From assembly GCA_025361205.1 (NCBI GenBank), contig JANYAS010000011.1, positions 1 to 64,000 of the forward strand: a stretch of DNA of 64,000 bases, read 5' to 3'. The DNA is from Holophagaceae bacterium (GTDB lineage Bacteria; Acidobacteriota; Holophagae; Holophagales; Holophagaceae). A program made the translations under genes and the position numbers. The notes under the pieces are model-generated. The model saw only the letters and a list, made by a program, of their open reading frames with translations. It searched no databases and was not told where the DNA came from. Below are positions 1-64,000 of the stretch, one piece after another; position 1 is the stretch's first letter; the number at the start of each line of letters is the position of its first letter.

Positions 1-527
1 GCCGAAGCCTCGCGGGGAATGTCCACGAAGAGCAGGCGCTTGAAGCCATAGGCCTTGGCGCGTTGGGCCAGATCGAGGGCACTGAGGCTGTCGGAATCCA
101 CCCAACCGGAACGATGCACCTGCCCACCGCGGGCGTCGATGGCCGCGGTGAGGAAGGACTGGAACCGGGCCATGAGCTGTTCGGATACCATGGGTGACTT
201 GTGGAGGATGGTGCCCGCCACCAGCCAGGTGGCGCCGAGATCGATGAAGAACTGGGCCTGATCGGAGCTGCGGATGCCGCCGGCCACCTGCACGCAAATT
301 TTGCGCTCCCGGGCGGAACACTGCCGGAGGATCTGGGCGATGAGGTCCCGGTTGTTGCCCTTGCCCATAGCGGCGTCCACGTCCACCAGGGCCAGCCGCG
401 TGGCGCCCTCCTCCACCAGCCGTGCGGCGAGCTCCAGGGGCGCTTCGATATAAAGCGCACTGAGCCCCGCGGTGGAGACCACACGGCCATGCTGGAGGTT
501 CAAAGTCGGGTAGATCTTCAAGCGCAC
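1..527 (-). CDS. HisA-like TIM-barrel protein (3' end outside window)
   Basis: Partial gene; about 175 residues are visible and the C-terminus lies beyond base 1. The protein resembles HisA (ProFAR isomerase, fourth step of histidine synthesis, a cytoplasmic TIM barrel): it opens with KIYPTLNL where HisA has a PAIDL-like strand, then has a VDVDAA strand, a VAGGIRS phosphate-binding segment, and AIDARGG, which matches the second catalytic Asp region. The first catalytic Asp (HisA Asp8) is read here as Asn (AAC codon). The start is GTG at 527 or TTG at 521; no ATG is available. It follows rnc by about 40 bases on the same strand. It may be a true HisA with a substitution or a paralogue with another role; other his genes are not in view. 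Confidence 0.7.
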   Translation of the reverse strand, partial: MRLKIYPTLNLQHGRVVSTAGLSALYIEAPLELAARLVEEGATRLALVDVDAAMGKGNNRDLIAQILRQCSARERKICVQVAGGIRSSDQAQFFIDLGATWLVAGTILHKSPMVSEQLMARFQSFLTAAIDARGGQVHRSGWVDSDSLSALDLAQRAKAYGFKRLLFVDIPREAS

Positions 528-565
528 ACCCCAGGTGAGAGGCCAGTGGGAGTGTAACGCAAGGG

Positions 566-1273
<708 letters not shown>

Positions 1274-1274
1274 G

Positions 1275-2971
1275 TCAGTCCGCCAGATCGGGGGGAATCT
1301 TCCCGTTGAACCGGGCCTGGTTGAGGGCGGACCGGAAGCGGAGGTTGCGGGTGGCCATCTGCCCCAGAAGGCCCTGTCGCCGGGCCTCTCGAAGCTCCTG
1401 AACGAACTCCGCCGTACGGCCCTGGTCATGAAGCACCACCGCCAGCCAGGCATGGGCATTGACGTTGTAAGGGTCCGCCTTGATGGCCTGCCGGAACCCC
1501 TGGATGGCCTTGTCGGGCTGGCTGCCCGCCAGTTGGATGGACTCGCTGAGGGAGACGTTGCCGAGGTTCTTCCGCTCATGGACCTCCAGCTTGTTGAGCT
1601 GCTCGGGCTGGTAGAGGTCGGGTTGCTCGATGGCCTTGAGTTCGACGGTGTTCGGCTTCGTGGGACGGGTCGAATCGGGCCTGGGCTCCCCTTTCGGATC
1701 GGAACGGGGTTCTGCCTTGGGTTCGGGTGTTCCGGGGAGCGATACGACAGCCTTCGGGGCGGGGGCCGACCCGGGAACCTGGGCGGGCGAGGCGGCCCCG
1801 GAGGGGCGAGCGGCTGAGGCCAGGGGTTTGGCCGCGCCCCCGGCCAGGATCGGGGCCAGGACCGTTTCCGGCGGGCCCCCCCCGGGGGTCGCGGGGGCGC
1901 GGCCCCTCAGGGTCCACCATGAGGCACCGCCGACGCCGACCAGCACCAGGGCCGCGACGCCGAGCCACAGGCCCTTCCCGCCCCCGCTGGAGCGAGGTTT
2001 GGGGGCCTTGGGCAGCGGGACCGGGAGGGCAGCCGCGGACGCCAATTGGGTCTGCACGGTGGAGGCAGAGGAATCAGGAACGGTCGCCGCGGGAGCGGTC
2101 GGGGCCGCGGCGGCGCGAAGGAGGGTGGTGGCCTGTTCGACCTGGCCCATCCAGTGAGGGTCCTTCGCCGCCCGCAGGGCTTTGGCCAGGTCCTCGGCGG
2201 TCTGGAACCGTTCGTCCGGGTTCTTGCAGAGGGCCTGGTCCAGCACGGACCGGATGGCGGGGCTGATGCCCTGCAGCTTCTCGATATCAATGGGATCCGG
2301 TGCTTCGTTCACGATCTTGTAGAGCACGGTGGGGGTGGTGTCGCCGGCGAAGGGCTTCCGGCCACTCAGCGATTCGTAGAGCATCACGCCCACGGCAAAG
2401 AGGTCGCTGCGGGGATCGGGCTTGCCGGTGCGGATGTACTCCGGGGCCATGTAGCTCACCGTGCCCATGACCATGCCGGTGCGGTCATGTCGGAATTGCT
2501 GATCTTGGCCACCCCGAAGTCCATGACCTTGGCGTGGAGGCGCTTCCCGTCCCGCTGGACCCGCACATTGGCGGGCTTGATGTCCCGGTGAACGATGTGC
2601 TGCCGGTGGGCAAAGCCAAGGCCGTCACAGACTTGGGCCAGGATCTCCAGCGCCTCAGTGCGGGTGAGGGACTGCTCCAGGAGCAGTTCATCGAGGTCGT
2701 GCCCCTTCACGAACTCCATGGCGATGTAGAGGACGCCCTGGTCCTCGCCGAATTCATAAATGGTCACCAGGTTCGGGTGGTTCAGCACCCCCGCGGCCCT
2801 CGCCTCGCGGGCGAAGCGTTCCTTGGCGTCGCCACCCTGGGCCGCAGCAGGGAGAATCGTCTTGATGGCCACTTCGCGACCGATGGAGGGATCTACTCCG
2901 AGGTAGACCTCGCCCATGGCGCCATTGCCAAGGACGCGCTTGATCTCGAACTTGCCGAGCTTCTCAAACAT
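1275..2971 (-). pseudogene. Membrane Ser/Thr protein kinase with TPR tail, frameshifted
   Basis: Hanks-type kinase split into two overlapping frames. The N-terminal part (from ATG 2971) has the glycine loop LGNGAMGEVYLG at 14-25, VAIK, HRDIKPAN near 128-135 and DFG at 151-153, then runs out of frame after SNSDMTA. The second frame resumes at GMVMGTVSYMAPE and carries the rest of the kinase domain, a Pro/Ala-rich linker, one membrane segment (LWLGVAALVLVGVGGA) and a C-terminal TPR-like region. Adding one C at 2480/2481 restores an uninterrupted protein of about 565 residues (DMTATGMVMGT). This could be a real mutation or a sequencing error; all catalytic motifs are otherwise intact, which favours an error or a very recent event. 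Confidence 0.85.
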
Positions 2972-3130
2972 GGGAAGACCCTTCTGGGCGCGGGGGTGGG
3001 TGAAAGGACAGCATAGGTCCAGTCGGGGCCGGGGCCAAGATCCTTGGTATTTTTCGGCATAACTCCAACACTTTCGGGGCTGGCATCCTGGCCTGGAACA
3101 TGCAAACTAGGAACCACCCTTGGAGACTCA

Positions 3131-4489
3131 GTGCCCGAAGTCCGCCTCCGCTATTATCTGCCGGCCCTCATGGGATCCCTTCACCAGCAGAAGGCGTTGG
3201 GTGAACTGGTGCTGGAGCACAATGATGGGACGCGGCGCCTCTACTGGGCCGACGGGGAACTCAACTACCTGCGCAGCGATGCCCTCGGCGAGCAGTTCGG
3301 GAACTTCCTCGTCCGGCGCGGGGTCCTCGACATGGCCTCCCTCAAGGAGCTGCTGGCGGATGGCGATGGCCCCCGGGTGGGTGATCGGGTCGTGCAGTGG
3401 GGCCTGATGACCGAGGAGGAACGCGACGAGCGCCTCCACGAGCTGCTGGCTTCCGTGCTGTTGCACGCAATGGAGCACCCCATCCTTCGGATGACCTGGA
3501 TCCCCGAAGTTTCGGGTGAGCACCTCAGCACCGACCTCCAGTTCCGCCTGGACCATCGCAGGCTGGTCTGGGACACCTTCCAGAACGCCAAGATCGACCG
3601 CGAATTGGTGGAAATGTTCCGCAGTGAACCCAGCTGGCGCTGGCAGGCCCTCCCTGACCTGCTGGAAGCGTTGAGCGACCTGCCCCTGACGCCGACCTTG
3701 GCCTACTCGCTTTCCCTGTTGGGTACAGAACCGCTGGGCTGCGACACCATCGAGGCCCTGACGGGCCTGTCCCAGGATGAGACGACCCGCCTCGTGGCCA
3801 TGCTGTGGGCCATGGGTGGACTGAGCCTGGTGCAGGGCGCCCTTCCGCTGGTCCCGAAGGAGCCGCTGGCTGCCATCCCTGAGCCTGAACCGGAACCTGA
3901 GTCCGAAGCCGACATGGAACCGCTCCTGCTGATCCAGGAGGACCTGATGCCTCCGCCCGCCCTCCTCCCCCACTCAGACCTGGCGGAGCTCGATCTTTCA
4001 GTACCGACGCCAGCCGGCGGGGTCCCCCTGTCCCTTGAGGACGGAGATGAGCCCTCGGCCCACGAACGGGCCCGTCAGTTGCTGGTGAAGGCCAAGTCCT
4101 ACGTGATGCAGGAACGCACCAGCGAGGCGATCCGGGCCTTGGAACAGGGCATCAAGCTGGATGGCGATTCCCCTTGGGCCTTTGAGCCCTGGATGCTGCT
4201 GGGGCGCCTGCGGCTTACCAATCCAGCCTGGTCCACCCGCGCCATCGAGGCCCTCCAGGTGGCCTCCAGGCTCAATCCCCGGGCCGCCGAACCCTGGGCC
4301 CTCATGGGCCAGCTCTACCACCGCAAGGGCTTCCGGGCGAACGCCCAGGGTTGCTTCCGCCGGGCCCTGGAACTCGACCCCTCCGTGGCCGTCCCCGCCG
4401 GTTGGGCCATCGAGGCTCCATCGACCCCCTCTCCCCATGAGGGCCATAGCGGCCTCATGGGCAAGCTACGGGGCATGTTCGGGCGGTAG
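3131..4489 (+). CDS. PATAN/DUF4388-type protein with C-terminal TPR repeats
   Basis: Protein of 452 residues, divergent from the kinase gene. The N-terminal part (about 1-110, with LYWADGELNYLRS) resembles the DUF4388/PATAN domain often found in gliding and signalling proteins of delta-proteobacteria and Acidobacteria. A Pro/Glu-rich linker lies around 265-320, and TPR-like helices follow (ARQLLVKAKSYVMQERTSEAIRALEQGI and two more units) up to about 430. GTG 3131 is preferred because GGAG at 3122-3125 is well spaced and the domain begins there; the open frame reaches further upstream without a good start. Probable role in signalling or protein-protein scaffolding, inferred only. Confidence 0.65.
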   Translation: MPEVRLRYYLPALMGSLHQQKALGELVLEHNDGTRRLYWADGELNYLRSDALGEQFGNFLVRRGVLDMASLKELLADGDGPRVGDRVVQWGLMTEEERDERLHELLASVLLHAMEHPILRMTWIPEVSGEHLSTDLQFRLDHRRLVWDTFQNAKIDRELVEMFRSEPSWRWQALPDLLEALSDLPLTPTLAYSLSLLGTEPLGCDTIEALTGLSQDETTRLVAMLWAMGGLSLVQGALPLVPKEPLAAIPEPEPEPESEADMEPLLLIQEDLMPPPALLPHSDLAELDLSVPTPAGGVPLSLEDGDEPSAHERARQLLVKAKSYVMQERTSEAIRALEQGIKLDGDSPWAFEPWMLLGRLRLTNPAWSTRAIEALQVASRLNPRAAEPWALMGQLYHRKGFRANAQGCFRRALELDPSVAVPAGWAIEAPSTPSPHEGHSGLMGKLRGMFGR

Positions 4490-4502
4490 CAGGGCCAGGC
4501 AG

Positions 4503-4530
4503 TGACCCCGCGGATGATGCGGGTCGGTCA
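4503..4530 (+). terminator. Hairpin downstream of the PATAN/TPR gene
   Basis: TGACC at 4503-4507 pairs with GGTCA at 4526-4530, with an inner CCGC/GCGG stem. There is no clear T-run, so it may be a weak terminator between two convergent genes. Confidence 0.3.
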
Positions 4531-4556
4531 CCCGTGGAAAAAGGGGTCTAGTCGAT

Positions 4557-5171
4557 TTATGGTTTTATCCAAAGGGCTTGCCCGGTTCCCAAATACACGG
4601 TCCTGAAACCATATTCATCCACCGCTCGCCGAGCCCCCAGACAAGTGGGGAAGCCGTAGTCATCAAACACCATCACCGCGCCGGGCACCATCCGAGGCCA
4701 GAAATAATCAACGCAGTCCTTGACGGATTGGTAGATGTCCACATCCACATGCACAAACGCATACAACTCTTCCGCATTTGGGGGAATGGACTGGGGAAAG
4801 AGCCCCTTGTAGATCTCCACGTCCCCAGCACTGCCCACGAACGCCCGAACCGCGTCCAGAGAGGTATCTGAGAACATTCCCTTGGTGCAGTAGTTGTCCT
4901 TGTCGCTGCACTCCGGCATACCTTCAAAGGTGTCGTACAAGTACAACTTTTTATCCTTGCCAAAAACCTCAGTCAATAACCGGGCGGTGCCCCCCTTGTA
5001 GACACCGATCTCCGCCGCCGCGCCCCTGAGATCCAAAGCCCGTTTGGCGAGTTGGTACAGAAGGTAGCAACGCTCGTCATCCACCAGGCTCATTCCCCGA
5101 ATGGAGGATCGGATTCGCATAAACCGCTGGTCTGCAAGCCAAAGTTGAAAAGCCCCGTTGGACGTGTACAT
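4557..5171 (-). CDS. TylF/macrocin O-methyltransferase family protein
   Basis: SAM-dependent methyltransferase of 204 residues, close in length to the TylF family, which methylates sugar hydroxyls. The SAM-binding loop is AAEIGVYKGGTARLL at about 52-66. The acidic, metal-binding segment HVDVDIYQS is at 141-149 and FDDYG at 169-173. ATG 5171 is preceded by GGAGG with suitable spacing. It lies downstream of a double methyltransferase gene on the same strand and next to the flagellar filament genes, so modification of a flagellin glycan is a reasonable but unproven role; a cell-surface polysaccharide is the main alternative. Confidence 0.8.
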   Translation of the reverse strand: MYTSNGAFQLWLADQRFMRIRSSIRGMSLVDDERCYLLYQLAKRALDLRGAAAEIGVYKGGTARLLTEVFGKDKKLYLYDTFEGMPECSDKDNYCTKGMFSDTSLDAVRAFVGSAGDVEIYKGLFPQSIPPNAEELYAFVHVDVDIYQSVKDCVDYFWPRMVPGAVMVFDDYGFPTCLGARRAVDEYGFRTVYLGTGQALWIKP

Positions 5172-5296
5172 GTTTAATTATCCTCCGAACTCTGTGGCCA
5201 GGCGCTCACTCAAGCAACAGGACGCTCCGGCAACCTGCCCCACCGGTAGTTGACGGCGGAGCTTTCCCAACCGGGAAATTGGCCTCGTCAGGTTTC

Positions 5297-6691
5297 CTAC
5301 ATCCATGTATCAACGACCGTCAGGATCGGCTTAAGTCCCTCGATGGGCCTCATATCGCGGTGGATGGCCAGCATGTTGATCGAGACGATCCCGCGGAAGA
5401 CGTTTTCAGGATTGCCCTTGAAGTTAGTCGGGCTGAAAAGCGGGGGGGTGTGCCACCACAGGCGGTAGCCCAGGTCGAACAGCCGCTGGATCAGCTCGGC
5501 GGATTTTTCGGCCCGATCATTTTCGATGTACATGATGGGATGGCAACGAGCGATGGTTTCAGCGGCCCCCTCCAGAACCTTGGATTCGAAACCCTCCACG
5601 TCCAGCTTGATGAAATCCACACGGTCCAGTTGAAAATCGTCCAGCCTGCCCATGGGGACCGCCTCGCCCTCCTCGACCATGTCCATGCTGATCCCCCCAA
5701 AATTATTGGATTGGGAGTAATCGAGCACGGGGATCCGGCATTCACCCTCACAGTTTCCGAGGGCCATGGCATAGGTCAGGACATTGGGGATGCTGTTGAG
5801 CACGAGGTTTGCGCAGAGGATCTGGTGAAGGATCGGTTGGGGTTCGAAGGCAACCACGACCCCCTCGGGGCCAACCAACTGAGCCAGGGGTATGGTGTGG
5901 GCCCCGATGTTCGCCCCCACATCGAGAACGACTGCGCCTTTGCCGATGAAGGGGATGAACATCTCCACCTCTCCCTCACTGAACTGCCCGTATTCCTTAA
6001 AGGACCGCCCCACATATTGGTCCTTCGGCGGATAGAGCATGCAGCCGTAGCGGCTCTCGGTCAGTTCGACATAGGGGGAGAATGGCGGAAAGGGGTCGAT
6101 TTGCACAGCGGCCGAGTGCTTTTTCCTCAGCACAATTTCAATGGCACATTCAGCTGTCGCGGTAGCCGTTTGGTCGACATCACCCTGGTCGTACCGGAAC
6201 CCGGCTTCGATGCGCTCGACCTTGATGATTTCCACGCTCTGCCAGATGGGGATAAGTAAATCAAAAACATTTACAGATTTGGGCAACAGAGGCGTGCCGC
6301 GATAGATGGTGAACGACCACTTGTGGTCGCGGTTGTAGCGGCTGGGCCAATGCAGATGTTCGTACAGCTCCTCGTCAGGAACGGTGATCACGATGTATCC
6401 CCCGCCCCGCACGACGCGCACCCAATGGACCAAGGCAATGGCCGGGTCCACCATATGTTCGAGGCAATGCGAGCTGTGCAGAAAGTCGTAGGTGCCATCC
6501 GGCACGCTGGCCAGGTATTGGGCATCGCCATCGGGCAGATCCCAGTTCTTGCAGCTGTCGAACCCCAGCTCTACAGCGTACTGATCGAGGCCATCGTGGC
6601 CGCCGCCCACATCGATGCCATTCCCCACGAAATAGGGTTGTCCAGTCGCCATTCGTCGTTTGACGGCAAGGGAGGTTCCGCCCAGTTCCAT
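5297..6691 (-). CDS. Two-domain methyltransferase: class I SAM domain fused to FkbM domain
   Basis: Protein of 464 residues. The N-terminal domain (about 20-200) has SAM motif GIDVGGG at 25-31 and HSSHCLEHM at 72-80, typical of Methyltransf_11-like enzymes. The C-terminal domain (about 230-440) is FkbM-like: VVLDVGANIGAHT near 250, VAFEP, and DFIKLDVEGFE near 360. FkbM enzymes often methylate sugars or carboxyl groups of surface glycans. The start at 6691 is preferred over the nearby ATG 6700 because AAAGGA lies about eight bases before 6691 and almost touches 6700; the frame is open further upstream but without a ribosome site. It is probably cotranscribed with the TylF-family gene 125 bases downstream. 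Confidence 0.8.
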   Translation of the reverse strand: MELGGTSLAVKRRMATGQPYFVGNGIDVGGGHDGLDQYAVELGFDSCKNWDLPDGDAQYLASVPDGTYDFLHSSHCLEHMVDPAIALVHWVRVVRGGGYIVITVPDEELYEHLHWPSRYNRDHKWSFTIYRGTPLLPKSVNVFDLLIPIWQSVEIIKVERIEAGFRYDQGDVDQTATATAECAIEIVLRKKHSAAVQIDPFPPFSPYVELTESRYGCMLYPPKDQYVGRSFKEYGQFSEGEVEMFIPFIGKGAVVLDVGANIGAHTIPLAQLVGPEGVVVAFEPQPILHQILCANLVLNSIPNVLTYAMALGNCEGECRIPVLDYSQSNNFGGISMDMVEEGEAVPMGRLDDFQLDRVDFIKLDVEGFESKVLEGAAETIARCHPIMYIENDRAEKSAELIQRLFDLGYRLWWHTPPLFSPTNFKGNPENVFRGIVSINMLAIHRDMRPIEGLKPILTVVDTWM

Positions 6692-7005
6692 CGTGTCCAT
6701 CCTTTCCCGAATTTCATTGGTCGAGTGCCTCAGGCCCCGAGTGCACATCCTGAAACCCTTACCGACCGACAGAGTAGCGCCGTCCGGCCCGTGCGCCAAA
6801 ACCCAGAAGCCAGACCACAGATGGTGTGAAGGCCCAAGAACCGCCGCTCCTGGCCCCTGGTTTCAGAAGCAATTAGGGTGTTTGGAGCGGCTCAAAAAAT
6901 AAACTAATGGTTTGCCTGCACCCGCCCGAAGAGGTTCAGGTCGGAGGATCCCCTCCACACAACCTGGCAGCACGGATGCTGCCAACAAACATCACGGAGG
7001 ATGTT
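6692..7005. other. Divergent intergenic region upstream of flagellin
   Basis: 314 bases between the methyltransferase gene (leftward) and the flagellin gene (rightward). Only the end next to flagellin shows recognisable structure: a GG-N10-GC element that is also an inverted repeat, and a strong ribosome site. An AT-rich patch lies at 6889-6907. The translated frames crossing it have no family resemblance. Confidence 0.5.
6963..6981 (+). promoter_or_regulatory. Candidate sigma-54 promoter or leader hairpin of flagellin
   Basis: The segment CTGGCAGCACGGATGCT has GG at 6966-6967 and GC at 6978-6979, exactly the GG-N10-GC spacing of sigma-54 promoters, with TGGCA and TGCT matching the -24 and -12 boxes in part. 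It would give a leader of roughly 15 bases that still includes the ribosome site. The same bases form a perfect inverted repeat (TGGCAGC/GCTGCCA), so a hairpin in the leader is the competing reading. Confidence 0.35.
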
Positions 7006-7611
7006 ATGGTTACTATCCTGAGTAACGTCAGTGCACTGGCCGCCAGCCGTCAGCTCGGCGTTAGCAAGATGGGGCTCAATCAGGCCATCACGCGGCTCAC
7101 CACCGGCCGGCGCGTCAACAACGCCTCGGACGACGCCGCCAGCCTAGGCCTCGGCAACACCGCCCAGGCCGCCTCGCGCAAAGCTGGAGCCGCTGTCGTG
7201 GGTTTCCAGGCCGCCTACTTCACGGCCGTGAATGTAGACGGTGTGAACGCGCACCTGACTGAGCTGGCTTACAAGCAGGCCGAGATGGAGGGCGGGGGTA
7301 ACACCGCCACCGCCGAATACACGGCTCTCGGGGCCACGGCAGGCATGGGAACGGATTCAGCCGCCTCCCTGACCGCGATCGCCACCGCTCAAAAGACGAA
7401 CGCCGCGGCCATGTCCGCAGCCCTGAGCAGCGCCCAGTTGAAGGGCATTGAATCGGAAACCCAGCAGGGCGTCGCCGATGCATACCTAGGTGCGGACATG
7501 GGCGCTGAAATGGCGAACCTCTCCAAGTACCAGATCCTGATGCAGGCGGGCACCAGTGCCTTGAACAACGCCAACCAGTCTGCTCAGACGGTCATGAGCC
7601 TCTTCCGGTAA
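7006..7611 (+). CDS. fliC: Flagellin (short, D0/D1 only)
   Basis: Filament subunit of 201 residues, near the lower limit for flagellins. The N-terminal D0/D1 helix motif is seen in LSNVSALAASRQLG and ITRLTTGRRVNNASDDAASL (residues about 4-47). The C-terminal motif is seen in ILMQAGTSALNNANQ followed by TVMSLFR. The middle, where variable D2/D3 domains usually sit, is only a short Ala/Thr-rich stretch. ATG 7006 follows GGAGG (6996-7000) with five bases spacing. The gene heads a run flaG-fliD-fliS, the usual filament assembly order. Confidence 0.93.
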   Translation: MVTILSNVSALAASRQLGVSKMGLNQAITRLTTGRRVNNASDDAASLGLGNTAQAASRKAGAAVVGFQAAYFTAVNVDGVNAHLTELAYKQAEMEGGGNTATAEYTALGATAGMGTDSAASLTAIATAQKTNAAAMSAALSSAQLKGIESETQQGVADAYLGADMGAEMANLSKYQILMQAGTSALNNANQSAQTVMSLFR

Positions 7612-7629
7612 GTAGGCAGTCTTTAACTT

Positions 7630-7662
7630 CTGGAGGGGGCGGATGCAATCTGCCCCCTCCAG
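7630..7662 (+). terminator. Strong hairpin after flagellin
   Basis: A 15-base-pair stem (CTGGAGGGGGCGGAT against ATCTGCCCCCTCCAG, one G-T pair, loop GCA) starts 18 bases after the flagellin stop and is followed by CCGTTTAA. It could act as a partial terminator or 3' stabiliser so that flagellin mRNA exceeds that of the downstream genes. Confidence 0.6.
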
Positions 7663-7690
7663 CCGTTTAAGTCGGGAGAGGAGGTTTGTC

Positions 7691-8041
7691 ATGGCGAATC
7701 AAGTCAACCTCGTGGGTTTGGTTTCGGGAAGTCCCTTGCCGCTCTCGGCGGGCTCGGCTCCGGCCCGGCCCGGTCCGGCCCGGTCCGCCGCTGCCCCGCC
7801 CCCAGGGACGGGCAGTCAGGCGGCGGCCGTGGCGCAGGTGAACCAGCATCTGGACCAGACGGAATTGAAGCTCCAGGTGGACACCGCCTCGGGCCGCACC
7901 GTGTTTCAGATCATCCAGCAGGGCACGGGCGAGGTGGTACTGCAGGTGCCTTCAGAAGAAATGTTGGGGATGTCGCGGCGGATACGGGCCTTGGAAAAAC
8001 AGAAGGGGGCCTCGGGGGCCCTGGTGGACCAGCAGGGCTAG
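7691..8041 (+). CDS. flaG: FlaG family flagellar protein
   Basis: Protein of 116 residues. The N-terminal third is Pro/Ala/Ser-rich; the FlaG domain spans about 55-105 (LDQTELKLQVD, TVFQIIQQGTGEVVLQVPSEE). FlaG proteins affect filament length; the biochemical role is not settled. ATG 7691 follows GGGAGAGGAGG (7674-7684). It lies between fliC and fliD as in many polar-flagellate bacteria. Confidence 0.85.
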   Translation: MANQVNLVGLVSGSPLPLSAGSAPARPGPARSAAAPPPGTGSQAAAVAQVNQHLDQTELKLQVDTASGRTVFQIIQQGTGEVVLQVPSEEMLGMSRRIRALEKQKGASGALVDQQG

Positions 8042-8074
8042 ACGCTCGGGTCCTCTTGACCATCGAGGTGTGCA

Positions 8075-9805
8075 ATGGTGACTTCGTCTTTGACTTCGAT
8101 CGGTGGCATCAGCACAGGCATCGATACTAATTCCTTGATTGGGGCCATCATCGCCCAAAAGGGGACGGGCCTGGCCCGGTTGCAGGCCCGCAAGGACCTC
8201 AACGACAAGAAGACGGCGGCCCTGACGGCCATGGGGACCAGCCTCACCACCCTGAGCCTCAGCCTGTATGCCCTCCAGGACAAATTCAGCAGCCGCACGG
8301 TGACGAGCACCGACACCAATAACACCAATGTCACCGCTACAGCCACCGGGGCTGCAGCCGGCAACTTCGACCTCTCCATTCAGACGGTGGCCACCAAGGG
8401 GCGGATCTCCGCGACCCTCGCTCCGGTGACTGGTTTCACCACCAATCTGGCCGTGGCCAGTCCAACGGATGCCGTGGGTTCCAGCGTTTTCACCACGGGA
8501 TCCCCGGCCAGCTTCGCCGTCCAGGGTACCGACGGGGTGATCAAGACGTTCACGCTCACCAATGCCTCCAACACCTTGAATGGCTTGCGCGACGCCATCA
8601 ACGCTTCGGGTGCCGGAGTCACGGCCTCGGTTGTGAACATGGGGAAAGGGCCCAAGCCCTACCAACTCGTGATCACTGCCAAGGACACCGGCACCGGTAC
8701 CACGGGAGGCCAGGTCTCCCTTGTCGATATCACCAACATGACCGCGGGTCCTGCCGCAGGCGCCTCGGCGAACAACCTGGGGATCGCTGCGGGCACGGTG
8801 GACAACCTGACGACACCGACAGTCCTCACAGGGGGGCTCACTTCCTCTATGTCAGGAGCAGTGGCCGCAGATGCGTCCTTCACCCTCAACGGCATCCAGC
8901 TCACCCGCACAACCAATTTGGTCAAGGATGCGGCGGAAGGCATGATCTTCACCCTCAAGCAGGGGGGGCAGACGGGGACGACCACCCTGACGGTGGGCAC
9001 GGACAAGGCCGGGGCCACCGCGGCCGCCCAGGACTTCATCACCAAGTACAACGCCCTGCTGGCGGGGTACAAGACGGCCTCCGCCTCCACCAAGAACACG
9101 GATGGCTCCATCAACGAAGCCCCGCTGTCTGGGGATGCTCCTTCGCGCGCCCTGATGGGCAACCTCAAGGCCGCCCTGGCCGGCGCCTCTGCCGGGCTGC
9201 CGGGCACCGCGACTTACAAGACCCTCGCCAGCCTGGGCATCACGACCCAAGCGGATGGGACCCTGTACCTAAACACCAACACCTTCCAGACCGCCATCGT
9301 GAACGACTCCACCGCCGCCCAGCGTCTCTTCGCCTTCACAGGCAGTTCCAGCAATGGGGTGGTGACTGTGAAGAGCGGGGGCGCCACCACGGCCACGGGC
9401 AGCGTGAACTTCGTGATCACGAAGGATCCCGGGACAGGGGCCCTTTCGGGAGCCCTGAATGGGGGAGCTGCGGTCGCAATCAGCAACGGGGTACTCGCTG
9501 GCACCGGCGCCCTGGCTGGGTTGACCCTCGCCGTCACCGATGCAGGCTCCGGCACCTTGACCCTCAGCCGAGGCGCAGGTCAGGCGGGAAACGATCTCAT
9601 TGCCAGTTTCACCGCCTTTGGCACCGGGACCATTGACACCAGCCTGGTTTCCATTACCGCCCAAAACAAAAACCTGACCGCCCAGATTGCAACGGCCCAG
9701 TCGAGGCTGGACGAAGAAAGGGCCAACCTGAAGAAGAAATTCGCCGCCATGGAAGCAGCCGTCGGTCAGATGAGGGCCGCCGCAGGATCGCTCAGCGGGG
9801 CCTAA
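8075..9805 (+). CDS. fliD: Flagellar hook-associated protein 2 (filament cap)
   Basis: FliD of 576 residues, exported, forms the cap that guides flagellin insertion at the filament tip. The N-terminus SIGGISTGIDTNSLIGAIIA is the typical FliD start, followed by helical D0/D1 (to about 75), a Thr/Ala/Gly-rich beta region with repeated motifs, and a C-terminal coiled-coil (about 525-570: NLTAQIATAQSRLDEERANLKKKF). ATG 8075 is preceded by GAGGTG. The stop codon lies inside copy A of a dispersed structured repeat. Confidence 0.95.
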   Translation: MVTSSLTSIGGISTGIDTNSLIGAIIAQKGTGLARLQARKDLNDKKTAALTAMGTSLTTLSLSLYALQDKFSSRTVTSTDTNNTNVTATATGAAAGNFDLSIQTVATKGRISATLAPVTGFTTNLAVASPTDAVGSSVFTTGSPASFAVQGTDGVIKTFTLTNASNTLNGLRDAINASGAGVTASVVNMGKGPKPYQLVITAKDTGTGTTGGQVSLVDITNMTAGPAAGASANNLGIAAGTVDNLTTPTVLTGGLTSSMSGAVAADASFTLNGIQLTRTTNLVKDAAEGMIFTLKQGGQTGTTTLTVGTDKAGATAAAQDFITKYNALLAGYKTASASTKNTDGSINEAPLSGDAPSRALMGNLKAALAGASAGLPGTATYKTLASLGITTQADGTLYLNTNTFQTAIVNDSTAAQRLFAFTGSSSNGVVTVKSGGATTATGSVNFVITKDPGTGALSGALNGGAAVAISNGVLAGTGALAGLTLAVTDAGSGTLTLSRGAGQAGNDLIASFTAFGTGTIDTSLVSITAQNKNLTAQIATAQSRLDEERANLKKKFAAMEAAVGQMRAAAGSLSGA

Positions 9806-9907
9806 GCCGTTGTAATAAAACAACCTTTCTCGAAAATGGCGAGAACAGCATAAGGGGCCGTACCGGAATGGCGAATTCAACCAAGGTTATTCCGTAACGG
9901 CCCCTAA
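9801..9907 (+). repeat. Family 1 structured repeat, copy A
   Basis: Two-part element. Part 1 contains a small hairpin TTCTCG/CGAGAA around AAAATGG. Part 2 is a stem formed by 9854-9869 and 9889-9904 (GGGGCCGTACCGGAAT against ATTCCGTAACGGCCCC). It is nearly identical to 23891-23998, and part 1 is repeated on the minus strand at 32495-32550. Confidence 0.85.
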
Positions 9908-9966
9908 GGGATCGTCGAATTCATGCTGGGGTGGAATTCGCCGAAACAGGGGTAGGGGAATCGGCC

Positions 9967-10392
9967 ATGAACGCATATGCCAAATCCGCAGAAGCCTACC
10001 TCGCTCAGCGAATCCAGGGTGCCAGCCCCGAGCAACAGGCTGGCCTGATCATGGAGGCGGGTCAGCGCCATCTGGGGAAGGCCATCCTGGCCCTGACTCA
10101 GAATGACCTTTCCAGCGCCACGCGCAGTTTCATCCGAGTCTCGGAAGTCATTGCCGAGGCGACCCTCCGTCTGAACGAGGAGGATGGGGGAGAGCTGGTC
10201 CAGAACCTCAAAAAGCTCTACAGCTGGTGGATGCAGGAAATCATGCTGGCGAGCCAGGCCAAGAACACCGCCCGGCTGGCGGCGGTGGCCCAAGGCATGG
10301 GTGAAATTCGTCAGGCCTGGGAACAACTCCACGAAACAAAAACAGGCGCCACCCAGGTTTCCGAGGCCCCGTTTAGGGATCGGATTGTATGA
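9967..10392 (+). CDS. fliS: Flagellin export chaperone FliS
   Basis: Cytoplasmic chaperone of 141 residues that binds the flagellin C-terminus before export. The mainly helical sequence shows the FliS pattern: AYLAQRIQGASPEQQAGLIMEAGQRHL at the start, then LNEEDGGELVQNLKKLYSWW and IRQAWEQL. ATG 9967 is chosen for family alignment; a purine-rich GTAGGGGA lies upstream. The stop overlaps the next gene (ATGA). A second fliS-like gene lies at 12688. Confidence 0.85.
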   Translation: MNAYAKSAEAYLAQRIQGASPEQQAGLIMEAGQRHLGKAILALTQNDLSSATRSFIRVSEVIAEATLRLNEEDGGELVQNLKKLYSWWMQEIMLASQAKNTARLAAVAQGMGEIRQAWEQLHETKTGATQVSEAPFRDRIV

Positions 10393-10688
10393 GCGATAGC
10401 AGGGTCCGCGCTGCCCTCGAGCAAATGGAAGCGTGGCTGGTTGACCCGGCCTGGGACCCGGATCCCGAGGCCCTTGCCCAATGGAACGTGGGTTTTCAGG
10501 TAGCCCTGGCCCAGGCCGAGAAAGCCCCTGGCTGGCCTGACCTGATGGATAGGGCCCATGCGGCGGGCCAGTATCTGGAGGCGCGCAGCGCAATGTTGGC
10601 CCAGGAACAGGATAAGGTCAGGGCCGAGTTGGAAATACATGAGCGCGGCACCCGGGCGCTCAAGGGCTATGGGGCAAGCGCGCGCTGA
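10389..10688 (+). CDS. Small helical protein in FliT position
   Basis: Protein of 99 residues overlapping fliS by four bases, so translationally coupled. It is predicted to be all helical and rich in Ala, Glu and Gln (QVALAQAEKAPGW, LEARSAMLAQEQDKVRAELEIHERG). No family is recognised from sequence alone, but a short helical protein directly after fliS is typically FliT-like, a chaperone for FliD. The function is inferred from position only. Confidence 0.55.
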   Translation: MSDSRVRAALEQMEAWLVDPAWDPDPEALAQWNVGFQVALAQAEKAPGWPDLMDRAHAAGQYLEARSAMLAQEQDKVRAELEIHERGTRALKGYGASAR

Positions 10689-10702
10689 CGCCAGTCCGCG
10701 CT

Positions 10703-12487
10703 TCAGGACTCTGGGGCCAGGTCCTTCACCACCTGTCGAATCACCGACTCCCAATCGCCGAAGGTCGGCTGCCGGTAGAGGTGCAGAGATGGATACCAGG
10801 GGCTGTCGTCCCGATCCAGCATCCAGCGATAATCCGGCTGAAAGGCCAGGAGCAGGAGGGTGGGAATGCCCAGGGCCCCCGCCAGGTGGGCTACGGCCGT
10901 ATCCACGGTGATCACCAGGTCCATACCGCTCAAGGCGTAGGCTGTATCGGAAAACGTGCTCAACAAGGGCGCCAGCGAAATCAGGTTCGGCAGGGGTGGA
11001 ATCTCCCGTCTTCCCAGCTGGAAGCTGAACCAGACCACCCCCGGCAGGACCCCCAGGGGCGCCAAAGCAGCCGAAGGCAGCGAGCGTTCCACATCTCGTG
11101 CGTGACCAGGGCTGCCGGCCCACACCAGCCCAATCCGCGTGTGATCCTTGGCCATGGCCAGGAGTTCCTGAATGGCCTTCTTATGGGGCACCACCCCGGG
11201 AACATCCAGGTACGGGATCTCGCTAGGAACGGACGATAGCTCCGTTCTGAACATCCAGGGTAGGGACATCAGGGAACACTGCAGGTCGAAGGGCGGCGGC
11301 GCGTCACCCCGGGGAATCACCAGGTCCGCACCTTGGCAGGTCGCGGCCACTGCCAACAGTGCGGGTTGAGTCTCCAGGATGATCCGGCCACCTAGTGCCT
11401 TCACTAGGGGTAGATACCGGATGTACATCAGGGTGTCGCCAAACCCCTGTTCGGCCCAGAGCAGAAGAGTCTTCCCCGCAAAGGATTCGCCCTTCCAGGC
11501 CGGATTCGGAAAGGACCGGTTCGGCCTCCATTGTTTTGGGATCCGCAACCGCGCCTCATAACGCTCCCAGCCCCGGGTCATGTCACCAAAAATGAGATCG
11601 GCAAAACTCTGCTCGAATTCCACGTAGGCCGAGGTGGGGTCGGCCTGGAGATACCGTTGAATCTCGGCCTTGTACTCCGCCCAGCGTCCATGAGAGTAAT
11701 AGGTTCCAGACAGGCTCCGGTGGACCACGAAATCGTTCGGTGCCTGCTGGAGAACCTCGGCAATCTTCTGGTCGGCGGCGCCCTGATCCCCCTTTCTGGA
11801 AAGGCAGGTAATCAGCAACAAGCGTGCGTTCGTCTGACTTGGGTATTCGGCCACCAGTTGCCGGAGCAGCGCTTCCGCGTCATCCAGCTGGCCGTTCGCC
11901 ATCCGGATGGAGCCGATGTGTGCTTTCGCCATGAAGTTGCAAGGATCGATTTGAAGTGCAGTGGCGCAAGCAGCTTCCGCCTCCTCAAATCTCTGAATCT
12001 CGAAGAGTGCCAAAGCAAACACGGTCCATAGCTCTGCGTGGCGGGCTTTCAACCCTGAATATTTTCCGTACTCGCTCCCGAGCTGGGTTGCCCCCTCCAG
12101 AACCTTCTGGGCACCATCCAGATCCCGTTTGTTGAGAAGGCACTCTGTCAAAAACAACAGAGCGTCCAACCGGTGGGGATCCACCGTCAGCACCTTCCGG
12201 AACTGGATTTCCGACGCATCCAATTGATCTCGCCGAAACAGGATGCAACCTAGGTTGATTCGCGCCGAAAGATGGTGGGGCTCGATCTGAAGAGCGGTAT
12301 TGACCGCTTTTAAGGCCTCATCAAGCTTGTCGAGCTGCACCAGCTTCCCGGCGTAATCAGCCCAGGCATTCGCATGCCGTGGCTCCCGGTCAAGGAACGC
12401 CCGGTAGGCGGCGGATGCTTCCACCGTTTTCCCGGCAAGGTCCAGGGTCTGGGCCTTTTTCAACAGCTTCAAATGAGTAGAATTCAC
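10703..12487 (-). CDS. TPR-containing glycosyltransferase (GT9/GT41-like)
   Basis: Protein of 594 residues from a GTG start. Residues about 1-270 are successive TPR units (AWADYAGKLVQLDKLDEALKAVNTALQIEP and similar). The C-terminal half (about 310-594) resembles the nucleotide-sugar transferase half of TPR glycosyltransferases: LLLWAEQGFGDTLMYIRYLP, IGLVWAGSPGH and DLVITVDTAVAHLAGALG. Such proteins frequently sit beside flagellin genes and modify flagellin. It is convergent with the fliS operon and divergent from the second fliS gene. Donor sugar and target are unknown. Confidence 0.8.
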   Translation of the reverse strand: MNSTHLKLLKKAQTLDLAGKTVEASAAYRAFLDREPRHANAWADYAGKLVQLDKLDEALKAVNTALQIEPHHLSARINLGCILFRRDQLDASEIQFRKVLTVDPHRLDALLFLTECLLNKRDLDGAQKVLEGATQLGSEYGKYSGLKARHAELWTVFALALFEIQRFEEAEAACATALQIDPCNFMAKAHIGSIRMANGQLDDAEALLRQLVAEYPSQTNARLLLITCLSRKGDQGAADQKIAEVLQQAPNDFVVHRSLSGTYYSHGRWAEYKAEIQRYLQADPTSAYVEFEQSFADLIFGDMTRGWERYEARLRIPKQWRPNRSFPNPAWKGESFAGKTLLLWAEQGFGDTLMYIRYLPLVKALGGRIILETQPALLAVAATCQGADLVIPRGDAPPPFDLQCSLMSLPWMFRTELSSVPSEIPYLDVPGVVPHKKAIQELLAMAKDHTRIGLVWAGSPGHARDVERSLPSAALAPLGVLPGVVWFSFQLGRREIPPLPNLISLAPLLSTFSDTAYALSGMDLVITVDTAVAHLAGALGIPTLLLLAFQPDYRWMLDRDDSPWYPSLHLYRQPTFGDWESVIRQVVKDLAPES

Positions 12488-12687
12488 CAGGAGCCCCCAA
12501 GGTTCATGACTGGTTTCCTTTCTCTCACAGAAAGGCCCTGGTAGGGAGGACTCAACCGGACAAAAAGCATCACGGCTTGCCTGAAGTCACGGTCCGAGGT
12601 TGTCCACCCGAAACAGTAGCTGGGAACAATGCCATGACCTCAGCTTCATCACCTTTCGATCGAAGGCCTCCAGAGAAAGGCCACCTC

Positions 12688-13089
12688 ATGGGTCCTGGCC
12701 CCGAGCCCCGGGGACCTTCTGCTCCGGCTGAGCCGGTCGCGATCCCCGAGCACATGGTTGTGCTGCTCCTGGAGGGCGGGCAGCGGTTCCTGAAGAAGGT
12801 CGAAGAAACCCTGGGCGGCCAGGACCAGCGGCAGACCGACTTCTACATTAAAAAGGTCCTGGCCATTCTCAAGGAACTCGACCGCCGCCTGAATCACGAA
12901 GAGGGGGGCGACCTGGTGAACAACCTCATCTGGCTCTACGACTGGTGGGGTAAAGAAATTATTGCTGCCGGTGCACAGCATGACGTGCCTCGCCTAAGGC
13001 GTGTCTCCGCCCAGATGGGTGGAAACCGTCAAGCGTGGGAACAGGTCCTTTTCAATGGCGTGGGGTTGACGGAAAACCCGGATTTCTAG
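12688..13089 (+). CDS. Second FliS-like chaperone
   Basis: Protein of 133 residues similar to the FliS at 9967: NHEEGGDLVNNLIWLYDWW here matches NEEDGGELVQNLKKLYSWW there, and both end in a RQAWEQ motif. The N-terminus is a Pro-rich stretch replacing the usual FliS start. ATG 12688 is chosen because AGAAAGG (12674-12680) precedes it at good spacing; ATG 12634 upstream lacks a site. The final four bases overlap the end of upp on the other strand. It may serve a second flagellin or another filament protein. Confidence 0.75.
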   Translation: MGPGPEPRGPSAPAEPVAIPEHMVVLLLEGGQRFLKKVEETLGGQDQRQTDFYIKKVLAILKELDRRLNHEEGGDLVNNLIWLYDWWGKEIIAAGAQHDVPRLRRVSAQMGGNRQAWEQVLFNGVGLTENPDF

Positions 13090-13712
13090 GCGGTGCCGAA
13101 CAGCCGGTCGCCGGCGTCCCCGAGACCGGGAAGGATGTAGCCCTTCTCGTTGAGCTGGCGGTCCACCGCCGCGACGATGATGCGCAGGTCGGGATGGTCG
13201 CCCTGCAAACGTTCCAGGCCCTCTGGCGCAGCGAGGATGGACACGAGGGAGAGGTTCATCGCACCGGCGGCCTTCAACTGCCTGACGGCTTCGGAGGCGC
13301 TGCCGCCTGTGGCGAGCATGGGGTCGAGGACGAACACGGGGCGGGCCTCGAGCAGGGGGGGGAAGTTGCGGTAGTAGGGCACAGGCACCAGCGAATCGTG
13401 GTCCCGGTACAGCCCGAGGTGGCCAACTTTGGCTGTGGGGAGCAGCTTGAGGAACGAAGGCAGCAGGCCCAGGCCTGCGCGCAGGACGGGGACCAGCACG
13501 GTATCCAGTGATTTGAGCCGAAGGGTGCCGGTGCGCTCAAGCGGGGTTTCCACGACCACGGACTCGGTGGGAAGTTCACGGGTCGCCTCGACGGCGAGGA
13601 TGAGTCCCACCTCTTCGACAAGGGCGCGAAACAGGCTGCCAGGCGTTTTGCGATCGCGGATGAGGGACATCTTGTGGTGAACGAGTGGGTGGTCGAGCAC
13701 GTGAACGGTCAT
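13086..13712 (-). CDS. upp: Uracil phosphoribosyltransferase
   Basis: Salvage enzyme making UMP from uracil and PRPP, 208 residues, the normal length. The PRPP-binding loop is VFVLDPMLATGGSA, the N-terminal HPLVHHKMSLIRD and MTVHV are typical, and the C-terminal GYILPGLGDAGDRLFGT is the uracil-binding segment. It is monocistronic in this view, with its end overlapping the fliS paralogue tail to tail. Confidence 0.97.
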   Translation of the reverse strand: MTVHVLDHPLVHHKMSLIRDRKTPGSLFRALVEEVGLILAVEATRELPTESVVVETPLERTGTLRLKSLDTVLVPVLRAGLGLLPSFLKLLPTAKVGHLGLYRDHDSLVPVPYYRNFPPLLEARPVFVLDPMLATGGSASEAVRQLKAAGAMNLSLVSILAAPEGLERLQGDHPDLRIIVAAVDRQLNEKGYILPGLGDAGDRLFGTA

Positions 13713-13833
13713 GGCGCACCTCGCATCGGATTCATCAAGTGTCGCGCAGTGTCGATCCGGCTGAACCAGAAATGAATGGGGAGCAGGTGGTGAGGTAGCG
13801 TCAAAAAAAATGAAGATTTTTTGTTTTTCTCTA

Positions 13834-13861
13834 TTGACCTCATCGAAATCGCTGTTTTCAT
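13834..13861 (+). promoter_or_regulatory. Candidate sigma-70 promoter upstream of the TrpC-like/H1-like gene
   Basis: TTGACC at 13834-13839 and TTTCAT at 13856-13861 are separated by 16 bases, in an unusually AT-rich stretch (13801-13865) of otherwise GC-rich DNA. The -35 is good, the -10 is weak. The downstream gene starts at 13940. Confidence 0.35.
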
Positions 13862-13939
13862 GTTGAATCAGAGGGAAAAGGACCGATCATCTTCCTCATA
13901 GGGCCAGCAGTGGGGTATGTGAGATTTGGAGCGTGGGAA

Positions 13940-15136
13940 ATGCTAAAGAAAGTAGCCATCTTCAAGGCCCTTGATGTGGAAATCAAGAAGCAGAGGGGCC
14001 CTGTGGCGGTGAAGGACGGCTACAAGGGTCACCATTCCTTGAAAGAAGAGCTCAGCCAGCCTGGAATCACCATCTTGGGTGAAGTTGCAGGGGGGGATCC
14101 CGGCCGCGGGCAGGTCCGTGAGGCCTACAAGGGGTCCACCCATGCTAAGAGTCTGGTCGAAAACGGGGCCCGGGCCCTGTCTGTGGCCACCGACAAGTTC
14201 CTCTATTTCGGCGAGGACAAGCACCTTTCCGAAGTCCGCGCCCAGGTGAAAGTGCCCCTGGTCCGCAGGGAATTCATCTTCGAGGAGTACCAGGTCGAGG
14301 AGAGCAAAATTCTTGGGGCTGACGCCATCTACCTCATGCCCGCCCTGCTGACCCAGGATCGCCTGCAAACCCTCCTGAAGTTCGCCATCAGTAAGGGGCT
14401 AGACGTAGTGGTGGAGGTCACTTCAGAGGCTGAACTCCAGCGCGCGGTAGAGGCGGGTGCCGACATCATTTCCGCCGTGGGCCGGAACCTGGATACCTGG
14501 GAAGCCTCCTGGGACAAGGCGGTGGCCCTGGTCAAGAAAATACCCAAGAGTTGCCTAAAATTGGTTGAGGGTGGCATCCACCGGCTGGACCAGATCAAGC
14601 AGATGGAGGCCCTGGGCGTCCATGGCCTCGTGATCGGCGATGCCCTCCTCGACGACTACTATCCCGGCAAGCGCCTGGCCCAGATCCTGGCAGGTGTGGA
14701 GCCACCGAAAAAAGCCGCGAAGCCCAAGGGCAAGACCGGCTCTGCCGCTGACGCGGCGCTAGCCCCCACGGCTGCTCCTGCGGCCAAGGATAGCGTATCC
14801 TCCCCGCGGAAAGAAACGGCCCAACCTGGCACAAAAAATGCTATGGGCAAGCCATCTTCCCGCACGACCCCTTCCAACCCCGCCCAAAAGGGCGTAAAGG
14901 AGCCACCCATGGCCGAACTGACCAACCTGGTCGCCACCACCGAACCCGTCGCCGCCAAGAAGCCGGCGAAAAAGGCCGCCCCGAAGAAGAAGGCTGCCGC
15001 CAAGAAGCCCGCGGTTAAGAAAGCCGCCGCCAAGAAGCCGGCCGTCAAGAAGGCCGTGAAGAAGGCCGCGCCGAAGAAGGCCGCCGCCAAGAAGCCGGTC
15101 GCCAAGAAGGTCGTGAAGAAGGCCGTCAAGAAGTAG
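13940..15136 (+). CDS. TrpC-like pseudoenzyme fused to a histone H1-like Lys/Ala/Pro-rich tail
   Basis: Protein of 398 residues. Residues about 30-255 follow the indole-3-glycerol-phosphate synthase TIM barrel: ARALSVATDKFLYFG, VPLVRREFIFEEYQV, DVVVEVTSEAEL and EGGIHRLDQIKQMEALGVHGLVIGDALL. Catalytic residues are mostly lost: the family EIK is EVA (first Lys to Ala), RKDF is RREF (general-acid Lys to Arg), and the INN motif is changed; the Glu in VEV and in EGGI remain. It is therefore unlikely to make indoleglycerol phosphate. Residues 256-323 are a disordered linker, and 340-398 repeat AAKKP/VKK units like H1-type DNA-binding tails. ATG 13940 follows GGAG at 13928-13931. An internal start with its own ribosome site lies at 14909. 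Confidence 0.75.
   Translation: MLKKVAIFKALDVEIKKQRGPVAVKDGYKGHHSLKEELSQPGITILGEVAGGDPGRGQVREAYKGSTHAKSLVENGARALSVATDKFLYFGEDKHLSEVRAQVKVPLVRREFIFEEYQVEESKILGADAIYLMPALLTQDRLQTLLKFAISKGLDVVVEVTSEAELQRAVEAGADIISAVGRNLDTWEASWDKAVALVKKIPKSCLKLVEGGIHRLDQIKQMEALGVHGLVIGDALLDDYYPGKRLAQILAGVEPPKKAAKPKGKTGSAADAALAPTAAPAAKDSVSSPRKETAQPGTKNAMGKPSSRTTPSNPAQKGVKEPPMAELTNLVATTEPVAAKKPAKKAAPKKKAAAKKPAVKKAAAKKPAVKKAVKKAAPKKAAAKKPVAKKVVKKAVKK
14909..15136 (+). CDS. Histone H1-like basic protein, possible separate product from an internal start
   Basis: In-frame internal ATG at 14909 with AAAGGAG at 14896-14902 (six-base spacing), a better ribosome site than that of the full-length gene. It would give a 75-residue protein: MAELTNLVATTEPVAA, then about ten AAKKP, APKK or VKK repeats to the end. 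Small H1-like proteins of this composition bind DNA non-specifically and compact nucleoids. Whether the cell makes the fusion, the short form or both cannot be settled from sequence. Confidence 0.55.
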   Translation: MAELTNLVATTEPVAAKKPAKKAAPKKKAAAKKPAVKKAAAKKPAVKKAVKKAAPKKAAAKKPVAKKVVKKAVKK

Positions 15137-15164
15137 GTCCAACCTGCTCACACAACCTGGCTAA

Positions 15165-16490
<1,326 letters not shown>

Positions 16491-16503
16491 GAGATATACC
16501 GGC

Positions 16504-16806
16504 ATGAACGCCAACTGGCTCCTGAAGTCCTCCACCTTGTGGGGCGTCCTGGGAGCCTCGGGGCTCCTGTCCCTGATGGCCATGCTCTTCTCCCAAGGGG
16601 GCCTGCCCGAACTGCGCAAGCGCGAAGCCGAGTTGGCCACCGCCCGCACCCGGCTGATGGAGCTGAACCGGCGCAACCGCGAACTGCTGGACGAGGTTCA
16701 GCGCCTGGCGGCGAAGGATCCCGAACTGATGGAGGCTCTGGCCCGCCGGCAGGGCTATGCGCGCAAGGGAGAGACCGTCTATACCTTCCGAAACCGGGAG
16801 CGGTAG
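16504..16806 (+). CDS. ftsB: FtsB/DivIC-family septum formation initiator
   Basis: Small divisome protein of 100 residues: one membrane helix (about 10-30, LWGVLGASGLLSLMAMLF) and a coiled coil (about 34-72, LRKREAELATARTRLMELNRRNRELLDEVQRL), then EALARRQGYARKGETVYTF, which matches the FtsB C-terminal signature. A good AGGAGAT lies upstream of ATG 16504. Its place directly after eno supports the call. Confidence 0.85.
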   Translation: MNANWLLKSSTLWGVLGASGLLSLMAMLFSQGGLPELRKREAELATARTRLMELNRRNRELLDEVQRLAAKDPELMEALARRQGYARKGETVYTFRNRER

Positions 16807-16807
16807 C

Positions 16808-17611
16808 TTGGACCTCCACCTCGCGGCTGCCTCGGGCAATGTCTTCGGCTATCTCTGGGCCGATGAGGCTAAAGATTGTTCTGGTGAGGATTACGCAAAA
16901 ATTCTATGCCCAAGGGGCAGCGGATTTGGTTTAGATGGCCTTTTTTTGATGCAAAGGCCAGGCGTGGAACCATGGGGACTGGAGCACTGGGATACGGATG
17001 GGTCCAAGTCTTTCTGTTCCAACGGTAGTAGGGCGGCCCTCTGTATTCTGGGAGCCCCGGCGGGGCCGCTGGTGGAAGCGGTCTCCAGCGGCGAGCGCAT
17101 CCTGCTCCGTCGCGACGGAGATGAGGTGGGCATCCGAATGCCGGAGGGCGAAGGTTTCGGATTGCGCGTGGTCCCCATGTCCACGGCGCAGCCTTCGGGC
17201 TTCGGGTGGATCGGGAATCCCCAGTTGGTGCTGCGGGTTCCGTCGGTGGCCGAGGTGGACCTTCCTGTCTTCGCCCCGCCCCTTCGCCACCACGCCGCCG
17301 TCGCCGGTGGCACCAATGTGAACGTGATTGAAGTCCTCGCACCGGGCGAAGCCCGCATTCGTTCCTGGGAGCGCGGCGTCGAGGGAGAGACCCTCTGCTG
17401 CGGCACGGGGAGTGCCGTCGCCGCAGCCTGGTTGGCCCGCACCGAAGGCATCTCGACCTGGCACCTCCACACGGCCGGTGGCGGGGTGGTGACGGTCAGC
17501 CTCGCCTTGGATCAGGCGGGCGCCTGGCGGGACTTATGGCTGTCCGGCCCGGTCCACCGGCTCGGCCTCGTGCAGCCGGATCCCTTTTTACTGCATAGGC
17601 TGCACCGCTGA
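16808..17611 (+). CDS. dapF: Diaminopimelate epimerase
   Basis: Isomerises LL- to meso-diaminopimelate for lysine and peptidoglycan synthesis; 267 residues. Both catalytic cysteines are present: SFCSNGSRA (family CGNGxR, with Gly to Ser) and ETLCCGTGS (family ACGTG). RSWERGVEGET also fits. The N-terminus SGNVFGYL replaces the usual GNDF, so the protein is divergent. The start is taken as TTG 16808, one base after the ftsB stop, because no ATG or GTG fits the family start; an ATG-started longer frame begins inside ftsB. Confidence 0.85.
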   Translation: MDLHLAAASGNVFGYLWADEAKDCSGEDYAKILCPRGSGFGLDGLFLMQRPGVEPWGLEHWDTDGSKSFCSNGSRAALCILGAPAGPLVEAVSSGERILLRRDGDEVGIRMPEGEGFGLRVVPMSTAQPSGFGWIGNPQLVLRVPSVAEVDLPVFAPPLRHHAAVAGGTNVNVIEVLAPGEARIRSWERGVEGETLCCGTGSAVAAAWLARTEGISTWHLHTAGGGVVTVSLALDQAGAWRDLWLSGPVHRLGLVQPDPFLLHRLHR

Positions 17612-17725
17612 TCAGCCCGTCTCTTCGCCGTGGAACCCGACCTGTTAGACTGGCATGTTCCACACCCGAAGGGATGCCAAGATGCGTGGTTTAACCAGCG
17701 CCTGCGCGATGATGAGGGCCGCCTG

Positions 17726-18505
17726 ATGCACGCGCGGGTGGTAGTACTGGCGAACCAAAAGGGGGGCGTGGGCAAGACGACCACAGCCATCAACCTCGCC
17801 GCGTCGCTGGCCATGATGGAGAAGATGGTCCTACTGGTGGACTTCGATCCCCAGGGCCACAGCACCACCGGTCTCGGGTTCCCCAAGCCGGACCACCGAG
17901 CCGGAGCCTACGCTCTGATGAAGGGCGCCCCGGCAGAAGCTCTGGTGCTCAGTACGGAAGTGCCGATGCTGCAGGTGATTCCCGCCGGCAAGGACCTGGC
18001 GCAGATGGAGTTCGAGCTGTTCGAACTGCCCCAACTGCAGGTGCTCAAGCTGGCGCTCGCCCCGCTCATCGGTCGCTACGATTACATCCTCATCGACCCA
18101 CCACCCAGCCTGGGCATGATCACCCTCAACGCCCTCACGGCGGCGGACGAGGTCATCGTGCCCATGCCCTGCGAGTTCTTCGCCCTGGACGGGCTGGCGG
18201 AACTGACCGAAACACTGCGCCGCATCCAGGCCGGCCCGAATCCCCGCCTCAAGCTGGGCGGCATCCTGCTGACCATGGCGGAGGAACGCACCAACCTGGG
18301 CGCGGCCGTGGCCGCCGAGGTCCGCCAGGCCTTTCCCGGCAAGGTCTTCCAGACCATGATTCCCCGGAACATCCGGCTCGCCGAGGCGCCCAGTCATGGC
18401 CGACCCGTGGCCTTCTACGATCTGCGCTCCAAGGGCGCCCAGGCCTACCTCAGTCTCGCAAGGGAGTGGTTGGACCTCGAGATTCCCGCGAGGAGGGAAG
18501 CCTGA
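17726..18505 (+). CDS. parA: Chromosome partitioning ATPase ParA/Soj
   Basis: Walker-type ATPase of 259 residues that acts with ParB on chromosome origin segregation. The deviant Walker A motif KGGVGKTT is at 12-19, the DFDPQGHSTTGLG segment follows at about 44-56, and Walker B is in YILIDPPPSLG. ATG 17726 is placed 10 residues before the Walker motif, as in the family; the frame is open upstream. It overlaps parB by one base (TGATG). No clear parS was found. Confidence 0.95.
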   Translation: MHARVVVLANQKGGVGKTTTAINLAASLAMMEKMVLLVDFDPQGHSTTGLGFPKPDHRAGAYALMKGAPAEALVLSTEVPMLQVIPAGKDLAQMEFELFELPQLQVLKLALAPLIGRYDYILIDPPPSLGMITLNALTAADEVIVPMPCEFFALDGLAELTETLRRIQAGPNPRLKLGGILLTMAEERTNLGAAVAAEVRQAFPGKVFQTMIPRNIRLAEAPSHGRPVAFYDLRSKGAQAYLSLAREWLDLEIPARREA

Positions 18506-19374
18506 TGACGATCCCATTGAAGCGCCCGGCCCTGGGTCGGGGACTGACCTCGCTCATGAGCCAATTGGCGCCCGAGGACACCGCCCAACGCGAGTTGCCC
18601 CTGGGCAGCCTGGTGCCCAACCGGGCGCAGCCGCGCACCCACTTCGACCCAACCGCCCTCGCGGAACTGGCGGAAAGTCTGAAGCTGCATGGCATGGTCC
18701 AGCCCATCGTCGTCCGCAAGGTGGGAAAACTGTTCGAGATTATCGCCGGTGAGCGACGTTGGCGGGCAGCTCGCCTGGCCGGAATTGCCATGGTGCCCGT
18801 GGTGATCAAGGAGGTCCCGGACGACCGCCTGCTGGAATTCGCCCTGGTGGAAAACATCCAACGGCAGGAGTTGAACCCCATCGAGGAGGCCACGGCCTAC
18901 TGGCAACTGGGCGAGCACCTCCGCCTTACCCAGGAGCAGGTGGCCGACCGCGTGGGCAAGTCCCGGCCTCAGGTGGCTAACACCCTGCGCCTGCTGCGCC
19001 TCTCCACCGAGTTGAAGGCAGACGTGGCCTACGGCCGCCTCAGCACCGGACATGCCAAGGTGTTGCTCGGCGTATCCGATCCACGCCTCCAGGAACAGCT
19101 GGCCCAGGAGGTGGTGGCGCAGCAGCTGAGTGTGCGCGCCCTGGAGGCCCGCATCCAGCAGCTCCAGAAGCAGATCAAGACCAAGGGCAAGAAGAAACAT
19201 CCCCAGGAGTTATTCATCAGGGCCGCCGCTGAGGAACTCACCCAGTCCTGGGGCACCCGCGTGGAGATCAAGGCCAAGGGGAAGGCCGGCTCCCTGGTGA
19301 TGCACTACGGCAGCGAGGGTGAGCTAGACCGGCTCTTCGAAGCCCTCAAGAGCGGTCCGGCCAAGCGCCGGTAG
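18505..19374 (+). CDS. parB: Chromosome partitioning protein ParB
   Basis: Centromere-binding CTPase of 289 residues. It begins with RPALGRGLTSLM, a typical ParA-interacting start. The ParB/Srx CTP-binding domain has GERRWRAARLAG (about 83-94) and LVENIQRQELNPIEEA, the helix-turn-helix is LTQEQVADRVGKSRPQVANTLRLLRL, and the C-terminal dimer domain follows a Lys-rich linker. It starts within the stop of parA. Confidence 0.97.
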   Translation: MTIPLKRPALGRGLTSLMSQLAPEDTAQRELPLGSLVPNRAQPRTHFDPTALAELAESLKLHGMVQPIVVRKVGKLFEIIAGERRWRAARLAGIAMVPVVIKEVPDDRLLEFALVENIQRQELNPIEEATAYWQLGEHLRLTQEQVADRVGKSRPQVANTLRLLRLSTELKADVAYGRLSTGHAKVLLGVSDPRLQEQLAQEVVAQQLSVRALEARIQQLQKQIKTKGKKKHPQELFIRAAAEELTQSWGTRVEIKAKGKAGSLVMHYGSEGELDRLFEALKSGPAKRR

Positions 19375-19382
19375 GAGTTGTC

Positions 19383-20237
19383 ATGTCGTCCTGGTTCGTC
19401 AAGAAGCGCCAACAGAAGACCGCTGTCGAGGAAAAGACCGTCCGGGTACCCGAAGGCCTCTGGATCAAGTGCGAAGCCTGCAAGGAGTTGATCTACCGCA
19501 AGGAATTGGTCAACACCCACAATGTCTGCCCCAAGTGTGGCTACCACTTTCGCATCGGCGTGGCCGAGCGGCTTGAGAACCTCATGGACGAGGGCTGGAA
19601 GACCCTGTTCAGCCGCTTGCGCAGCGCCGACCCCCTGGGCTTCGTGGCCATGAAGAGCTACAAGGATCAGCTGAAGCGGCTGGAACTGGCCGGGGAGACC
19701 GAGGACGCCGTGGTCGTGGTGGAGGGCACGCTATCGGGCCATGCCGTGGTGGCCGCCATCATGAACTTCGATTTCCTGGCCGCCAGCATGGGCAGCGTGG
19801 TGGGCGAGAAGCTGCGCCTGGGCATCGAGAGGGCCCTGGAAAAGCAGTGCGCCTTCCTGATCGTTAGCTGCAGCGGCGGCGCCCGCATGCAGGAGGGCAC
19901 CCTGTCGCTCATGCAGATGGCCAAGGTGAGTGCGGCCCTGGCCAAGCTCGACAAGGCGGGCCTGCCCTACCTCAGCATCCTGACCGATCCCACCACCGGT
20001 GGGGTCAGCGCTAGCTACGCCATGCTGGGCGACCTCAACATCGCCGAACCCAAGGCCCTGATCGGGTTCGCCGGGCCGCGCGTGATCGAGCAGACCATCA
20101 AGCAGAGTCTGCCCGAAGGCTTCCAGCGGTCCGAGTTCCTCCAGGCCCACGGCATGGTGGACAAGGTGGTCACCCGGGACCACCTCAAGGATTTCATCGC
20201 CGCCTCCCTGGCGTGGATGACGCCGTCGCCTAGGTGA
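19383..20237 (+). CDS. accD: Acetyl-CoA carboxylase carboxyltransferase beta subunit
   Basis: Transfers CO2 from biotin to acetyl-CoA, the first step of fatty acid synthesis; works with AccA. 284 residues, normal length. The zinc ribbon is CEACKELIY...CPKCGYHF (about 31-60). The carboxyltransferase core has SCSGGARMQEG and DPTTGGVSASYAMLGD. It follows parB by eight bases and overlaps folC by four bases (GTGA), the common accD-folC pair. Confidence 0.97.
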   Translation: MSSWFVKKRQQKTAVEEKTVRVPEGLWIKCEACKELIYRKELVNTHNVCPKCGYHFRIGVAERLENLMDEGWKTLFSRLRSADPLGFVAMKSYKDQLKRLELAGETEDAVVVVEGTLSGHAVVAAIMNFDFLAASMGSVVGEKLRLGIERALEKQCAFLIVSCSGGARMQEGTLSLMQMAKVSAALAKLDKAGLPYLSILTDPTTGGVSASYAMLGDLNIAEPKALIGFAGPRVIEQTIKQSLPEGFQRSEFLQAHGMVDKVVTRDHLKDFIAASLAWMTPSPR

Positions 20238-21463
20238 ACGGCGACTTCAAGCCCGTCTTCATCCCGCGCCTCCAGGAGCGGGGTCACTTCGGCATCAAGT
20301 TCGGCCTGGAGAACATCCAGGCCCTGGTGGAGGGGCTGGGGCGACCCGACGCAGGCTTTCCGGTGATCCTCATCGCCGGAACCAACGGCAAAGGCAGCAC
20401 CGGCGCTTTTCTCGCGCACATGCTCAAGGCCGCAGGCTTCGTGGTGGGCTGGACCACCTCGCCGCACCTGGTGGATATGGCCGAACGCGTATGGGTGGAC
20501 GGCGAACCCATCGGCGAGGGGGCCCTGGAGCTGCTATTGAGCGAAGTCTTCGAGGCCGAGGAAGCGGCGGGCCTCCATGCCACCTACTTCGAATTGATGA
20601 TTGCCGCCGCCCTGTCTGCCTTCCGGATGACCGGTGTGGAGGTGGCCCTGGTGGAGGTGGGCATGGGGGGGCGCTGGGATGCCACCAATGCCACGGATCC
20701 CATCCTCACGGTGCTCACCAGCGTGGGTCTGGACCATCAGCACTACCTCGGCGACACCCGGGAGGCCATCGCCCGGGAGAAGCTTTGCACCGCCCGGGAT
20801 GGACGGCCCCTCGTCCTGGGGCCGTCCCTCGATCCCGACTGGATCCGCCCCCTGCTTCCCTGCGCGCCCACCCTGCATCCCGCGCCGCGCCTGGGACCTG
20901 CAGACATCCGCTGGGACCATTCGCGGGTGCATGGGAAGCGGGTGAACCTCGCGGGTCTCCACCAGTTGGACAACCTGGCCACGGCCTTCGAGGCGGTGCG
21001 CCAGCTCCAGGATCTGGGGTTCCCCATCCCCGACGACCACCTCTGGGCCGGGGTGGCCGCGACGCACTGGCCCGGCCGGATCTGGAAGGTCCCGAGTCTG
21101 AAAGGGGTATGGATGGACGGCGCCCACAATCCCGAAGGGGCCCGGGTGCTGGCCGACCACGCCCTGGCCTGCGGTGTCCGACCCCACCTGTACTTCGGCG
21201 CCATGGGCGACAAGGACCTGGGCGGCTTGGCCCGGGAGTTGAAGCGGATGCGTCCGCTGTCGGTGACCTTCGTGCAAGGGGACGCCCCCCGATACGCGAC
21301 GGCTCAGGCGCTTGGGGAGGCCTGGGGCCTCGAGGCCCCCATGCTCACCGTGGCCGAGGCTGCGGCCCACCTTCGGGCCCAGGTGGAGGCCCCGCGACTG
21401 GTGACCGGGTCGCTGTACCTGTTGGGCGACCTGTTGAGGGAACTGGGCGTCAGACCGTTCTAA
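20234..21463 (+). CDS. folC: Bifunctional folylpolyglutamate/dihydrofolate synthase
   Basis: Adds glutamate to folates (and to dihydropteroate); 409 residues. The P-loop is GTNGKGSTGAF near residue 51, followed by TTSPHLVDMAERVWVDG, LVEVGMGGRWDATNA and a C-terminal Mur-ligase domain with WMDGAHNPEGARVL. The GTG start overlaps the accD stop and is coupled to it. Confidence 0.95.
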   Translation: MNGDFKPVFIPRLQERGHFGIKFGLENIQALVEGLGRPDAGFPVILIAGTNGKGSTGAFLAHMLKAAGFVVGWTTSPHLVDMAERVWVDGEPIGEGALELLLSEVFEAEEAAGLHATYFELMIAAALSAFRMTGVEVALVEVGMGGRWDATNATDPILTVLTSVGLDHQHYLGDTREAIAREKLCTARDGRPLVLGPSLDPDWIRPLLPCAPTLHPAPRLGPADIRWDHSRVHGKRVNLAGLHQLDNLATAFEAVRQLQDLGFPIPDDHLWAGVAATHWPGRIWKVPSLKGVWMDGAHNPEGARVLADHALACGVRPHLYFGAMGDKDLGGLARELKRMRPLSVTFVQGDAPRYATAQALGEAWGLEAPMLTVAEAAAHLRAQVEAPRLVTGSLYLLGDLLRELGVRPF

Positions 21464-21495
21464 GGGACAGCGCCGCCAGTTGCCGATGAGACACC

Positions 21496-22164
21496 ATGCG
21501 GTGGCTCCTTCTCTGTTGCGGTTTCACCGGCGCCCTGGGCGCCCAGGTCCCCCTGCACATCATGGCCGTGGAGCGCCGGGGGCAGCCCCCCTATGAGGCG
21601 GCCGACCGGATCTATTGTCTGGATGGGGGTCAGAGCCGCGGGCTGCGGGTGGGGGACCGCCTCATCGTGAAGGGCACCGGGGAGGTGGTGGTCCTGGGAC
21701 ACCTGCGCCTGACCGAGGTCCACAGTGACCGGTCCGAGGCGCACTTCGAACCCTTGGTAGCCACCTACCCCATGAAGGGGGACCTCGCCCTCCGAGAGGA
21801 GATGAGGCGCATTCCCCTGGCCCCGTCCTTGGATGCCGAGCCCCTGCCATCCATACCTGCCCCGCGGGCGACCCCCGAAGCCCCCCCGCGCGAGGGCTTG
21901 TTGTTCTTCCTGCCGCAGCGGGGGGACCTCAGCCTGGCGGGCCTGACGAAGCTGGAGGCCTGGGTCCAGGATTGGGGTTCCGGGGGCCGCTGGACCCTGC
22001 AGATACCCACGGCCAAGGCCCTCAGTCCGGTCCTCCAGAAGCAACGCATCGAGGCGCTCCAGTCGGCCCTGCGGACGATGGGCGTAGAGCAGGTGACCGT
22101 CGCCACCGAGCCGCGCACCGCCGAAGGCAGGTACGACCCCGCCTGGGTCCAGCGCCGGGAGTGA
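21496..22164 (+). CDS. Secreted protein of unknown function
   Basis: Protein of 222 residues with a short signal peptide (MRWLLLCCGFTGALGAQ). Residues about 20-100 form a beta-rich region (GLRVGDRLIVKGTGEVVVLGHLRLTEV), then a Pro-rich linker, then an alpha/beta segment at about 135-210 (LLFFLPQRGDLSLAGLTKLEAWV, RIEALQSALRTMGVEQVTV) whose layout recalls OmpA-C peptidoglycan-binding domains, without a clear motif. Probably periplasmic; no family is assigned. Confidence 0.55.
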   Translation: MRWLLLCCGFTGALGAQVPLHIMAVERRGQPPYEAADRIYCLDGGQSRGLRVGDRLIVKGTGEVVVLGHLRLTEVHSDRSEAHFEPLVATYPMKGDLALREEMRRIPLAPSLDAEPLPSIPAPRATPEAPPREGLLFFLPQRGDLSLAGLTKLEAWVQDWGSGGRWTLQIPTAKALSPVLQKQRIEALQSALRTMGVEQVTVATEPRTAEGRYDPAWVQRRE

Positions 22165-22168
22165 GGGG

Positions 22169-22324
22169 CAGTCCGGAGTCTGGAGGTACTGCTTTCTGAG
22201 GCGCCGCTTCGCGCCTCGCTTCTGTTTGATAGGACCGCGACCCATCCGGGCCGCCGAGCCCAAAGGCAAAAATGGACGCGGCCAGCGGCCGCAACAGGGA
22301 TCCGTACCTCCAGACTCCAGACTG
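22169..22324. mobile_element. MITE-like element with 21-base terminal inverted repeats
   Basis: Bases 22169-22189 and 22304-22324 are inverted repeats with one mismatch; each contains the internal duplication TCTGGAG or close to it. They enclose 114 bases without a convincing gene. It starts five bases after a stop codon and ends 12 bases before the next start. No transposase is present, so it could be a non-autonomous element or a long-range palindromic intergenic repeat. Confidence 0.6.
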
Positions 22325-22336
22325 TAACCTGTTCCC

Positions 22337-23239
22337 ATGTCCTCCGGTTCCGCACGCGCAGTCGCCCTTGCCTTGGCCGCCAACGGCGGCATCGCCGTCT
22401 CCAAGTTCGGCGTGTTCTTCCTGACGGGCAGCTCAAGCCTCCTCACGGAGGCCATCCATTCCACCGCCGATTGTGCCAACCAGGTTTTGCTCTTCATCGG
22501 CCTGCGCCAGGGGGCCCGGCCCGCAGGCCCCAAGCACCCCTTGGGCCATGGCCAGGCGGCCTTCATGGCCAGTTTCCTGGTGGCCCTGCTGCTGTTCAGC
22601 ATGGGGGGCCTGTTCTCTCTGGTGGAGGGCCTCCACAAAATCCGGCATCCCGAGCAGCCCCACCAGCTGGCCTGGGCGATCGGCCTACTCATTTTTGCCA
22701 TCGCCCTGGAAGGCTGGTCCCTCCGCGGCGCGCTGGTGGCGTCGGCGCGGGAGCGCCGGAGTCAGTCGCTGCTGCGTTACCTCCGGCGGTCCAGCCACAC
22801 CGAACTGGTGGTGGTGCTGGCGGAGGACCTCGCCGCCCTGCTGGGCCTGGTCTTTGCGTTGGTGGCCGTCCTCCTCACGCTGCTGACGGGCAACCCCGTC
22901 TGGGACGGCGTCGGCAGCGTGGCCATCGGCCTCCTGCTCATCGCCGTGGCGGGCTTCGTGGGAATGAAAATGACCAGCCTCCTCATGAACGAAGCGCCCC
23001 CCCTGGCCCTCCGTTCCGCCATGCGGGCCGCCGTGGAGGAGGACCCCGCTGTGGCGCGCGTGCTCAACCTCCTGGCCGTGATCGTGGGCAGCGACCGCCT
23101 GATGGTGGCCCTCCAGGTGAAGTTCCACGACCAGCCCAGCGGGGCCGCCCTGGTGGAGGCCATCAATGCCCTGGAACGGAACCTGAAGGCGCGGTTCCCC
23201 CAGATCCAGAACCTCTTCGTGGAACCGGACGAGGACTAA
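22337..23239 (+). CDS. Cation diffusion facilitator, SLC30A9-like branch
   Basis: Integral membrane metal transporter of 300 residues with about six membrane segments (for example LVALLLFSMGGLFSL, LAWAIGLLIFAIALEGW, ALLGLVFALVAVLLTLL, SVAIGLLLIAVAGFVG). TM2 carries HSTAD (HxxxD). TM5 carries LAEDLAALLG, an Asp with a Glu before it in place of the usual HxxxD, which matches the ZnT9/SLC30A9-like subgroup rather than YiiP. The C-terminal cytoplasmic domain lies after about 225. Substrate not predictable. Confidence 0.85.
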   Translation: MSSGSARAVALALAANGGIAVSKFGVFFLTGSSSLLTEAIHSTADCANQVLLFIGLRQGARPAGPKHPLGHGQAAFMASFLVALLLFSMGGLFSLVEGLHKIRHPEQPHQLAWAIGLLIFAIALEGWSLRGALVASARERRSQSLLRYLRRSSHTELVVVLAEDLAALLGLVFALVAVLLTLLTGNPVWDGVGSVAIGLLLIAVAGFVGMKMTSLLMNEAPPLALRSAMRAAVEEDPAVARVLNLLAVIVGSDRLMVALQVKFHDQPSGAALVEAINALERNLKARFPQIQNLFVEPDED

Positions 23240-23857
23240 TCAGGGCAGTTCGGAGACGCCCAGGCGGAACGTCTCCCCCAGGGCGCCGTAGTTGGGCCCT
23301 GCCACGGACGCGAGGCGCGAGATCGGGGTCCACAGGCTGGCGTCCGCGCAATCGGCTTCGGAGTTCCAGATGCGCTCAGCGGCGTGGGCTGTCAGGACGT
23401 CCAGCAGGATGAGGGTGCTGCCGGGGCCCAATTCCAGTTCGCGATTCAAGCGGCACTCCAGGGCCACGGGGGCGTCCTTCAACCGGGGGGGCGCGATGTG
23501 CAGGGAAGGTTCCGTGGCCAGGCCGAGGCGCTCGACTTCGCTGATGTCTGGCTCCACCTCGGCGGCGCTGGCGTGGAGGGCGCCCAGCAAAGGCAGATCC
23601 GCCAGATGGACCACGGCCTCGCCGCGTTCCTTGAGGTTGCGGTGGGTGTCCTTCAGGGAACCATCCCGGCGCCGGCCGAGGGTGACTGCCAGCATGGGCG
23701 GCCCGAAGATCCCCATGAAGCTGCTGAAGGGGGCCAGGTTCACGCGGCCCGCTCCGTCCACGGTACTGATCCACGCGATGGGCCGCGGGATCACCAGGCT
23801 GGAGAGGATGCGGTAGATGTCGCGCTTGGCGGCGGTGTGGAAGTCGCGGGTGATCAT
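23240..23857 (-). CDS. Flavin reductase-like FMN-binding split-barrel protein
   Basis: About 205 residues. RDIYRILSSLVIPRPIAWIST, VNLAPFSSFMGIFGPPMLAVTLG and KDTHRNLKERGEAVVHLAD follow the flavin reductase-like (DIM6/NTAB) pattern, whose members use FMN. The start is ATG 23857 because GGAG sits seven bases before it and only one base before the upstream ATG 23863; the open frame continues into repeat copy B but that part is not protein-like. Specific substrate unknown. Confidence 0.8.
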   Translation of the reverse strand: MITRDFHTAAKRDIYRILSSLVIPRPIAWISTVDGAGRVNLAPFSSFMGIFGPPMLAVTLGRRRDGSLKDTHRNLKERGEAVVHLADLPLLGALHASAAEVEPDISEVERLGLATEPSLHIAPPRLKDAPVALECRLNRELELGPGSTLILLDVLTAHAAERIWNSEADCADASLWTPISRLASVAGPNYGALGETFRLGVSELP

Positions 23858-23890
23858 GGTCATGCTCCGAGGGCTCTGCCTAGCCGAAGC

Positions 23891-23998
23891 ATAAGCCGTC
23901 GTCATAAAACAACCCTTCTCGAAAATGGCGAGAACGGCAAAAGGGGCCAAAACGGAAGGGCGAATTCAACCAAGGTTATTCCGTAACGGCCCCTAACG
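23891..23998 (+). repeat. Family 1 structured repeat, copy B
   Basis: Nearly identical to copy A over both parts. The part 1 hairpin is again TTCTCG/CGAGAA. In the part 2 stem (23943-23957 with 23979-23993) the GGGGCC/GGCCCC and CGGAA/TTCCG pairs are kept, while the middle is unpaired. It lies between the start of the flavin reductase-like gene and a terminator. Confidence 0.85.
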
Positions 23999-24025
23999 AA
24001 AAACCCCGGGCCGAGGCCCGGGGTT
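23999..24025 (-). terminator. Rho-independent terminator of the secreted PKD protein gene
   Basis: Eleven-base-pair perfect stem AACCCCGGGCC/GGCCCGGGGTT (24002-24012 with 24015-24025), followed on the minus strand by a T-run (TTTTTCG). Confidence 0.85.
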
Positions 24026-24044
24026 CCCATGGTGACCCGGGTGA

Positions 24045-25910
24045 TCAGTAGCCCGAGATGGTGAAGTCGTCGAAGTTGACGCGGTTCGCGCTGCCGTCGG
24101 TCTTGCGGAGTTCGAAGCGGATGGCACCGGCGACGTTCACCGTGAAGGTGGCCGTGGCCAAGGTTGTGGAGGAGGTGGTCACGTCGGTCCCGGACTGGGT
24201 CCACGTGCTGCCGCCGTTGGTGGAGGACCAGAGGCTCCAGGTGGAGTTGCCATCCGTGCCGTACTTGGCATGCTTGATCGACACTGTCTTGGCGCCCGTG
24301 GCGAAGTTGAAGCCCATGGTCACCTTGCCGCTGTTGCGCACGCGCACGCTCTGGGCGCCGTTCTTTGGATCGCTGGTGGAGGTGCCGAGCAAGGCGTCGT
24401 TCAGCGTCCAGGTGCCGGTGGCGAGGGCCACGGTACCGGTGGCATAGGCGCCCTTGGTGCCGGTGTTGAAGGTCTCCGAGAAGCTGCTGCCGGCGCTGGC
24501 GGCGAAGGTGGCACTGATGGTGTGACCCGCCGTGACGTTGGTGAAGGTGTAGGTGCTGATGCCGCCCTGGTTCACGCCGTCCACCGTCACGCTGGCGATG
24601 GTGTAGCCGACGTTGGGGGTGACGGTGAAGGCCTGGCTGGCCCCGCTGGCGACGCTGATGGCGCCGGAGGGGGTGATGGTGCCATTGGCCCCGGCGCTGG
24701 CATTGATGGTGAGGGAGGCCGGGTTGACGGTGATCGTGCGGGTGGCGGAGGCCGCCTTGCCCTGGTTGCTGGTGGCCGTGAAGGTGGCGGTGTAGGAGCC
24801 AGCCGTGCCGTAGGTGTGGCTGACGGGTCCCAGCACGGCGGCCGAGGTGGCATCGCCGAAGGCCCAGGCATAGCTCAGGGTGCTGTTGTCCGCGATGGTG
24901 GCGCTGCCCTGGAAGCTGACGGAGCCTCCAGCGGTGATGGTGGTGTTCGTGGCCGGGGACAGGATGCTCACCACGGGTGTGGGCGCGGTCGGCGTGGAGC
25001 CGCTCGCAAGGTAGGCGGTGGCGTTGAGGAAGAAGGCCCGGTTGCTGTTGATGGTGTAGCTGTTGTGGAGGGTCTTGCCGGCGGTGGTGGTGGTGCCGTC
25101 ATCGGAAGGAGAACTGTCGCTGACGGCGACGACGCGGCCCGCGCCGATGGTGGTGGTCACAATGAAACTGCCGGTGTCGGCCGCAATCCCGGTGTGGAGG
25201 ATCTCCTTGACGTTGGGGTTCTGGGCGGTGTTGGGGGATAGGTACGAAAAACTGTGGAAGTCCATCAGGCTCAGGGTGCCATTGGCCCCGTGGACGATGG
25301 CCTGCTCCGCCGGGCTGGTGCCGGTGGCGAAGACGGTGCTGGTGGTGTTGGCCAGGGCATCGCCAGGGCCATGGCCCGGGACGAAGGTGAAGCCGTAGGG
25401 GTTGCCCCCGTTGACCATCACCAGATCGTTGAAGACGGTGTAGGCGTCGGTGCTACCGGGGACAGAGCTCGTGACCCGCGTGGCCCCGACATGGTTCCCG
25501 ACGACGAACAGGCCGCCGCCGTTCTGCACGTAGGTGTAGATGGCCTGCTTTTCCGCGGCCGTGAAGTAGACGTAGCACTCGGGCAGGATGTAGGCCGCAT
25601 AGTTCGACAGATCCTGGGTATTGGTGGCGTCCCCGTAGGTGATGCGCCCGCTGGGGGGCAGGGTCTGGACCATGTAGCCCTGCTTGTAGAGGTCGAAGGC
25701 CCAGCCGCTGATGCCGCCATTCCAGTCGGCCTCGGAGACGGGGTTGGCGGGCGAGGGATTGGGTTCGCTGGCCGAGCAGATCACCCATTCGGCGCTGACC
25801 CCACCATCCTCGTGTTTGGTGTGGTTGAAGAGGACCTTCTTGCCGGCCCCCTGGGCGACCAGGGCGGAGGCTGCCAGGAGGAGGCAGAGCGTGGTGCGAA
25901 AGCGGAGCAT
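24045..25910 (-). CDS. Large secreted protein: amidotransferase-like domain, PKD domain, bacterial repeat and C-terminal lectin-like domain
   Basis: Protein of 621 residues with a signal peptide (MLRFRTTLCLLLAASALVAQG). Residues about 24-300 resemble a DUF4350/ThuA-like glutamine-amidotransferase fold (NYAAYILPECYVYFTAAEKQAIYTYV...GGGLFVVGNH). A PKD domain follows (SYAWAFGDATS...SHTYGTAGSYTATFTATS, about 315-395), then an InlB-type repeat (SAGANGTITPSG, TVTPNVGYTIASVTVDG), then a beta-rich C-terminus ending VNFDDFTISGY, common on secreted nucleases and adhesins. ATG 25910 follows GAGG. Probably extracellular, perhaps binding polysaccharide; function unknown. Confidence 0.75.
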   Translation of the reverse strand: MLRFRTTLCLLLAASALVAQGAGKKVLFNHTKHEDGGVSAEWVICSASEPNPSPANPVSEADWNGGISGWAFDLYKQGYMVQTLPPSGRITYGDATNTQDLSNYAAYILPECYVYFTAAEKQAIYTYVQNGGGLFVVGNHVGATRVTSSVPGSTDAYTVFNDLVMVNGGNPYGFTFVPGHGPGDALANTTSTVFATGTSPAEQAIVHGANGTLSLMDFHSFSYLSPNTAQNPNVKEILHTGIAADTGSFIVTTTIGAGRVVAVSDSSPSDDGTTTTAGKTLHNSYTINSNRAFFLNATAYLASGSTPTAPTPVVSILSPATNTTITAGGSVSFQGSATIADNSTLSYAWAFGDATSAAVLGPVSHTYGTAGSYTATFTATSNQGKAASATRTITVNPASLTINASAGANGTITPSGAISVASGASQAFTVTPNVGYTIASVTVDGVNQGGISTYTFTNVTAGHTISATFAASAGSSFSETFNTGTKGAYATGTVALATGTWTLNDALLGTSTSDPKNGAQSVRVRNSGKVTMGFNFATGAKTVSIKHAKYGTDGNSTWSLWSSTNGGSTWTQSGTDVTTSSTTLATATFTVNVAGAIRFELRKTDGSANRVNFDDFTISGY

Positions 25911-26042
25911 GAACACCTCACGAAGGGGGATTGGGAATCTCCATTCCACCCGGGAAACCCGTGAACGCGAGGTAAAATCAGCGATCTTAACAACAATTAA
26001 CAATTCGGCTTCCCCACCGCCTCACGGCACAATGGACCTCCC

Positions 26043-27098
26043 ATGCCCATCCTTGCCGTCCTCCTCCTGCTCCAGACCCCCGCACCTGCACCGGCACCGC
26101 CGCCAGCGGTGACCCTGGCCGCCAAGCCGGATCCTGTGGCGCTCGCCCGCATCGCGCTGACCACGCCCTTCCCAGTGCATCTCGGGAGCGTCGGTCCGCG
26201 GGAGGTTCGCGAAGCCCTCTTCGGGATTCGCAGCCTCCATGACCGGCCCTTCACGTTCCGCCTGCTGGACCTGTCCCTGGGCCTCAGTCTCGATGAGGCC
26301 CAGCTGTCCGAGGCCATGAAGCCCGGCGAAGTCCGGATGCTGCGGATCAAGGTCGATCCCACGGGCCTGGAGGGTTTCATCAAGGGCGCCCTGCGCCTGG
26401 GGACGGATGATCCCTCCCAGCCCCAGTACATCCTGCGCTACGACATGGCGGTGCGCCCCGAGGTGACCGTGGACAGCGCCCGGAAGAGCTTGGGGGAGGT
26501 GGCGCCCCACGAAAGCCCCGAGATCCACTTCCGGTTTCTGCGCGAGGGGGGTGATCCCCTCAAGCTGACCCTGGCCGGGGAGGTTCCGGTCCATCTCACC
26601 ACCGAACTGGTCCACGAGGGCCCCTCCGCCGACCTGCGCCTCACGCTCCACCCGAATCGCCTCAGCCCCGGCACCACGGCGGGGCTCGAAGTGCTGAAAG
26701 TTGCCACCAATGGGCCGAAGCAGCCGCTGTTCACGCTCTATCTGGACTGGCGCCTCGCCACGCCGGTGGTGCCCGTGCCTTCGCGGGTGGTCTTCAGCGA
26801 TCTGAAGACCACGCTGCTGGGGCTCGAACTGACCGCGCGGGATGGCAAGCCCTTCCGCATCCTCTCGGCAGAAGTCCACGGAAAGGGCTTCCAGTTGCTG
26901 GACACCCCCGGGCCTGAGTCCTCCCGGCAGGTGCTGCGGATCCGGCGCACGGGAACCACGCCCGAGGCTATGCTGGAGGTCCAGTGCTCCTCCATGGCGG
27001 AACCCTTGAAGGTCCCGCTGCGGTTCCTGGATCCCAAGGCCCGTCCCGCCAAGGCGATCATCCCGCCCGCCGTGGTCGACGAACACCACCCCCATTAG
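26043..27098 (+). CDS. Secreted protein with DUF1573-like Ig-type domains
   Basis: Protein of 351 residues with a short signal peptide (MPILAVLLLLQTPAPA). Beta-strand-rich halves alternate: ALTTPFPVHLGSVGPREV...VRMLRIKVDPTGLEGFIKGALRLGTDDP matches the DUF1573/Ig-like style of a periplasmic protein, and a second similar unit lies at about 230-335. It precedes the SPFH gene by 31 bases on the same strand, so they may be cotranscribed. Function unknown. Confidence 0.55.
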   Translation: MPILAVLLLLQTPAPAPAPPPAVTLAAKPDPVALARIALTTPFPVHLGSVGPREVREALFGIRSLHDRPFTFRLLDLSLGLSLDEAQLSEAMKPGEVRMLRIKVDPTGLEGFIKGALRLGTDDPSQPQYILRYDMAVRPEVTVDSARKSLGEVAPHESPEIHFRFLREGGDPLKLTLAGEVPVHLTTELVHEGPSADLRLTLHPNRLSPGTTAGLEVLKVATNGPKQPLFTLYLDWRLATPVVPVPSRVVFSDLKTTLLGLELTARDGKPFRILSAEVHGKGFQLLDTPGPESSRQVLRIRRTGTTPEAMLEVQCSSMAEPLKVPLRFLDPKARPAKAIIPPAVVDEHHPH

Positions 27099-27129
27099 GC
27101 GGAAGTCACCTGCTCCCCCGGAGGGACCC

Positions 27130-28041
27130 ATGGTCCTGATTGCAATCCTACTTCTGCTCGCCGGTGCCCTGGCCTGGCGCGCCAAAACCAAGGTGGGCTT
27201 CCCGCTTTCGCAGCGGCTGGTCATCCTCCAATGGGCTGGGCTGGCCCTGGGTGTCCTGGTCCTGCTCGCGTCGATGGCCGTGATCGTGCCGCCGGGTCAG
27301 GCGGGCGTGGTGGTGCTGTTCGGCACGGTGCGGGAGCAGGTGCTGCCCGCAGGCTTGCACTTCATCAACCCGTTTTCCCAAATCGTGGAGTTGGAGGTCC
27401 GCACCCGGAACTACACCATGTCCGGTGTGGCGGATGAAGGCCAGAAACGGGGCGACGATTCCATTCCCGTCATCACGTCCGACGGCCTCACGGTCAAGCT
27501 GGATGCCACGGTCTTCTACCACCTGGACCAGGACCGCTGCGCCAAGATCTACGAGAAGATCGGCACGGACGTGGAGGGCCAGATCCTCCGCAGCCAGATC
27601 CGCACATCGCTGCGCGACGCCGCTGCCGGCCTGACGGCCACTGAGCTCTACACCACTCACCGTCTGGGCTTCGTGGAGAACGTGACAAAGACCCTCACCA
27701 CGGCTTTCAAGGAGCGCGGCATTACCATGGAACAGGTGCTGCTGCGCAATGTGCTGCTGCCCGACCAGATCACCAAGGCCATCAACGACAAGATTGCTGC
27801 GGATCAGGATGCCCAGAAGATGGCCTTCGTGTTGCAGAAGGAAAAGCAGGAAGCCGAGCGCAAGCGCATCGAGGCCGAAGGCCAGGCCAAGGCCCAGCAG
27901 ATCGTCAGCGCGAGTCTCACGCCCCAGATCATCGAGTACCAGCGCATCCAGGCCCTGAAAGATATCGGCGCCAAGGGCAACCTGATCATCACCCCCATGG
28001 GCGGTGCCACCCCCATGATCCAGGTGGGCGCCCGGAAGTAG
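27130..28041 (+). CDS. Prohibitin/SPFH (Band 7) family membrane protein
   Basis: Protein of 303 residues. Two hydrophobic segments lie at about 1-15 and 33-55, then the SPFH domain (VIVPPGQAGVVVLFGTV, LPAGLHFINPF, VITSDGLTVKLDATVFYHLD). A coiled coil rich in Glu/Lys/Ala lies at about 225-262 (KEKQEAERKRIEAEGQAKAQQ). Such proteins form large membrane rings, often regulating FtsH-type proteases; no protease is adjacent here. The stop is followed by repeat copy D. Confidence 0.9.
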   Translation: MVLIAILLLLAGALAWRAKTKVGFPLSQRLVILQWAGLALGVLVLLASMAVIVPPGQAGVVVLFGTVREQVLPAGLHFINPFSQIVELEVRTRNYTMSGVADEGQKRGDDSIPVITSDGLTVKLDATVFYHLDQDRCAKIYEKIGTDVEGQILRSQIRTSLRDAAAGLTATELYTTHRLGFVENVTKTLTTAFKERGITMEQVLLRNVLLPDQITKAINDKIAADQDAQKMAFVLQKEKQEAERKRIEAEGQAKAQQIVSASLTPQIIEYQRIQALKDIGAKGNLIITPMGGATPMIQVGARK

Positions 28042-28049
28042 GCCGAACT

Positions 28050-28141
28050 AGCCACACAACCCTCCGTCTCGCGGGCGAAAAGGGCCTAAGGGTCCGTATG
28101 AAATGGCCAGAATTGCCCTGGTTGTTTCGTTACGGACCCTT
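28050..28141 (+). repeat. Family 1 structured repeat, diverged copy D
   Basis: Same two-part layout as copies A and B but with many changes. The part 2 stem is AGGGTCCGTATGAAA (28089-28103) against TTTCGTTACGGACCCT (28125-28140): both strands have changed while pairing is kept. It fills the gap between the convergent SPFH and protease genes. Confidence 0.65.
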
Positions 28142-29317
28142 TCAGATGTTGGCAGGTGTCGCTTTGGCCTTCGACTCCTTGAGGTGCAGCGTCACCTTGA
28201 TCATCTTTCCGTCCCGGAGCACGTCAAAGACGATCTCGTCCGTGGGAGGTTCGATTTCCAACTTGGCCATGAGCTGACCCTCGCTTTCAATGGGGCTGCC
28301 CTGATAGCCGAGAATGACGTCACCGATGGCGCGAATGTTTCCAGCTGCGTCCAGTTCGACGCCCCGCAAGCCAGCCTGGGCGGCGGGCGAGTCGGCCACC
28401 ACGTCAAGCAGCACCAGGCCTCGGGTGACGCCAAAGACATGCAGGGCCTGGGCACCGGGGAGCACGCCGAAGCCCATGCGGGGCGGTTGCAGGGCCCCCC
28501 GGGCGATGAGCCAGGGCACCACCTTGTTCAAGGTATCCACGGGTAGGGCAAAGCCCACACCCACGGAACCTTCGCCCTTGGTGGCCACGATGCTGGTGTT
28601 CATGCCGATGAGCCGCCCCCCGCGGTCCAGGAGGGGACCCCCTGAATTGCCGGGGTTGATGGCGGCGTCGGTCTGGATCGAGTTGAGGATCCACGTGTTG
28701 TAGCCGGTGTTGATCTCGCGGCCCAGGGCGGAGATGACACCGCAGGTGAGGGAATGGTCGAGGCCGAAGGGGTTGCCAATGGCCAGGACGGTCTGCCCCA
28801 CCCGCAGGTCCGAACTGCGTCCGATGGCGATGGGTCGCATGGCTTCGAGCGGGGCAAAGGCCTGGATGACCGTGATGTCGAACGCGAAGCTGGAGCCGAT
28901 GACCCGGCCCTTGTAGGCCTTGCCGTCGGCGAGGGTGATTTCCACCTCCTCCACATCGGCGAAGAGTTTGCCGTTCACTTCTGCGCTGATGACGTGGTGG
29001 TTGGTGACGATGTGGCCCCAATCATCCCACACGAAGCCCGTGCCGGAACCCGTGGGGATCTTCGTGGCATCTTGCGTCGTGGGATCCTGGCCCCTCAGGA
29101 TGGCCGACACGTACACCACGCTGGGCTTGGCCTCCTTGAACCGCCAGATGGTGTTCCGCTCCTCGGCGCTCAGGGGGGCTGCCGGGGCCACCGGGCGGGG
29201 CTTGGCGTGGGCCCGGAATCGCTGGATGGTGCCCTCCTCGGTGGGCCGGGGCGGCTTGGGAGCAGTCTGGGCGGCCAAGGCAAGGGCCAACTGGGCGAGC
29301 AGGGCGGCACGGATCAT
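28142..29317 (-). CDS. HtrA-like serine protease with PDZ domain
   Basis: Envelope S1C protease of 391 residues with signal peptide ([17 protein letters not shown]). The catalytic triad is visible: His108 in TNHHV, Asp147 in AFDITV, Ser225 in [11 protein letters not shown] single PDZ domain lies at about 285-385 ([23 protein letters not shown]). A linker between the signal and the protease domain is Pro-rich. ATG 29317 is preceded by GGGAG at seven-base spacing. A quality-control role is inferred from family; one PDZ suggests a DegS/HhoA-like rather than DegP layout. Confidence 0.92.
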
Positions 29318-29418
29318 GGAGGCTCCCTGGAGGATTATGGGGTCAGGTGGGGGGGACTGCCCCCCAGAACCGAGCGGGATGGAGTACCTTGGGCCACACC
29401 CTTCCATCGAGTCAGCCT

Positions 29419-30936
29419 ATGGCGGATCGTTCCGATTCCTTGAACTCCCGCCGCTTTCCGGTCGGGGTGGTGTGGGTTCTGGTCGCACTGCTGGCAGTGG
29501 GGGTGGGGGTGGCCTGGGTGCTGCATGGTTTTGGCGTCGGGGGGCCCACCCAGGTCATCCTCGTCGAGTCGGACGGCGCGGAGCCGGACGGCCTGGATCC
29601 GGACCTGCGTCGCGCCTTTCGGGATCTGGTGGCCTACGATCTGGAGACCCTGGCCTCGGTGTCCCTCACGCGGCTGGCGCGCCCGCCGAGCCCGGAACAC
29701 CTCGCCCGCATGCCCGGTGCCACCCTGGTCCTGGAAATGTCGCCGGCGAGAAAGGGGGACCGCCTGTCTCTCACCCACCGCGTGGCGCGGGTCGATGCCC
29801 TGCGCTCCCGCGGAGTGGCCGCCTGGAGGGTCACCGAAATCTCCGCCCGATCGCCCCGGGAGGTCTTTGGTAGCCTGCGGGCCAGCCTGCCCTTCAAGGT
29901 GTCTTCCGGGGGCCCCGGGGACCGCCTCCTCCCCGCGGACCCCGGGGCTTTCTGGGGGATGCTCTTGGCCATGGGTTGGCATCGCCAGAATGCCCGACTC
30001 CCGGCGGCCATGGAGCAGGCTCGCCGGGTGGTCGAGGCCGACCCGCAGTGTGCGACGGCCTGGATGACGCGCGGGGACCTGCTCTACCGGCGGCTCCTGA
30101 TCGACCCCCAAGGTCACCCCCAGGGGCAAGTCGAGGCGGAACGGTACTTCCGGATCGCCCTGGACCTGGTACCCGGTCACCCCCAATGCGGCTACCTCCT
30201 CGCCCAGCTCAAGATTGATGCGGGCGAACAGCGGGAGGCCCTCCAGGTTTTGCAGAAGAGCCTCCGTGCCCACCCCCAGAACCCCACGCTCTACACTGGT
30301 CTCGCCTACGCCGCCCGCTGCGCCGGGCTGCTGGACCTGGCCCTGCGCGCCCTGGCGCGCAGGGACCAACTCGTCTTCGCTGACCTTCAGCCCAATGCCA
30401 CGGAGAACGCCTATCTATACCTCGGTGACCTGGCGCATTTCGAGGCCGGGCTCGCGGAGCACCCCGGGGATCCCCGGAACTCGGTGGTGCTCTTCTATCG
30501 CGGCTATGTGGCCCTGCTGCGGGGGGACAGGGGCACAGCCCGCTACTGGTTCGGCCGAGCCCAGGCCCTTCCGGACGGGTTCGCCCAGTTTCATCAACTG
30601 GCGGGTATTTACGAAGCCATCGCCGAGGGCCACCCTGGACTTGGCGCCGAACGGTTGCGACGCCTCGATGGTGAGCGGGTGGGCCTGAGGGTTCCCGACG
30701 GGGAGTTCACCTTCAAGATGGCCGAGGCTGCGGCCCTCCTGGGAGACCCCAACCAGGCTGTGAACCTGGCGGGACAGGCGTTCAGCCAAGGCTTCGGCTG
30801 TACGCGTTGGTACCGGGAGAGCCCCTTCCTGGCCCCGGTGCGCGGCAGTGCCCGCTGGAATGCGCTGATCCAACACCTGGAGGAACGGCAGGGCCTGCTC
30901 CAGGCTCAATTCACCCCGTCCGAGTTCGGGATCTAG
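29419..30936 (+). CDS. Membrane-anchored TPR protein, first of a tandem pair
   Basis: Protein of 505 residues. One membrane helix near the N-terminus (about 16-35, [21 protein letters not shown]) is followed by a domain of about 130 residues ([12 protein letters not shown] to [14 protein letters not shown]) and TPR-like helices to the end. The region [25 protein letters not shown] and the end [22 protein letters not shown] resemble TPR tails of acidobacterial Ser/Thr kinases, but no kinase domain is present. Similar throughout to the next gene. Function unknown. Confidence 0.7.
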
Positions 30937-30982
30937 TTCCCGGCGAAGGGATTCGCACAGGGATGTTCTATTCTGGGACGTC

Positions 30983-32494
30983 ATGCATCAGCCGACCCCC
31001 CGCCGCCGGATCCTGCTTCTGGGACTCGCCTTCCTCCTGCTCCTCGCCGGTGGAAGCGGTCTCGCGTGGGTGCTGGCGCACATGGGGGTCCAGTCCCCGG
31101 TGAAGGTGTTGCTCATCACCCCCCCCTCCTCCCGCCGTGACAGTGGTCTTGAACCGGCCCAGGAACGGGCCATCGGGGCCCTGATCCAGGACCACCTCGA
31201 GCTTTGCGGCGGGTTTGCGCTGACCACCGTGACCGAAGTTCCGACGGATCTGGAGCCATTCCGCGGGCAGCCCCGTACCCTGCTGGTCCAGGTCGACCCC
31301 CGGCGCCGGGGCGACGATCTGGAACTCTCCTACCACTACGTGTGGGGTAGGCAACTCAAGAAGGGGAGCATCCCCGCATGGTTCTCCCAGACGGTCGCCC
31401 CCACTTCCCCAGCGCGGGCCTTTGAAGCCTTCCTCCGCGGCTTTCCCCAGACGGTCAAGCCCTTGTCAGGCGGCCTCCTACCGAAGACTGCAGCGGTCTT
31501 CTGGAACCTGGTCCAGGCCGGCGGCTGGCGCCTACAGAATCAGCGGCTGGAAGAGGCCATGGCGCTGGCGGAAGAGTCCACCCGTCAGGAGCCCGCCTGC
31601 GCCAGCACCTGGATCCTGCTTGGCAACCTCCGCTACCGCTGGATGCTCAACAGCTCGGCGGCTTTCCGTCAGGAGGCGGCCGATACCGAGGCCTTCCTCC
31701 AGCGCGGCCTGGCACTGGCCCCGGGTCACCCCCGGGCAATCTTCCTGCTGTCCCTCCTCAAGACCGACAGCGGCAACCAGCGGGAGGCCCTGGACCTGCT
31801 GCTCCGGGCGCGGCGCAAGCAACCCTGGAACCCCACGCTGCTAACGGGGATCGCCTACGCTGCCCGGTGTGCGGGACTGCTGCCCTTGGCCCGCCGGGCG
31901 ATGGATTTGCGCGATGACTTGGCCTTTGCCCAACTGCAGGCCCAGGCCGTGGACATCACCTGCCTCTACACGGGAGAGATCCCGCGCTTCGAGGCCAGTC
32001 TCCAGGAGCAGCCGGGCCACCTGCGCAGCACCTCCGGCGTCCTGCCCTTCTATCGGGGCTACCTGGCGCTGGTGCGAGGGGACCGGGTGATGGCCCACAC
32101 CGAATTCGAGGCGGCCTCGGCCCTGCTCCACGGCTACCCGAGCATCCTGCGCCTGAGCGAGATCTTCGACCTGATTCTCGAAGGGCGGAAGGAGGAGGCC
32201 TGGAAGAAGTTGCGGGAATTCGATCAGGAGCGCATCGGCATGCGGGAGCCGGATGGGGAGTTCACCATTCGCCTGGCGGAGGCTTACGCTCTCATGGGCG
32301 ACCGGGCCAGCGCCATGGAGATGGCCAGCCGGGCCTTTGCCCGCGGGTTCGGCTGCACCACCTGGTACGAACGCAGTCCCATGCTGGAATCCCTGCGGGG
32401 CCTGCCGAAATGGAAGTCCCTGATCCAGCACTTGCGGGAGCGGCAGAGCCTTATGGAGGAGCGCTTCCCCGTTAGTCTGCTCGAAGATAGCTGA
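30983..32494 (+). CDS. Membrane-anchored TPR protein, second of a tandem pair
   Basis: Protein of 503 residues with the same order as its neighbour: membrane helix (about 9-33), N-terminal domain, then TPR-like helices. Shared blocks include [25 protein letters not shown] and [22 protein letters not shown], and [18 protein letters not shown] here matches [18 protein letters not shown] there. A 46-base gap separates the genes, so they probably form one operon after a duplication. Function unknown. Confidence 0.7.
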
Positions 32495-32550
32495 CCCCTT
32501 ATGCCGTTCTCGCCCTTTTCGAGAAGGGTTGTTTTATTACGACGGCTTAG
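32495..32550 (-). repeat. Family 1 structured repeat, copy C (part 1 only)
   Basis: On the minus strand this is almost the same as the first 56 bases of copies A and B, including the CTCG/CGAG hairpin, and it ends at the AAGGGG where part 2 would begin. It starts directly after the TPR gene stop. This shows that part 1 can occur alone. Confidence 0.75.
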
Positions 32551-32612
32551 CCAACCCTTCGGATGGACGGAGGGCCCCGGTAGACTGGGATTTCGCCCGA
32601 AAGGGGGGTGCC

Positions 32613-35600
32613 ATGCCTACGCTTACCTCACCCGAGACCGCCGTCCTTCCCAGAGAGGGCTACGAGCCCCGGCACAAGGTGCGCTTTGTCACCGCCGCCA
32701 GCCTCTTTGACGGCCACGACGCCAGCATCAACATCATGCGGCGCATCCTCCAGGCCACGGGCTGCGAAGTCATCCACCTGGGGCACAACCGGGCCGTGCA
32801 GGACATCGTCGACACGGCCATCCAGGAGGACGCCCAGGGCATCGCGGTCTCCAGCTACCAGGGCGGCCATGTGGAGTACTTCAAGTACATGGTGGACCTG
32901 CTGCGAGAGCGCGGTGCCGGGCATATCCAAGTCTTCGGCGGCGGGGGCGGCGTCATCGCGCCCGAGGAGATTCGCGAGCTGGAGGCCTACGGCGTGGCCC
33001 GCCTCTACAGTCCCGAAGACGGCCGCCAGATGGGCCTCCAGGGCATGATCGACGACATGGTACGCCGCTGCGACGTGGACCCACGCACCACCCCCGACTG
33101 CCATCGCCTGGCGCGGCGAATCACCGAAATCGAACTGGGAGGCTCCGACTCCGCGAGCGACGTGAGCGGGAGCACGCCCCATGCGGGGCGTGCGTCAGGC
33201 GGCGCGGCGAGCCCACAACCCACATCGGCCGGCACAGGCGCCGGCCGAGATCTTTCGTCAATCCACAGCCCACAACCCATTCCCGTGCTTGGCATCACCG
33301 GCACCGGGGGCGCGGGCAAGTCCTCGCTCATTGACGAATTGCTGCGGCGCTTCCTGGTGGACTTCCCGGATAAGCGGGTCGCCGTGCTGAGCGTGGATCC
33401 CACCAAGCGCAAGACCGGCGGCGCCCTGCTGGGGGATCGCATCCGCATGAATTCCCTCTACCACCCGGAGCTGCGAGACCGCGTCTTCATGCGCAGCCTC
33501 GCCACCCGGGGGGCGGCCCACCGCGCCACCAGCCAAGCCCTGGCCGCCAGCATCGCCGCCGCCAAGGCTGATGGCTTCGACCTGGTGATCGTGGAGACGG
33601 CGGGCATCGGGCAAAGCGACAGCGAGATCGCGGACCTGGTGGACCTGTCCATGTACGTGATGACGCCGGAATACGGCGCCGCCAGCCAGCTCGAGAAGAT
33701 CGACATGCTGGATTTCGCGGACATCGTCGTGCTGAACAAGGCGGACAAGCGCGGCGCCGAGGATGCCCTGCGCGACGTCCGCAAGCAGGTCCAGCGGGCC
33801 CACAAGGTCTTCGATACCCCCCTGGAGGACCAGCCGGTCTATGCCACCTGCGCCAGCCAGTTCAACGATCCGGCCACCAACTGGTTGTTCGTGAACCTCG
33901 TCCGGGCCCTGGCCGCCAAGACCGGGTTGGATTGGGTCCCCCGCCTCGAAGCCGAAGCCGCCGCCCCACGCCGGGCCGCCATCATCCCCCCCGAAAAGGT
34001 GCGCTACCTGGCGGAGATCGCCGATACCGTGCAGGGCTACAAGGCCTGGACGCGCCGTCAGGCCGAAACCGCGGAATTGGCCCACGCCCTATGGAGCAGC
34101 CTGCGGGCCCTGGGCGACAAGGTGCCGCCGGCGGGCACCTTCTACGACGCCGCCCACCTCACGAAGTTCGAGGAAGGGGACCAGGGCACAGCCATCCTGA
34201 TGCTGCGCCAGCGCTACCAGGAGCACCTGGGCGAGCTGCACGGCGAAAGCCGCCGGCTCATCCACGACTGGACCGAGCTGAAGCGCAGCTACACCGAGCC
34301 CGAGAACGTCTACGTGGTGCGCGACAAGGAGATCCGCATCGCCAATTACACCGTGTCTCTCAGCGGCTCCATGGTGCCCAAGGTGGCCCTGCCGCCCTAT
34401 TCCGGCTGGGGGGAGCTGCTGGGCTGGCAACTGTTGGAGAACCTGCCGGGGCGGTTCCCCTTCACGGCCGGGGTCTTCGAGTACAAGCGCGTGGGCGAGG
34501 ATCCCACCCGCATGTTCGCGGGGGAGGGCACCCCCGAACGCACCAACAAGCGCTTCCACTACGTGAGCAAGGGCCAGCCCGCCGTGCGCCTCAGCACGGC
34601 CTTCGACAGCGTGACCCTCTACGGCGAGGACCCCCATATCCGCCCCGACATCTACGGCAAGATCGGCAACAGCGGCGTGTCGGTCTGCACCGTGGACGAC
34701 GCCAAGAAGCTCTACTCGGGCTTCGACCTGGTGTGTCCCACCACCAGCGTGAGCATGACCATCAACGGTCCCGCCCCCACCATGCTGGCCTTCTTCCTCA
34801 ACGCCGCCATCGATCAGCGGGCCGAGGTCTGGCTGAAGGAGCACGGGCAACTCAAGGCCGCCCAGGCGAAGATCGACGCGACGTTCGCGGCCAAAGGTCT
34901 GACCCGCCCTCGCTACGAAGAAGCCCTGCCGGAAGGCAACGATGGCCTGGGGCTGGCGCTGCTTGGGGCCACGGCCGACGAGGTGCTGCCGCCAGAAGTC
35001 TACGCGAAGCTCCGCACCGAGGCCCTCCAGACCGTGCGGGGCACGGTGCAGGCCGATATCCTCAAGGAGGACCAGGCCCAGAACACCTGCATCTTCAGTA
35101 CCGAGTTCAGCCTCAAGGTCATGGGCGACATCCAGCAGACCTTCATCGAAGAGAAGGTCCGCAACTTCTACTCCGTGAGCATCAGCGGGTACCACATCGC
35201 CGAGGCCGGGGCGAACCCCATCAGCCAGCTGGCCTTCACCCTGGCCAACGGCTTCACCTTCGTCGAGTACTACCTCTCCCGGGGCATGCACATCGACGAC
35301 TTCGCGCCGAACCTCTCGTTTTTCTTCAGCAACGGCCTGGACCCCGAGTACAGCGTCATCGGCCGCGTGGCCCGGCGCATCTGGGCCGTGGCCATGAAAG
35401 AAAAGTACGGCGCCAACGAGCGCAGCCAGAAACTGAAGTACCACATCCAGACGAGCGGCCGTTCGCTGCATGCCCAGGAGATCGACTTCAACGACATCCG
35501 GACGACGCTGCAGGCGCTGTCTGCCATCTACGACAACTGCAACAGCCTGCACACGAACGCCTACAACGAGGCCATCACCACGCCCACCGAGGAGAGCGTG

Positions 35601-36134
35601 CGGCGGGCCATCGCCATCCAGCTCATCATCAACCGCGAGCTGGGCCACGCGAAGAACGAGAACCCCCTGCAAGGTGCCTTCCTTATCGAGCAACTCACGG
35701 AACGGGTGGAGGAGGCCGTGCTGCTGGAGTTTCGCCGCCTGGCCGACCGCGGTGGCGTGCTGGGGGCCATGGAGACCATGTACCAGCGCGGCAAGATCCA
35801 GGAAGAGTCCATGCTGTACGAGCACCTCAAGCACAGCGGGGAACTGCCCATCGTCGGCGTGAACACCTTCCTGAATCCCCAGGCCTCCCAGGTGGGCACG
35901 CCCGAACTGATCCGCAGCACCGTTGCCGAGAAGCAGCAGCAGATCGATACCCTGGCCGCCTTCCACGCCCGCAACGCGGACCGGGCGCCCGCGGTGCTGG
36001 CCCGCCTGAAGGAGGTCGCGCGCTCCGGCGCGAACCTCTTCGAGGAACTGCTGGAGGCCGCCAAGGTCTGCAGTCTCGGCCAGATCAGCCAAGCCCTCTA
36101 CGAGGTGGGCGGGCAGTACCGAAGGAATATGTAA
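32613..36134 (+). CDS. icmF: Fused isobutyryl-CoA mutase (B12 domain, G-protein chaperone, mutase)
   Basis: Adenosylcobalamin enzyme of 1173 residues that interconverts isobutyryl-CoA and n-butyryl-CoA. The B12-binding domain is at about 20-155 ([27 protein letters not shown]). A MeaI-type GTPase follows with the P-loop GTGGAGKSS near 229-237 and VLNKADKRG. The mutase domain fills the C-terminal 650 residues ([43 protein letters not shown]). The linker before the P-loop (about 176-222) is unusually long, low in complexity, and carries a repeat-derived segment. ATG 32613 follows AAGGGGGG. Confidence 0.95.
33138..33214 (+). repeat. Family 2-related repeat inside icmF
   Basis: In-frame segment that shares three exact blocks, in the same order, with the intergenic element at 52447: GGAGGCTCCGACTCCG (16 bases), GAGCGGGAGCA and GCGTCAGGCGG. 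Between the last two blocks both copies have a hairpin, GCCCC/GGGGC here and GCCTCC/GGAGGC there. It encodes a Ser/Gly/Ala-rich linker. Confidence 0.7.
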
Positions 36135-36184
36135 GCGACCACCGAAGCCCAGACGGCTGGTGACGGGCTTATGCCACGAGGCCG

Positions 36185-37211
36185 CTACTTCTCGCGCTTC
36201 CTTGGTGGAACGCGGCTCGTTCCCAAAGCCTCGATCCGCTTCATTTGGCGGTCAAATTCGCTGTCGTCTGGTTCTTCTACCTTCCGATGTTCATCGAACC
36301 GCTCCTAGGCGGCATGCGCGAGTTCCTCCGCCAGGTCGTGGGATACCCGGCCAGCGTCTGTGAGGATGCTCCGATCGTTCAGGCGGAGGAACCCGTGCAG
36401 TTTTTCGATCCAGTCCTGCATGGTCATGGCCTTGCGCTGCCGCGCCTGGAGTTCGGCAAAGGATTAGGTACTGCTCCACGATCAGGTTGAGGTGGTCCAG
36501 CTCTTCCTTGGCCAGGTGGTTCTTGGCCACGGTGACATTGGCCTTTCGGACCCTGGCCCCCTTGAAGTGGGTGAGGCCCATGTGGGGCTTCGCGGGGTCG
36601 GCCCTTTCTGCAATCAGCTCTGCCGCCGTGTGTCCATGAATGGCGTAGTGGAACTTGTTCTGTACCGTGGCAAAGAACCCCTGGGTCATCGCGTGGTCTA
36701 GTGAGTAGTCCACGCTGGTCGCATAGATCTCGCAGACCTTCTTGTAGAACAGCCGTTCGGAGGTGCGGATCTCCCGCACCCGCTCCAGCAACTCGTCAAA
36801 GTAGGCGTCTGTCCGGACGCCATCCTTCAGGCGCTGGTCGTCAAGCGTGAAGCCCTTGAAGATGAACTCTCGGAGGCGCTGGGTGGCCCAGATGCGAAAC
36901 TGCGTGCCCCGGTGGGAGCGAACCCGATACCCGACGGAGATAACCACGTCTAGGTTGTAGAAGGCAATCTCACGCTCGACATTCCGTCCGCCTTCCGATT
37001 GAACTATCCGGAAATTCCGGATAGTTGCCTCAGGCTGCAACTCACCCTCTTCGTAAACGTTCTGAACGTATTCGTTGATCGTGCGCACATCCTTCTGGAA
37101 CAACTCCGCCAGTTGTTTCTGTGTCAGCCAGACGGTTTCATCTTCCAGGCGCACCTGGACCCGGGTCTGGCCGTCCTCGGTCTGGTAGAACAGCAATTCG
37201 GACCCGGTCAT
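36185..37211 (-). pseudogene. RhuM family virulence-associated protein, broken
   Basis: The N-terminal part reads well: LLFYQTEDGQTRVQVRLEDE, VWLTQKQLAELF, EYVQNVYEEGEL, REIAFYNLDVVISVGYRV and DYSLDHAMTQGFFATVQNK are RhuM signatures. After NLIVEQYL the frame shifts by one inserted base (about 36464); the correct frame continues FAELQARQRKAMTMQDWIE and DAGRVSHDLAEELAHAA, then meets a TAG at 36305-36307 where the family continues. Past that stop the same frame goes on with ERFDEHRKVEEPDDSEFD to a final stop at 36185. Two lesions indicate real decay. RhuM genes often travel with restriction systems; this one follows a Type ISP remnant. Confidence 0.85.
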
Positions 37212-37252
37212 GCGGTTCCCCTCTTTGAACCCATTTTCGCTCTTTTTTCGCA

Positions 37253-37816
37253 TCACTTCAAGGGCCAACCGCCGCCGGCCTCGATGGCTTCGTCCACTTC
37301 GGCCATGAGGCGGAGGGTCTCGGCAAGGGCGGGGATGATCTTGCGGTAGTGGTTCAGGTCATCGTGATTGAGCACTCGCCCTTTGCGGTCCTTCAGCCAC
37401 TTCTGCGCGACCTGGTAACCGCCCACGTGGAAGTCCCAGACCTCCGGCGCCACGCCTTCGAAACACTGATCGGTGTTGATCCACACACGGCCCGGCACAC
37501 CATCGGTGGGTTCGCTATAGCGCACCTTGATGTTTCCCAGGGAGCCCCGGTAGCGGTGCATCTGATCCGATTTCTCGGCCTTGTCCAGGGCCTCGCCGAT
37601 GTCCTTGGCCTCGATGTAGCCCAAGGGCACCGGGCCCTTGGTAATGATGTAGTCCGGCGCGCCACAGGCGATGCGGCGGGGTTCGTTGGTGGCGATGATG
37701 CCCTTGCCGAGGGACTCGATGAACGTTTTCAGTGCGGGCCGGTGAGTGTGTTCGGTGGCATCGCCCTTGGCCAGGGCGGCGGACAATGCCTTCAGGTAGC
37801 CTTTGGTGGGATCCAT
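37253..37816 (-). pseudogene. Type ISP restriction-modification enzyme remnant, core deleted in frame
   Basis: Only 187 residues of an enzyme that is normally far above 1000. Residues 1-105 match the N-terminal nuclease part (RPALKTFIESL, EPRRIACGAPDYIIT, PLGYIEAKDIGEALDKAEKSDQ, HRYRGSLGN). They join directly to the C-terminal target region (VRYSEPTDGVPGRVWINTDQ, WDFHVGGYQVAQKWLKDRKGR, LNHDDLNHYRKII). The helicase and methyltransferase core is absent without breaking the frame. The start is ATG 37816. It lies 41 bases upstream of the rhuM remnant. Function is almost surely lost. Confidence 0.8.
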
Positions 37817-37910
37817 TCTGGAAGGATCCCAAAAAGAAGCCCCGGCCAGGAAAGAAAAGAGGGTGAATTTCCAGGCTTGTGCCGGCGATGGTTTCGTGGA
37901 GTCTGGGGAG

Positions 37911-38345
37911 ATGGATTCTCCCGTGCTCCCCGCCCTGGAAGGCACCACCCTGTCAGGCCAATCCGTCCTTCTGCCGCGGGATCTGCCTGCACATCCACTC
38001 GTCCTGGTGATCGGCTTCACCCACGGCTCCCGGCAGGATGTGGGCGCCTGGAAGGCGGCCCTGGGGGCCCAGGGGGTTGCCTACCTGAGTCTACCGACCT
38101 CTGCCGTGGATCTGGCGGCCGACGCCATGGGGGAAGTCGCCCAGGCCATGCGGGCCCGGGTTCCCCGGGAGGGCTGGGACCAGGTCGTCCAGATTCATCA
38201 GGGCGGGGAAAGTCTTCTGCGTATCTTTGGTTGGGAAATCGATGTTTTTGCCAAGGTGGTGCGAGTTGATAAAGACGGTAAAGTGCTGGCATGCCACAAC
38301 AGAGGCCCCTTTACCAAAGAGGCATTGGCGGCATTGATCGGCTGA
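37911..38345 (+). CDS. Thioredoxin-fold-like protein of unknown function
   Basis: Protein of 144 residues. LPALEGTTLSGQSVLLP, then HPLVLVIGFTHGSRQDVGAWKAAL, and later AKVVRVDKDGKVLACHNRGPFTKEALAALIG follow the layout of redoxin-like (AhpC/TSA or ATP10-like) proteins, but no CxxC motif is seen. ATG 37911 is taken although GGGGAG touches it; GTG 37896 is an alternative start. No signal peptide, so probably cytoplasmic. Confidence 0.55.
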   Translation: MDSPVLPALEGTTLSGQSVLLPRDLPAHPLVLVIGFTHGSRQDVGAWKAALGAQGVAYLSLPTSAVDLAADAMGEVAQAMRARVPREGWDQVVQIHQGGESLLRIFGWEIDVFAKVVRVDKDGKVLACHNRGPFTKEALAALIG

Positions 38346-38375
38346 ACCGCCCCGGGGCCGTATCATGGAGATGCG

Positions 38376-39224
38376 ATGCTGCGCTCCGCGTTGACCCTTT
38401 CGCTCGTCCCCCTGGCCCTGATCGCCGGGATGCCGAAGGGCTCGAGGGATCCCCACAGGCCCGGCGTCACCTACCTCTACACCTACTATGACCCGCAGGG
38501 TCGGTTGTTGATCAACAACCTGCCGCCCAGCTTCATGCAGAACAAGGGCCTGGTGCTGAAGCACGTGGGCGTGGGGAAGGTGCGGCTGGCCATCACATTC
38601 GCGGAGATGGCCAAGGCCCTGAAGAGTCCGGAGCTCATTGCGCTGGTGGACGAGATTGCCCTGACGGAGGGTGTGGACAACCACCTGGCCCGGGCCATCA
38701 TCCAGGCCGAGAGCGCCTTCAATTACAGGGCCCGATCCAAGGCCGGGGCCTTGGGCCTCATGCAGCTCATGCCTTCCACCGCGGAGCGGTTCGGCGTGTT
38801 GGATCCCTTCGATCCCCGGCAGAACATTAGCGGTGGGGTGAAGTACCTGAAATGGCTCCACGGCTACTACCAAGGTGACCTCACCAAGGTGGTGGCGGCC
38901 TACAATGCCGGGGAGGGCGCCGTGAACCGGCACAAGGGGATCCCCCCCTTCCGGGAGACGCAGGCCTATGTCCCCAAGGTGCTGGATCTCTACCACCGCA
39001 AAGCAGTGCAGCCGGATCCGAAGCTGGCGGGCAGCATGGCCGTGCTCCAGAAGGGCCGGGGCGGGTTCAAAATCGAAGGGGAGAAGACCGTGCCGGAGCC
39101 CACGGTCCAGCAGCGGGCCGCCACGCGCATCTACCAGTGGACCGACGGCACTGGCCGTATCCAGATCAGCGATCAGCCCCCACCCAAGGGCACGTCCAGC
39201 GTGACGCCCTTCGGCGCGCCTTAG
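38376..39224 (+). CDS. Lytic transglycosylase (SLT family)
   Basis: Peptidoglycan-cleaving enzyme of 282 residues with a short N-terminal signal (MLRSALTLSLVPLALIAG). The SLT domain (about 95-205) has the catalytic Glu112 in QAESAFNYRARSKAGALGLMQ, then MPSTAERFGV and VVAAYNAGEGAV. Short DUF4124-like pieces flank it: YLYTYYDPQGRLLINNLPP before and RIYQWTDGTGRIQISDQPP after. It acts in the periplasm on the wall, in turnover or in assembly of envelope machines. Confidence 0.9.
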   Translation: MLRSALTLSLVPLALIAGMPKGSRDPHRPGVTYLYTYYDPQGRLLINNLPPSFMQNKGLVLKHVGVGKVRLAITFAEMAKALKSPELIALVDEIALTEGVDNHLARAIIQAESAFNYRARSKAGALGLMQLMPSTAERFGVLDPFDPRQNISGGVKYLKWLHGYYQGDLTKVVAAYNAGEGAVNRHKGIPPFRETQAYVPKVLDLYHRKAVQPDPKLAGSMAVLQKGRGGFKIEGEKTVPEPTVQQRAATRIYQWTDGTGRIQISDQPPPKGTSSVTPFGAP

Positions 39225-39226
39225 TA

Positions 39227-39370
39227 CTGTCCGGGGGGACCGCCTGCTCGCTTTGCTCGCTACGTCCCCCCGGGCCCCCGCTTCTGGGTCGGGGTGAACC
39301 CGCCCCTGTAGCCTCGCACTCCCCAGGGGACCGCCTGCTCGCTCTGCTCGCTACGTCCCCCCGGGCCCAT
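39227..39370 (+). repeat. Family 2 repeat, copy E with internal duplication
   Basis: Begins two bases after a stop with CTGTCCGGGGGGA, as at 52447. A roughly 40-base unit (GGGGACCGCCTGCTCGCT to ACGTCCCCCCGGGCCC) occurs twice, at about 39235-39276 and 39327-39368; each can fold as GGGGAC/GTCCCC. The middle has CGGGCCCCCGC, AACCCGCCCC and GCCTCGCAC blocks shared with copy F. Confidence 0.75.
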
Positions 39371-39412
39371 CAGCCTGAAGCTGTCCCGTTGGGGCCTCGG
39401 TAGTCGAGGCGG

Positions 39413-39781
39413 CTACTTCCCCTGATGAGCCTTGACGTAGGCCTCCAGGGCCGCGAGGGACTCCTGGAAGCAGGTCTCCAGTCGGTGGTAGAGGTCCGGG
39501 CCGGCTTCTGCGGAGCCCCTCCGTCCCAAGAATTCGAGGTCTGCGGCCAGGCTGCCAAGGGCCTTGGCGCCCAGGGCCCCGGCCCCACCCTTGAGGGCAT
39601 GGGCGGCCCGGGAAAGCTCGTCGGCCTTGCCCTGGGCGGCCGCCCCAAGGATGTCCTGGATGCGACGGGGCGTGTCATCCCGGAAGATATCGATCATTTC
39701 CGACAGGAGCCCATAGCCACCATCGTCGAGCTCCACCAGGTTCTGGATGGTCGTCAGGTCCAGCAGGTCGGAGGGTGTCAT
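39413..39781 (-). CDS. Hpt domain phosphotransfer protein
   Basis: Single-domain histidine phosphotransferase of 122 residues. The phosphorylated residue is His61 in RAAHALKGGAGALGA, the standard Hpt motif, inside a four-helix layout (LLSEMIDIFRDDTPRRIQDI, LYHRLETCFQESLAALEAY). It would relay phosphate between a hybrid kinase and a response regulator; the partners are not adjacent. Convergent with the transglycosylase gene. Confidence 0.85.
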   Translation of the reverse strand: MTPSDLLDLTTIQNLVELDDGGYGLLSEMIDIFRDDTPRRIQDILGAAAQGKADELSRAAHALKGGAGALGAKALGSLAADLEFLGRRGSAEAGPDLYHRLETCFQESLAALEAYVKAHQGK

Positions 39782-39851
39782 GGGGACTCCAGCTTGTCAT
39801 GCTGAGGCAGGAGGGGGGCGTTCGTCCAACAGGATGCGGTACCCTGGTGTC

Positions 39852-40325
39852 ATGAGCGAAGCCACCCCGATGACCCCCGCGGAGACGGCCCTCTCCCTGC
39901 TGTTTCGCAAGCTGCATCCCCACCTGGAGGATGCGGCCCATGCCCTGGCCAAGGGCGTCCCCCGGCGGGAGCTGGAGCGCCTGCACCTGAAGCTCCTGAC
40001 CGCCAGGCTGAAGACCGTGGAGCTGATCGAGGCCGAGGCCGAAACCCCGCCCGAGGACGCGCCCCTGGCCGAAATCCTGGACACCCTGGCGGCCAACCTC
40101 ACCCCCGTGGGCGAGAGCTTCCGGCAGAGCCTGGTGCTGACCCAACTCTGCTTAGAGGAGGCCCCGGCGGAACTGCTGCCCCATGTGCCCGAGGGCCGCG
40201 TGGCCAGTTCTTCCTGGGGGTCTCGCATGACGGATTTCCTGGCCCGATTGGCCGACCCGGCCTTCCAGGCCCGGCGACGGTGGCAAGGGGTGGCTGAGGA
40301 CATCGGGGAAACGGAGGAGGAGTAG
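39852..40325 (+). CDS. Hypothetical helical protein
   Basis: Protein of 157 residues, predicted to be mostly helical and rich in Leu, Ala and Glu (LLFRKLHPHLEDAAHALAKG, RRELERLHLKLLTARLKTVELIEAEAE). No signal peptide, membrane segment or family motif is seen. Divergent from the Hpt gene, with a 70-base gap. Product unknown. Confidence 0.5.
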   Translation: MSEATPMTPAETALSLLFRKLHPHLEDAAHALAKGVPRRELERLHLKLLTARLKTVELIEAEAETPPEDAPLAEILDTLAANLTPVGESFRQSLVLTQLCLEEAPAELLPHVPEGRVASSSWGSRMTDFLARLADPAFQARRRWQGVAEDIGETEEE

Positions 40326-40350
40326 CCTCCGTTCGACCCCTCCCAGCTGC

Positions 40351-40392
40351 CATTCGAGGCCTGGCAGCTGTCATCCGAGGGCTGGAGTCCAC
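40351..40392 (+). repeat. Two tandem 21-base units
   Basis: CAGCTGCCATTCGAGGCCTGG is followed at once by a copy with four changes. It lies in a 132-base gap upstream of the Spy-like gene; a regulator site is possible but unproven. Confidence 0.5.
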
Positions 40393-40457
40393 CGAACCTC
40401 CGCAAGGCGCATCTCTTGGTGTGGACGGACGCTCCGCCCTGACTTCGGGAGAACCCC

Positions 40458-40961
40458 ATGAGTAATCATCCCCTTCGTTTCGCCGCTTTCGCCGGGGCCC
40501 TGCTGGCCCTCGGCAGCTCTCTTTCGGCCCAGGGCTCCGGCTTCGGTCCCGGCCATGGCGCCACCCCCGGCGAAGGCCGAGGCATGAAGCGCCTGAACCT
40601 CACTGAGGCCCAACAGGCCCAGGTGAAGGCCATTCATGAGCGCCATCAGGCCGCCTTCAAGGCCAAGGGAGAGGCGGCGGGCCTGGCCCGCAAGGCCATG
40701 CACGAGGCCATGGCCAATGCCGCCACCGACGCCAAGACCCTGCAGGCCCTGCACGAGAAGGCCTCCGCCGCCCAATTCGACCTGATGCTGGAGCATCGGG
40801 CCGCGCGGCAGGAAATTCTGCCCCTCCTCACGGCGGAGCAGAAGACGCAGTTCGAGAAGGGACCGATGGGCATGGGCCCCCACGGCAGGCACGGCAGGGG
40901 CCCCGGTTTCGGCCCCCGCAAGGGCCCGGAGTCCGATGGCCCGCAGGTGCAACCCTCTTGA
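40458..40961 (+). CDS. Spy/CpxP-like periplasmic protein
   Basis: Protein of 167 residues with a signal peptide (PLRFAAFAGALLALGSSLSAQ). The core has the LTxxQ pattern: LNLTEAQQAQVKAIHERH and LLTAEQKTQFEKG, as in Spy, CpxP and ZraP. Both ends are rich in His and Gly (GPHGRHGRGPG), which could bind metal. It immediately precedes a LytS/LytTR two-component pair on the same strand, so envelope or metal stress sensing is a fair inference. Confidence 0.75.
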   Translation: MSNHPLRFAAFAGALLALGSSLSAQGSGFGPGHGATPGEGRGMKRLNLTEAQQAQVKAIHERHQAAFKAKGEAAGLARKAMHEAMANAATDAKTLQALHEKASAAQFDLMLEHRAARQEILPLLTAEQKTQFEKGPMGMGPHGRHGRGPGFGPRKGPESDGPQVQPS

Positions 40962-40998
40962 GGGCCCTTCCGTCGCTATCCTGAGCTAGGAGCTCTTG

Positions 40999-42105
40999 AT
41001 GCGCGCTTCAACGGTCTTCCAGGCCACTTGGCAGCGGACGCGGCGCCCCCGAACCTGGGGCGCCGCGCTGCTATTCGGGTTGGTGTGGAATGGCGCCCGG
41101 GCCCTGTTGGGGCCTTTCGAGCCGGGTCTCATCGAAAGCCTCACTCCCACCCTGTGGGTGGCGCTGTTCCTGGTGTTGGCCCCGCTGCCGTGGCAGTGGT
41201 CGGGGGACGACGCTCACAAGACCGGCACCCTGCGCGGAGCCGCCCAGGCCCTGCCCTGGATGGCCGCGCTCACCCTGGCCGTTCTCCTGCTCCTCGGGGC
41301 GGCGGGCTCCGGGCCCCCGTTCCCGGGCAGGGGACCGGGGAAGAGGGAGCGGGGGGGCATGCACCGGGGGCTCATGGGGCCCCGCCGGGAGGAGGGGCAC
41401 GGGATCCAGGTCCATCCCAGGTTCTGGGCGCTCGGCGTGGCCCACCTCTGTTTTGGGCTGCTACTGGGGTGGATCCTGGCGGATCGCGAGCGGGCCGAGC
41501 TCCAGGAGGCGGCCGCCCAGCGGGCCGCGAAGGAGGCCCAGGCCCGCGCCCTGCAAGGCCAGATGAACCCCCACGTGCTGTTCAACGCCATCAGCGGCCT
41601 CACGGAGCTGGTGCGCGAAAATCCGGAGGCCGCCGAGGCCGCCCTGGTGAACCTTTCCGAGCTGCTGCGGACGCTGCTGGACCACGGTTCGCGCCTGCGG
41701 GCGCCCCTGGGCGACGAGCGCCGTCTCGTCGAGCGCCACCTCGCCCTGGAGCGAATCCGCCTGGGGCGTCGTCTGCGGGAGGTCTGGGACTGGCCCGAGG
41801 CCCTGGATGCCTTGGAGATCCCGCCCCTCATGATCCAGCCCCTGGTGGAGAACGCGCTCAAGCACGGCGTATCCGCAGCGGTGGGTGGCGGGACGCTGGC
41901 CGTGCGGGTCACCCGGGAAGGCAATCGGCTGTGTGTGCGCGTCGCCAACACCGGGCCAGTCCCGGCGGGAGGGGAAGGCCAGGGGCTCGGCCTGCGGAAC
42001 CTGCGGGAGCGCCTCGGCCTGCAGGGGGCCTCCGGCGATGCGCTGCGGCTCTATCGCGAGGGCGACTGGACCGTGGCCGAACTGAAGGTGGAGGTGTTGG
42101 CATGA
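40999..42105 (+). CDS. LytS-type sensor histidine kinase
   Basis: Protein of 368 residues. Several hydrophobic segments lie in the first 165 residues (LWVALFLVLAPLPW, AALTLAVLLLLGAA, WALGVAHLCFGLLLGWIL), with a His/Arg/Gly-rich loop (MHRGLMGPRREEGHG). The His_kinase domain follows: GQMNPHVLFNAISGL holds the phospho-His, and the ATPase part has PPLMIQPLVENALKHG and GLGLRNLRERL. The start ATG 40999 follows AGGAG; it overlaps the response regulator gene by four bases (ATGA). Confidence 0.9.
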   Translation: MRASTVFQATWQRTRRPRTWGAALLFGLVWNGARALLGPFEPGLIESLTPTLWVALFLVLAPLPWQWSGDDAHKTGTLRGAAQALPWMAALTLAVLLLLGAAGSGPPFPGRGPGKRERGGMHRGLMGPRREEGHGIQVHPRFWALGVAHLCFGLLLGWILADRERAELQEAAAQRAAKEAQARALQGQMNPHVLFNAISGLTELVRENPEAAEAALVNLSELLRTLLDHGSRLRAPLGDERRLVERHLALERIRLGRRLREVWDWPEALDALEIPPLMIQPLVENALKHGVSAAVGGGTLAVRVTREGNRLCVRVANTGPVPAGGEGQGLGLRNLRERLGLQGASGDALRLYREGDWTVAELKVEVLA

Positions 42106-42821
42106 ATGAATCTGCCTTACGGGTGCTGGTGGCCGAGGATGAGCCCTTCAACCTGCGTCGGCTGACCCGGCTGCTCCGGGAGGCGGGCTGCGAGGTGGTG
42201 GCCGAATTGGAGGATGGTCCCTCGGTGTTGGCCTGGCTCTCCCGGGGCGAAGCTGTGGACGCTCTGTTCCTGGACATCCAGATGCCCGGCCTCACGGGCC
42301 TGGATCTCGCGGCGGAGCTGCCCTGTCCCGTCCCGGTGGTCTTCGTGACGGCCTATGCCGAGCATGCGGTGAAGGCCTTCGAATACGCCGCCACGGATTA
42401 CCTGCTCAAGCCTGTGACGGCCGAACGTCTTGCGGCCACGCTCCAGCGCCTCCGTGGCTTGACCCGGCGGGAGGCCACGGCCCGGCCGCCGGGGCCCTTC
42501 CGCTTCCCCGTGAAGGCCGGCGAGGGGCTGGTGATGGTGGATCTGGCGAAGACCACGCATTTCGTCTTCGAGGACGAAACGGTGTGGGCCCTCGCTGGCG
42601 AACGCTTCCGCACCATGTGGAAGACCTTGGCGGACGCGCAACTGGCCATGGGGAACCGCGTGGTCCGCGGCCACCGGCACCTCCTGATCCGCCCCGAGGC
42701 CATTATCGGCGTCCGCGCCGGGGATTCAGGCCGCCTGCTCGTGCGCCTGGCTGGGGGAGAGGAACTGGAGGTGAGCCGGGGCGCCGCATCGGGGCTCAAG
42801 GCAAGGCTTGGGTTGACCTGA
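42102..42821 (+). CDS. LytTR-family response regulator
   Basis: Protein of 239 residues. The receiver domain has acidic residues in AEDEPF (Glu12, Asp13), phospho-Asp58 in LFLDIQMPG, FVTAYAEHAVKAFEY and the Lys in DYLLKPV. A LytTR DNA-binding domain spans about 130-239 (FVFEDETVWALAGERFR, MGNRVVRGHRHLLIRPEAI). It is the partner of the overlapping kinase gene. Confidence 0.92.
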   Translation: MNESALRVLVAEDEPFNLRRLTRLLREAGCEVVAELEDGPSVLAWLSRGEAVDALFLDIQMPGLTGLDLAAELPCPVPVVFVTAYAEHAVKAFEYAATDYLLKPVTAERLAATLQRLRGLTRREATARPPGPFRFPVKAGEGLVMVDLAKTTHFVFEDETVWALAGERFRTMWKTLADAQLAMGNRVVRGHRHLLIRPEAIIGVRAGDSGRLLVRLAGGEELEVSRGAASGLKARLGLT

Positions 42822-42946
42822 CGAACGGTATTATCGTAAAAGGATCAGATGGTAAGCTAAGTCGGTCTTTCCGATCGCTGAGCTCCCGTGCGCTGATTCA
42901 TCGTGGCTCCCGGGGATCCATACTTCTGCACCAGCCAGGAGCCGCC

Positions 42947-43930
42947 ATGCGCCATCTCGTCTTCTCGCTCGCAGTTTGCAGTGCCCTGTTGGGCCAGGGA
43001 GTGATCCAGTACGCCCCCAAGGTGGACCCGGCCTTCCAGCCCTATAGCCCCAACGCGCTGGTGGATGGGACGCTGGAAAGCATCGGAGCCGATTCGCTCA
43101 CGGATGTTTGGGAGGAATGGAAGGAAGGCTTCCAGAGCATCCAGCCAAAGGTCCAGTTCAAGGTCACCCATGTCCCCGTGTCGCGCGCCATCAAGGCCTT
43201 CGTGGAGGAAGGCACGACCCTCATCCATCTGCCCCGGGAGATGAAGGCGGACGAATTCCAGGCCTTCCAGAAGCAGTACGGCTACCCTCCCACCAAGCTG
43301 GTGGTTTGCTATGACGCCTTCATCGTATTCGTGAACGCGGCGAACCCCATCAAGGACATGGGCATGGATCAGCTGGATGCGGCCTATTCCAGCACCAAGC
43401 TGGCGGGCTACCGGCCCGACGCAGCGGTGGAGGCCTGGGGCGATCTGGGCGTCCGGGGCGGGGATTTTGGCCGACGGCCCATCACCACCTACATGCGCGC
43501 AGAGGGGCTTGCCTCCAGAGTCACCCTCCAGGAAATGGTGCTGCTCAAGGGTAAGTACAAGACCACCGTCAAGGAGTGTGCCGATTGGTCCGGCATCGCC
43601 GAGGCGGTCATGACCGATGCCTCCGGCCTGGGCATCGGAACCCTTGCGAGTTGGCTGAGCCGAAACAAGACGCTTGCCCTGACGCCGCTCCAAGCCAAGG
43701 AGCCCGTGCCTCCGTCTCAGGCGAACGTGATTTCCGGCAAGTACCCCCTTTCACGCACCTACTACCTGTATGCGAATCGCGCCCCCGGCAAGGATCTGCC
43801 CCCCGTCGTGGCCGAATTCCTCCAGTTCGTCCTTTCACGGGAAGGACAGGCGGCCGTAGCCCAGGCCACGCTCTACCCCATACCGCTGGAAATCGCCCAG
43901 ATGAACCGGAAGCGATTGCGAGCCAACTAG
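42947..43930 (+). CDS. PstS-like phosphate-binding periplasmic protein
   Basis: Protein of 327 residues with a signal peptide (MRHLVFSLAVCSALLGQG). Solute-binding features of the PBP-like/PstS group: SLTDVWEEWKEGFQSIQPKVQFKVTHV, FIVFVNAANPIKDMGMDQLDAAYSS, and YPLSRTYYLYANRAPGKDLPPVVAEFLQFVLSREGQ near the end, as in PstS. No ABC transporter genes follow, so it may serve a signalling or scavenging role. AGGAG precedes ATG 42947. Confidence 0.75.
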   Translation: MRHLVFSLAVCSALLGQGVIQYAPKVDPAFQPYSPNALVDGTLESIGADSLTDVWEEWKEGFQSIQPKVQFKVTHVPVSRAIKAFVEEGTTLIHLPREMKADEFQAFQKQYGYPPTKLVVCYDAFIVFVNAANPIKDMGMDQLDAAYSSTKLAGYRPDAAVEAWGDLGVRGGDFGRRPITTYMRAEGLASRVTLQEMVLLKGKYKTTVKECADWSGIAEAVMTDASGLGIGTLASWLSRNKTLALTPLQAKEPVPPSQANVISGKYPLSRTYYLYANRAPGKDLPPVVAEFLQFVLSREGQAAVAQATLYPIPLEIAQMNRKRLRAN

Positions 43931-43990
43931 ACATCCGATCGGAAGACACCGTGATTCCAGGGGCCGCGCCTTGGCCCTTCGCCCAGGGGA

Positions 43991-44365
43991 TCAGACCGAG
44001 GCGATGAGCTCGATCTCGACCTTGGCCCCCCGGGGCAGTGCCGCTACCTGCACGGTGCTGCGAGCCGGCTTGGCGCCGCCCAGGGCCTTTTCGTAGACGG
44101 CATTGAAGGCGGCGAAGTCGCCCAGGTCCGTGAGGAATACGGTGGTTTTCACCACGCGGTCCCAACCGGTGTTGGCGGCGGTGAGCACGGCGCTGAGGTT
44201 TTTCAGGACCTGTTCGGTCTGGGCCTCGATGGGGCCCGTCACCATCTCCATGGTCTCGGGCACCAAGGGGATTTGCCCGGCGGTGAAGAGGTAGTTGCCC
44301 GCGATTTGGGCCTGGCTGTAGGGACCGATGGCGGCGGGAGCGTTTGGGGTGGAAATGGTGCGCAT
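43991..44365 (-). CDS. ridA: RidA family enamine/imine deaminase
   Basis: Removes reactive 2-aminoacrylate-type enamines formed by PLP enzymes; 124 residues, normal length. IGPYSQAQIAGNYLFTAGQIPL, VKTTVFLTDLGDFAAFNAVYE and RSTVQVAALPRGAKVEIELIA are signature blocks, including the catalytic Arg. ATG 44365 is preceded by AGGAG at six-base spacing. It lies 16 bases after the SWIM protein gene on the same strand, so the three genes SNF2-SWIM-ridA may be cotranscribed. Confidence 0.95.
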   Translation of the reverse strand: MRTISTPNAPAAIGPYSQAQIAGNYLFTAGQIPLVPETMEMVTGPIEAQTEQVLKNLSAVLTAANTGWDRVVKTTVFLTDLGDFAAFNAVYEKALGGAKPARSTVQVAALPRGAKVEIELIASV

Positions 44366-44381
44366 GGTTACTCCTGAGGGT

Positions 44382-45356
44382 TTATTGTCCGCCCTTCTTG
44401 CCCCAACGGCGCTTCTTGTGACGCCAGTTGCGGCCGGGCTTGGGAACGGGCTGAAGGGGGGCATCGAAGGGCGAGGCGGGCTGTTCGAGGTCGCCATCTT
44501 CCTCGCCGTCCTCGAGGCGCCGGGGGCCTTCCTCAATCTGCTGCTGCACCCATTGGGCCGTGCGATGCATGAGGGCGGCGAGGCAGAGGCTGGTCTCGAT
44601 GCGGGCGTAGGGCAGGGGCCCGAGCTGAGTGAACACCGAGGGGTCCGACGGGATCACCCGCGGGATGACGATCTCGGGCAGGGGCATGGGCAGGGCATCG
44701 TAGGCCTCCTCCGGTAGACGCCGCCAGGGCTCGGGCTCAGCTTGTTCGCGTCGGAGGAGGTCCGCCACGGTCTGCCGCTTCTTAGGAGGGCGACCGCGTT
44801 TCTTGGGGACGGCCACGGCGGCGGCATCAAGGGCCGACTGAAGGGCCCGCAGGACCTCGTCGCGGCTCTTGCCACGGAGGTCGAAGAGCAGCCAGGGATC
44901 GCGGTCCAGGGCCTCCGCCATGACGTAGCACACGGCGGCCACGTGCTTGCAGGGATTGGCCCAGTCGGGGCAATCGCAGTGGGTCTGCAGTTCCTTGGGG
45001 ACGCGCGGATAGAGGCTGGCGCCCGCTTCGCGGAAGGTCTCGTCCAGGCCCTGGGGCATTTCGCCCGCCAGCAGGGAGGCCACGAACCGGCTCTCCTGGG
45101 CGATGCGGGCCAGGGCCTTGTCCCACTGGGCCGAGGTCAAGGCAGGCAGGGCGAGGGTCACGTTGTAGGTCTTGCGACCGTGGACCCGGGCCTGGATTTC
45201 GCCGGGCTGCACCCCGAAATGGGAGACGTGGCCGTCTTCTGCGTACTTCTTGCCGCGGGGCAGGCGATTCTCGTAGTCGTCCCCGAGCTTTTCGAGGCCC
45301 TGGATCCAGAGGCGGCCCCACCAGGTGGCTCCGAAGCGGTCGGCGTGGCCGATCAT
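44382..45356 (-). CDS. SWIM zinc finger protein
   Basis: Protein of 324 residues. The N-terminus WWGRLWIQGLEKL, RGKKYAEDG and VQPGEIQARVHG and the zinc-binding THCDCPDWANPCKHVAAVCYV (CxC...CxH, about 127-147) are typical of SWIM proteins. A Lys/Arg-rich segment (PKKRGRPPKKRQT) and a charged tail could bind nucleic acid. It overlaps the SNF2 helicase gene by four bases, a pair like YwqA/YwqB of Bacillus, so they probably act together in DNA repair or chromatin-type remodelling. Confidence 0.85.
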   Translation of the reverse strand: MIGHADRFGATWWGRLWIQGLEKLGDDYENRLPRGKKYAEDGHVSHFGVQPGEIQARVHGRKTYNVTLALPALTSAQWDKALARIAQESRFVASLLAGEMPQGLDETFREAGASLYPRVPKELQTHCDCPDWANPCKHVAAVCYVMAEALDRDPWLLFDLRGKSRDEVLRALQSALDAAAVAVPKKRGRPPKKRQTVADLLRREQAEPEPWRRLPEEAYDALPMPLPEIVIPRVIPSDPSVFTQLGPLPYARIETSLCLAALMHRTAQWVQQQIEEGPRRLEDGEEDGDLEQPASPFDAPLQPVPKPGRNWRHKKRRWGKKGGQ

Positions 45357-48300
45357 GGTGCCACCTCCTTCACCTTCCGGCGCCCCAATCGGGGCCCGGC
45401 TTTGGGCGGGGCCTCGTCGCCGTTGCCCTCATCCGGATCCAGCAGTTCGGCGTCGGGATCCAGGGCCACGAGGCGGTGCAACGCCTCGTCATCGAGCTCG
45501 GTGAGCCAGCCTTCGCCGCTGCCCACCACGCGGTCCGCGAGGTCGCGTTTCGATTCCAGCAGGGCGTCAATTTTCTCTTCCAGCGTGCCGATGGTGACGA
45601 GCTTGTGGACCTGCACGTTCTTCGTCTGGCCGATGCGGTAGGTGCGGTCCGTGGCCTGGTCCTCCACGGCGGGGTTCCACCAGCGGTCGAAGTGGAAAAC
45701 ATGGGTAGCCGCCGTGAGGTTCAGGCCCACGCCGCCGGCCTTGAGGCTCAGCAGCAGCACCGGCGACGCGTCCGCGTCCTCCTGGAAGGTGCGCACCATT
45801 TCGTCGCGGCCCTCCCGCGTCGTGCCGCCATGCAGGAAGGGCGGTTCGAAGCCCAGGGCCTCGTGCAGGTGGATCTGAAGCCGGTCGCCCATTTCCTTGA
45901 ACTGGGTGAATACGATGGCGCGCTCGCCGCCCTCGACCACTTCTTCCAGCATCTCCGTGAGACGGTCCAGCTTGCCGCTGCGTCCGCGGTAGGGCCCCTG
46001 TTGCTTGAGGAACTGGCTGGGGTGGTTGCAGATCTGCTTGAGGTGCGTGAGCAGGGCCAGGATGCGGCCGCGGCGTTCGATGCCTGTGGCCGTGTCGAGG
46101 TCTGCTTCCATTTGATCGACCCGGTATTTGTAGAGCTCGGCCTGCTCCCGGCTGAGCGTCGTGAAGACTTTCATCTCCAGCTTTTCCGGCAGGTCCTGGA
46201 TGATGGCCTTATCGCTCTTGAGGCGGCGCAGGATGAAGGGGCCGATGCGCTGGCGCAGCAGATTGGCCGCGTCGGGGTCGCGGTATTTCTCGATGGGGGT
46301 GGCGAACTGCTCCTTGAACTGAGCTTCGCTGCCCAGGTAGCCGGGCAGCCCGGCGCTCATGATCGCCCAGAGTTCGGTGAGGCGGTTCTCGATGGGCGTT
46401 CCGGTAAGGGCCAGGCGGAAGCCCCCGTGCAGCTTGCGGATGGCCTTGGCCTGGGCCGACCCGGCGTTCTTGATGGCCTGGGCCTCGTCCACCACGATCC
46501 CGCCCCAGGGCCGTTTCGCGAAGGTGTCCTCCTCGCGCCGCACCACGCCGTAGGTGGTGAGCACGAGGGTATGGGGCTTGAAGGTCGAGGGCAGGAGTTC
46601 GCGGTTGTTGCCGTGGTGCACGAAGATCGGCACCGAAGGGGCGAACTTGGCCAGCTCCCGTTCCCAGTTGCCCAGCAGGGACGTGGGACAGACCAGCAGG
46701 GTGGCCGGGCCGAAGGCGGGGCTTTGGATCTGCCGGTGCAGCAGCAGGGCCAGCACCTGAATCGTTTTCCCCAGGCCCATGTCGTCGGCGAGGATGCCGC
46801 CGAGGCCCAAGCGGGCCAGGCCATCCAGCCAGGCCAGGCCCCGCAGCTGGTAGGGCCGCAACTGGCCGTGGAAGCTGGCGGGCTGGGTGATGGGTTTGTC
46901 GGGGAGGATCATCAGGTCATCGAGGGCCGCGCCGAAATCGCCCGCGACTTCCACCTCGATGGCCTCGCTGACGCCGGGGATGCTGGCCGTGCCCGTGAGG
47001 GCCGCCGCCAGGGCCGCGCCCTTGGTCATGCTTTCGAACCCAGCGCCCTTGCTGGCATGGATGATGGCGTTGATCTGCTTGAGGGTCTCCGGATCCAGGG
47101 CCACCCACTTGCCCTTCCAGGCCACCAGGGGGTGCTTGAGGCTGGCCATCTGGGCGAAGTCCTCCACGCTCAGGGCATCGTCGCCCAGCATGAGCGACCA
47201 GTCGGCGCTGACGCTGCCCTCCAGGCCGGCCTGGGCCATGGGGGCGGACTCCAGCACGTTGCGGGCGCCCAGCCTAACCTTCGCCCGCAGGCGCTTGGCC
47301 CCGCCGAAATCGGCGAGGGCTTCGGGGATGTGGACGAGGAAGCCGGCCTCCTTCAATTGCGCGGCGCCGCGGGTGAGGAAGCCCCAGGCCTCCGTGGGCC
47401 GGAGCACCAGATCCTCGGGCTTCTGGCCGGACAGGGCCCGCTCGAGGGCCGGGAAGAACGGCACGGCGCGGGCCAGGCCCCGGAGCAGGGCCTGCCGGGC
47501 CTGGAGCACATCGGGTTCGGTGGAGGGTTCCCACAGCTTGGCCACGCCGATGTCGGCGCCGGCCTCGGTCTCCAGCCCCACCCTGAGGATCCAGCCCTCT
47601 TCGGCAAGGCGATCGGCGTCCTGCACGGTCTGGTTGGTGACCGGGACCGGCGGCGCCTCCAGGTGGAGGCTGGGGCGCAGCCACTGGGGCCGGGCGCCTT
47701 CGCTCCACTGGGCCAGCTGCTCACCCAGGGTGCGCTCGGTGATGCCGGTGGTGGGGAATTCGGGGAGCTGGTGGGACAGGGCCACCATGATGCGCTCGTC
47801 CCAGGGCAGCCGGTCCCGCTTGTGGCCGCGCAGCCGGTGGATCAGGCTCAGGCGCGGGTCGTCCCCGGCGCGGAGGCTGCCCGCCACGAACCGCATGATG
47901 AAGTCGGCGCCGTCCTCCAGGAAGGCCGTCAGGATCGTGTCCGGGGTGGGCGGCAGGGCCAAGTCATCCTCGATGTCGAAGGCATCCAGGTCGCCCAGGG
48001 CCACGGTCTTGGTGAAGGCCCAGGTATCGTTCTCCGGGAAGGCCAGGGCCGCAGGGGGCATGGCCTCGGCCAGCTGGCGCAGGGCCGCGCGATCCGCGGG
48101 ACTGGTGAGGCTGACGCCCCAGCGGGCCTTCCAGGGGTTGCCCGTGGTGTCGAGCTGGGGCAGCATGGCGCCGCGGACCACCAGCGACTGCAGCAGACGC
48201 AGGACCGTGGCCCAGTACCGGAGGGTCGGTCCCGCATTGCCGGGGCGGAGGGCCAGAGAGGACAGCCAGGGATAGGCCCGCTGCCAGCGCAGGGGCACGG

Positions 48301-48490
48301 CGTGCATCTCCACAAGGGAGCCATCGGCCACGAAGATCTGGGCCTTGGCGGGCGTGAGGCGCTCGCGGCCCTGGAGCTCGCCCGGGAGCGTGCGCAGGGC
48401 CCGGATCCATTCGGCGGGGTCCACGGCCTCGGGCATGCAGAGCAGGAAACCCCGGTCCTGGGGTCGGTACTGGAGGAAGAGATTCAGCAT
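45353..48490 (-). CDS. SNF2/Rad54-family DEAD-box helicase
   Basis: Protein of 1045 residues. A long N-terminal part of unknown fold (about 1-540) is followed by the two-lobed SNF2 motor: ADDMGLGKTIQVLAL (Walker A, about 563), VVDEAQAIKN (Walker B, about 668), LTGTPIENRLTELW, then lobe 2 with AIVFTQFKEMG, FLHGGT, LSLKAGGVGLNLTAATHVFHFDRWWNPAVEDQATDRTYRIGQ. An ATP-driven dsDNA translocase is expected. It forms an operon with the SWIM gene and is divergent from rpiB. Confidence 0.93.
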   Translation of the reverse strand: MLNLFLQYRPQDRGFLLCMPEAVDPAEWIRALRTLPGELQGRERLTPAKAQIFVADGSLVEMHAVPLRWQRAYPWLSSLALRPGNAGPTLRYWATVLRLLQSLVVRGAMLPQLDTTGNPWKARWGVSLTSPADRAALRQLAEAMPPAALAFPENDTWAFTKTVALGDLDAFDIEDDLALPPTPDTILTAFLEDGADFIMRFVAGSLRAGDDPRLSLIHRLRGHKRDRLPWDERIMVALSHQLPEFPTTGITERTLGEQLAQWSEGARPQWLRPSLHLEAPPVPVTNQTVQDADRLAEEGWILRVGLETEAGADIGVAKLWEPSTEPDVLQARQALLRGLARAVPFFPALERALSGQKPEDLVLRPTEAWGFLTRGAAQLKEAGFLVHIPEALADFGGAKRLRAKVRLGARNVLESAPMAQAGLEGSVSADWSLMLGDDALSVEDFAQMASLKHPLVAWKGKWVALDPETLKQINAIIHASKGAGFESMTKGAALAAALTGTASIPGVSEAIEVEVAGDFGAALDDLMILPDKPITQPASFHGQLRPYQLRGLAWLDGLARLGLGGILADDMGLGKTIQVLALLLHRQIQSPAFGPATLLVCPTSLLGNWERELAKFAPSVPIFVHHGNNRELLPSTFKPHTLVLTTYGVVRREEDTFAKRPWGGIVVDEAQAIKNAGSAQAKAIRKLHGGFRLALTGTPIENRLTELWAIMSAGLPGYLGSEAQFKEQFATPIEKYRDPDAANLLRQRIGPFILRRLKSDKAIIQDLPEKLEMKVFTTLSREQAELYKYRVDQMEADLDTATGIERRGRILALLTHLKQICNHPSQFLKQQGPYRGRSGKLDRLTEMLEEVVEGGERAIVFTQFKEMGDRLQIHLHEALGFEPPFLHGGTTREGRDEMVRTFQEDADASPVLLLSLKAGGVGLNLTAATHVFHFDRWWNPAVEDQATDRTYRIGQTKNVQVHKLVTIGTLEEKIDALLESKRDLADRVVGSGEGWLTELDDEALHRLVALDPDAELLDPDEGNGDEAPPKAGPRLGRRKVKEVAP

Positions 48491-48540
48491 GGAGCGGCGC
48501 TAAGGAGGAGGCGGTAGGCTTGGGGCCAGGGGGCTGGACA

Positions 48541-48975
48541 ATGAGACTGGGTTTTGCGAGCGATCATGCTGGGTTCGACCTGAAAGAACGGCTCAAGGCC
48601 TGGGCGCTGAGGCAGGGACATGAGGTGGTGGATTTCGGCACGGATGGGACTGCCTCAGTGGACTACCCGGATTTCGCGCACCGGGCTGCGGAGGGCATGG
48701 ATCAATGGGAGCGCCTGGTGCTGGTCTGCGGATCCGGCATCGGCATCAGCATGGCGGCCAACCGCCATGCCGACATCCGCTGCGCGCTGGTGACATCCCC
48801 TGAGCACGCGGCGCTGGCCCGACAACACAATGATGCGAACGCCATCGCTTTCGGCCAGCGGCTGACGGATCCACTCAAAGCAGAATCCTACCTGAAAACC
48901 TTCCTGGAAACACCATTCGAAGGAGGCCGCCATCAAAGAAGGGTGGACAAGATCGAGTGGAAAGGGGGCTGCTGA
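48541..48975 (+). CDS. rpiB: Ribose-5-phosphate isomerase B
   Basis: Interconverts ribose 5-phosphate and ribulose 5-phosphate in the pentose pathway; 144 residues. FASDHAGFDLKERL, VDYPDFA and Cys63 in LVCGSGIGISMAANR, plus HNDANAIAFGQR, are all as in RpiB. ATG 48541 gives the family N-terminus. It overlaps rph by one base (TGATG). Confidence 0.95.
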   Translation: MRLGFASDHAGFDLKERLKAWALRQGHEVVDFGTDGTASVDYPDFAHRAAEGMDQWERLVLVCGSGIGISMAANRHADIRCALVTSPEHAALARQHNDANAIAFGQRLTDPLKAESYLKTFLETPFEGGRHQRRVDKIEWKGGC

Positions 48976-49703
48976 TGCGCCGGAACGAGGATTTGCGGGC
49001 CCTGAGCTTCGAAACGGGCATCCAGCTCCATGCCGGCGGTTCCTGCCTGGTGAAGCTGGGCCGCACCCATGTCCTCTGCGCCGCCAACCTCGAGGATAAG
49101 GTGCCGGGCTGGATGAGGGGGCGGGGCCAAGGCTGGCTCACGGCCGAGTACGGGATGTTGCCGGCCGCCACTCACACGCGCTCGGACCGCGAGGCCGCCC
49201 GGGGGAAACAGGGGGGCCGCACCGTGGAGATCCAGCGCCTCATCGGCCGCAGCCTCCGCCAGGCGGTGGACCTGGGGATCCTGGGCGAGCGCACCCTCAC
49301 GGTGGACTGCGATGTGCTCAATGCTGACGGGGGCACCCGCTGTGCGGCCATCACCGGGGCCTGGGTGGCGGTGGCCCTGGCACTCCGGTCCCGAGGGCTG
49401 TCGGCCGCCCTGGTGCGGCAGGTGGCGGCCGTGAGCGCGGGCCTTGTGGAAGCGGGCGAAGGGCGGCGGGGCCTGGTGCTGGACCTGGAGTACGAGGAGG
49501 ATCACCGCGCCGCCGTGGACTGCAACCTGGTGGCGGCTCGCGCCATCGCCCAGGGGACGCCGAGCGGCGAATTGGAGCTGGTGGAACTCCAGGGCACGGG
49601 CGAGGGACGGTCCTTCAGCCGCGCCGAAGCCACCGGCCTCATGGACCTGGGGCTGGCCGGCTGCGGGACCCTGATGGAGGCGCAGAAGGCGGCCCTGATA
49701 TGA
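48975..49703 (+). CDS. rph: Ribonuclease PH
   Basis: Phosphorolytic 3' exoribonuclease that trims tRNA; 242 residues. GGSCLVKLGRTHVLCAANLE, GWLTAEYGMLPAATHTRSDREA, GRTVEIQRLIGRSLRQAVDL and TVDCDVLNADGGTRCAAITGAWVA are signature blocks. It overlaps rpiB by one base and the patatin gene by four bases, so all three form an operon. Confidence 0.96.
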   Translation: MRRNEDLRALSFETGIQLHAGGSCLVKLGRTHVLCAANLEDKVPGWMRGRGQGWLTAEYGMLPAATHTRSDREAARGKQGGRTVEIQRLIGRSLRQAVDLGILGERTLTVDCDVLNADGGTRCAAITGAWVAVALALRSRGLSAALVRQVAAVSAGLVEAGEGRRGLVLDLEYEEDHRAAVDCNLVAARAIAQGTPSGELELVELQGTGEGRSFSRAEATGLMDLGLAGCGTLMEAQKAALI

Positions 49704-52444
49704 GGGTGAGATGGTTCCTGCTGGCGGTTGGCCTGCCGGCCCTGCTGACCGCTCAGGTCCTGCCGTCGGCCCTGGGCTCCCGGTCCGTCCAGCCCCGTCG
49801 CATTGAGGTCGTGCTGCAGCCTGCGGACATGGTATTCCGGTTCTCGCCCCGGGTGGTCATCCCCGGGATGCCGCGGGTGGCCCTGGCCCTGAGCGGTGGT
49901 GGGGCCCGGGGCCTGGCCCACATCGGGATCCTCCAGCGCCTGGAGGAGGTGGGCTATCCCCTGGACAGCATCACCGGAACCAGCGCGGGGGCCTTGGTGG
50001 GCGCGCTCTATGCCAGCGGGTTCTCGGGGCTGGAGATCGAGGATCTGTTCAATCGCCTCGACCTGACCCGCGCCTTCATGGAACCCCTCCTGCGCAACCC
50101 CGGCGAGACCTTGGAGGAACAGGAGGAACGTAACTCCGCCTTCCTCTCCATCGAGCGCCACGATGGGCGCCTGGCTCTGGCCCAGAGCCTCCGCAGCGGC
50201 ATCGAGATTCAGCACACACTCCAGGGCCTGCTGGCCCGCGGCGCCTACTTCTCCAGTGGGGATTTCGACCGGCTGCAGCGCCCCCTGCGCGTGCTGGCCA
50301 CCAACCTCGAGACGGGGCAGGGCCGGGTCTTCGGGCGGGGCGATCTGGTGGAGGCGGTGCGGGCCTCCCTGTCCATTCCCGGCGGCTTCCGGCCCGTGGT
50401 CATCGAGGGCCAGCAGTACGTGGATGGCGCCCTGGTGGAGAACCTGCCGGTGTTCACCGCGAAGGAGGCCTTCCACGCGGATGTGGTCATCGCCGTGGAC
50501 ATCAGCGCCCCTCTGGAGCGCCGGCCCTCCACGAACTTCCTTTCCGTGGCGGCCCGCAGCCTGGACCTGGTGGTGGAGCGGCACCAGTGGGAAAGCCGTG
50601 CCGCCGCGGATTTCCTCATCCGACCCGACATCCACGATTCGCCCATCTTCGATTACGGGTCGGGGAGTTCCAAGCTGGTGCGCCAGGGGCGCGAAGCCTT
50701 CGACCTCCGGCGGGAGGCCATGAACACCCTGCTGCGCAGTCGGCTGAGCCAGGAGCGGTTGGACGTGACCCGGGTGGCCTTCGAGGCTCCCGGTGGCGTG
50801 AGCACGGCCCTGGAAGGACTTCTGGCGGTGACCCTGAAGACCAGCAAGGACGGGCTCCTCGTCCAGGACGCCCAGATTCTCCTGCAGCAGATCCTGGTCC
50901 ATGGTCTGGCGCAGGAGGCTTGGGCCACCGTGGATCCAGACCACTTGCTGACCGTCCACCTGCGGCCCTACCCCGCCATCTCAGAGGTGGAGGTGGAGGC
51001 ACCGGAGGCTTGGCGTCCGGTGGTCCGGACCGCGGCAGCCGCTGCCATGAAGGTGGGCGAACCGTTCAACCCTCAGGTCTTCGGCGGCCTCATGTCGCAG
51101 CTCGTCTACCGGTTCCTCATGGAGGGCAGGCCCCTGGTGGATGCCCGGGGGTCGGCCTTTGACCCTCAGACGGGGCGCCTGCACCTTGCGCTCAAGGAAC
51201 CCCTGATCACGAAGGTGGAGGTCCGCATGCCCGCCGAGTCGGGCGTGGACGGGGGTCATCTCCTGCGTCTGCTGGGCACGTTGCAGGGGCACCCCTTCCG
51301 CCCGGACGACCTGCAGAAGCGCGTGGCCCTGGCGGAACACCGCCTGCATCTCGCGGAATTGCGGTACCAGATTCGGCCGGAGGGAGGGGGGAGTACGGGG
51401 ATCACCATCGCCCTCATCCCGCTGCCCCAACAGCGGGAACGCCTGGAAGTCTCCCTGGGCTATGAATCCACCCTGGGTGGCCAGATGGGTCTGGCGTACA
51501 AGGCCTTGAACCTGGGTTTCAAGGGCACCGAGCTGGAGCTTAGCGCTGCCCGAAATCGACTGCAGGAGCAGGCGTCGGTGGCCATTCAAGGCCCCTTCGG
51601 TTTTTCCCCGGGAGCCGGCATGGAACTGGCTGCGGACTACTGGCAACAGCGCCGGGAGATTCCCCTGTTCTGGGCAGTACAGGAACTGCCAGGCAACGAA
51701 CCGGGGGCCCGCCTCAGTGCCTCCGACCTCATCCTGAGAACCTACTTCCGCTTCGGCAACCTGGGCACGGGCAAGCTGAGCCTCGACCTGATCCGGCGCG
51801 ATGCGGCGTTTCGAGAGAGTGGCCGCCGCACCTCCCAGAGCCAGGACGCGGTGTTCCTGTCGGGGGAATGGGACAACTTCGATCGGCACACGCTTCCGCG
51901 GGAGGGACTTCTGCTGCGAGGCCGCTTCGGCGCAGGGCATGCCGAAGCTGGGTCGCTGGCGGGCGCCACCTTCCAGCAGAGCTACTTCCGAGCCCGGGGG
52001 GTGACCTCGTTCGGCGATACGCTCGGGCTGGATCTGGATCTGGAATGGGGTCAGGGCCGACACCTCCCCCTGGATCGCTGGTGGGTCCTGGGGGGGTCCT
52101 CCTTCGTCATCGGTTCCCGCTCGGCGGGCTTCATGGCGCCGAATTTCACCGCCGTGCGGTTGGGGATCCCCTTCAGCCTCTATGTGGGACTTGGCCTCAC
52201 GGTGCAGGCCGTCCCCCGCTTCGACCTGGCCTGGATGGCCCAGGATCCCGCCTCCCTGCTGAAAGCCGAAGGTTCCAGGGCCCAAGGCATGGGGCTCGTC
52301 CTGCGAACGACCTTGTCCCATTTGTTTGTCGAACTGTCCTACGGCTCCCTGAGGGTCCGCACCCCCGTCGACAGTGGCCGGGCCGTGGGCAGCTTCAACG
52401 TCCTGATCGGCACCCAGCCCTTTGACCTCTGGAAGCGGCATTGA
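49700..52444 (+). CDS. Patatin-like phospholipase with Omp85-type barrel (type Vd layout)
   Basis: Outer-membrane protein of 914 residues with signal peptide (RWFLLAVGLPALLTAQ). The patatin domain (about 60-300) has the oxyanion GGGARG near 66, the nucleophile Ser in GTSAG near 95 and the catalytic Asp in VDGAL near 241. POTRA-like repeats follow at about 425-590 (ISEVEVEAPEAW, KVEVRMPAES), then a 16-stranded-type Omp85 barrel to the C-terminus (LEVSLGYESTLGGQMGLAYKALN; DNFDRHTLPREGLLLRGRF). This matches PlpD-like proteins that display or secrete their phospholipase domain. Confidence 0.9.
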   Translation: MRVRWFLLAVGLPALLTAQVLPSALGSRSVQPRRIEVVLQPADMVFRFSPRVVIPGMPRVALALSGGGARGLAHIGILQRLEEVGYPLDSITGTSAGALVGALYASGFSGLEIEDLFNRLDLTRAFMEPLLRNPGETLEEQEERNSAFLSIERHDGRLALAQSLRSGIEIQHTLQGLLARGAYFSSGDFDRLQRPLRVLATNLETGQGRVFGRGDLVEAVRASLSIPGGFRPVVIEGQQYVDGALVENLPVFTAKEAFHADVVIAVDISAPLERRPSTNFLSVAARSLDLVVERHQWESRAAADFLIRPDIHDSPIFDYGSGSSKLVRQGREAFDLRREAMNTLLRSRLSQERLDVTRVAFEAPGGVSTALEGLLAVTLKTSKDGLLVQDAQILLQQILVHGLAQEAWATVDPDHLLTVHLRPYPAISEVEVEAPEAWRPVVRTAAAAAMKVGEPFNPQVFGGLMSQLVYRFLMEGRPLVDARGSAFDPQTGRLHLALKEPLITKVEVRMPAESGVDGGHLLRLLGTLQGHPFRPDDLQKRVALAEHRLHLAELRYQIRPEGGGSTGITIALIPLPQQRERLEVSLGYESTLGGQMGLAYKALNLGFKGTELELSAARNRLQEQASVAIQGPFGFSPGAGMELAADYWQQRREIPLFWAVQELPGNEPGARLSASDLILRTYFRFGNLGTGKLSLDLIRRDAAFRESGRRTSQSQDAVFLSGEWDNFDRHTLPREGLLLRGRFGAGHAEAGSLAGATFQQSYFRARGVTSFGDTLGLDLDLEWGQGRHLPLDRWWVLGGSSFVIGSRSAGFMAPNFTAVRLGIPFSLYVGLGLTVQAVPRFDLAWMAQDPASLLKAEGSRAQGMGLVLRTTLSHLFVELSYGSLRVRTPVDSGRAVGSFNVLIGTQPFDLWKRH

Positions 52445-52446
52445 TG

Positions 52447-52612
52447 CTGTCCGGGGGGAGGCTCCGACTCCGTGACGAAGGAGCGGGAGCAGCCTCCAGG
52501 GGAGGCCGCGTCAGGCGGAGCGCGCTGCGCGCCCACCCTCGGGCCCCCGCGGTTCGGGCCGGGAAACCCGCCCCGCACCGCCTCGCACCTCCGAGCTCGC
52601 CTTCGCGTCCAG
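52447..52612 (+). repeat. Family 2 repeat, copy F
   Basis: Begins two bases after the patatin gene stop with CTGTCCGGGGGGA. It contains GGAGGCT pairing with AGCCTCC, then GCGTCAGGCGG, CGGGCCCCCGC, AACCCGCCCC and GCCTCGCAC. The first blocks are shared with the insert in icmF and the later blocks with the copy at 39227, so it links both. Confidence 0.75.
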
Positions 52613-52730
52613 TCTGATGCGCCCTGGCGGTCTGCGCTGGTGTGCCTGTGACCCGTTCCATAGGCCGGGCCCAGGGGCCGCCTGATATCCTGAACCGTTG
52701 GCATTCCAACGTTCTTTGTTCGAGGCCGCC

Positions 52731-54083
52731 ATGCGCTACCTGCCTTCTTCCCCCATCGAGGATCGTGCCCTCCTGGACACCATCGGCGTCCCGGACGCGG
52801 AGGCGCTGCTGGTGGGCATCCCCGAAGCCCTCCGCCTGAAGCGGGACTTGGATCTGCCCACGCAGGGCTCCGAGCAGGAAGTGGCCTGGCAGATGCTGGG
52901 GCTGGCCAACAAGAATACGCGCTTCTGCGCTCAGTTCCTCGGCGCCGGGGCCTACGACCACTTTGTGCCCGCGGCCATCGATGCGATGTGCAGCCGCCAG
53001 GAATGGTTCACGGCCTACACGCCCTACCAGCCCGAGATCGCCCAGGGCACCCTGCAGCACATTTTCGAATACCAGACACTCATCTGCGACTTGACGGGCC
53101 TGGAGGTCACCAACGCCAGCCTCTATGACGGCGGCACCGCCTGCGTGGAAGCGGCCCTCATGGCCGTGCGCGTGGCCAAGAAGCGCAACACCGTGTTGGT
53201 GAGCCGTGGCCTGCACCCGCTCTACCGCGAGGTGCTGAAGACCAGCTTCGCGGCCCATGACAGCCTCCATCTGGTGGAAGTGGACCTGAAGGACGGTGTC
53301 ACCGATCCGGCCGACCTTCAGGCGAAGCTCAACGGGGATGTGGCGGCCGTGCTGGTGGGCTACCCCAACTTCCTCGGTGCAGTGGAGGACCTCGCGGCCC
53401 TGGCCGGTCCCATCCACGCTGCGGGCGCGTTGCTGGTGAGCGTGACCCAGGAGGCCTTCGCCTTCGGCTGGTTCGAGGCCCCCGGCAAGGCCGGCGCCGA
53501 CATGGCCTGCGGCGAGGCCATGTCCCTGGGCAACAAGCCCACCTTCGGGGGCCCCTTCCTGGGCTTCCTGGCCGTGAAGGACGTCCACAAGCGCGAGATT
53601 CCCGGCCGCGTGGTGGGCCAGACCAAGGACCTGAAGGGCGAGACTGGCTACGTGCTGACCCTGACCGCCCGGGAGCAGCACATCCGCCGCGACAAGGCCA
53701 CCAGCAACATCTGCTCGAACCAAGGTCTCGTGGCCCTGCGCGCCAACATCTTCATGCAGCTGGCCGGCCCCGAGGGCCTCCGGGGGCTGGCGGAACAGAA
53801 CGCCGCCAAGGCCCAGTACCTGCGCCAGCGTCTGCTGGAACTACCGGACATGGAGCCGGTGGACGAGCAGCCCTTCTTCAACGAGTTCGTGCTGCGCTAC
53901 ACGGGCGACTACGCCGCGCTCCAGGAGGCCTGCCTCAAGGAGAGCTTGCTGCCGGGCCTCGACCTGGGCCGCTTCTACCCCGAATACGCGGGCTGCATCC
54001 TTTGGTGCGCCACCGAACTCCACACCCGCCAAATGATCGAGAGCCTCGTCGAGATCCTGGCCCGCGTCCCTGCGACTGTGTAG
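52731..54083 (+). CDS. gcvPA: Glycine dehydrogenase (decarboxylating) subunit 1
   Basis: N-terminal half of the split P-protein of the glycine cleavage system, 450 residues, as in the two-subunit type. FCAQFLGAGAYDHFVPAA, YTPYQPEIAQGTLQHIFEYQ, ASLYDGGTACVEAALMA and SNICSNQGLVALRANIFMQ are typical. ATG 52731 follows GAGG. It should form a heterotetramer with GcvPB, which lies 690 bases downstream after a toxin-antitoxin pair. gcvT and gcvH are not in view. Confidence 0.96.
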   Translation: MRYLPSSPIEDRALLDTIGVPDAEALLVGIPEALRLKRDLDLPTQGSEQEVAWQMLGLANKNTRFCAQFLGAGAYDHFVPAAIDAMCSRQEWFTAYTPYQPEIAQGTLQHIFEYQTLICDLTGLEVTNASLYDGGTACVEAALMAVRVAKKRNTVLVSRGLHPLYREVLKTSFAAHDSLHLVEVDLKDGVTDPADLQAKLNGDVAAVLVGYPNFLGAVEDLAALAGPIHAAGALLVSVTQEAFAFGWFEAPGKAGADMACGEAMSLGNKPTFGGPFLGFLAVKDVHKREIPGRVVGQTKDLKGETGYVLTLTAREQHIRRDKATSNICSNQGLVALRANIFMQLAGPEGLRGLAEQNAAKAQYLRQRLLELPDMEPVDEQPFFNEFVLRYTGDYAALQEACLKESLLPGLDLGRFYPEYAGCILWCATELHTRQMIESLVEILARVPATV

Positions 54084-54090
54084 GGCTCTG

Positions 54091-54420
54091 ATGACGCTCC
54101 CAGAGCCTATTCGCGCCCATCTGCCGTTCGATGAGAGTTGGCTGGAGGCCTGGTGTCGCCGTTGGCAGGTAGCCGAACTCGCCTTTTTTGGATCCGTGCT
54201 GCGGGATGACTTCGGCCCGGACAGCGATGTGGATCTGTTGATCCGGTTCTCTGATTCATCCAAATGGAGCCTTCTGGACCACATTGCCATGGAGGAGGAA
54301 CTGGCCACCTTTTTTGGGCGGAAGGTGGATCTGGTATCCCGGCGGGCCGTCGAAGGAAGCCACAATCCCATCCGCCGTCGCCACATCCTGGACTCAGCGC
54401 AGGTGGTCTATGCGGCTTGA
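54091..54420 (+). CDS. mntA: MNT-domain nucleotidyltransferase, antitoxin (MntA-like)
   Basis: Protein of 109 residues. The minimal nucleotidyltransferase motif is complete: FFGSVLRDDFGPDSDVDLLI (GS at 34-35, catalytic Asp46 and Asp48). In MntA-HepT modules this enzyme adds AMP to a Tyr of HepT, blocking its RNase activity. It starts seven bases after gcvPA and overlaps hepT by 11 bases. Confidence 0.85.
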   Translation: MTLPEPIRAHLPFDESWLEAWCRRWQVAELAFFGSVLRDDFGPDSDVDLLIRFSDSSKWSLLDHIAMEEELATFFGRKVDLVSRRAVEGSHNPIRRRHILDSAQVVYAA

Positions 54421-54751
54421 TGCAACCTACCTTCAGGACATTCTGATGGCTGGGGAGGAAATTCGGGCGTTTGTCGGAACCGCGGACGAACCGGGTTTTT
54501 TGCTGGATCACCTGCTGCAAGCGGCGGTCGCCTACAAACTTTCAGTCATCGGCGAAGCCGCCGGGAACCTGTCCCCCGAGTTCCGCGCCATCCACACCGC
54601 GATTCCATGGCAGCGCATTCGAGGCCTCAGGAATCACCTAATCCATGCCTATGGCGATGTGGATCAGGTCGCAGTCTGGCGCATTCTTCAGCACGAGTTG
54701 CCAGCCCTGCTTTCTTACATCGAGCCCCTCATCCCCGCCGAGCCGCAGTGA
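54410..54751 (+). CDS. hepT: HEPN-domain toxin (HepT-like)
   Basis: Protein of 113 residues. The HEPN RNase motif RxxxxHxY is intact: Arg74, His79 and Tyr81 in GLRNHLIHAYGDVD. The Tyr is the AMP-modified residue in known pairs. ATG 54410 lies inside the end of mntA in another frame; the mntA stop is at 54418-54420. Together they form a toxin-antitoxin module inserted in the gcvP operon. It ends 18 bases before gcvPB. Confidence 0.85.
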   Translation: MRLDATYLQDILMAGEEIRAFVGTADEPGFLLDHLLQAAVAYKLSVIGEAAGNLSPEFRAIHTAIPWQRIRGLRNHLIHAYGDVDQVAVWRILQHELPALLSYIEPLIPAEPQ

Positions 54752-54769
54752 TTTCTTCCAGGTGAAACC

Positions 54770-56299
54770 ATGTTCCTTCGTCAGTGCGAACCCCTCTCCT
54801 TCGAACGCTCCGTGCCCGGCAAGGTGGGCATGGATCTGCCGAAACTCGATGTCCCGGCCGCCCAGGACACTCGCCCCGCCCACCTCAAGCGCACCACCTT
54901 CGACGCCCTGCCCGAGCTGAGCGAGGTGGACGTCATCCACCACTTCACGCGGCTGTCCAAGTGGAACTACGGCGTGGACGACGGCATCTACCCGCTGGGT
55001 TCCTGCACCATGAAGCACAACCCCCGCCTCAACGAAAAGGTGGCCGGTTTGCCAGGCTTCACGGACAGCCACCCCATGGCGCCGGATGCCTTCGTGCAGG
55101 GCAACCTGGAGCTGCTCTACACGCTGCAGGAGTGGCTGAAGGAGATCACCGGCCTTCCCGGCGTCACGCTCCAGCCCAGTGCCGGCGCCGCCGGGGAGCT
55201 GACCGGCGTCATGCTCATCCGCGCCTACCACGTGTCCAAGGGCGCCAAACGCCGCGTCATCCTCATCCCCGACAGCGGTCACGGCACCAACCCCGCCACC
55301 GCCGCCATGGCGGGCTATGACGTGGTGGAACTGCCCTCGCGTCTCGATGGCACCATCAGCTTCGAGGACGTGACCGACCCCGTGAACGGCAAGGTGCGCA
55401 AGGGCCTGAAAACCCTCGTGACCGAACTCGGCACCGAGATCGCTGGCGCCATGATCACCAACCCCAACACGGTGGGTGTCTTTGAGTACCGCTTCAAGGA
55501 GATCAGCGATCTGCTGCACAGCGTGGACGCCCTGGTTTACATGGACGGGGCCAACATGAACGCTCTGGTGGGTGTGGCCCGTCCCGGCGATTTCGGCGTG
55601 GATGCCATGCACCTCAACCTGCACAAGACCATGTCCACCCCGCACGGCGGCGGTGGCCCCGGCGCGGGCCCCGTGTGCTGCATCGAGAAACTCATTCCGT
55701 TCCTGCCGGTGCCCGTGGTCCTGCGCGACACCGTAAAGGTGGGTGAGGGCGAGGTGCCCAAGCACAGCTACCGCCTGGACTGGAACCGCCCCCAGAGCAT
55801 GGGCAAGGTGCACACTTTCTATGGCAACTTCGGAATCCTGGTGCGGGCCATGACCTACTGCCTGAGCCACGGCTCCGACGGGCTGAAGGAGGCCACCCTC
55901 CGTGCCATCGTGAACGCCAACTACATCCGCGTCCGGCTGAAGGGCGCCTATGCCCTGCACATTGATTCGCCCAGCCTGCACGAGGTGGTCTTCAGCGATA
56001 CGATCCAGGCCAAGCACGATGTCCACACCCTGGACATCGCCAAGCGCCTCATCGACTACGGCTACCATCCGCCCACGATCTACTTCCCCATGATCGTGCC
56101 CGGCGCGCTGATGATCGAACCCACCGAAAGCGAAGGCAAGGACGAGCTGGACGCCTTCTGCGACACGATGCTTGCCATCGCCGAAGAGGCCGAGGAGAAT
56201 CCAGAACTCCTGCACCAGGCCCCGACCCTGGCCCCCCTGCGCCGCATGGACGAAACCACGGCCGCCCGGAAGCCCGTGCTGCGGTGGGTGAAGGGGTAG
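54770..56299 (+). CDS. gcvPB: Glycine dehydrogenase (decarboxylating) subunit 2
   Basis: C-terminal half of the split P-protein, 509 residues, which holds the PLP site. SCTMKHNPRLNEKV, PSAGAAGELTGVMLIRAYH, DSGHGTNPATAAMAGY and the PLP Lys in LNLHKTMSTPHGGGGPG are family blocks. The arrangement with gcvPA is interrupted by mntA-hepT. It ends at a strong terminator. Confidence 0.96.
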   Translation: MFLRQCEPLSFERSVPGKVGMDLPKLDVPAAQDTRPAHLKRTTFDALPELSEVDVIHHFTRLSKWNYGVDDGIYPLGSCTMKHNPRLNEKVAGLPGFTDSHPMAPDAFVQGNLELLYTLQEWLKEITGLPGVTLQPSAGAAGELTGVMLIRAYHVSKGAKRRVILIPDSGHGTNPATAAMAGYDVVELPSRLDGTISFEDVTDPVNGKVRKGLKTLVTELGTEIAGAMITNPNTVGVFEYRFKEISDLLHSVDALVYMDGANMNALVGVARPGDFGVDAMHLNLHKTMSTPHGGGGPGAGPVCCIEKLIPFLPVPVVLRDTVKVGEGEVPKHSYRLDWNRPQSMGKVHTFYGNFGILVRAMTYCLSHGSDGLKEATLRAIVNANYIRVRLKGAYALHIDSPSLHEVVFSDTIQAKHDVHTLDIAKRLIDYGYHPPTIYFPMIVPGALMIEPTESEGKDELDAFCDTMLAIAEEAEENPELLHQAPTLAPLRRMDETTAARKPVLRWVKG

Positions 56300-56310
56300 T
56301 CCCCTCTGCG

Positions 56311-56342
56311 CAAAAAAGCGGGCCAAATGGCCCGCGTTTTTG
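56311..56342. terminator. Bidirectional rho-independent terminator after gcvPB
   Basis: GCGGGCC (56318-56324) pairs with GGCCCGC (56329-56335) around AAAT, with an A-run before and a T-run after, so it can work on both strands. Confidence 0.9.
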
Positions 56343-56411
56343 CGCTAGTATCCGCCTTCAGCGGAGAGCGATTCATACCAACGAGCGTTCAGAACGAAAG
56401 AAATGGCAAAT

Positions 56412-56494
56412 TCACCACCAAGGCGCCAAGGGCACCAAGAAGTGCATCGATATTGGCTTTCGCTATTCTTGGTGCCTTGGTGTCTCGGTGGTGA
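56412..56494. repeat. Palindromic intergenic repeat with CACCAAG units
   Basis: Arms 56412-56441 and 56466-56494 are imperfect inverted repeats, each built of tandem CACCAAGG-like units, around a 24-base centre. It lies between gcvPB and modC. Confidence 0.75.
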
Positions 56495-56522
56495 TCCTTA
56501 TCTTTTTGAATGCGAATCCGTA

Positions 56523-57617
56523 TCAATCGTGCGGGATCAGGTGCACGGCTGCGGCCTTCAGAATGACGCAGACCTGATCGCCTTCGGTCAGGCCCAGGTC
56601 ATGACAGGCCTGGCGCGTGACGAGGGCTTCCAGGGGGAAGCCACAGTCGAGGCCGATCCGCAGGAGGGAGCCCTCGGGCTGCAGGCTGGTGATGCGGGCG
56701 GGCAGGCGGTTGCGGGCCGTGGATTCGGCCCCGGGTCCGCAGCCGCGCTCCACGGCCACATCCTCGCCCCGGATGCACACGAAAGCCTGGTGGCCCAGGC
56801 CGCCGGGATCCGCCGCCAGGATCCGGGCGGGTCCCACGGCCACGGTGGCCAAGCCGTCGATCACGGATTCCACGCGACCCCGCACTACCGTTTCCACGCC
56901 CAGGATGCGCGCCACCGCCGGGTCCGTGGGCCGATCGAAGACCTGCTGGATGTCGCCGCTTTGGCAGACGCGGCCCTGGTCCATCACCACGAGGCGGTCC
57001 CCAAGGTGGAGGGCTTCGGCGCGATCGTGGGTCACCAGCACCGTGGGAATGTCCAGCGTGCGGAGCAGCTCACGCAGCTCCTTGCGAAGCCGCAGCTGCG
57101 AAGGGTGGTCCAGGGCCGACAGGGGTTCGTCCAGGAGCAGCAGCCGTGGCTGGGGCGCCAGAGCCCGGCCCAGCGCCACCCGTTGCTGCTCCCCCCCAGA
57201 GAGTCCACCCGGTTGCCGGTCTCCAAGGCCCTCAAGGTCGAGCAGCGTCAGGAGCTGTTCCACGCGCATTGACCGCTCTCCATGGGACAGCAACATCAGG
57301 CCGTAACTCAGGTTGGCGGCCACGCTCAGGTGCGGGAAGAGGCTGTAGGCCTGGGGAAGAAAGCCCAGGTTCCGATTCTGGGGAGGGCGGTGGATGCCGC
57401 GGGCGGCATCAGACCAACAAACTCCGCCCATATGGATGGAGCCGCGATGGGCCCGTTCCAGGCCGGCAAGCAAGCGCAGGGCGGTAGTCTTGCCGGAGCC
57501 GGAGGGGCCGAACAGCACCGTCACCGAAAACCCGGGCCCCGGAATCTCGAAGCGCGCTTCGACGGTGATCCCGTTTGAGAACTGACGCTCGGCGTCGCAG
57601 GTCAGATGAGCGTCCAC
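56523..57617 (-). CDS. modC: Molybdate ABC transporter ATP-binding protein
   Basis: ATPase of 364 residues. Walker A is GPSGSGKTT, the Q-loop is LGFLPQAYSLFPHLSV, the signature is LSGGEQQRVALGRAL, Walker B is LLLLDEPLSALD and the His switch is VLVTHDR. A C-terminal molybdate-binding (MOP) region follows at about 250-364. The start is GTG 57617 because AGAGGA sits five bases upstream and the family N-terminus starts there; it overlaps modB by 16 bases. The longer frame upstream is antisense-like sequence of modB. Confidence 0.93.
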   Translation of the reverse strand: MDAHLTCDAERQFSNGITVEARFEIPGPGFSVTVLFGPSGSGKTTALRLLAGLERAHRGSIHMGGVCWSDAARGIHRPPQNRNLGFLPQAYSLFPHLSVAANLSYGLMLLSHGERSMRVEQLLTLLDLEGLGDRQPGGLSGGEQQRVALGRALAPQPRLLLLDEPLSALDHPSQLRLRKELRELLRTLDIPTVLVTHDRAEALHLGDRLVVMDQGRVCQSGDIQQVFDRPTDPAVARILGVETVVRGRVESVIDGLATVAVGPARILAADPGGLGHQAFVCIRGEDVAVERGCGPGAESTARNRLPARITSLQPEGSLLRIGLDCGFPLEALVTRQACHDLGLTEGDQVCVILKAAAVHLIPHD

Positions 57618-58276
57618 GGCTTCCTCTGATGGCGCCGCAGGGCGTAGGTGAAGGCGAGCACCAGGAACGACACGCCCAGCAGCAGCGCCGCGGTGCGGGC
57701 CGCCGGGGCGTAGTCCATGGCCTGCACCTGGTCGTAGATGGCGATGCTCACCGTGCGCGTGCGGCCGGGCAGGTTGCCTCCCACCATGAGTACCACGCCG
57801 AATTCGCCCAGGGTGTGGGCGAAGCTGAGCACCAGGCCCGTGAGGATACCCGCCCAGGAGAGGGGCGCGATCACGCGGAAAAAGGTGCGGAAGCGGGACA
57901 CGCCGAGGCACCAGGAGGCCTCGATCAGTCCCCGGTCCACTGAAGCGAAGGCCGCCGCCAGGGGCTGAACCATGAAAGGCAGGCTGTAGAGCACGGAGGC
58001 GATGAGCAGGCCTTCGAAGGAGAACGGCAGGGTGTGGCCGAAGAGGCGCTCCCAGGCCCGGCCCAGGGGGTGGCGCGGACCCATGGCCAGCAGCAGGTAG
58101 AAGCCCAGCACCGTGGGGGGCAGTACCAGGGGCATGGCCACGACCGCCTCCACCAGGAACTTCCAGGGCCGCGGCGAGAAGGCCAGCCAGTAGGCCAAGG
58201 GCAGACCGATGATGAGCAGCACCAGGGTGGTGAGCGAGGCGAGCCAGAGGCTCAGGCGGATGGCCTCCCAGTCCAT
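57602..58276 (-). CDS. modB: Molybdate ABC transporter permease
   Basis: Inner-membrane permease of 224 residues with about five membrane segments. VEAVVAMPLVLPPTVLGFYLL and the EAA loop GLIEASWCLGVSRFRTFFRVIAPLSWAGILTG, then FAHTLGEFGVVLMVGG, are typical of ModB. ATG 58276 overlaps the modA stop by one base (ATGA read as TGATG). Confidence 0.95.
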   Translation of the reverse strand: MDWEAIRLSLWLASLTTLVLLIIGLPLAYWLAFSPRPWKFLVEAVVAMPLVLPPTVLGFYLLLAMGPRHPLGRAWERLFGHTLPFSFEGLLIASVLYSLPFMVQPLAAAFASVDRGLIEASWCLGVSRFRTFFRVIAPLSWAGILTGLVLSFAHTLGEFGVVLMVGGNLPGRTRTVSIAIYDQVQAMDYAPAARTAALLLGVSFLVLAFTYALRRHQRKPWTLI

Positions 58277-59046
58277 CAGTGGGGTTCCGTGGTGAAGCCG
58301 TACCTGTGGAGCATCGACTTGCCCGCCGGTGAGCGCAGGAAGTCGCGGAAGGCCAGGGCGGCAGCCCTGTCTCGGGCGTGGTTCAGGATCACGCCGCCCT
58401 GGTCCAGGGGCGGGTGGGCGCCCTCCGGCACCTCCCACATTCGGCCCGCGGCTGTCATCGCGGGAGCCTTGGCCAGGGACAAGGCGAGGATGCCGATGTC
58501 GGCGGCTCCGGTCTGTACGAACTGAGCGGTCTGGGCGATGTTCTCGCCGAAGACGAGGCGCGGCTTCACCGCCGCCAGCAGGCCCAGCTTGACCAGGGCC
58601 GCCTCAGCGGCCCGGCCGTAGGGCGCGTGGCGGGGGTTGGCCATGGCCACCTTCTTTGCCGCGGGGTGCAGCAGGGCCTGCATACCGAGCTGCTCCACGG
58701 GAATGGGCGAATTCTTCGGCACCCACAGCACCAGGCGGCCCCGGCTGTAGAGGAATTCTGTGCTCCCATCGGCAAGGCCGGCGTCCACCAGTTTCTTCGG
58801 ATAGGTGATGTCCGCCGATAGGAAGAGGTCGAAGGGTGCCTTGTTCACAAGCTGGGCGTAGAAGTTTCCTGAGGAACCGTAGGTGATGGACAGCTCGATT
58901 TCAGGATGCATTCCGGCGAAGGCCTCTTTCACCTCGACCAGGGCGAACTGCAGATCCGCCGCCGCGGCGACGGTGAGGGTGCGCGGGGGGGCGGCCCAGC
59001 AGGCCAAAGTCAGCAGACTGGCAACCAGGCCTTTGAATCGGATCAT
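58276..59046 (-). CDS. modA: Molybdate-binding periplasmic protein
   Basis: Substrate-binding protein of 256 residues with signal peptide (GLVASLLTLACWAAP). AAAADLQFALVEVKEAF, ITYGSSGNFYAQLVNKAPFDLFLSAD and VVFGENIAQTAQFVQTGAADIG-like sequence (FGENIAQTAQFVQTGAADIG) fit ModA. ATG 59046 is preceded by GGGAGG. First gene of modABC. No molybdenum cofactor riboswitch was recognised upstream. Confidence 0.94.
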   Translation of the reverse strand: MIRFKGLVASLLTLACWAAPPRTLTVAAAADLQFALVEVKEAFAGMHPEIELSITYGSSGNFYAQLVNKAPFDLFLSADITYPKKLVDAGLADGSTEFLYSRGRLVLWVPKNSPIPVEQLGMQALLHPAAKKVAMANPRHAPYGRAAEAALVKLGLLAAVKPRLVFGENIAQTAQFVQTGAADIGILALSLAKAPAMTAAGRMWEVPEGAHPPLDQGGVILNHARDRAAALAFRDFLRSPAGKSMLHRYGFTTEPH

Positions 59047-59180
59047 GAGCCTCCCAGGTGCCCCGGAACGGGGACGCCTCCATGGTGCCAGAGCGCCCGG
59101 GTCCTCCGCGCCGGAGCCGGGCATTCCCTGGGTCTAAATCGTCCGGGCGGCGGCACAATAGAGGGTTCCCTGGAGCCCCC

Positions 59181-60968
59181 ATGCGCCTCATGCCTGCCCT
59201 GATCCTCACCCTTCCCCTTATGGCCCAGGTGGCGGCCCCCACCCAGGGGCCTCTTCAGGAGCGCGCCGACCGGTTCCTGCAGCTGGCCAACGCGGGCTAC
59301 CAGGCCCTGTACTACGTCAATTCCGAGGCCAGCTGGGCCGCCACCACGGATGTGAAGCCCGAGCACGACGCCGCCGCCGAGTGGGCCGGCAAGTCGCTGG
59401 CCGCCTTCACGGGCAACCCGACGCTCCTCAAGGAGGCCAAATACCTGCTCTCCCGCAAGGCCGAACTCAGCGAAGTGAGCGTTCGCCAGCTGCAGCGCAT
59501 CCTTCTGATGCCCTACATGGCCGAGGGGCCCATGACCAACCCGGCCCTCACCGCCGAGCGCATCGTCGCGGAGACCCGCCAGGCCAGCCTGCTGAATGGC
59601 TATGTCTTCCAGATGGACGGCAGGCCCATCAGCGCCAACCAGATCGATGACCTGCTGGCCAAGAGCAGCGATCTGCCCGAGCGCCTCAAGGTGTGGGAGC
59701 TCTCCAAGGAGATCGGCCCCGTGCTGAAGCCGGGCCTGGTGAAGCTCCGCGACCTGCGCAACGGCGTGGCCCGGGAACTGGGCCATGCGGACTACTTCAG
59801 CCTGCAGGCAGCGCGCTACGACCTGAGTACCGAGGAACTCATGGCCTACAACCGCCGGTTCCTCCAGGAGCTGCGGCCCCTCTACCTCCAGCTGCACACC
59901 TGGGTGAAGTACGAAATGGCGAAGAAGTACGGGCAGCCCGTGCCGAAGGTGATCCCCGCCCACTGGATCAACAACCGCTGGAGCCAGAACTGGACGGGCT
60001 TCGTGGCCGCCGTGGACTTCGATCCCTACTTCAAGGGCTGGCAGCCGGAACGCATCGTCAAGACGGCCGAGGCCTTCTACACGGGCCTGGGCTTCGACCC
60101 GCTGCCGGCCACCTTCTGGGCCAAATCGGATCTCTATCCTGTGCAGCCCGGCGACCCCCGCAAGAAGAACAGCCACGCCTCCTGCTCCCACCTGGACCTG
60201 GACAAAGACATCCGCTCCCTCATGAGCGTGGAATCCAACTACCAGTGGTTCGAGACCGCGCACCACGAGCTGGGCCACGGCTACTACTTCATGAGCTACT
60301 CCACTCCCGGCGTGCCGCCCCTGCTGCGGGAGGGCGCCAACCCCAGCTTCCACGAGGGCGTGGGCGAGCTCATCGCCCTGGCCACGCGCCAGATCCCCTA
60401 CCTCAAGGGCGCCGGGGTGCTGCCGGCCGACTACAAAGTGGACGAGATGCAGGTGCTGCTGAATGATGCCTTGGAGGTGGCCATCCCCTTCATGTTCTGG
60501 GCCTGCGGCACCATGCCCGAATGGGAAGCCGACTTCTACACGAAGGGGCTGCCCGCCGACCAGATGAACGCCCGCTGGTGGAAGCACGTCCGCGACCTCC
60601 AGGGCGTGGAGCCGCCCAGTCCCCGGGGCGAGGGGTTCTGCGACGCCGCCACCAAGACCCACATCACCGACAATCCCGCCTACTACTACAGCTATGGCTG
60701 GGCCACGGTCTTCAAGTTCCAGCTGCACGACCACATCGCCCGGAAAATCCTCCACCAGGATCCCCGCGCCACCAACTACGCCGGCCACAAGGAAGTGGGC
60801 GCCTTCCTGAAGCAGATCCTGGCCAAGGGCGCCACCGAGGACTGGCGTAAGGTGCTGAAGGACGCCACCGGAGAAGATCTCTCCACCCGCGCCATGATGG
60901 CGTATTTCAAACCCCTGATGGCCTGGCTCGAGCAGCAGAACAAGGGCCGGCAGATCGGCTGGGATTAG
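59181..60968 (+). CDS. M2 family (ACE-like) zinc peptidyl-dipeptidase
   Basis: Secreted or periplasmic peptidase of 595 residues with signal peptide (MRLMPALILTLPLMAQ). The zinc motif HHELGHGYY (about 360-368, HExxH) and the third ligand in SFHEGVGEL mark family M2, the family of animal angiotensin-converting enzyme. KNSHASCSHLDL and WWKHVRDLQGV also match. It cuts dipeptides from peptide C-ends; substrates in bacteria are unknown. It is followed three bases later by hslO. Confidence 0.92.
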   Translation: MRLMPALILTLPLMAQVAAPTQGPLQERADRFLQLANAGYQALYYVNSEASWAATTDVKPEHDAAAEWAGKSLAAFTGNPTLLKEAKYLLSRKAELSEVSVRQLQRILLMPYMAEGPMTNPALTAERIVAETRQASLLNGYVFQMDGRPISANQIDDLLAKSSDLPERLKVWELSKEIGPVLKPGLVKLRDLRNGVARELGHADYFSLQAARYDLSTEELMAYNRRFLQELRPLYLQLHTWVKYEMAKKYGQPVPKVIPAHWINNRWSQNWTGFVAAVDFDPYFKGWQPERIVKTAEAFYTGLGFDPLPATFWAKSDLYPVQPGDPRKKNSHASCSHLDLDKDIRSLMSVESNYQWFETAHHELGHGYYFMSYSTPGVPPLLREGANPSFHEGVGELIALATRQIPYLKGAGVLPADYKVDEMQVLLNDALEVAIPFMFWACGTMPEWEADFYTKGLPADQMNARWWKHVRDLQGVEPPSPRGEGFCDAATKTHITDNPAYYYSYGWATVFKFQLHDHIARKILHQDPRATNYAGHKEVGAFLKQILAKGATEDWRKVLKDATGEDLSTRAMMAYFKPLMAWLEQQNKGRQIGWD

Positions 60969-60970
60969 GC

Positions 60971-61807
60971 ATGACCGACGCCGTGCCCCAGGCCAGGGTG
61001 CTGAAGTCCCTCACCCGGGACCAGCACATCCGGCTTTCCTCGCTGGACGCCAGCCCGTTGTGGGATGCGGTCCGGCGCGGGCATCCGCACCTGGATCCGG
61101 GGGCCTGCGCCTGCCTCACGGAGCTGCTGTCCGCCACGGCCCTCCTGCAGAGCCGCACCCTCTTCGCCGAGCGGCTCCAGCTGCTGGTGAAGGGGGCGGG
61201 CCGGGCCAAGGCCGTGGTGACGGACTGCTGGCCCGACGGCACCCTGCGCGGCGTGCTGGACCTCGGTGCCCCGGAAGCTTCCGAATGGATCGCCGCCCCC
61301 GGGGTGTTCCAGGTCATGCGGTCCAATGCCACGGGTCAGCCCTACGTGGGGCACCTGCCGCTGGTGGAGGGCGGCATCCAGGTGCAGGTGGAGCACTACC
61401 TGCAACAGTCGGAGCAGATCCAGGCCAGCCTCACCCTGTGGTGCGATCCGGGCACTGGCGAGGCGGGGGGCCTGCTGGTGGAGCCGCTGCCCGGCTGCCC
61501 CCCGGACCGCCTGGCGCGCCTCGTCCAGGCCATCGAAGGCCTGGAGGTGGTGCCCCTCTGGGAGCGCACGCCGGACTTCCTGGCCCACTGGATTTCTCAG
61601 GGTGACGGGGCCGACGAACAGGCCGCCACGGTCCTCTATTACCGTTGCCGCTGCACCCGCGAAGCCCTGCTGGAAACCCTGCGGCACTTCCCGGCGGAAC
61701 AGAAGGCGGATTTGTTCAAGGAACCGGGCCCGGTGGAGGTCCGCTGCGACTACTGCGGGGCCCTCTACCCCATCACCCGCGAGGATCTGCAGCCGGGGAA
61801 GGCCTGA
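60971..61807 (+). CDS. hslO: Redox-regulated chaperone Hsp33
   Basis: Cytoplasmic holdase of 278 residues that is activated by oxidation. The zinc-binding cysteines are present: Cys226 and Cys228 (CxC) and Cys259 and Cys262 (CDYCG). The N-terminal domain lies at about 10-200. ATG 60971 follows the peptidase stop by two bases; it overlaps the next gene by one base. Confidence 0.94.
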   Translation: MTDAVPQARVLKSLTRDQHIRLSSLDASPLWDAVRRGHPHLDPGACACLTELLSATALLQSRTLFAERLQLLVKGAGRAKAVVTDCWPDGTLRGVLDLGAPEASEWIAAPGVFQVMRSNATGQPYVGHLPLVEGGIQVQVEHYLQQSEQIQASLTLWCDPGTGEAGGLLVEPLPGCPPDRLARLVQAIEGLEVVPLWERTPDFLAHWISQGDGADEQAATVLYYRCRCTREALLETLRHFPAEQKADLFKEPGPVEVRCDYCGALYPITREDLQPGKA

Positions 61808-62526
61808 TGGCGGCCCGCGTGGCCATCGCCGAACGGGGCCGGCCCCTGGGCTCGCCGTTCTCGGTATGGCTGAATTTCCGCCTCGTGCCCTTCCTTATGG
61901 CGGGTCTGTCCAAGCTCTGGTCGTACACCTTGCGGGTGCGCCGGGAGGGCCTCGAAGCGGTGGAGGACCTCGTCGCCCGGGACCAGCGGTTCATCCTCAC
62001 CTTCTGGCACCGGCGCCTCTTCATGATGCCCCTGGCCTATCCCTTCCGCCGCCGCGTCGCCCGGGGCAAGGCCTGGGGCGTGGCCATTCTTTCCAGCGAT
62101 AGCCGGGACGGCGAGCGCAGCGCCGCCACTTGGCGCTGGTTCGGCATCCACGCCGTGCGCGGCACCGCCAGCGACGACGGCGCCCGTGCCCTGGTGCGCA
62201 TGATCCAGGCCGTGCGCCAGGGCTGGGACTTCGGCATCACCCCCGACGGCCCCCGAGGACCGCTCATGGAGCTGAAGCCCGGCACCGTGGCCCTGGCCCG
62301 CAAAACCGGCGCCTGGATCGTCCCCGTGAGCCTGGCCTTCGACCGCAGCTTCGAGCTGAAGACCTGGGACCGCATGGTGATCCCGTACCCGTTTGCCACG
62401 TGCGTGATCAAGTACGGCACCCCCTACCAGCTTCCGCCAAAGGCGGAAGATAACGCTGAAGGCGAACGCCTTCAATTCCAGATGGACGCATTGGAGCGTT
62501 GGGCCGAAGGAGTCTTCCGTGACTGA
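61807..62526 (+). CDS. DUF374 lysophospholipid acyltransferase-like protein
   Basis: Protein of 239 residues. ILTFWHRRLFMMPLAYPF, ILSSDSRDGE, RGTASDDGARAL and FGITPDGPRGPLMELKPGTVALARKTGAWIVPV are hallmarks of DUF374 proteins, related to LpxL-type acyltransferases; they probably act on lipid A or phospholipids at the inner membrane. It overlaps hslO by one base and queC by eight bases. Confidence 0.85.
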   Translation: MAARVAIAERGRPLGSPFSVWLNFRLVPFLMAGLSKLWSYTLRVRREGLEAVEDLVARDQRFILTFWHRRLFMMPLAYPFRRRVARGKAWGVAILSSDSRDGERSAATWRWFGIHAVRGTASDDGARALVRMIQAVRQGWDFGITPDGPRGPLMELKPGTVALARKTGAWIVPVSLAFDRSFELKTWDRMVIPYPFATCVIKYGTPYQLPPKAEDNAEGERLQFQMDALERWAEGVFRD

Positions 62527-63217
62527 GCTGGCCGTGGTCTCCCTCTCCGGCGGCATGGATTCCTGCGTGACCGCCGCCATCGCCAAGGCCGAAGGCTTCG
62601 AGCTGGCCTTGCTCCACGCGGACTACGGCCAGCGTACTCAAGCGCGAGAAAGGCAAGCCTTTCGCGATATCGCGGACTTCTACGGCGTCCCGGCCTCGCG
62701 GCGGCTCATCATCGCCTTCGACACCCTCAAGGCCATCGGCGGTTCGGCCCTCACCGACCTCTCCATCGCCCTGCCCGAAGGCGACCTGGACCGGCCCGGC
62801 GTGCCCGTGAGCTACGTCCCCTTCCGCAACGCGCACCTGCTGGCCACCTGTGTGAGCTGGGCCGAGGTGCTGGGCGCCACGGCCATCTTCGTGGGCTTCG
62901 TGGAGGAGGACGGCAGCGGCTACCCCGACTGCCGGCAGGCCTTCCTGAAGAGCTTCGAGCAAACCGCGAACCTGGGCACCAAACCCGAGACCCACCTGAC
63001 CTTCCACGCCCCGCTCATCCACCTCCGCAAGGCCGACATCGTGCGGAAGGGCCGCGAACTGGGTGCCCCCCTGCACCTCAGTTGGTCCTGCTACCAGGGC
63101 GAACTTGAAGCCTGTGGCCACTGCGATTCCTGCCACCTGCGCCTGCGCGGGTTCAAGGAGGCGGGATTAATCGACCCCATTCCTTACGCGTTCATTCCTG
63201 AAAACTTGAAAATTTAA
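62519..63217 (+). CDS. queC: 7-cyano-7-deazaguanine synthase
   Basis: Makes preQ0 from carboxydeazaguanine and ammonia in queuosine synthesis; 232 residues from GTG 62519. The ATP pyrophosphatase loop is SLSGGMDSC (8-16), and the C-terminal zinc cysteines are in SWSCYQGELEACGHCDSCH. It overlaps the preceding gene and precedes queF across a palindromic repeat. Confidence 0.96.
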   Translation: MTELAVVSLSGGMDSCVTAAIAKAEGFELALLHADYGQRTQARERQAFRDIADFYGVPASRRLIIAFDTLKAIGGSALTDLSIALPEGDLDRPGVPVSYVPFRNAHLLATCVSWAEVLGATAIFVGFVEEDGSGYPDCRQAFLKSFEQTANLGTKPETHLTFHAPLIHLRKADIVRKGRELGAPLHLSWSCYQGELEACGHCDSCHLRLRGFKEAGLIDPIPYAFIPENLKI

Positions 63218-63289
63218 CCGCAGATGTCGCAGATGAGCGCAGATGAAAACGTCTGAAATCCATCTGCGCAATCTGCGACATCTGCGGTT
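63216..63289. repeat. Palindromic intergenic repeat with CGCAGAT units
   Basis: Arms 63216-63245 and 63261-63289 are inverted repeats built of GCAGATG-like tandem units, around a 15-base centre. It begins inside the queC stop codon. Confidence 0.8.
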
Positions 63290-63306
63290 TCAAATCAGAG
63301 GTTTAA

Positions 63307-63720
63307 ATGGCCACGAAGAAGACCCCCAAAGCATCGCTGCCCGACCCGTTGCCCAAGTTTGTGGTCACGCGGCCCACAGGGCAGCTCGACACGTTCACGA
63401 GTCCGCGGCCGGGCCGTTCCTTCACCATCACCTTTGAGACGGAGGAATTCACCTGCCTCTGCCCGCTCACGGGACAGCCGGACTTCGCCAAGCTGCGCAT
63501 CCTCTACCAGCCCGACCAGCTGTGCGTGGAGTCGAAATCGCTGAAGCTCTACCTTTGGAGCTTTCGCGACCAGGGCGCCTTCCACGAGGCCGTCACCAAC
63601 CAGATCCTCGACGACCTGGTGAAGGCCACGCAGCCCCAATGGATGCGCATCGAAGGTGATTTCCTTATCCGAGGCGGCATCCGGACTCTGGTGGTGGCGG
63701 AACATGGCAAGAAGCATTAG
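63307..63720 (+). CDS. queF: NADPH-dependent 7-cyano-7-deazaguanine reductase
   Basis: Reduces preQ0 to preQ1 in queuosine synthesis; 137 residues, the short single-domain (YkvM-like) type. The catalytic Cys52 is in [12 protein letters not shown], with Asp59; [20 protein letters not shown] holds the substrate-binding Glu. ATG 63307 follows AGAGG at five-base spacing. The stop overlaps the next palindrome. Confidence 0.97.
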
Positions 63721-63796
63721 CCACGGATGAACACAGATGAACACAGATAGAAAACCTCAGTTCGTGTTCCGTGTTCATCCGTGTTCATCTGTGGCT
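63719..63796. repeat. Palindromic intergenic repeat with GATGAACACA units
   Basis: Arms 63719-63748 and 63767-63796 are inverted repeats built of GATGAACACAG/GG tandem units, with an 18-base centre. It begins within the queF stop codon and ends 20 bases before folK. Confidence 0.8.
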
Positions 63797-63816
63797 TCTT
63801 CTGACTGTTTCTCTCG

Positions 63817-64000
63817 ATGAAAGCGGTCATTGCCCTTGGTGCGAACCTTGGTGATCGCCGGGCCCATCTTGATGCGGGGATCGCGGCGCTGCGCACGCTG
63901 GGAACCGTGGTGCCGTCGCCCCGGGTCATGGAGACGCCGGACGAGTCCGGGCGCGGGCCCGCCTACCTCAACACGGTGGCGCTCCTCGAGACGGACGGAT
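63817..64000 (+). CDS. folK: 2-amino-4-hydroxy-6-hydroxymethyldihydropteridine pyrophosphokinase (partial)
   Basis: Folate pathway kinase, cut by the window end; 61 residues are visible. MKAVIALGANLGDRRAHLDAG is the HPPK start, and SPRVMETPDE with GPAYLNTVALLET also match the family. It starts 20 bases after the palindromic repeat. The C-terminal two thirds are outside the window. Confidence 0.9.
   Translation, partial: MKAVIALGANLGDRRAHLDAGIAALRTLGTVVPSPRVMETPDESGRGPAYLNTVALLETDG

Follow-up and report, generated by a model that had tools for sequence, protein, structure and literature searches.

A single uninterrupted reading frame, present across the family Holophagaceae, joins a TrpC-fold barrel without its catalytic residues to a histone H1-like tail; the fusion, the loss of those residues and the gene's conservation are shown here. 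By a modest margin, we favor the view that this is a family-wide two-product gene, giving a tethered dead barrel and a free tail, where the existence of both products, the binding by the tail and a ligand for the barrel are inferred. It is an apparent taxon-wide gene-within-a-gene, with a pseudoenzyme and a histone-like protein in one frame, and a match to PF00218 taken by itself would give it a TrpC label and leave the short protein overlooked. The gene lies in a 64,000-nucleotide stretch of DNA (the window, meaning the whole of what was analyzed) from a genome in 190 contigs (G000), judged by its search hits to be nearest to Geothrix. The features needed below, with the support for each, are these:

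13834 to 13861, plus strand: candidate promoter of the full ORF, picked out by eye (TTGACC at 13834-13839, 16 nt, TTTCAT at 13856-13861, with TG before TTTCAT)
13940 to 15136, plus strand: full ORF of 398 aa, pseudo-TrpC barrel, linker and H1-like tail (single stop-free frame)
13940 to 14701, plus strand: TrpC-fold barrel without catalytic lysines, residues 1-254 (PF00218, AlphaFold2, PDB matches, residue alignment)
14702 to 14908, plus strand: disordered basic linker of 69 aa (frame kept in every relative; lowered synonymous change)
14882 to 14893, plus strand: hairpin GCCC-AAAA-GGGC, a few bases upstream of the internal Shine-Dalgarno (SD) sequence (stem of 4 bp or more in 11 genera; consensus energy)
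14897 to 14902, plus strand: internal SD, AAGGAG (same in 58 of 58 site-bearing loci; codon-invariant)
14909 to 15136, plus strand: internal ORF, the H1-like tail alone, with ATG at 14909-14911 and 75 aa as assembled (ATG invariance; AAKKP composition)
15210 to 16490, plus strand: eno (enolase), the conserved downstream neighbor (PF00113/PF03952)

The ATG at 13940 is supported as the start of the full ORF since relatives in genus g9 have a TAA codon immediately 5′ of the equivalent ATG. The candidate promoter was missed by a consensus scanner and is thus provisional; promoter-like TTGACC and GCTG(G)TTT elements reappear upstream of the fused gene in most of the genera compared. Inside the fused gene the scanner found no promoter on either strand. 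Separately, a long GC inverted repeat without a T run, AGAGGGGCGCGCTGGCGCGCCTCTCT, occupies 15169-15194 between the fused gene and eno, and similar repeats occur in L104, L105 and L106; it is possible that the repeat separates two transcription units or acts as an attenuator.

The barrel has the fold of TrpC, the indoleglycerol-phosphate synthase (IGPS), without its chemistry. Residues 29-239 match the Pfam IGPS family PF00218 at E=2.2e-47 (161.8 bits against a cut-off of 27), AlphaFold2 with 31 related sequences predicts a confident eight-stranded barrel (pLDDT 89.9, pTM 0.89), and the top PDB matches of the predicted barrel are IGPS enzymes (6y88, TM-score about 0.85). The fused protein falls below every NCBIfam TrpC equivalog cut-off, the best score being 175.2 bits against 260. 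The first catalytic lysine motif, EIK, reads EVA in the window's barrel, and the second, RKDF, reads RREF. Among the orthologues aligned, every one has Ala or Ser for the strand-1 lysine, Arg, Gln or His for the strand-3 lysine, and Val or Leu for the strand-6 Asn of GINxRDL, and the phosphate-site serines are changed in orthologues as well, with ESG becoming EGG, EAG, EAS or ECG and the SPS of strand 1 becoming DPG, NPL or SPG. Both catalytic lysines are retained in 12 of 12 aligned TrpC controls, which also keep the strand-6 Asn and the phosphate-site Ser. Three acidic residues, on strands 1, 5 and 7, are mostly retained in the pseudo-TrpC barrel. The importance of the altered residues for catalysis or phosphate binding is well established for IGPS. 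A sequence-only reading of the locus had proposed a barrel that keeps the IGPS fold and phosphate-site pattern but lacks both catalytic lysines: the fold and the lysine losses hold, the latter family-wide, while the phosphate-site pattern holds only in part, given the changed SPS and ESG serines. That reading would have been refuted by catalytic lysines found elsewhere by alignment, and no relative has a lysine at either catalytic position.

The same genome encodes a second, normal TrpC with the lysines of EYK and YKGF intact, between ORFs that read, by eye, as TrpD and TrpF; the pseudo-TrpC gene is located outside the trp operon. Pseudo-TrpC sequences form one clade in a tree, on a long stem with support of 100/100. 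Within genus the barrel has a dN/dS of about 0.06, it contains 83 invariant residues, and in the same genome pairs its identity exceeds that of true TrpC (91 vs 77%, 84 vs 70% and 71 vs 53%). Moreover, genomes G008-G010, of 0.9-1.2 Mb, keep pseudo-TrpC, and a second TrpC match is absent from them. The strong constraint, the higher identity and this retention together rule out a decaying copy. Hence it is very likely that the barrel is not a tryptophan enzyme, loss of activity being inferred from the residues, and a metabolic barrel has apparently been recruited to another job in which it is more strongly conserved than the working enzyme. As a side observation, two well-separated lineages make up the family's working TrpC in the tree, one with E[VIL]KF..SP in genera g3, g7 and g8 and one with E[YF]K..SP in the remaining genera (L110, L114, L119 and L127 compared with L002, L117, L118, L120 and L122-L126). 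This suggests replacement by gene transfer inside the family, whereas pseudo-TrpC was passed on vertically.

Orthologues of the fused gene were found in 11 genera, all in one GTDB family, the Holophagaceae, soil and sediment bacteria that include Geothrix. There were none in two sister families of the same class and none in the rest of the phylum (396 genomes in total, about 350 of them outside the family), in a search that separated fused-family matches, at 416 bits or more, from true TrpCs, at 325 bits or less. Wherever anything matched in a phylum genome outside Holophagaceae, there was one TrpC per genome, and a scan of genome contigs outside the family returned no orthologue and only one weak spurious fragment. 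Within the family, all 23 loci checked have eno as the next gene downstream; upp lies upstream on the opposite strand in these loci, the exceptions being g2, g11 and a single locus that lies at the end of its contig. The fused gene is apparently absent from G029, G038 and G068, where the contig begins no more than a few hundred bases ahead of eno; such absences are expected if the tail repeat breaks assemblies. An ancestral arrangement beside eno in the sister families was sought and rejected, there being no such gene and no Lys-rich ORF upstream in 12 genomes of f2 and f3. Three metagenome-derived genomes (G033, G037 and G051; L025/L027, L032/L033) have a second full or partial pseudo-TrpC copy, often at a contig end, for which strain mixing is a possible source.

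No stop codon separates barrel from tail in any of the 62 loci examined, 43 of which end at a stop codon beyond the tail, while 19 are still open at the end of the contig or fetched region. (Four genomes among these loci were fetched twice, once from each of two collections; L091, which carries a frameshift, was left out, and the tail of L087 contains N.) The linker varies from 50 to 76 aa among relatives, in frame every time, and synonymous change is lowered across much of it. A second stretch of the linker, CCGCGGAAAGA at about 14804-14823 (peptide PRK[DE]), was observed to be near-identical in Geothrix and in the g2 genomes L038 and L040, which are distant from it. As assembled, the window's tail consists of 75 aa of AAKKP repeats with a pI of 10.9. 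In complete isolate genomes (L105, L106), however, the tail is about 160 aa, roughly twice as long, so the 75-aa length is uncertain and the repeat may be collapsed in the 190-contig assembly. The tail has no match in Pfam and matches the H1-like model NF038053 only weakly (24.1 bits against a cut-off of 80). With the tail as query, no further H1-like gene was found in the same genome, in a search that is weak owing to low complexity. The source genome has five HU/IHF-type matches, and thus the fused gene would supply only one of several nucleoid components. In genus g3 (L083/G058 and L088/G057) the tail has shifted to Lys-poorer repeats (PVPDSDPTPAKTPAKK; KKPEPKAVPPA).

At the internal start, AAGGAG at 14897-14902 is followed by CCACCC and then by the ATG at 14909-14911, a spacing of exactly six bases, and AAGGAG-N6-ATG is the same in 58 of 58 loci bearing the site (54 non-identical sequences). 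The two codons between the SD and the ATG are free to vary (PP, PK, PQ, PR, PI, FP, FQ, SS, TS). In L088 (G057), GTG stands in place of ATG behind an intact SD, as AAGGAG-N6-GTG, and in its sister species, L083 (G058), the internal site is lost and the fusion retained. If codon-invariant columns are those whose codon is kept in every row carrying the residue, only 3 of 121 amino-acid-conserved columns in the 54 non-identical sequences qualify, namely, the hairpin's GCC and the two SD codons, AAG and GAG; in the enolase control, drawn from 42 loci of this set, none of 216 columns does. The SD uses AAG and GAG even in g2 (0.40 and 0.17) and g11 (0.23 and 0.34), where these codons are in the minority. 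Within genus, synonymous change drops to 0.08-0.11 of expectation in 15-codon windows ending at the internal start. The invariance of the SD codons, set against none in enolase, therefore places the site under selection as nucleotides, and such selection acts on both the internal initiation site and the hairpin. Its simplest cause, one inferred without expression data, is a translation start at fixed spacing.

The sequence-only reading had placed AAAGGAG six bases before an in-frame ATG at 14909, which holds exactly, within an uninterrupted frame from barrel through linker to AAKKP tail, which also holds (13940-15136); the 75-residue product that it derived is uncertain. It had called for a comparison of orthologues, in which the fusion and the internal start both prove conserved across the family, except in L083, without the internal start. 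It would have been refuted by relatives with a stop codon separating the two parts, and no relative showed one; its fallback of a lost stop, had relatives possessed two separate genes, is not borne out, since the relatives are fused.

An in-frame internal AAGGAG with a start codon at 4-9 nt is found in 2 of the 49 large ORFs of the window; the other is at 59082-60968, with AAGGAG-N9-GTG at codon 213. Translation data are scarce for this phylum, and the site in the fused gene is a clean test case for internal initiation. The L083/L088 pair, for its part, is a natural test of the need for a short product, which must be dispensable in L083/G058 because the fusion there lacks the internal start.

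The hairpin, GCCC-N4-GGGC, ends three bases 5′ of the SD. With one representative per genus, 11 of 11 genera show a stem of 4 bp or more, and L088 and L090 make a comparable stem from different bases (CCCT/AGGG). RNAalifold gives the hairpin an energy of -7.4, where synonymous resamples give -0.6 ± 0.8, but the resamples ignore shared ancestry and the z-scores therefore overstate the case. In each of five genomes scanned, the hairpin-SD-ATG pattern has a single occurrence, at the fused gene, and a genome scan of G058 found none. Other structures are less secure. The SD pairs with an upstream pyrimidine tract in many single folds, which is not clearly above synonymous controls (0.35 vs 0.26) and is not claimed. 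A second hairpin over the start codon appears in 8 of 11 genera, against 2.2 expected, with start-region pairing not above controls. The sole match to a known RNA family at the site is far below threshold.

In the model we favor, the full-length protein would comprise a non-catalytic TrpC-fold barrel, a flexible linker and a polycationic H1-like tail. The tail would hold the barrel on the nucleoid or another polyanion, as is thought for the KPAA tails of AlgP and PhaF, an analogy for which there are no binding data. Ribosomes would also initiate at the internal AAGGAG-N6-ATG, past the small hairpin, and make the tail alone, a free H1-like protein that may coat nucleic acid and compete with the tethered barrel. 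The target of the tail may be DNA, RNA or polyphosphate, and the barrel would bind some ligand or partner. That one locus yields a barrel protein and a free tail, as first proposed from the letters, is supported by conservation, with expression of the two products inferred and not measured; "DNA-anchored" and "DNA-compacting" remain inferences from composition. Against the model stand the lack of expression or binding data, the absence of the internal start in L083/G058, and the fact that tail composition is not proof of DNA binding. Pausing or an unknown RNA role may possibly account for part of the SD-start conservation. A bolder reading, which we hold to be rather less than an even bet, has a sensor-like dead barrel on DNA via its own tail, the same gene releasing free tail via the post-hairpin internal start; the balance between tethered barrel and free tail would then set both barrel loading and chromosome compaction. 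If true, it would be a new kind of nucleoid protein system.

Four rivals to the two-product model must be weighed. The first is a fusion fossil: an ancestral downstream H1-like gene with its leader lost the intervening stop in the family ancestor, and its ribosome-binding site is now unused. The linker-hairpin-SD-ATG layout does resemble a former leader, and one species (L083) dropped the site but not the fusion. However, a useless ribosome-binding site is not expected to stay codon-invariant over 10 genera while the remaining linker diverges, when enolase has no such columns, and the change from ATG to GTG in L088 preserves start function. As an account of present use the fossil is unlikely; as the history of origin it is possible, and compatible with present use.

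The second is a programmed pause, in which SD and hairpin would slow translation at the boundary between the domains, giving the barrel time to fold ahead of the tail's synthesis, with no short protein made. A braking effect on ribosomes has been proposed for SD-like sequences and hairpins inside coding sequences, a debated matter (PMC5100845), and the site is about 70 codons past the barrel. For the SD taken by itself, this is the chief rival. A pause, though, needs no start codon at fixed spacing, and it leaves unexplained an ATG that never varies except by exchange for another start codon (GTG, L088); we doubt it. We are similarly doubtful of the third, that only the full-length protein matters, the barrel having a new ligand or enzymatic role, the tail localizing it to DNA, RNA or polyphosphate, and internal initiation being a minor by-product. 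The constraint on the barrel, with its many invariant residues, and the keeping of barrel plus tail by L083 after loss of the internal start are in its favor, but the nucleotide-level conservation of the initiation site is left unexplained. The last, a lost stop codon or misassembly fusing two genes in this genome alone, draws on the 190-contig assembly and a tail shorter than those of relatives, but is all but excluded by the same fusion in single-contig G018, G042, G072, G073 and G077 and many independent assemblies, so that a lost stop is no recent accident or artefact and could describe the family ancestor only.

Returning to the two-product gene, its parts can be set beside known systems. 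The literature searched contained nothing relevant on pseudoenzymes of the TrpC type or on histone-like proteins of Geothrix, and the combination of dead barrel, H1-like tail and internal start was not found in it. TrpC itself (PF00218) shares fold and sequence family with the fused barrel, along with most of the acidic residues of strands 1, 5 and 7, but it has the catalytic lysines, strand-6 Asn and phosphate-site serines that pseudo-TrpC orthologues are without. The tail has the Lys/Ala-rich repeat composition of the H1-like proteins Hc1/Hc2 (NF038053), and Hc2 is reported to vary in length by repeat number (PMC2848022), as does the tail; here, in contrast, it is encoded by an internal in-frame ORF that ends a barrel gene, and it scores far below the NF038053 cut-off. 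A cationic repeat tail on a folded domain is also seen in the Lys-repeat tail of actinobacterial TopA (PMC7398561) and in the NCBIfam valyl-tRNA synthetase model PRK14900, which the fused protein weakly matches. Those domains are active enzymes, whereas here the catalytic residues are lost and the tail begins with a start codon of its own.

Parallels in working are AlgP and PhaF of pseudomonads, in which a folded domain carries a DNA-binding KPAA-repeat tail and which are thought to position granules (PMC9239181). The likeness lies in a folded N-terminal domain followed by a disordered Lys/Ala/Pro repeat tail as likely tether; the difference is that the N-terminal domain is predicted alpha-helical in AlgP, or granule-associated in PhaF, and here is a TrpC barrel. 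By analogy, without direct comparison, the fused protein would be AlgP/PhaF-like in its working and not a member, and N-terminal homology is not expected. An internal start for the tail of AlgP or PhaF is not reported in the bearing sections of PMC9239181. For such starts the precedents are SctQ/HrcQ (PMC4295842, PMC8553256), two-polypeptide endolysins (PMC4777826, PMC7098653) and Cas11b (PMC11899642), each with one frame and an internal start that yields the C-terminal domain alone. None of these is reported with a pseudoenzyme and an H1-like tail, whereas the short product here would be a polycation whose start follows a conserved hairpin. Thus, between AlgP/PhaF on the one side and SctQ/HrcQ, the endolysins and Cas11b on the other, each element of the proposed arrangement has a precedent.
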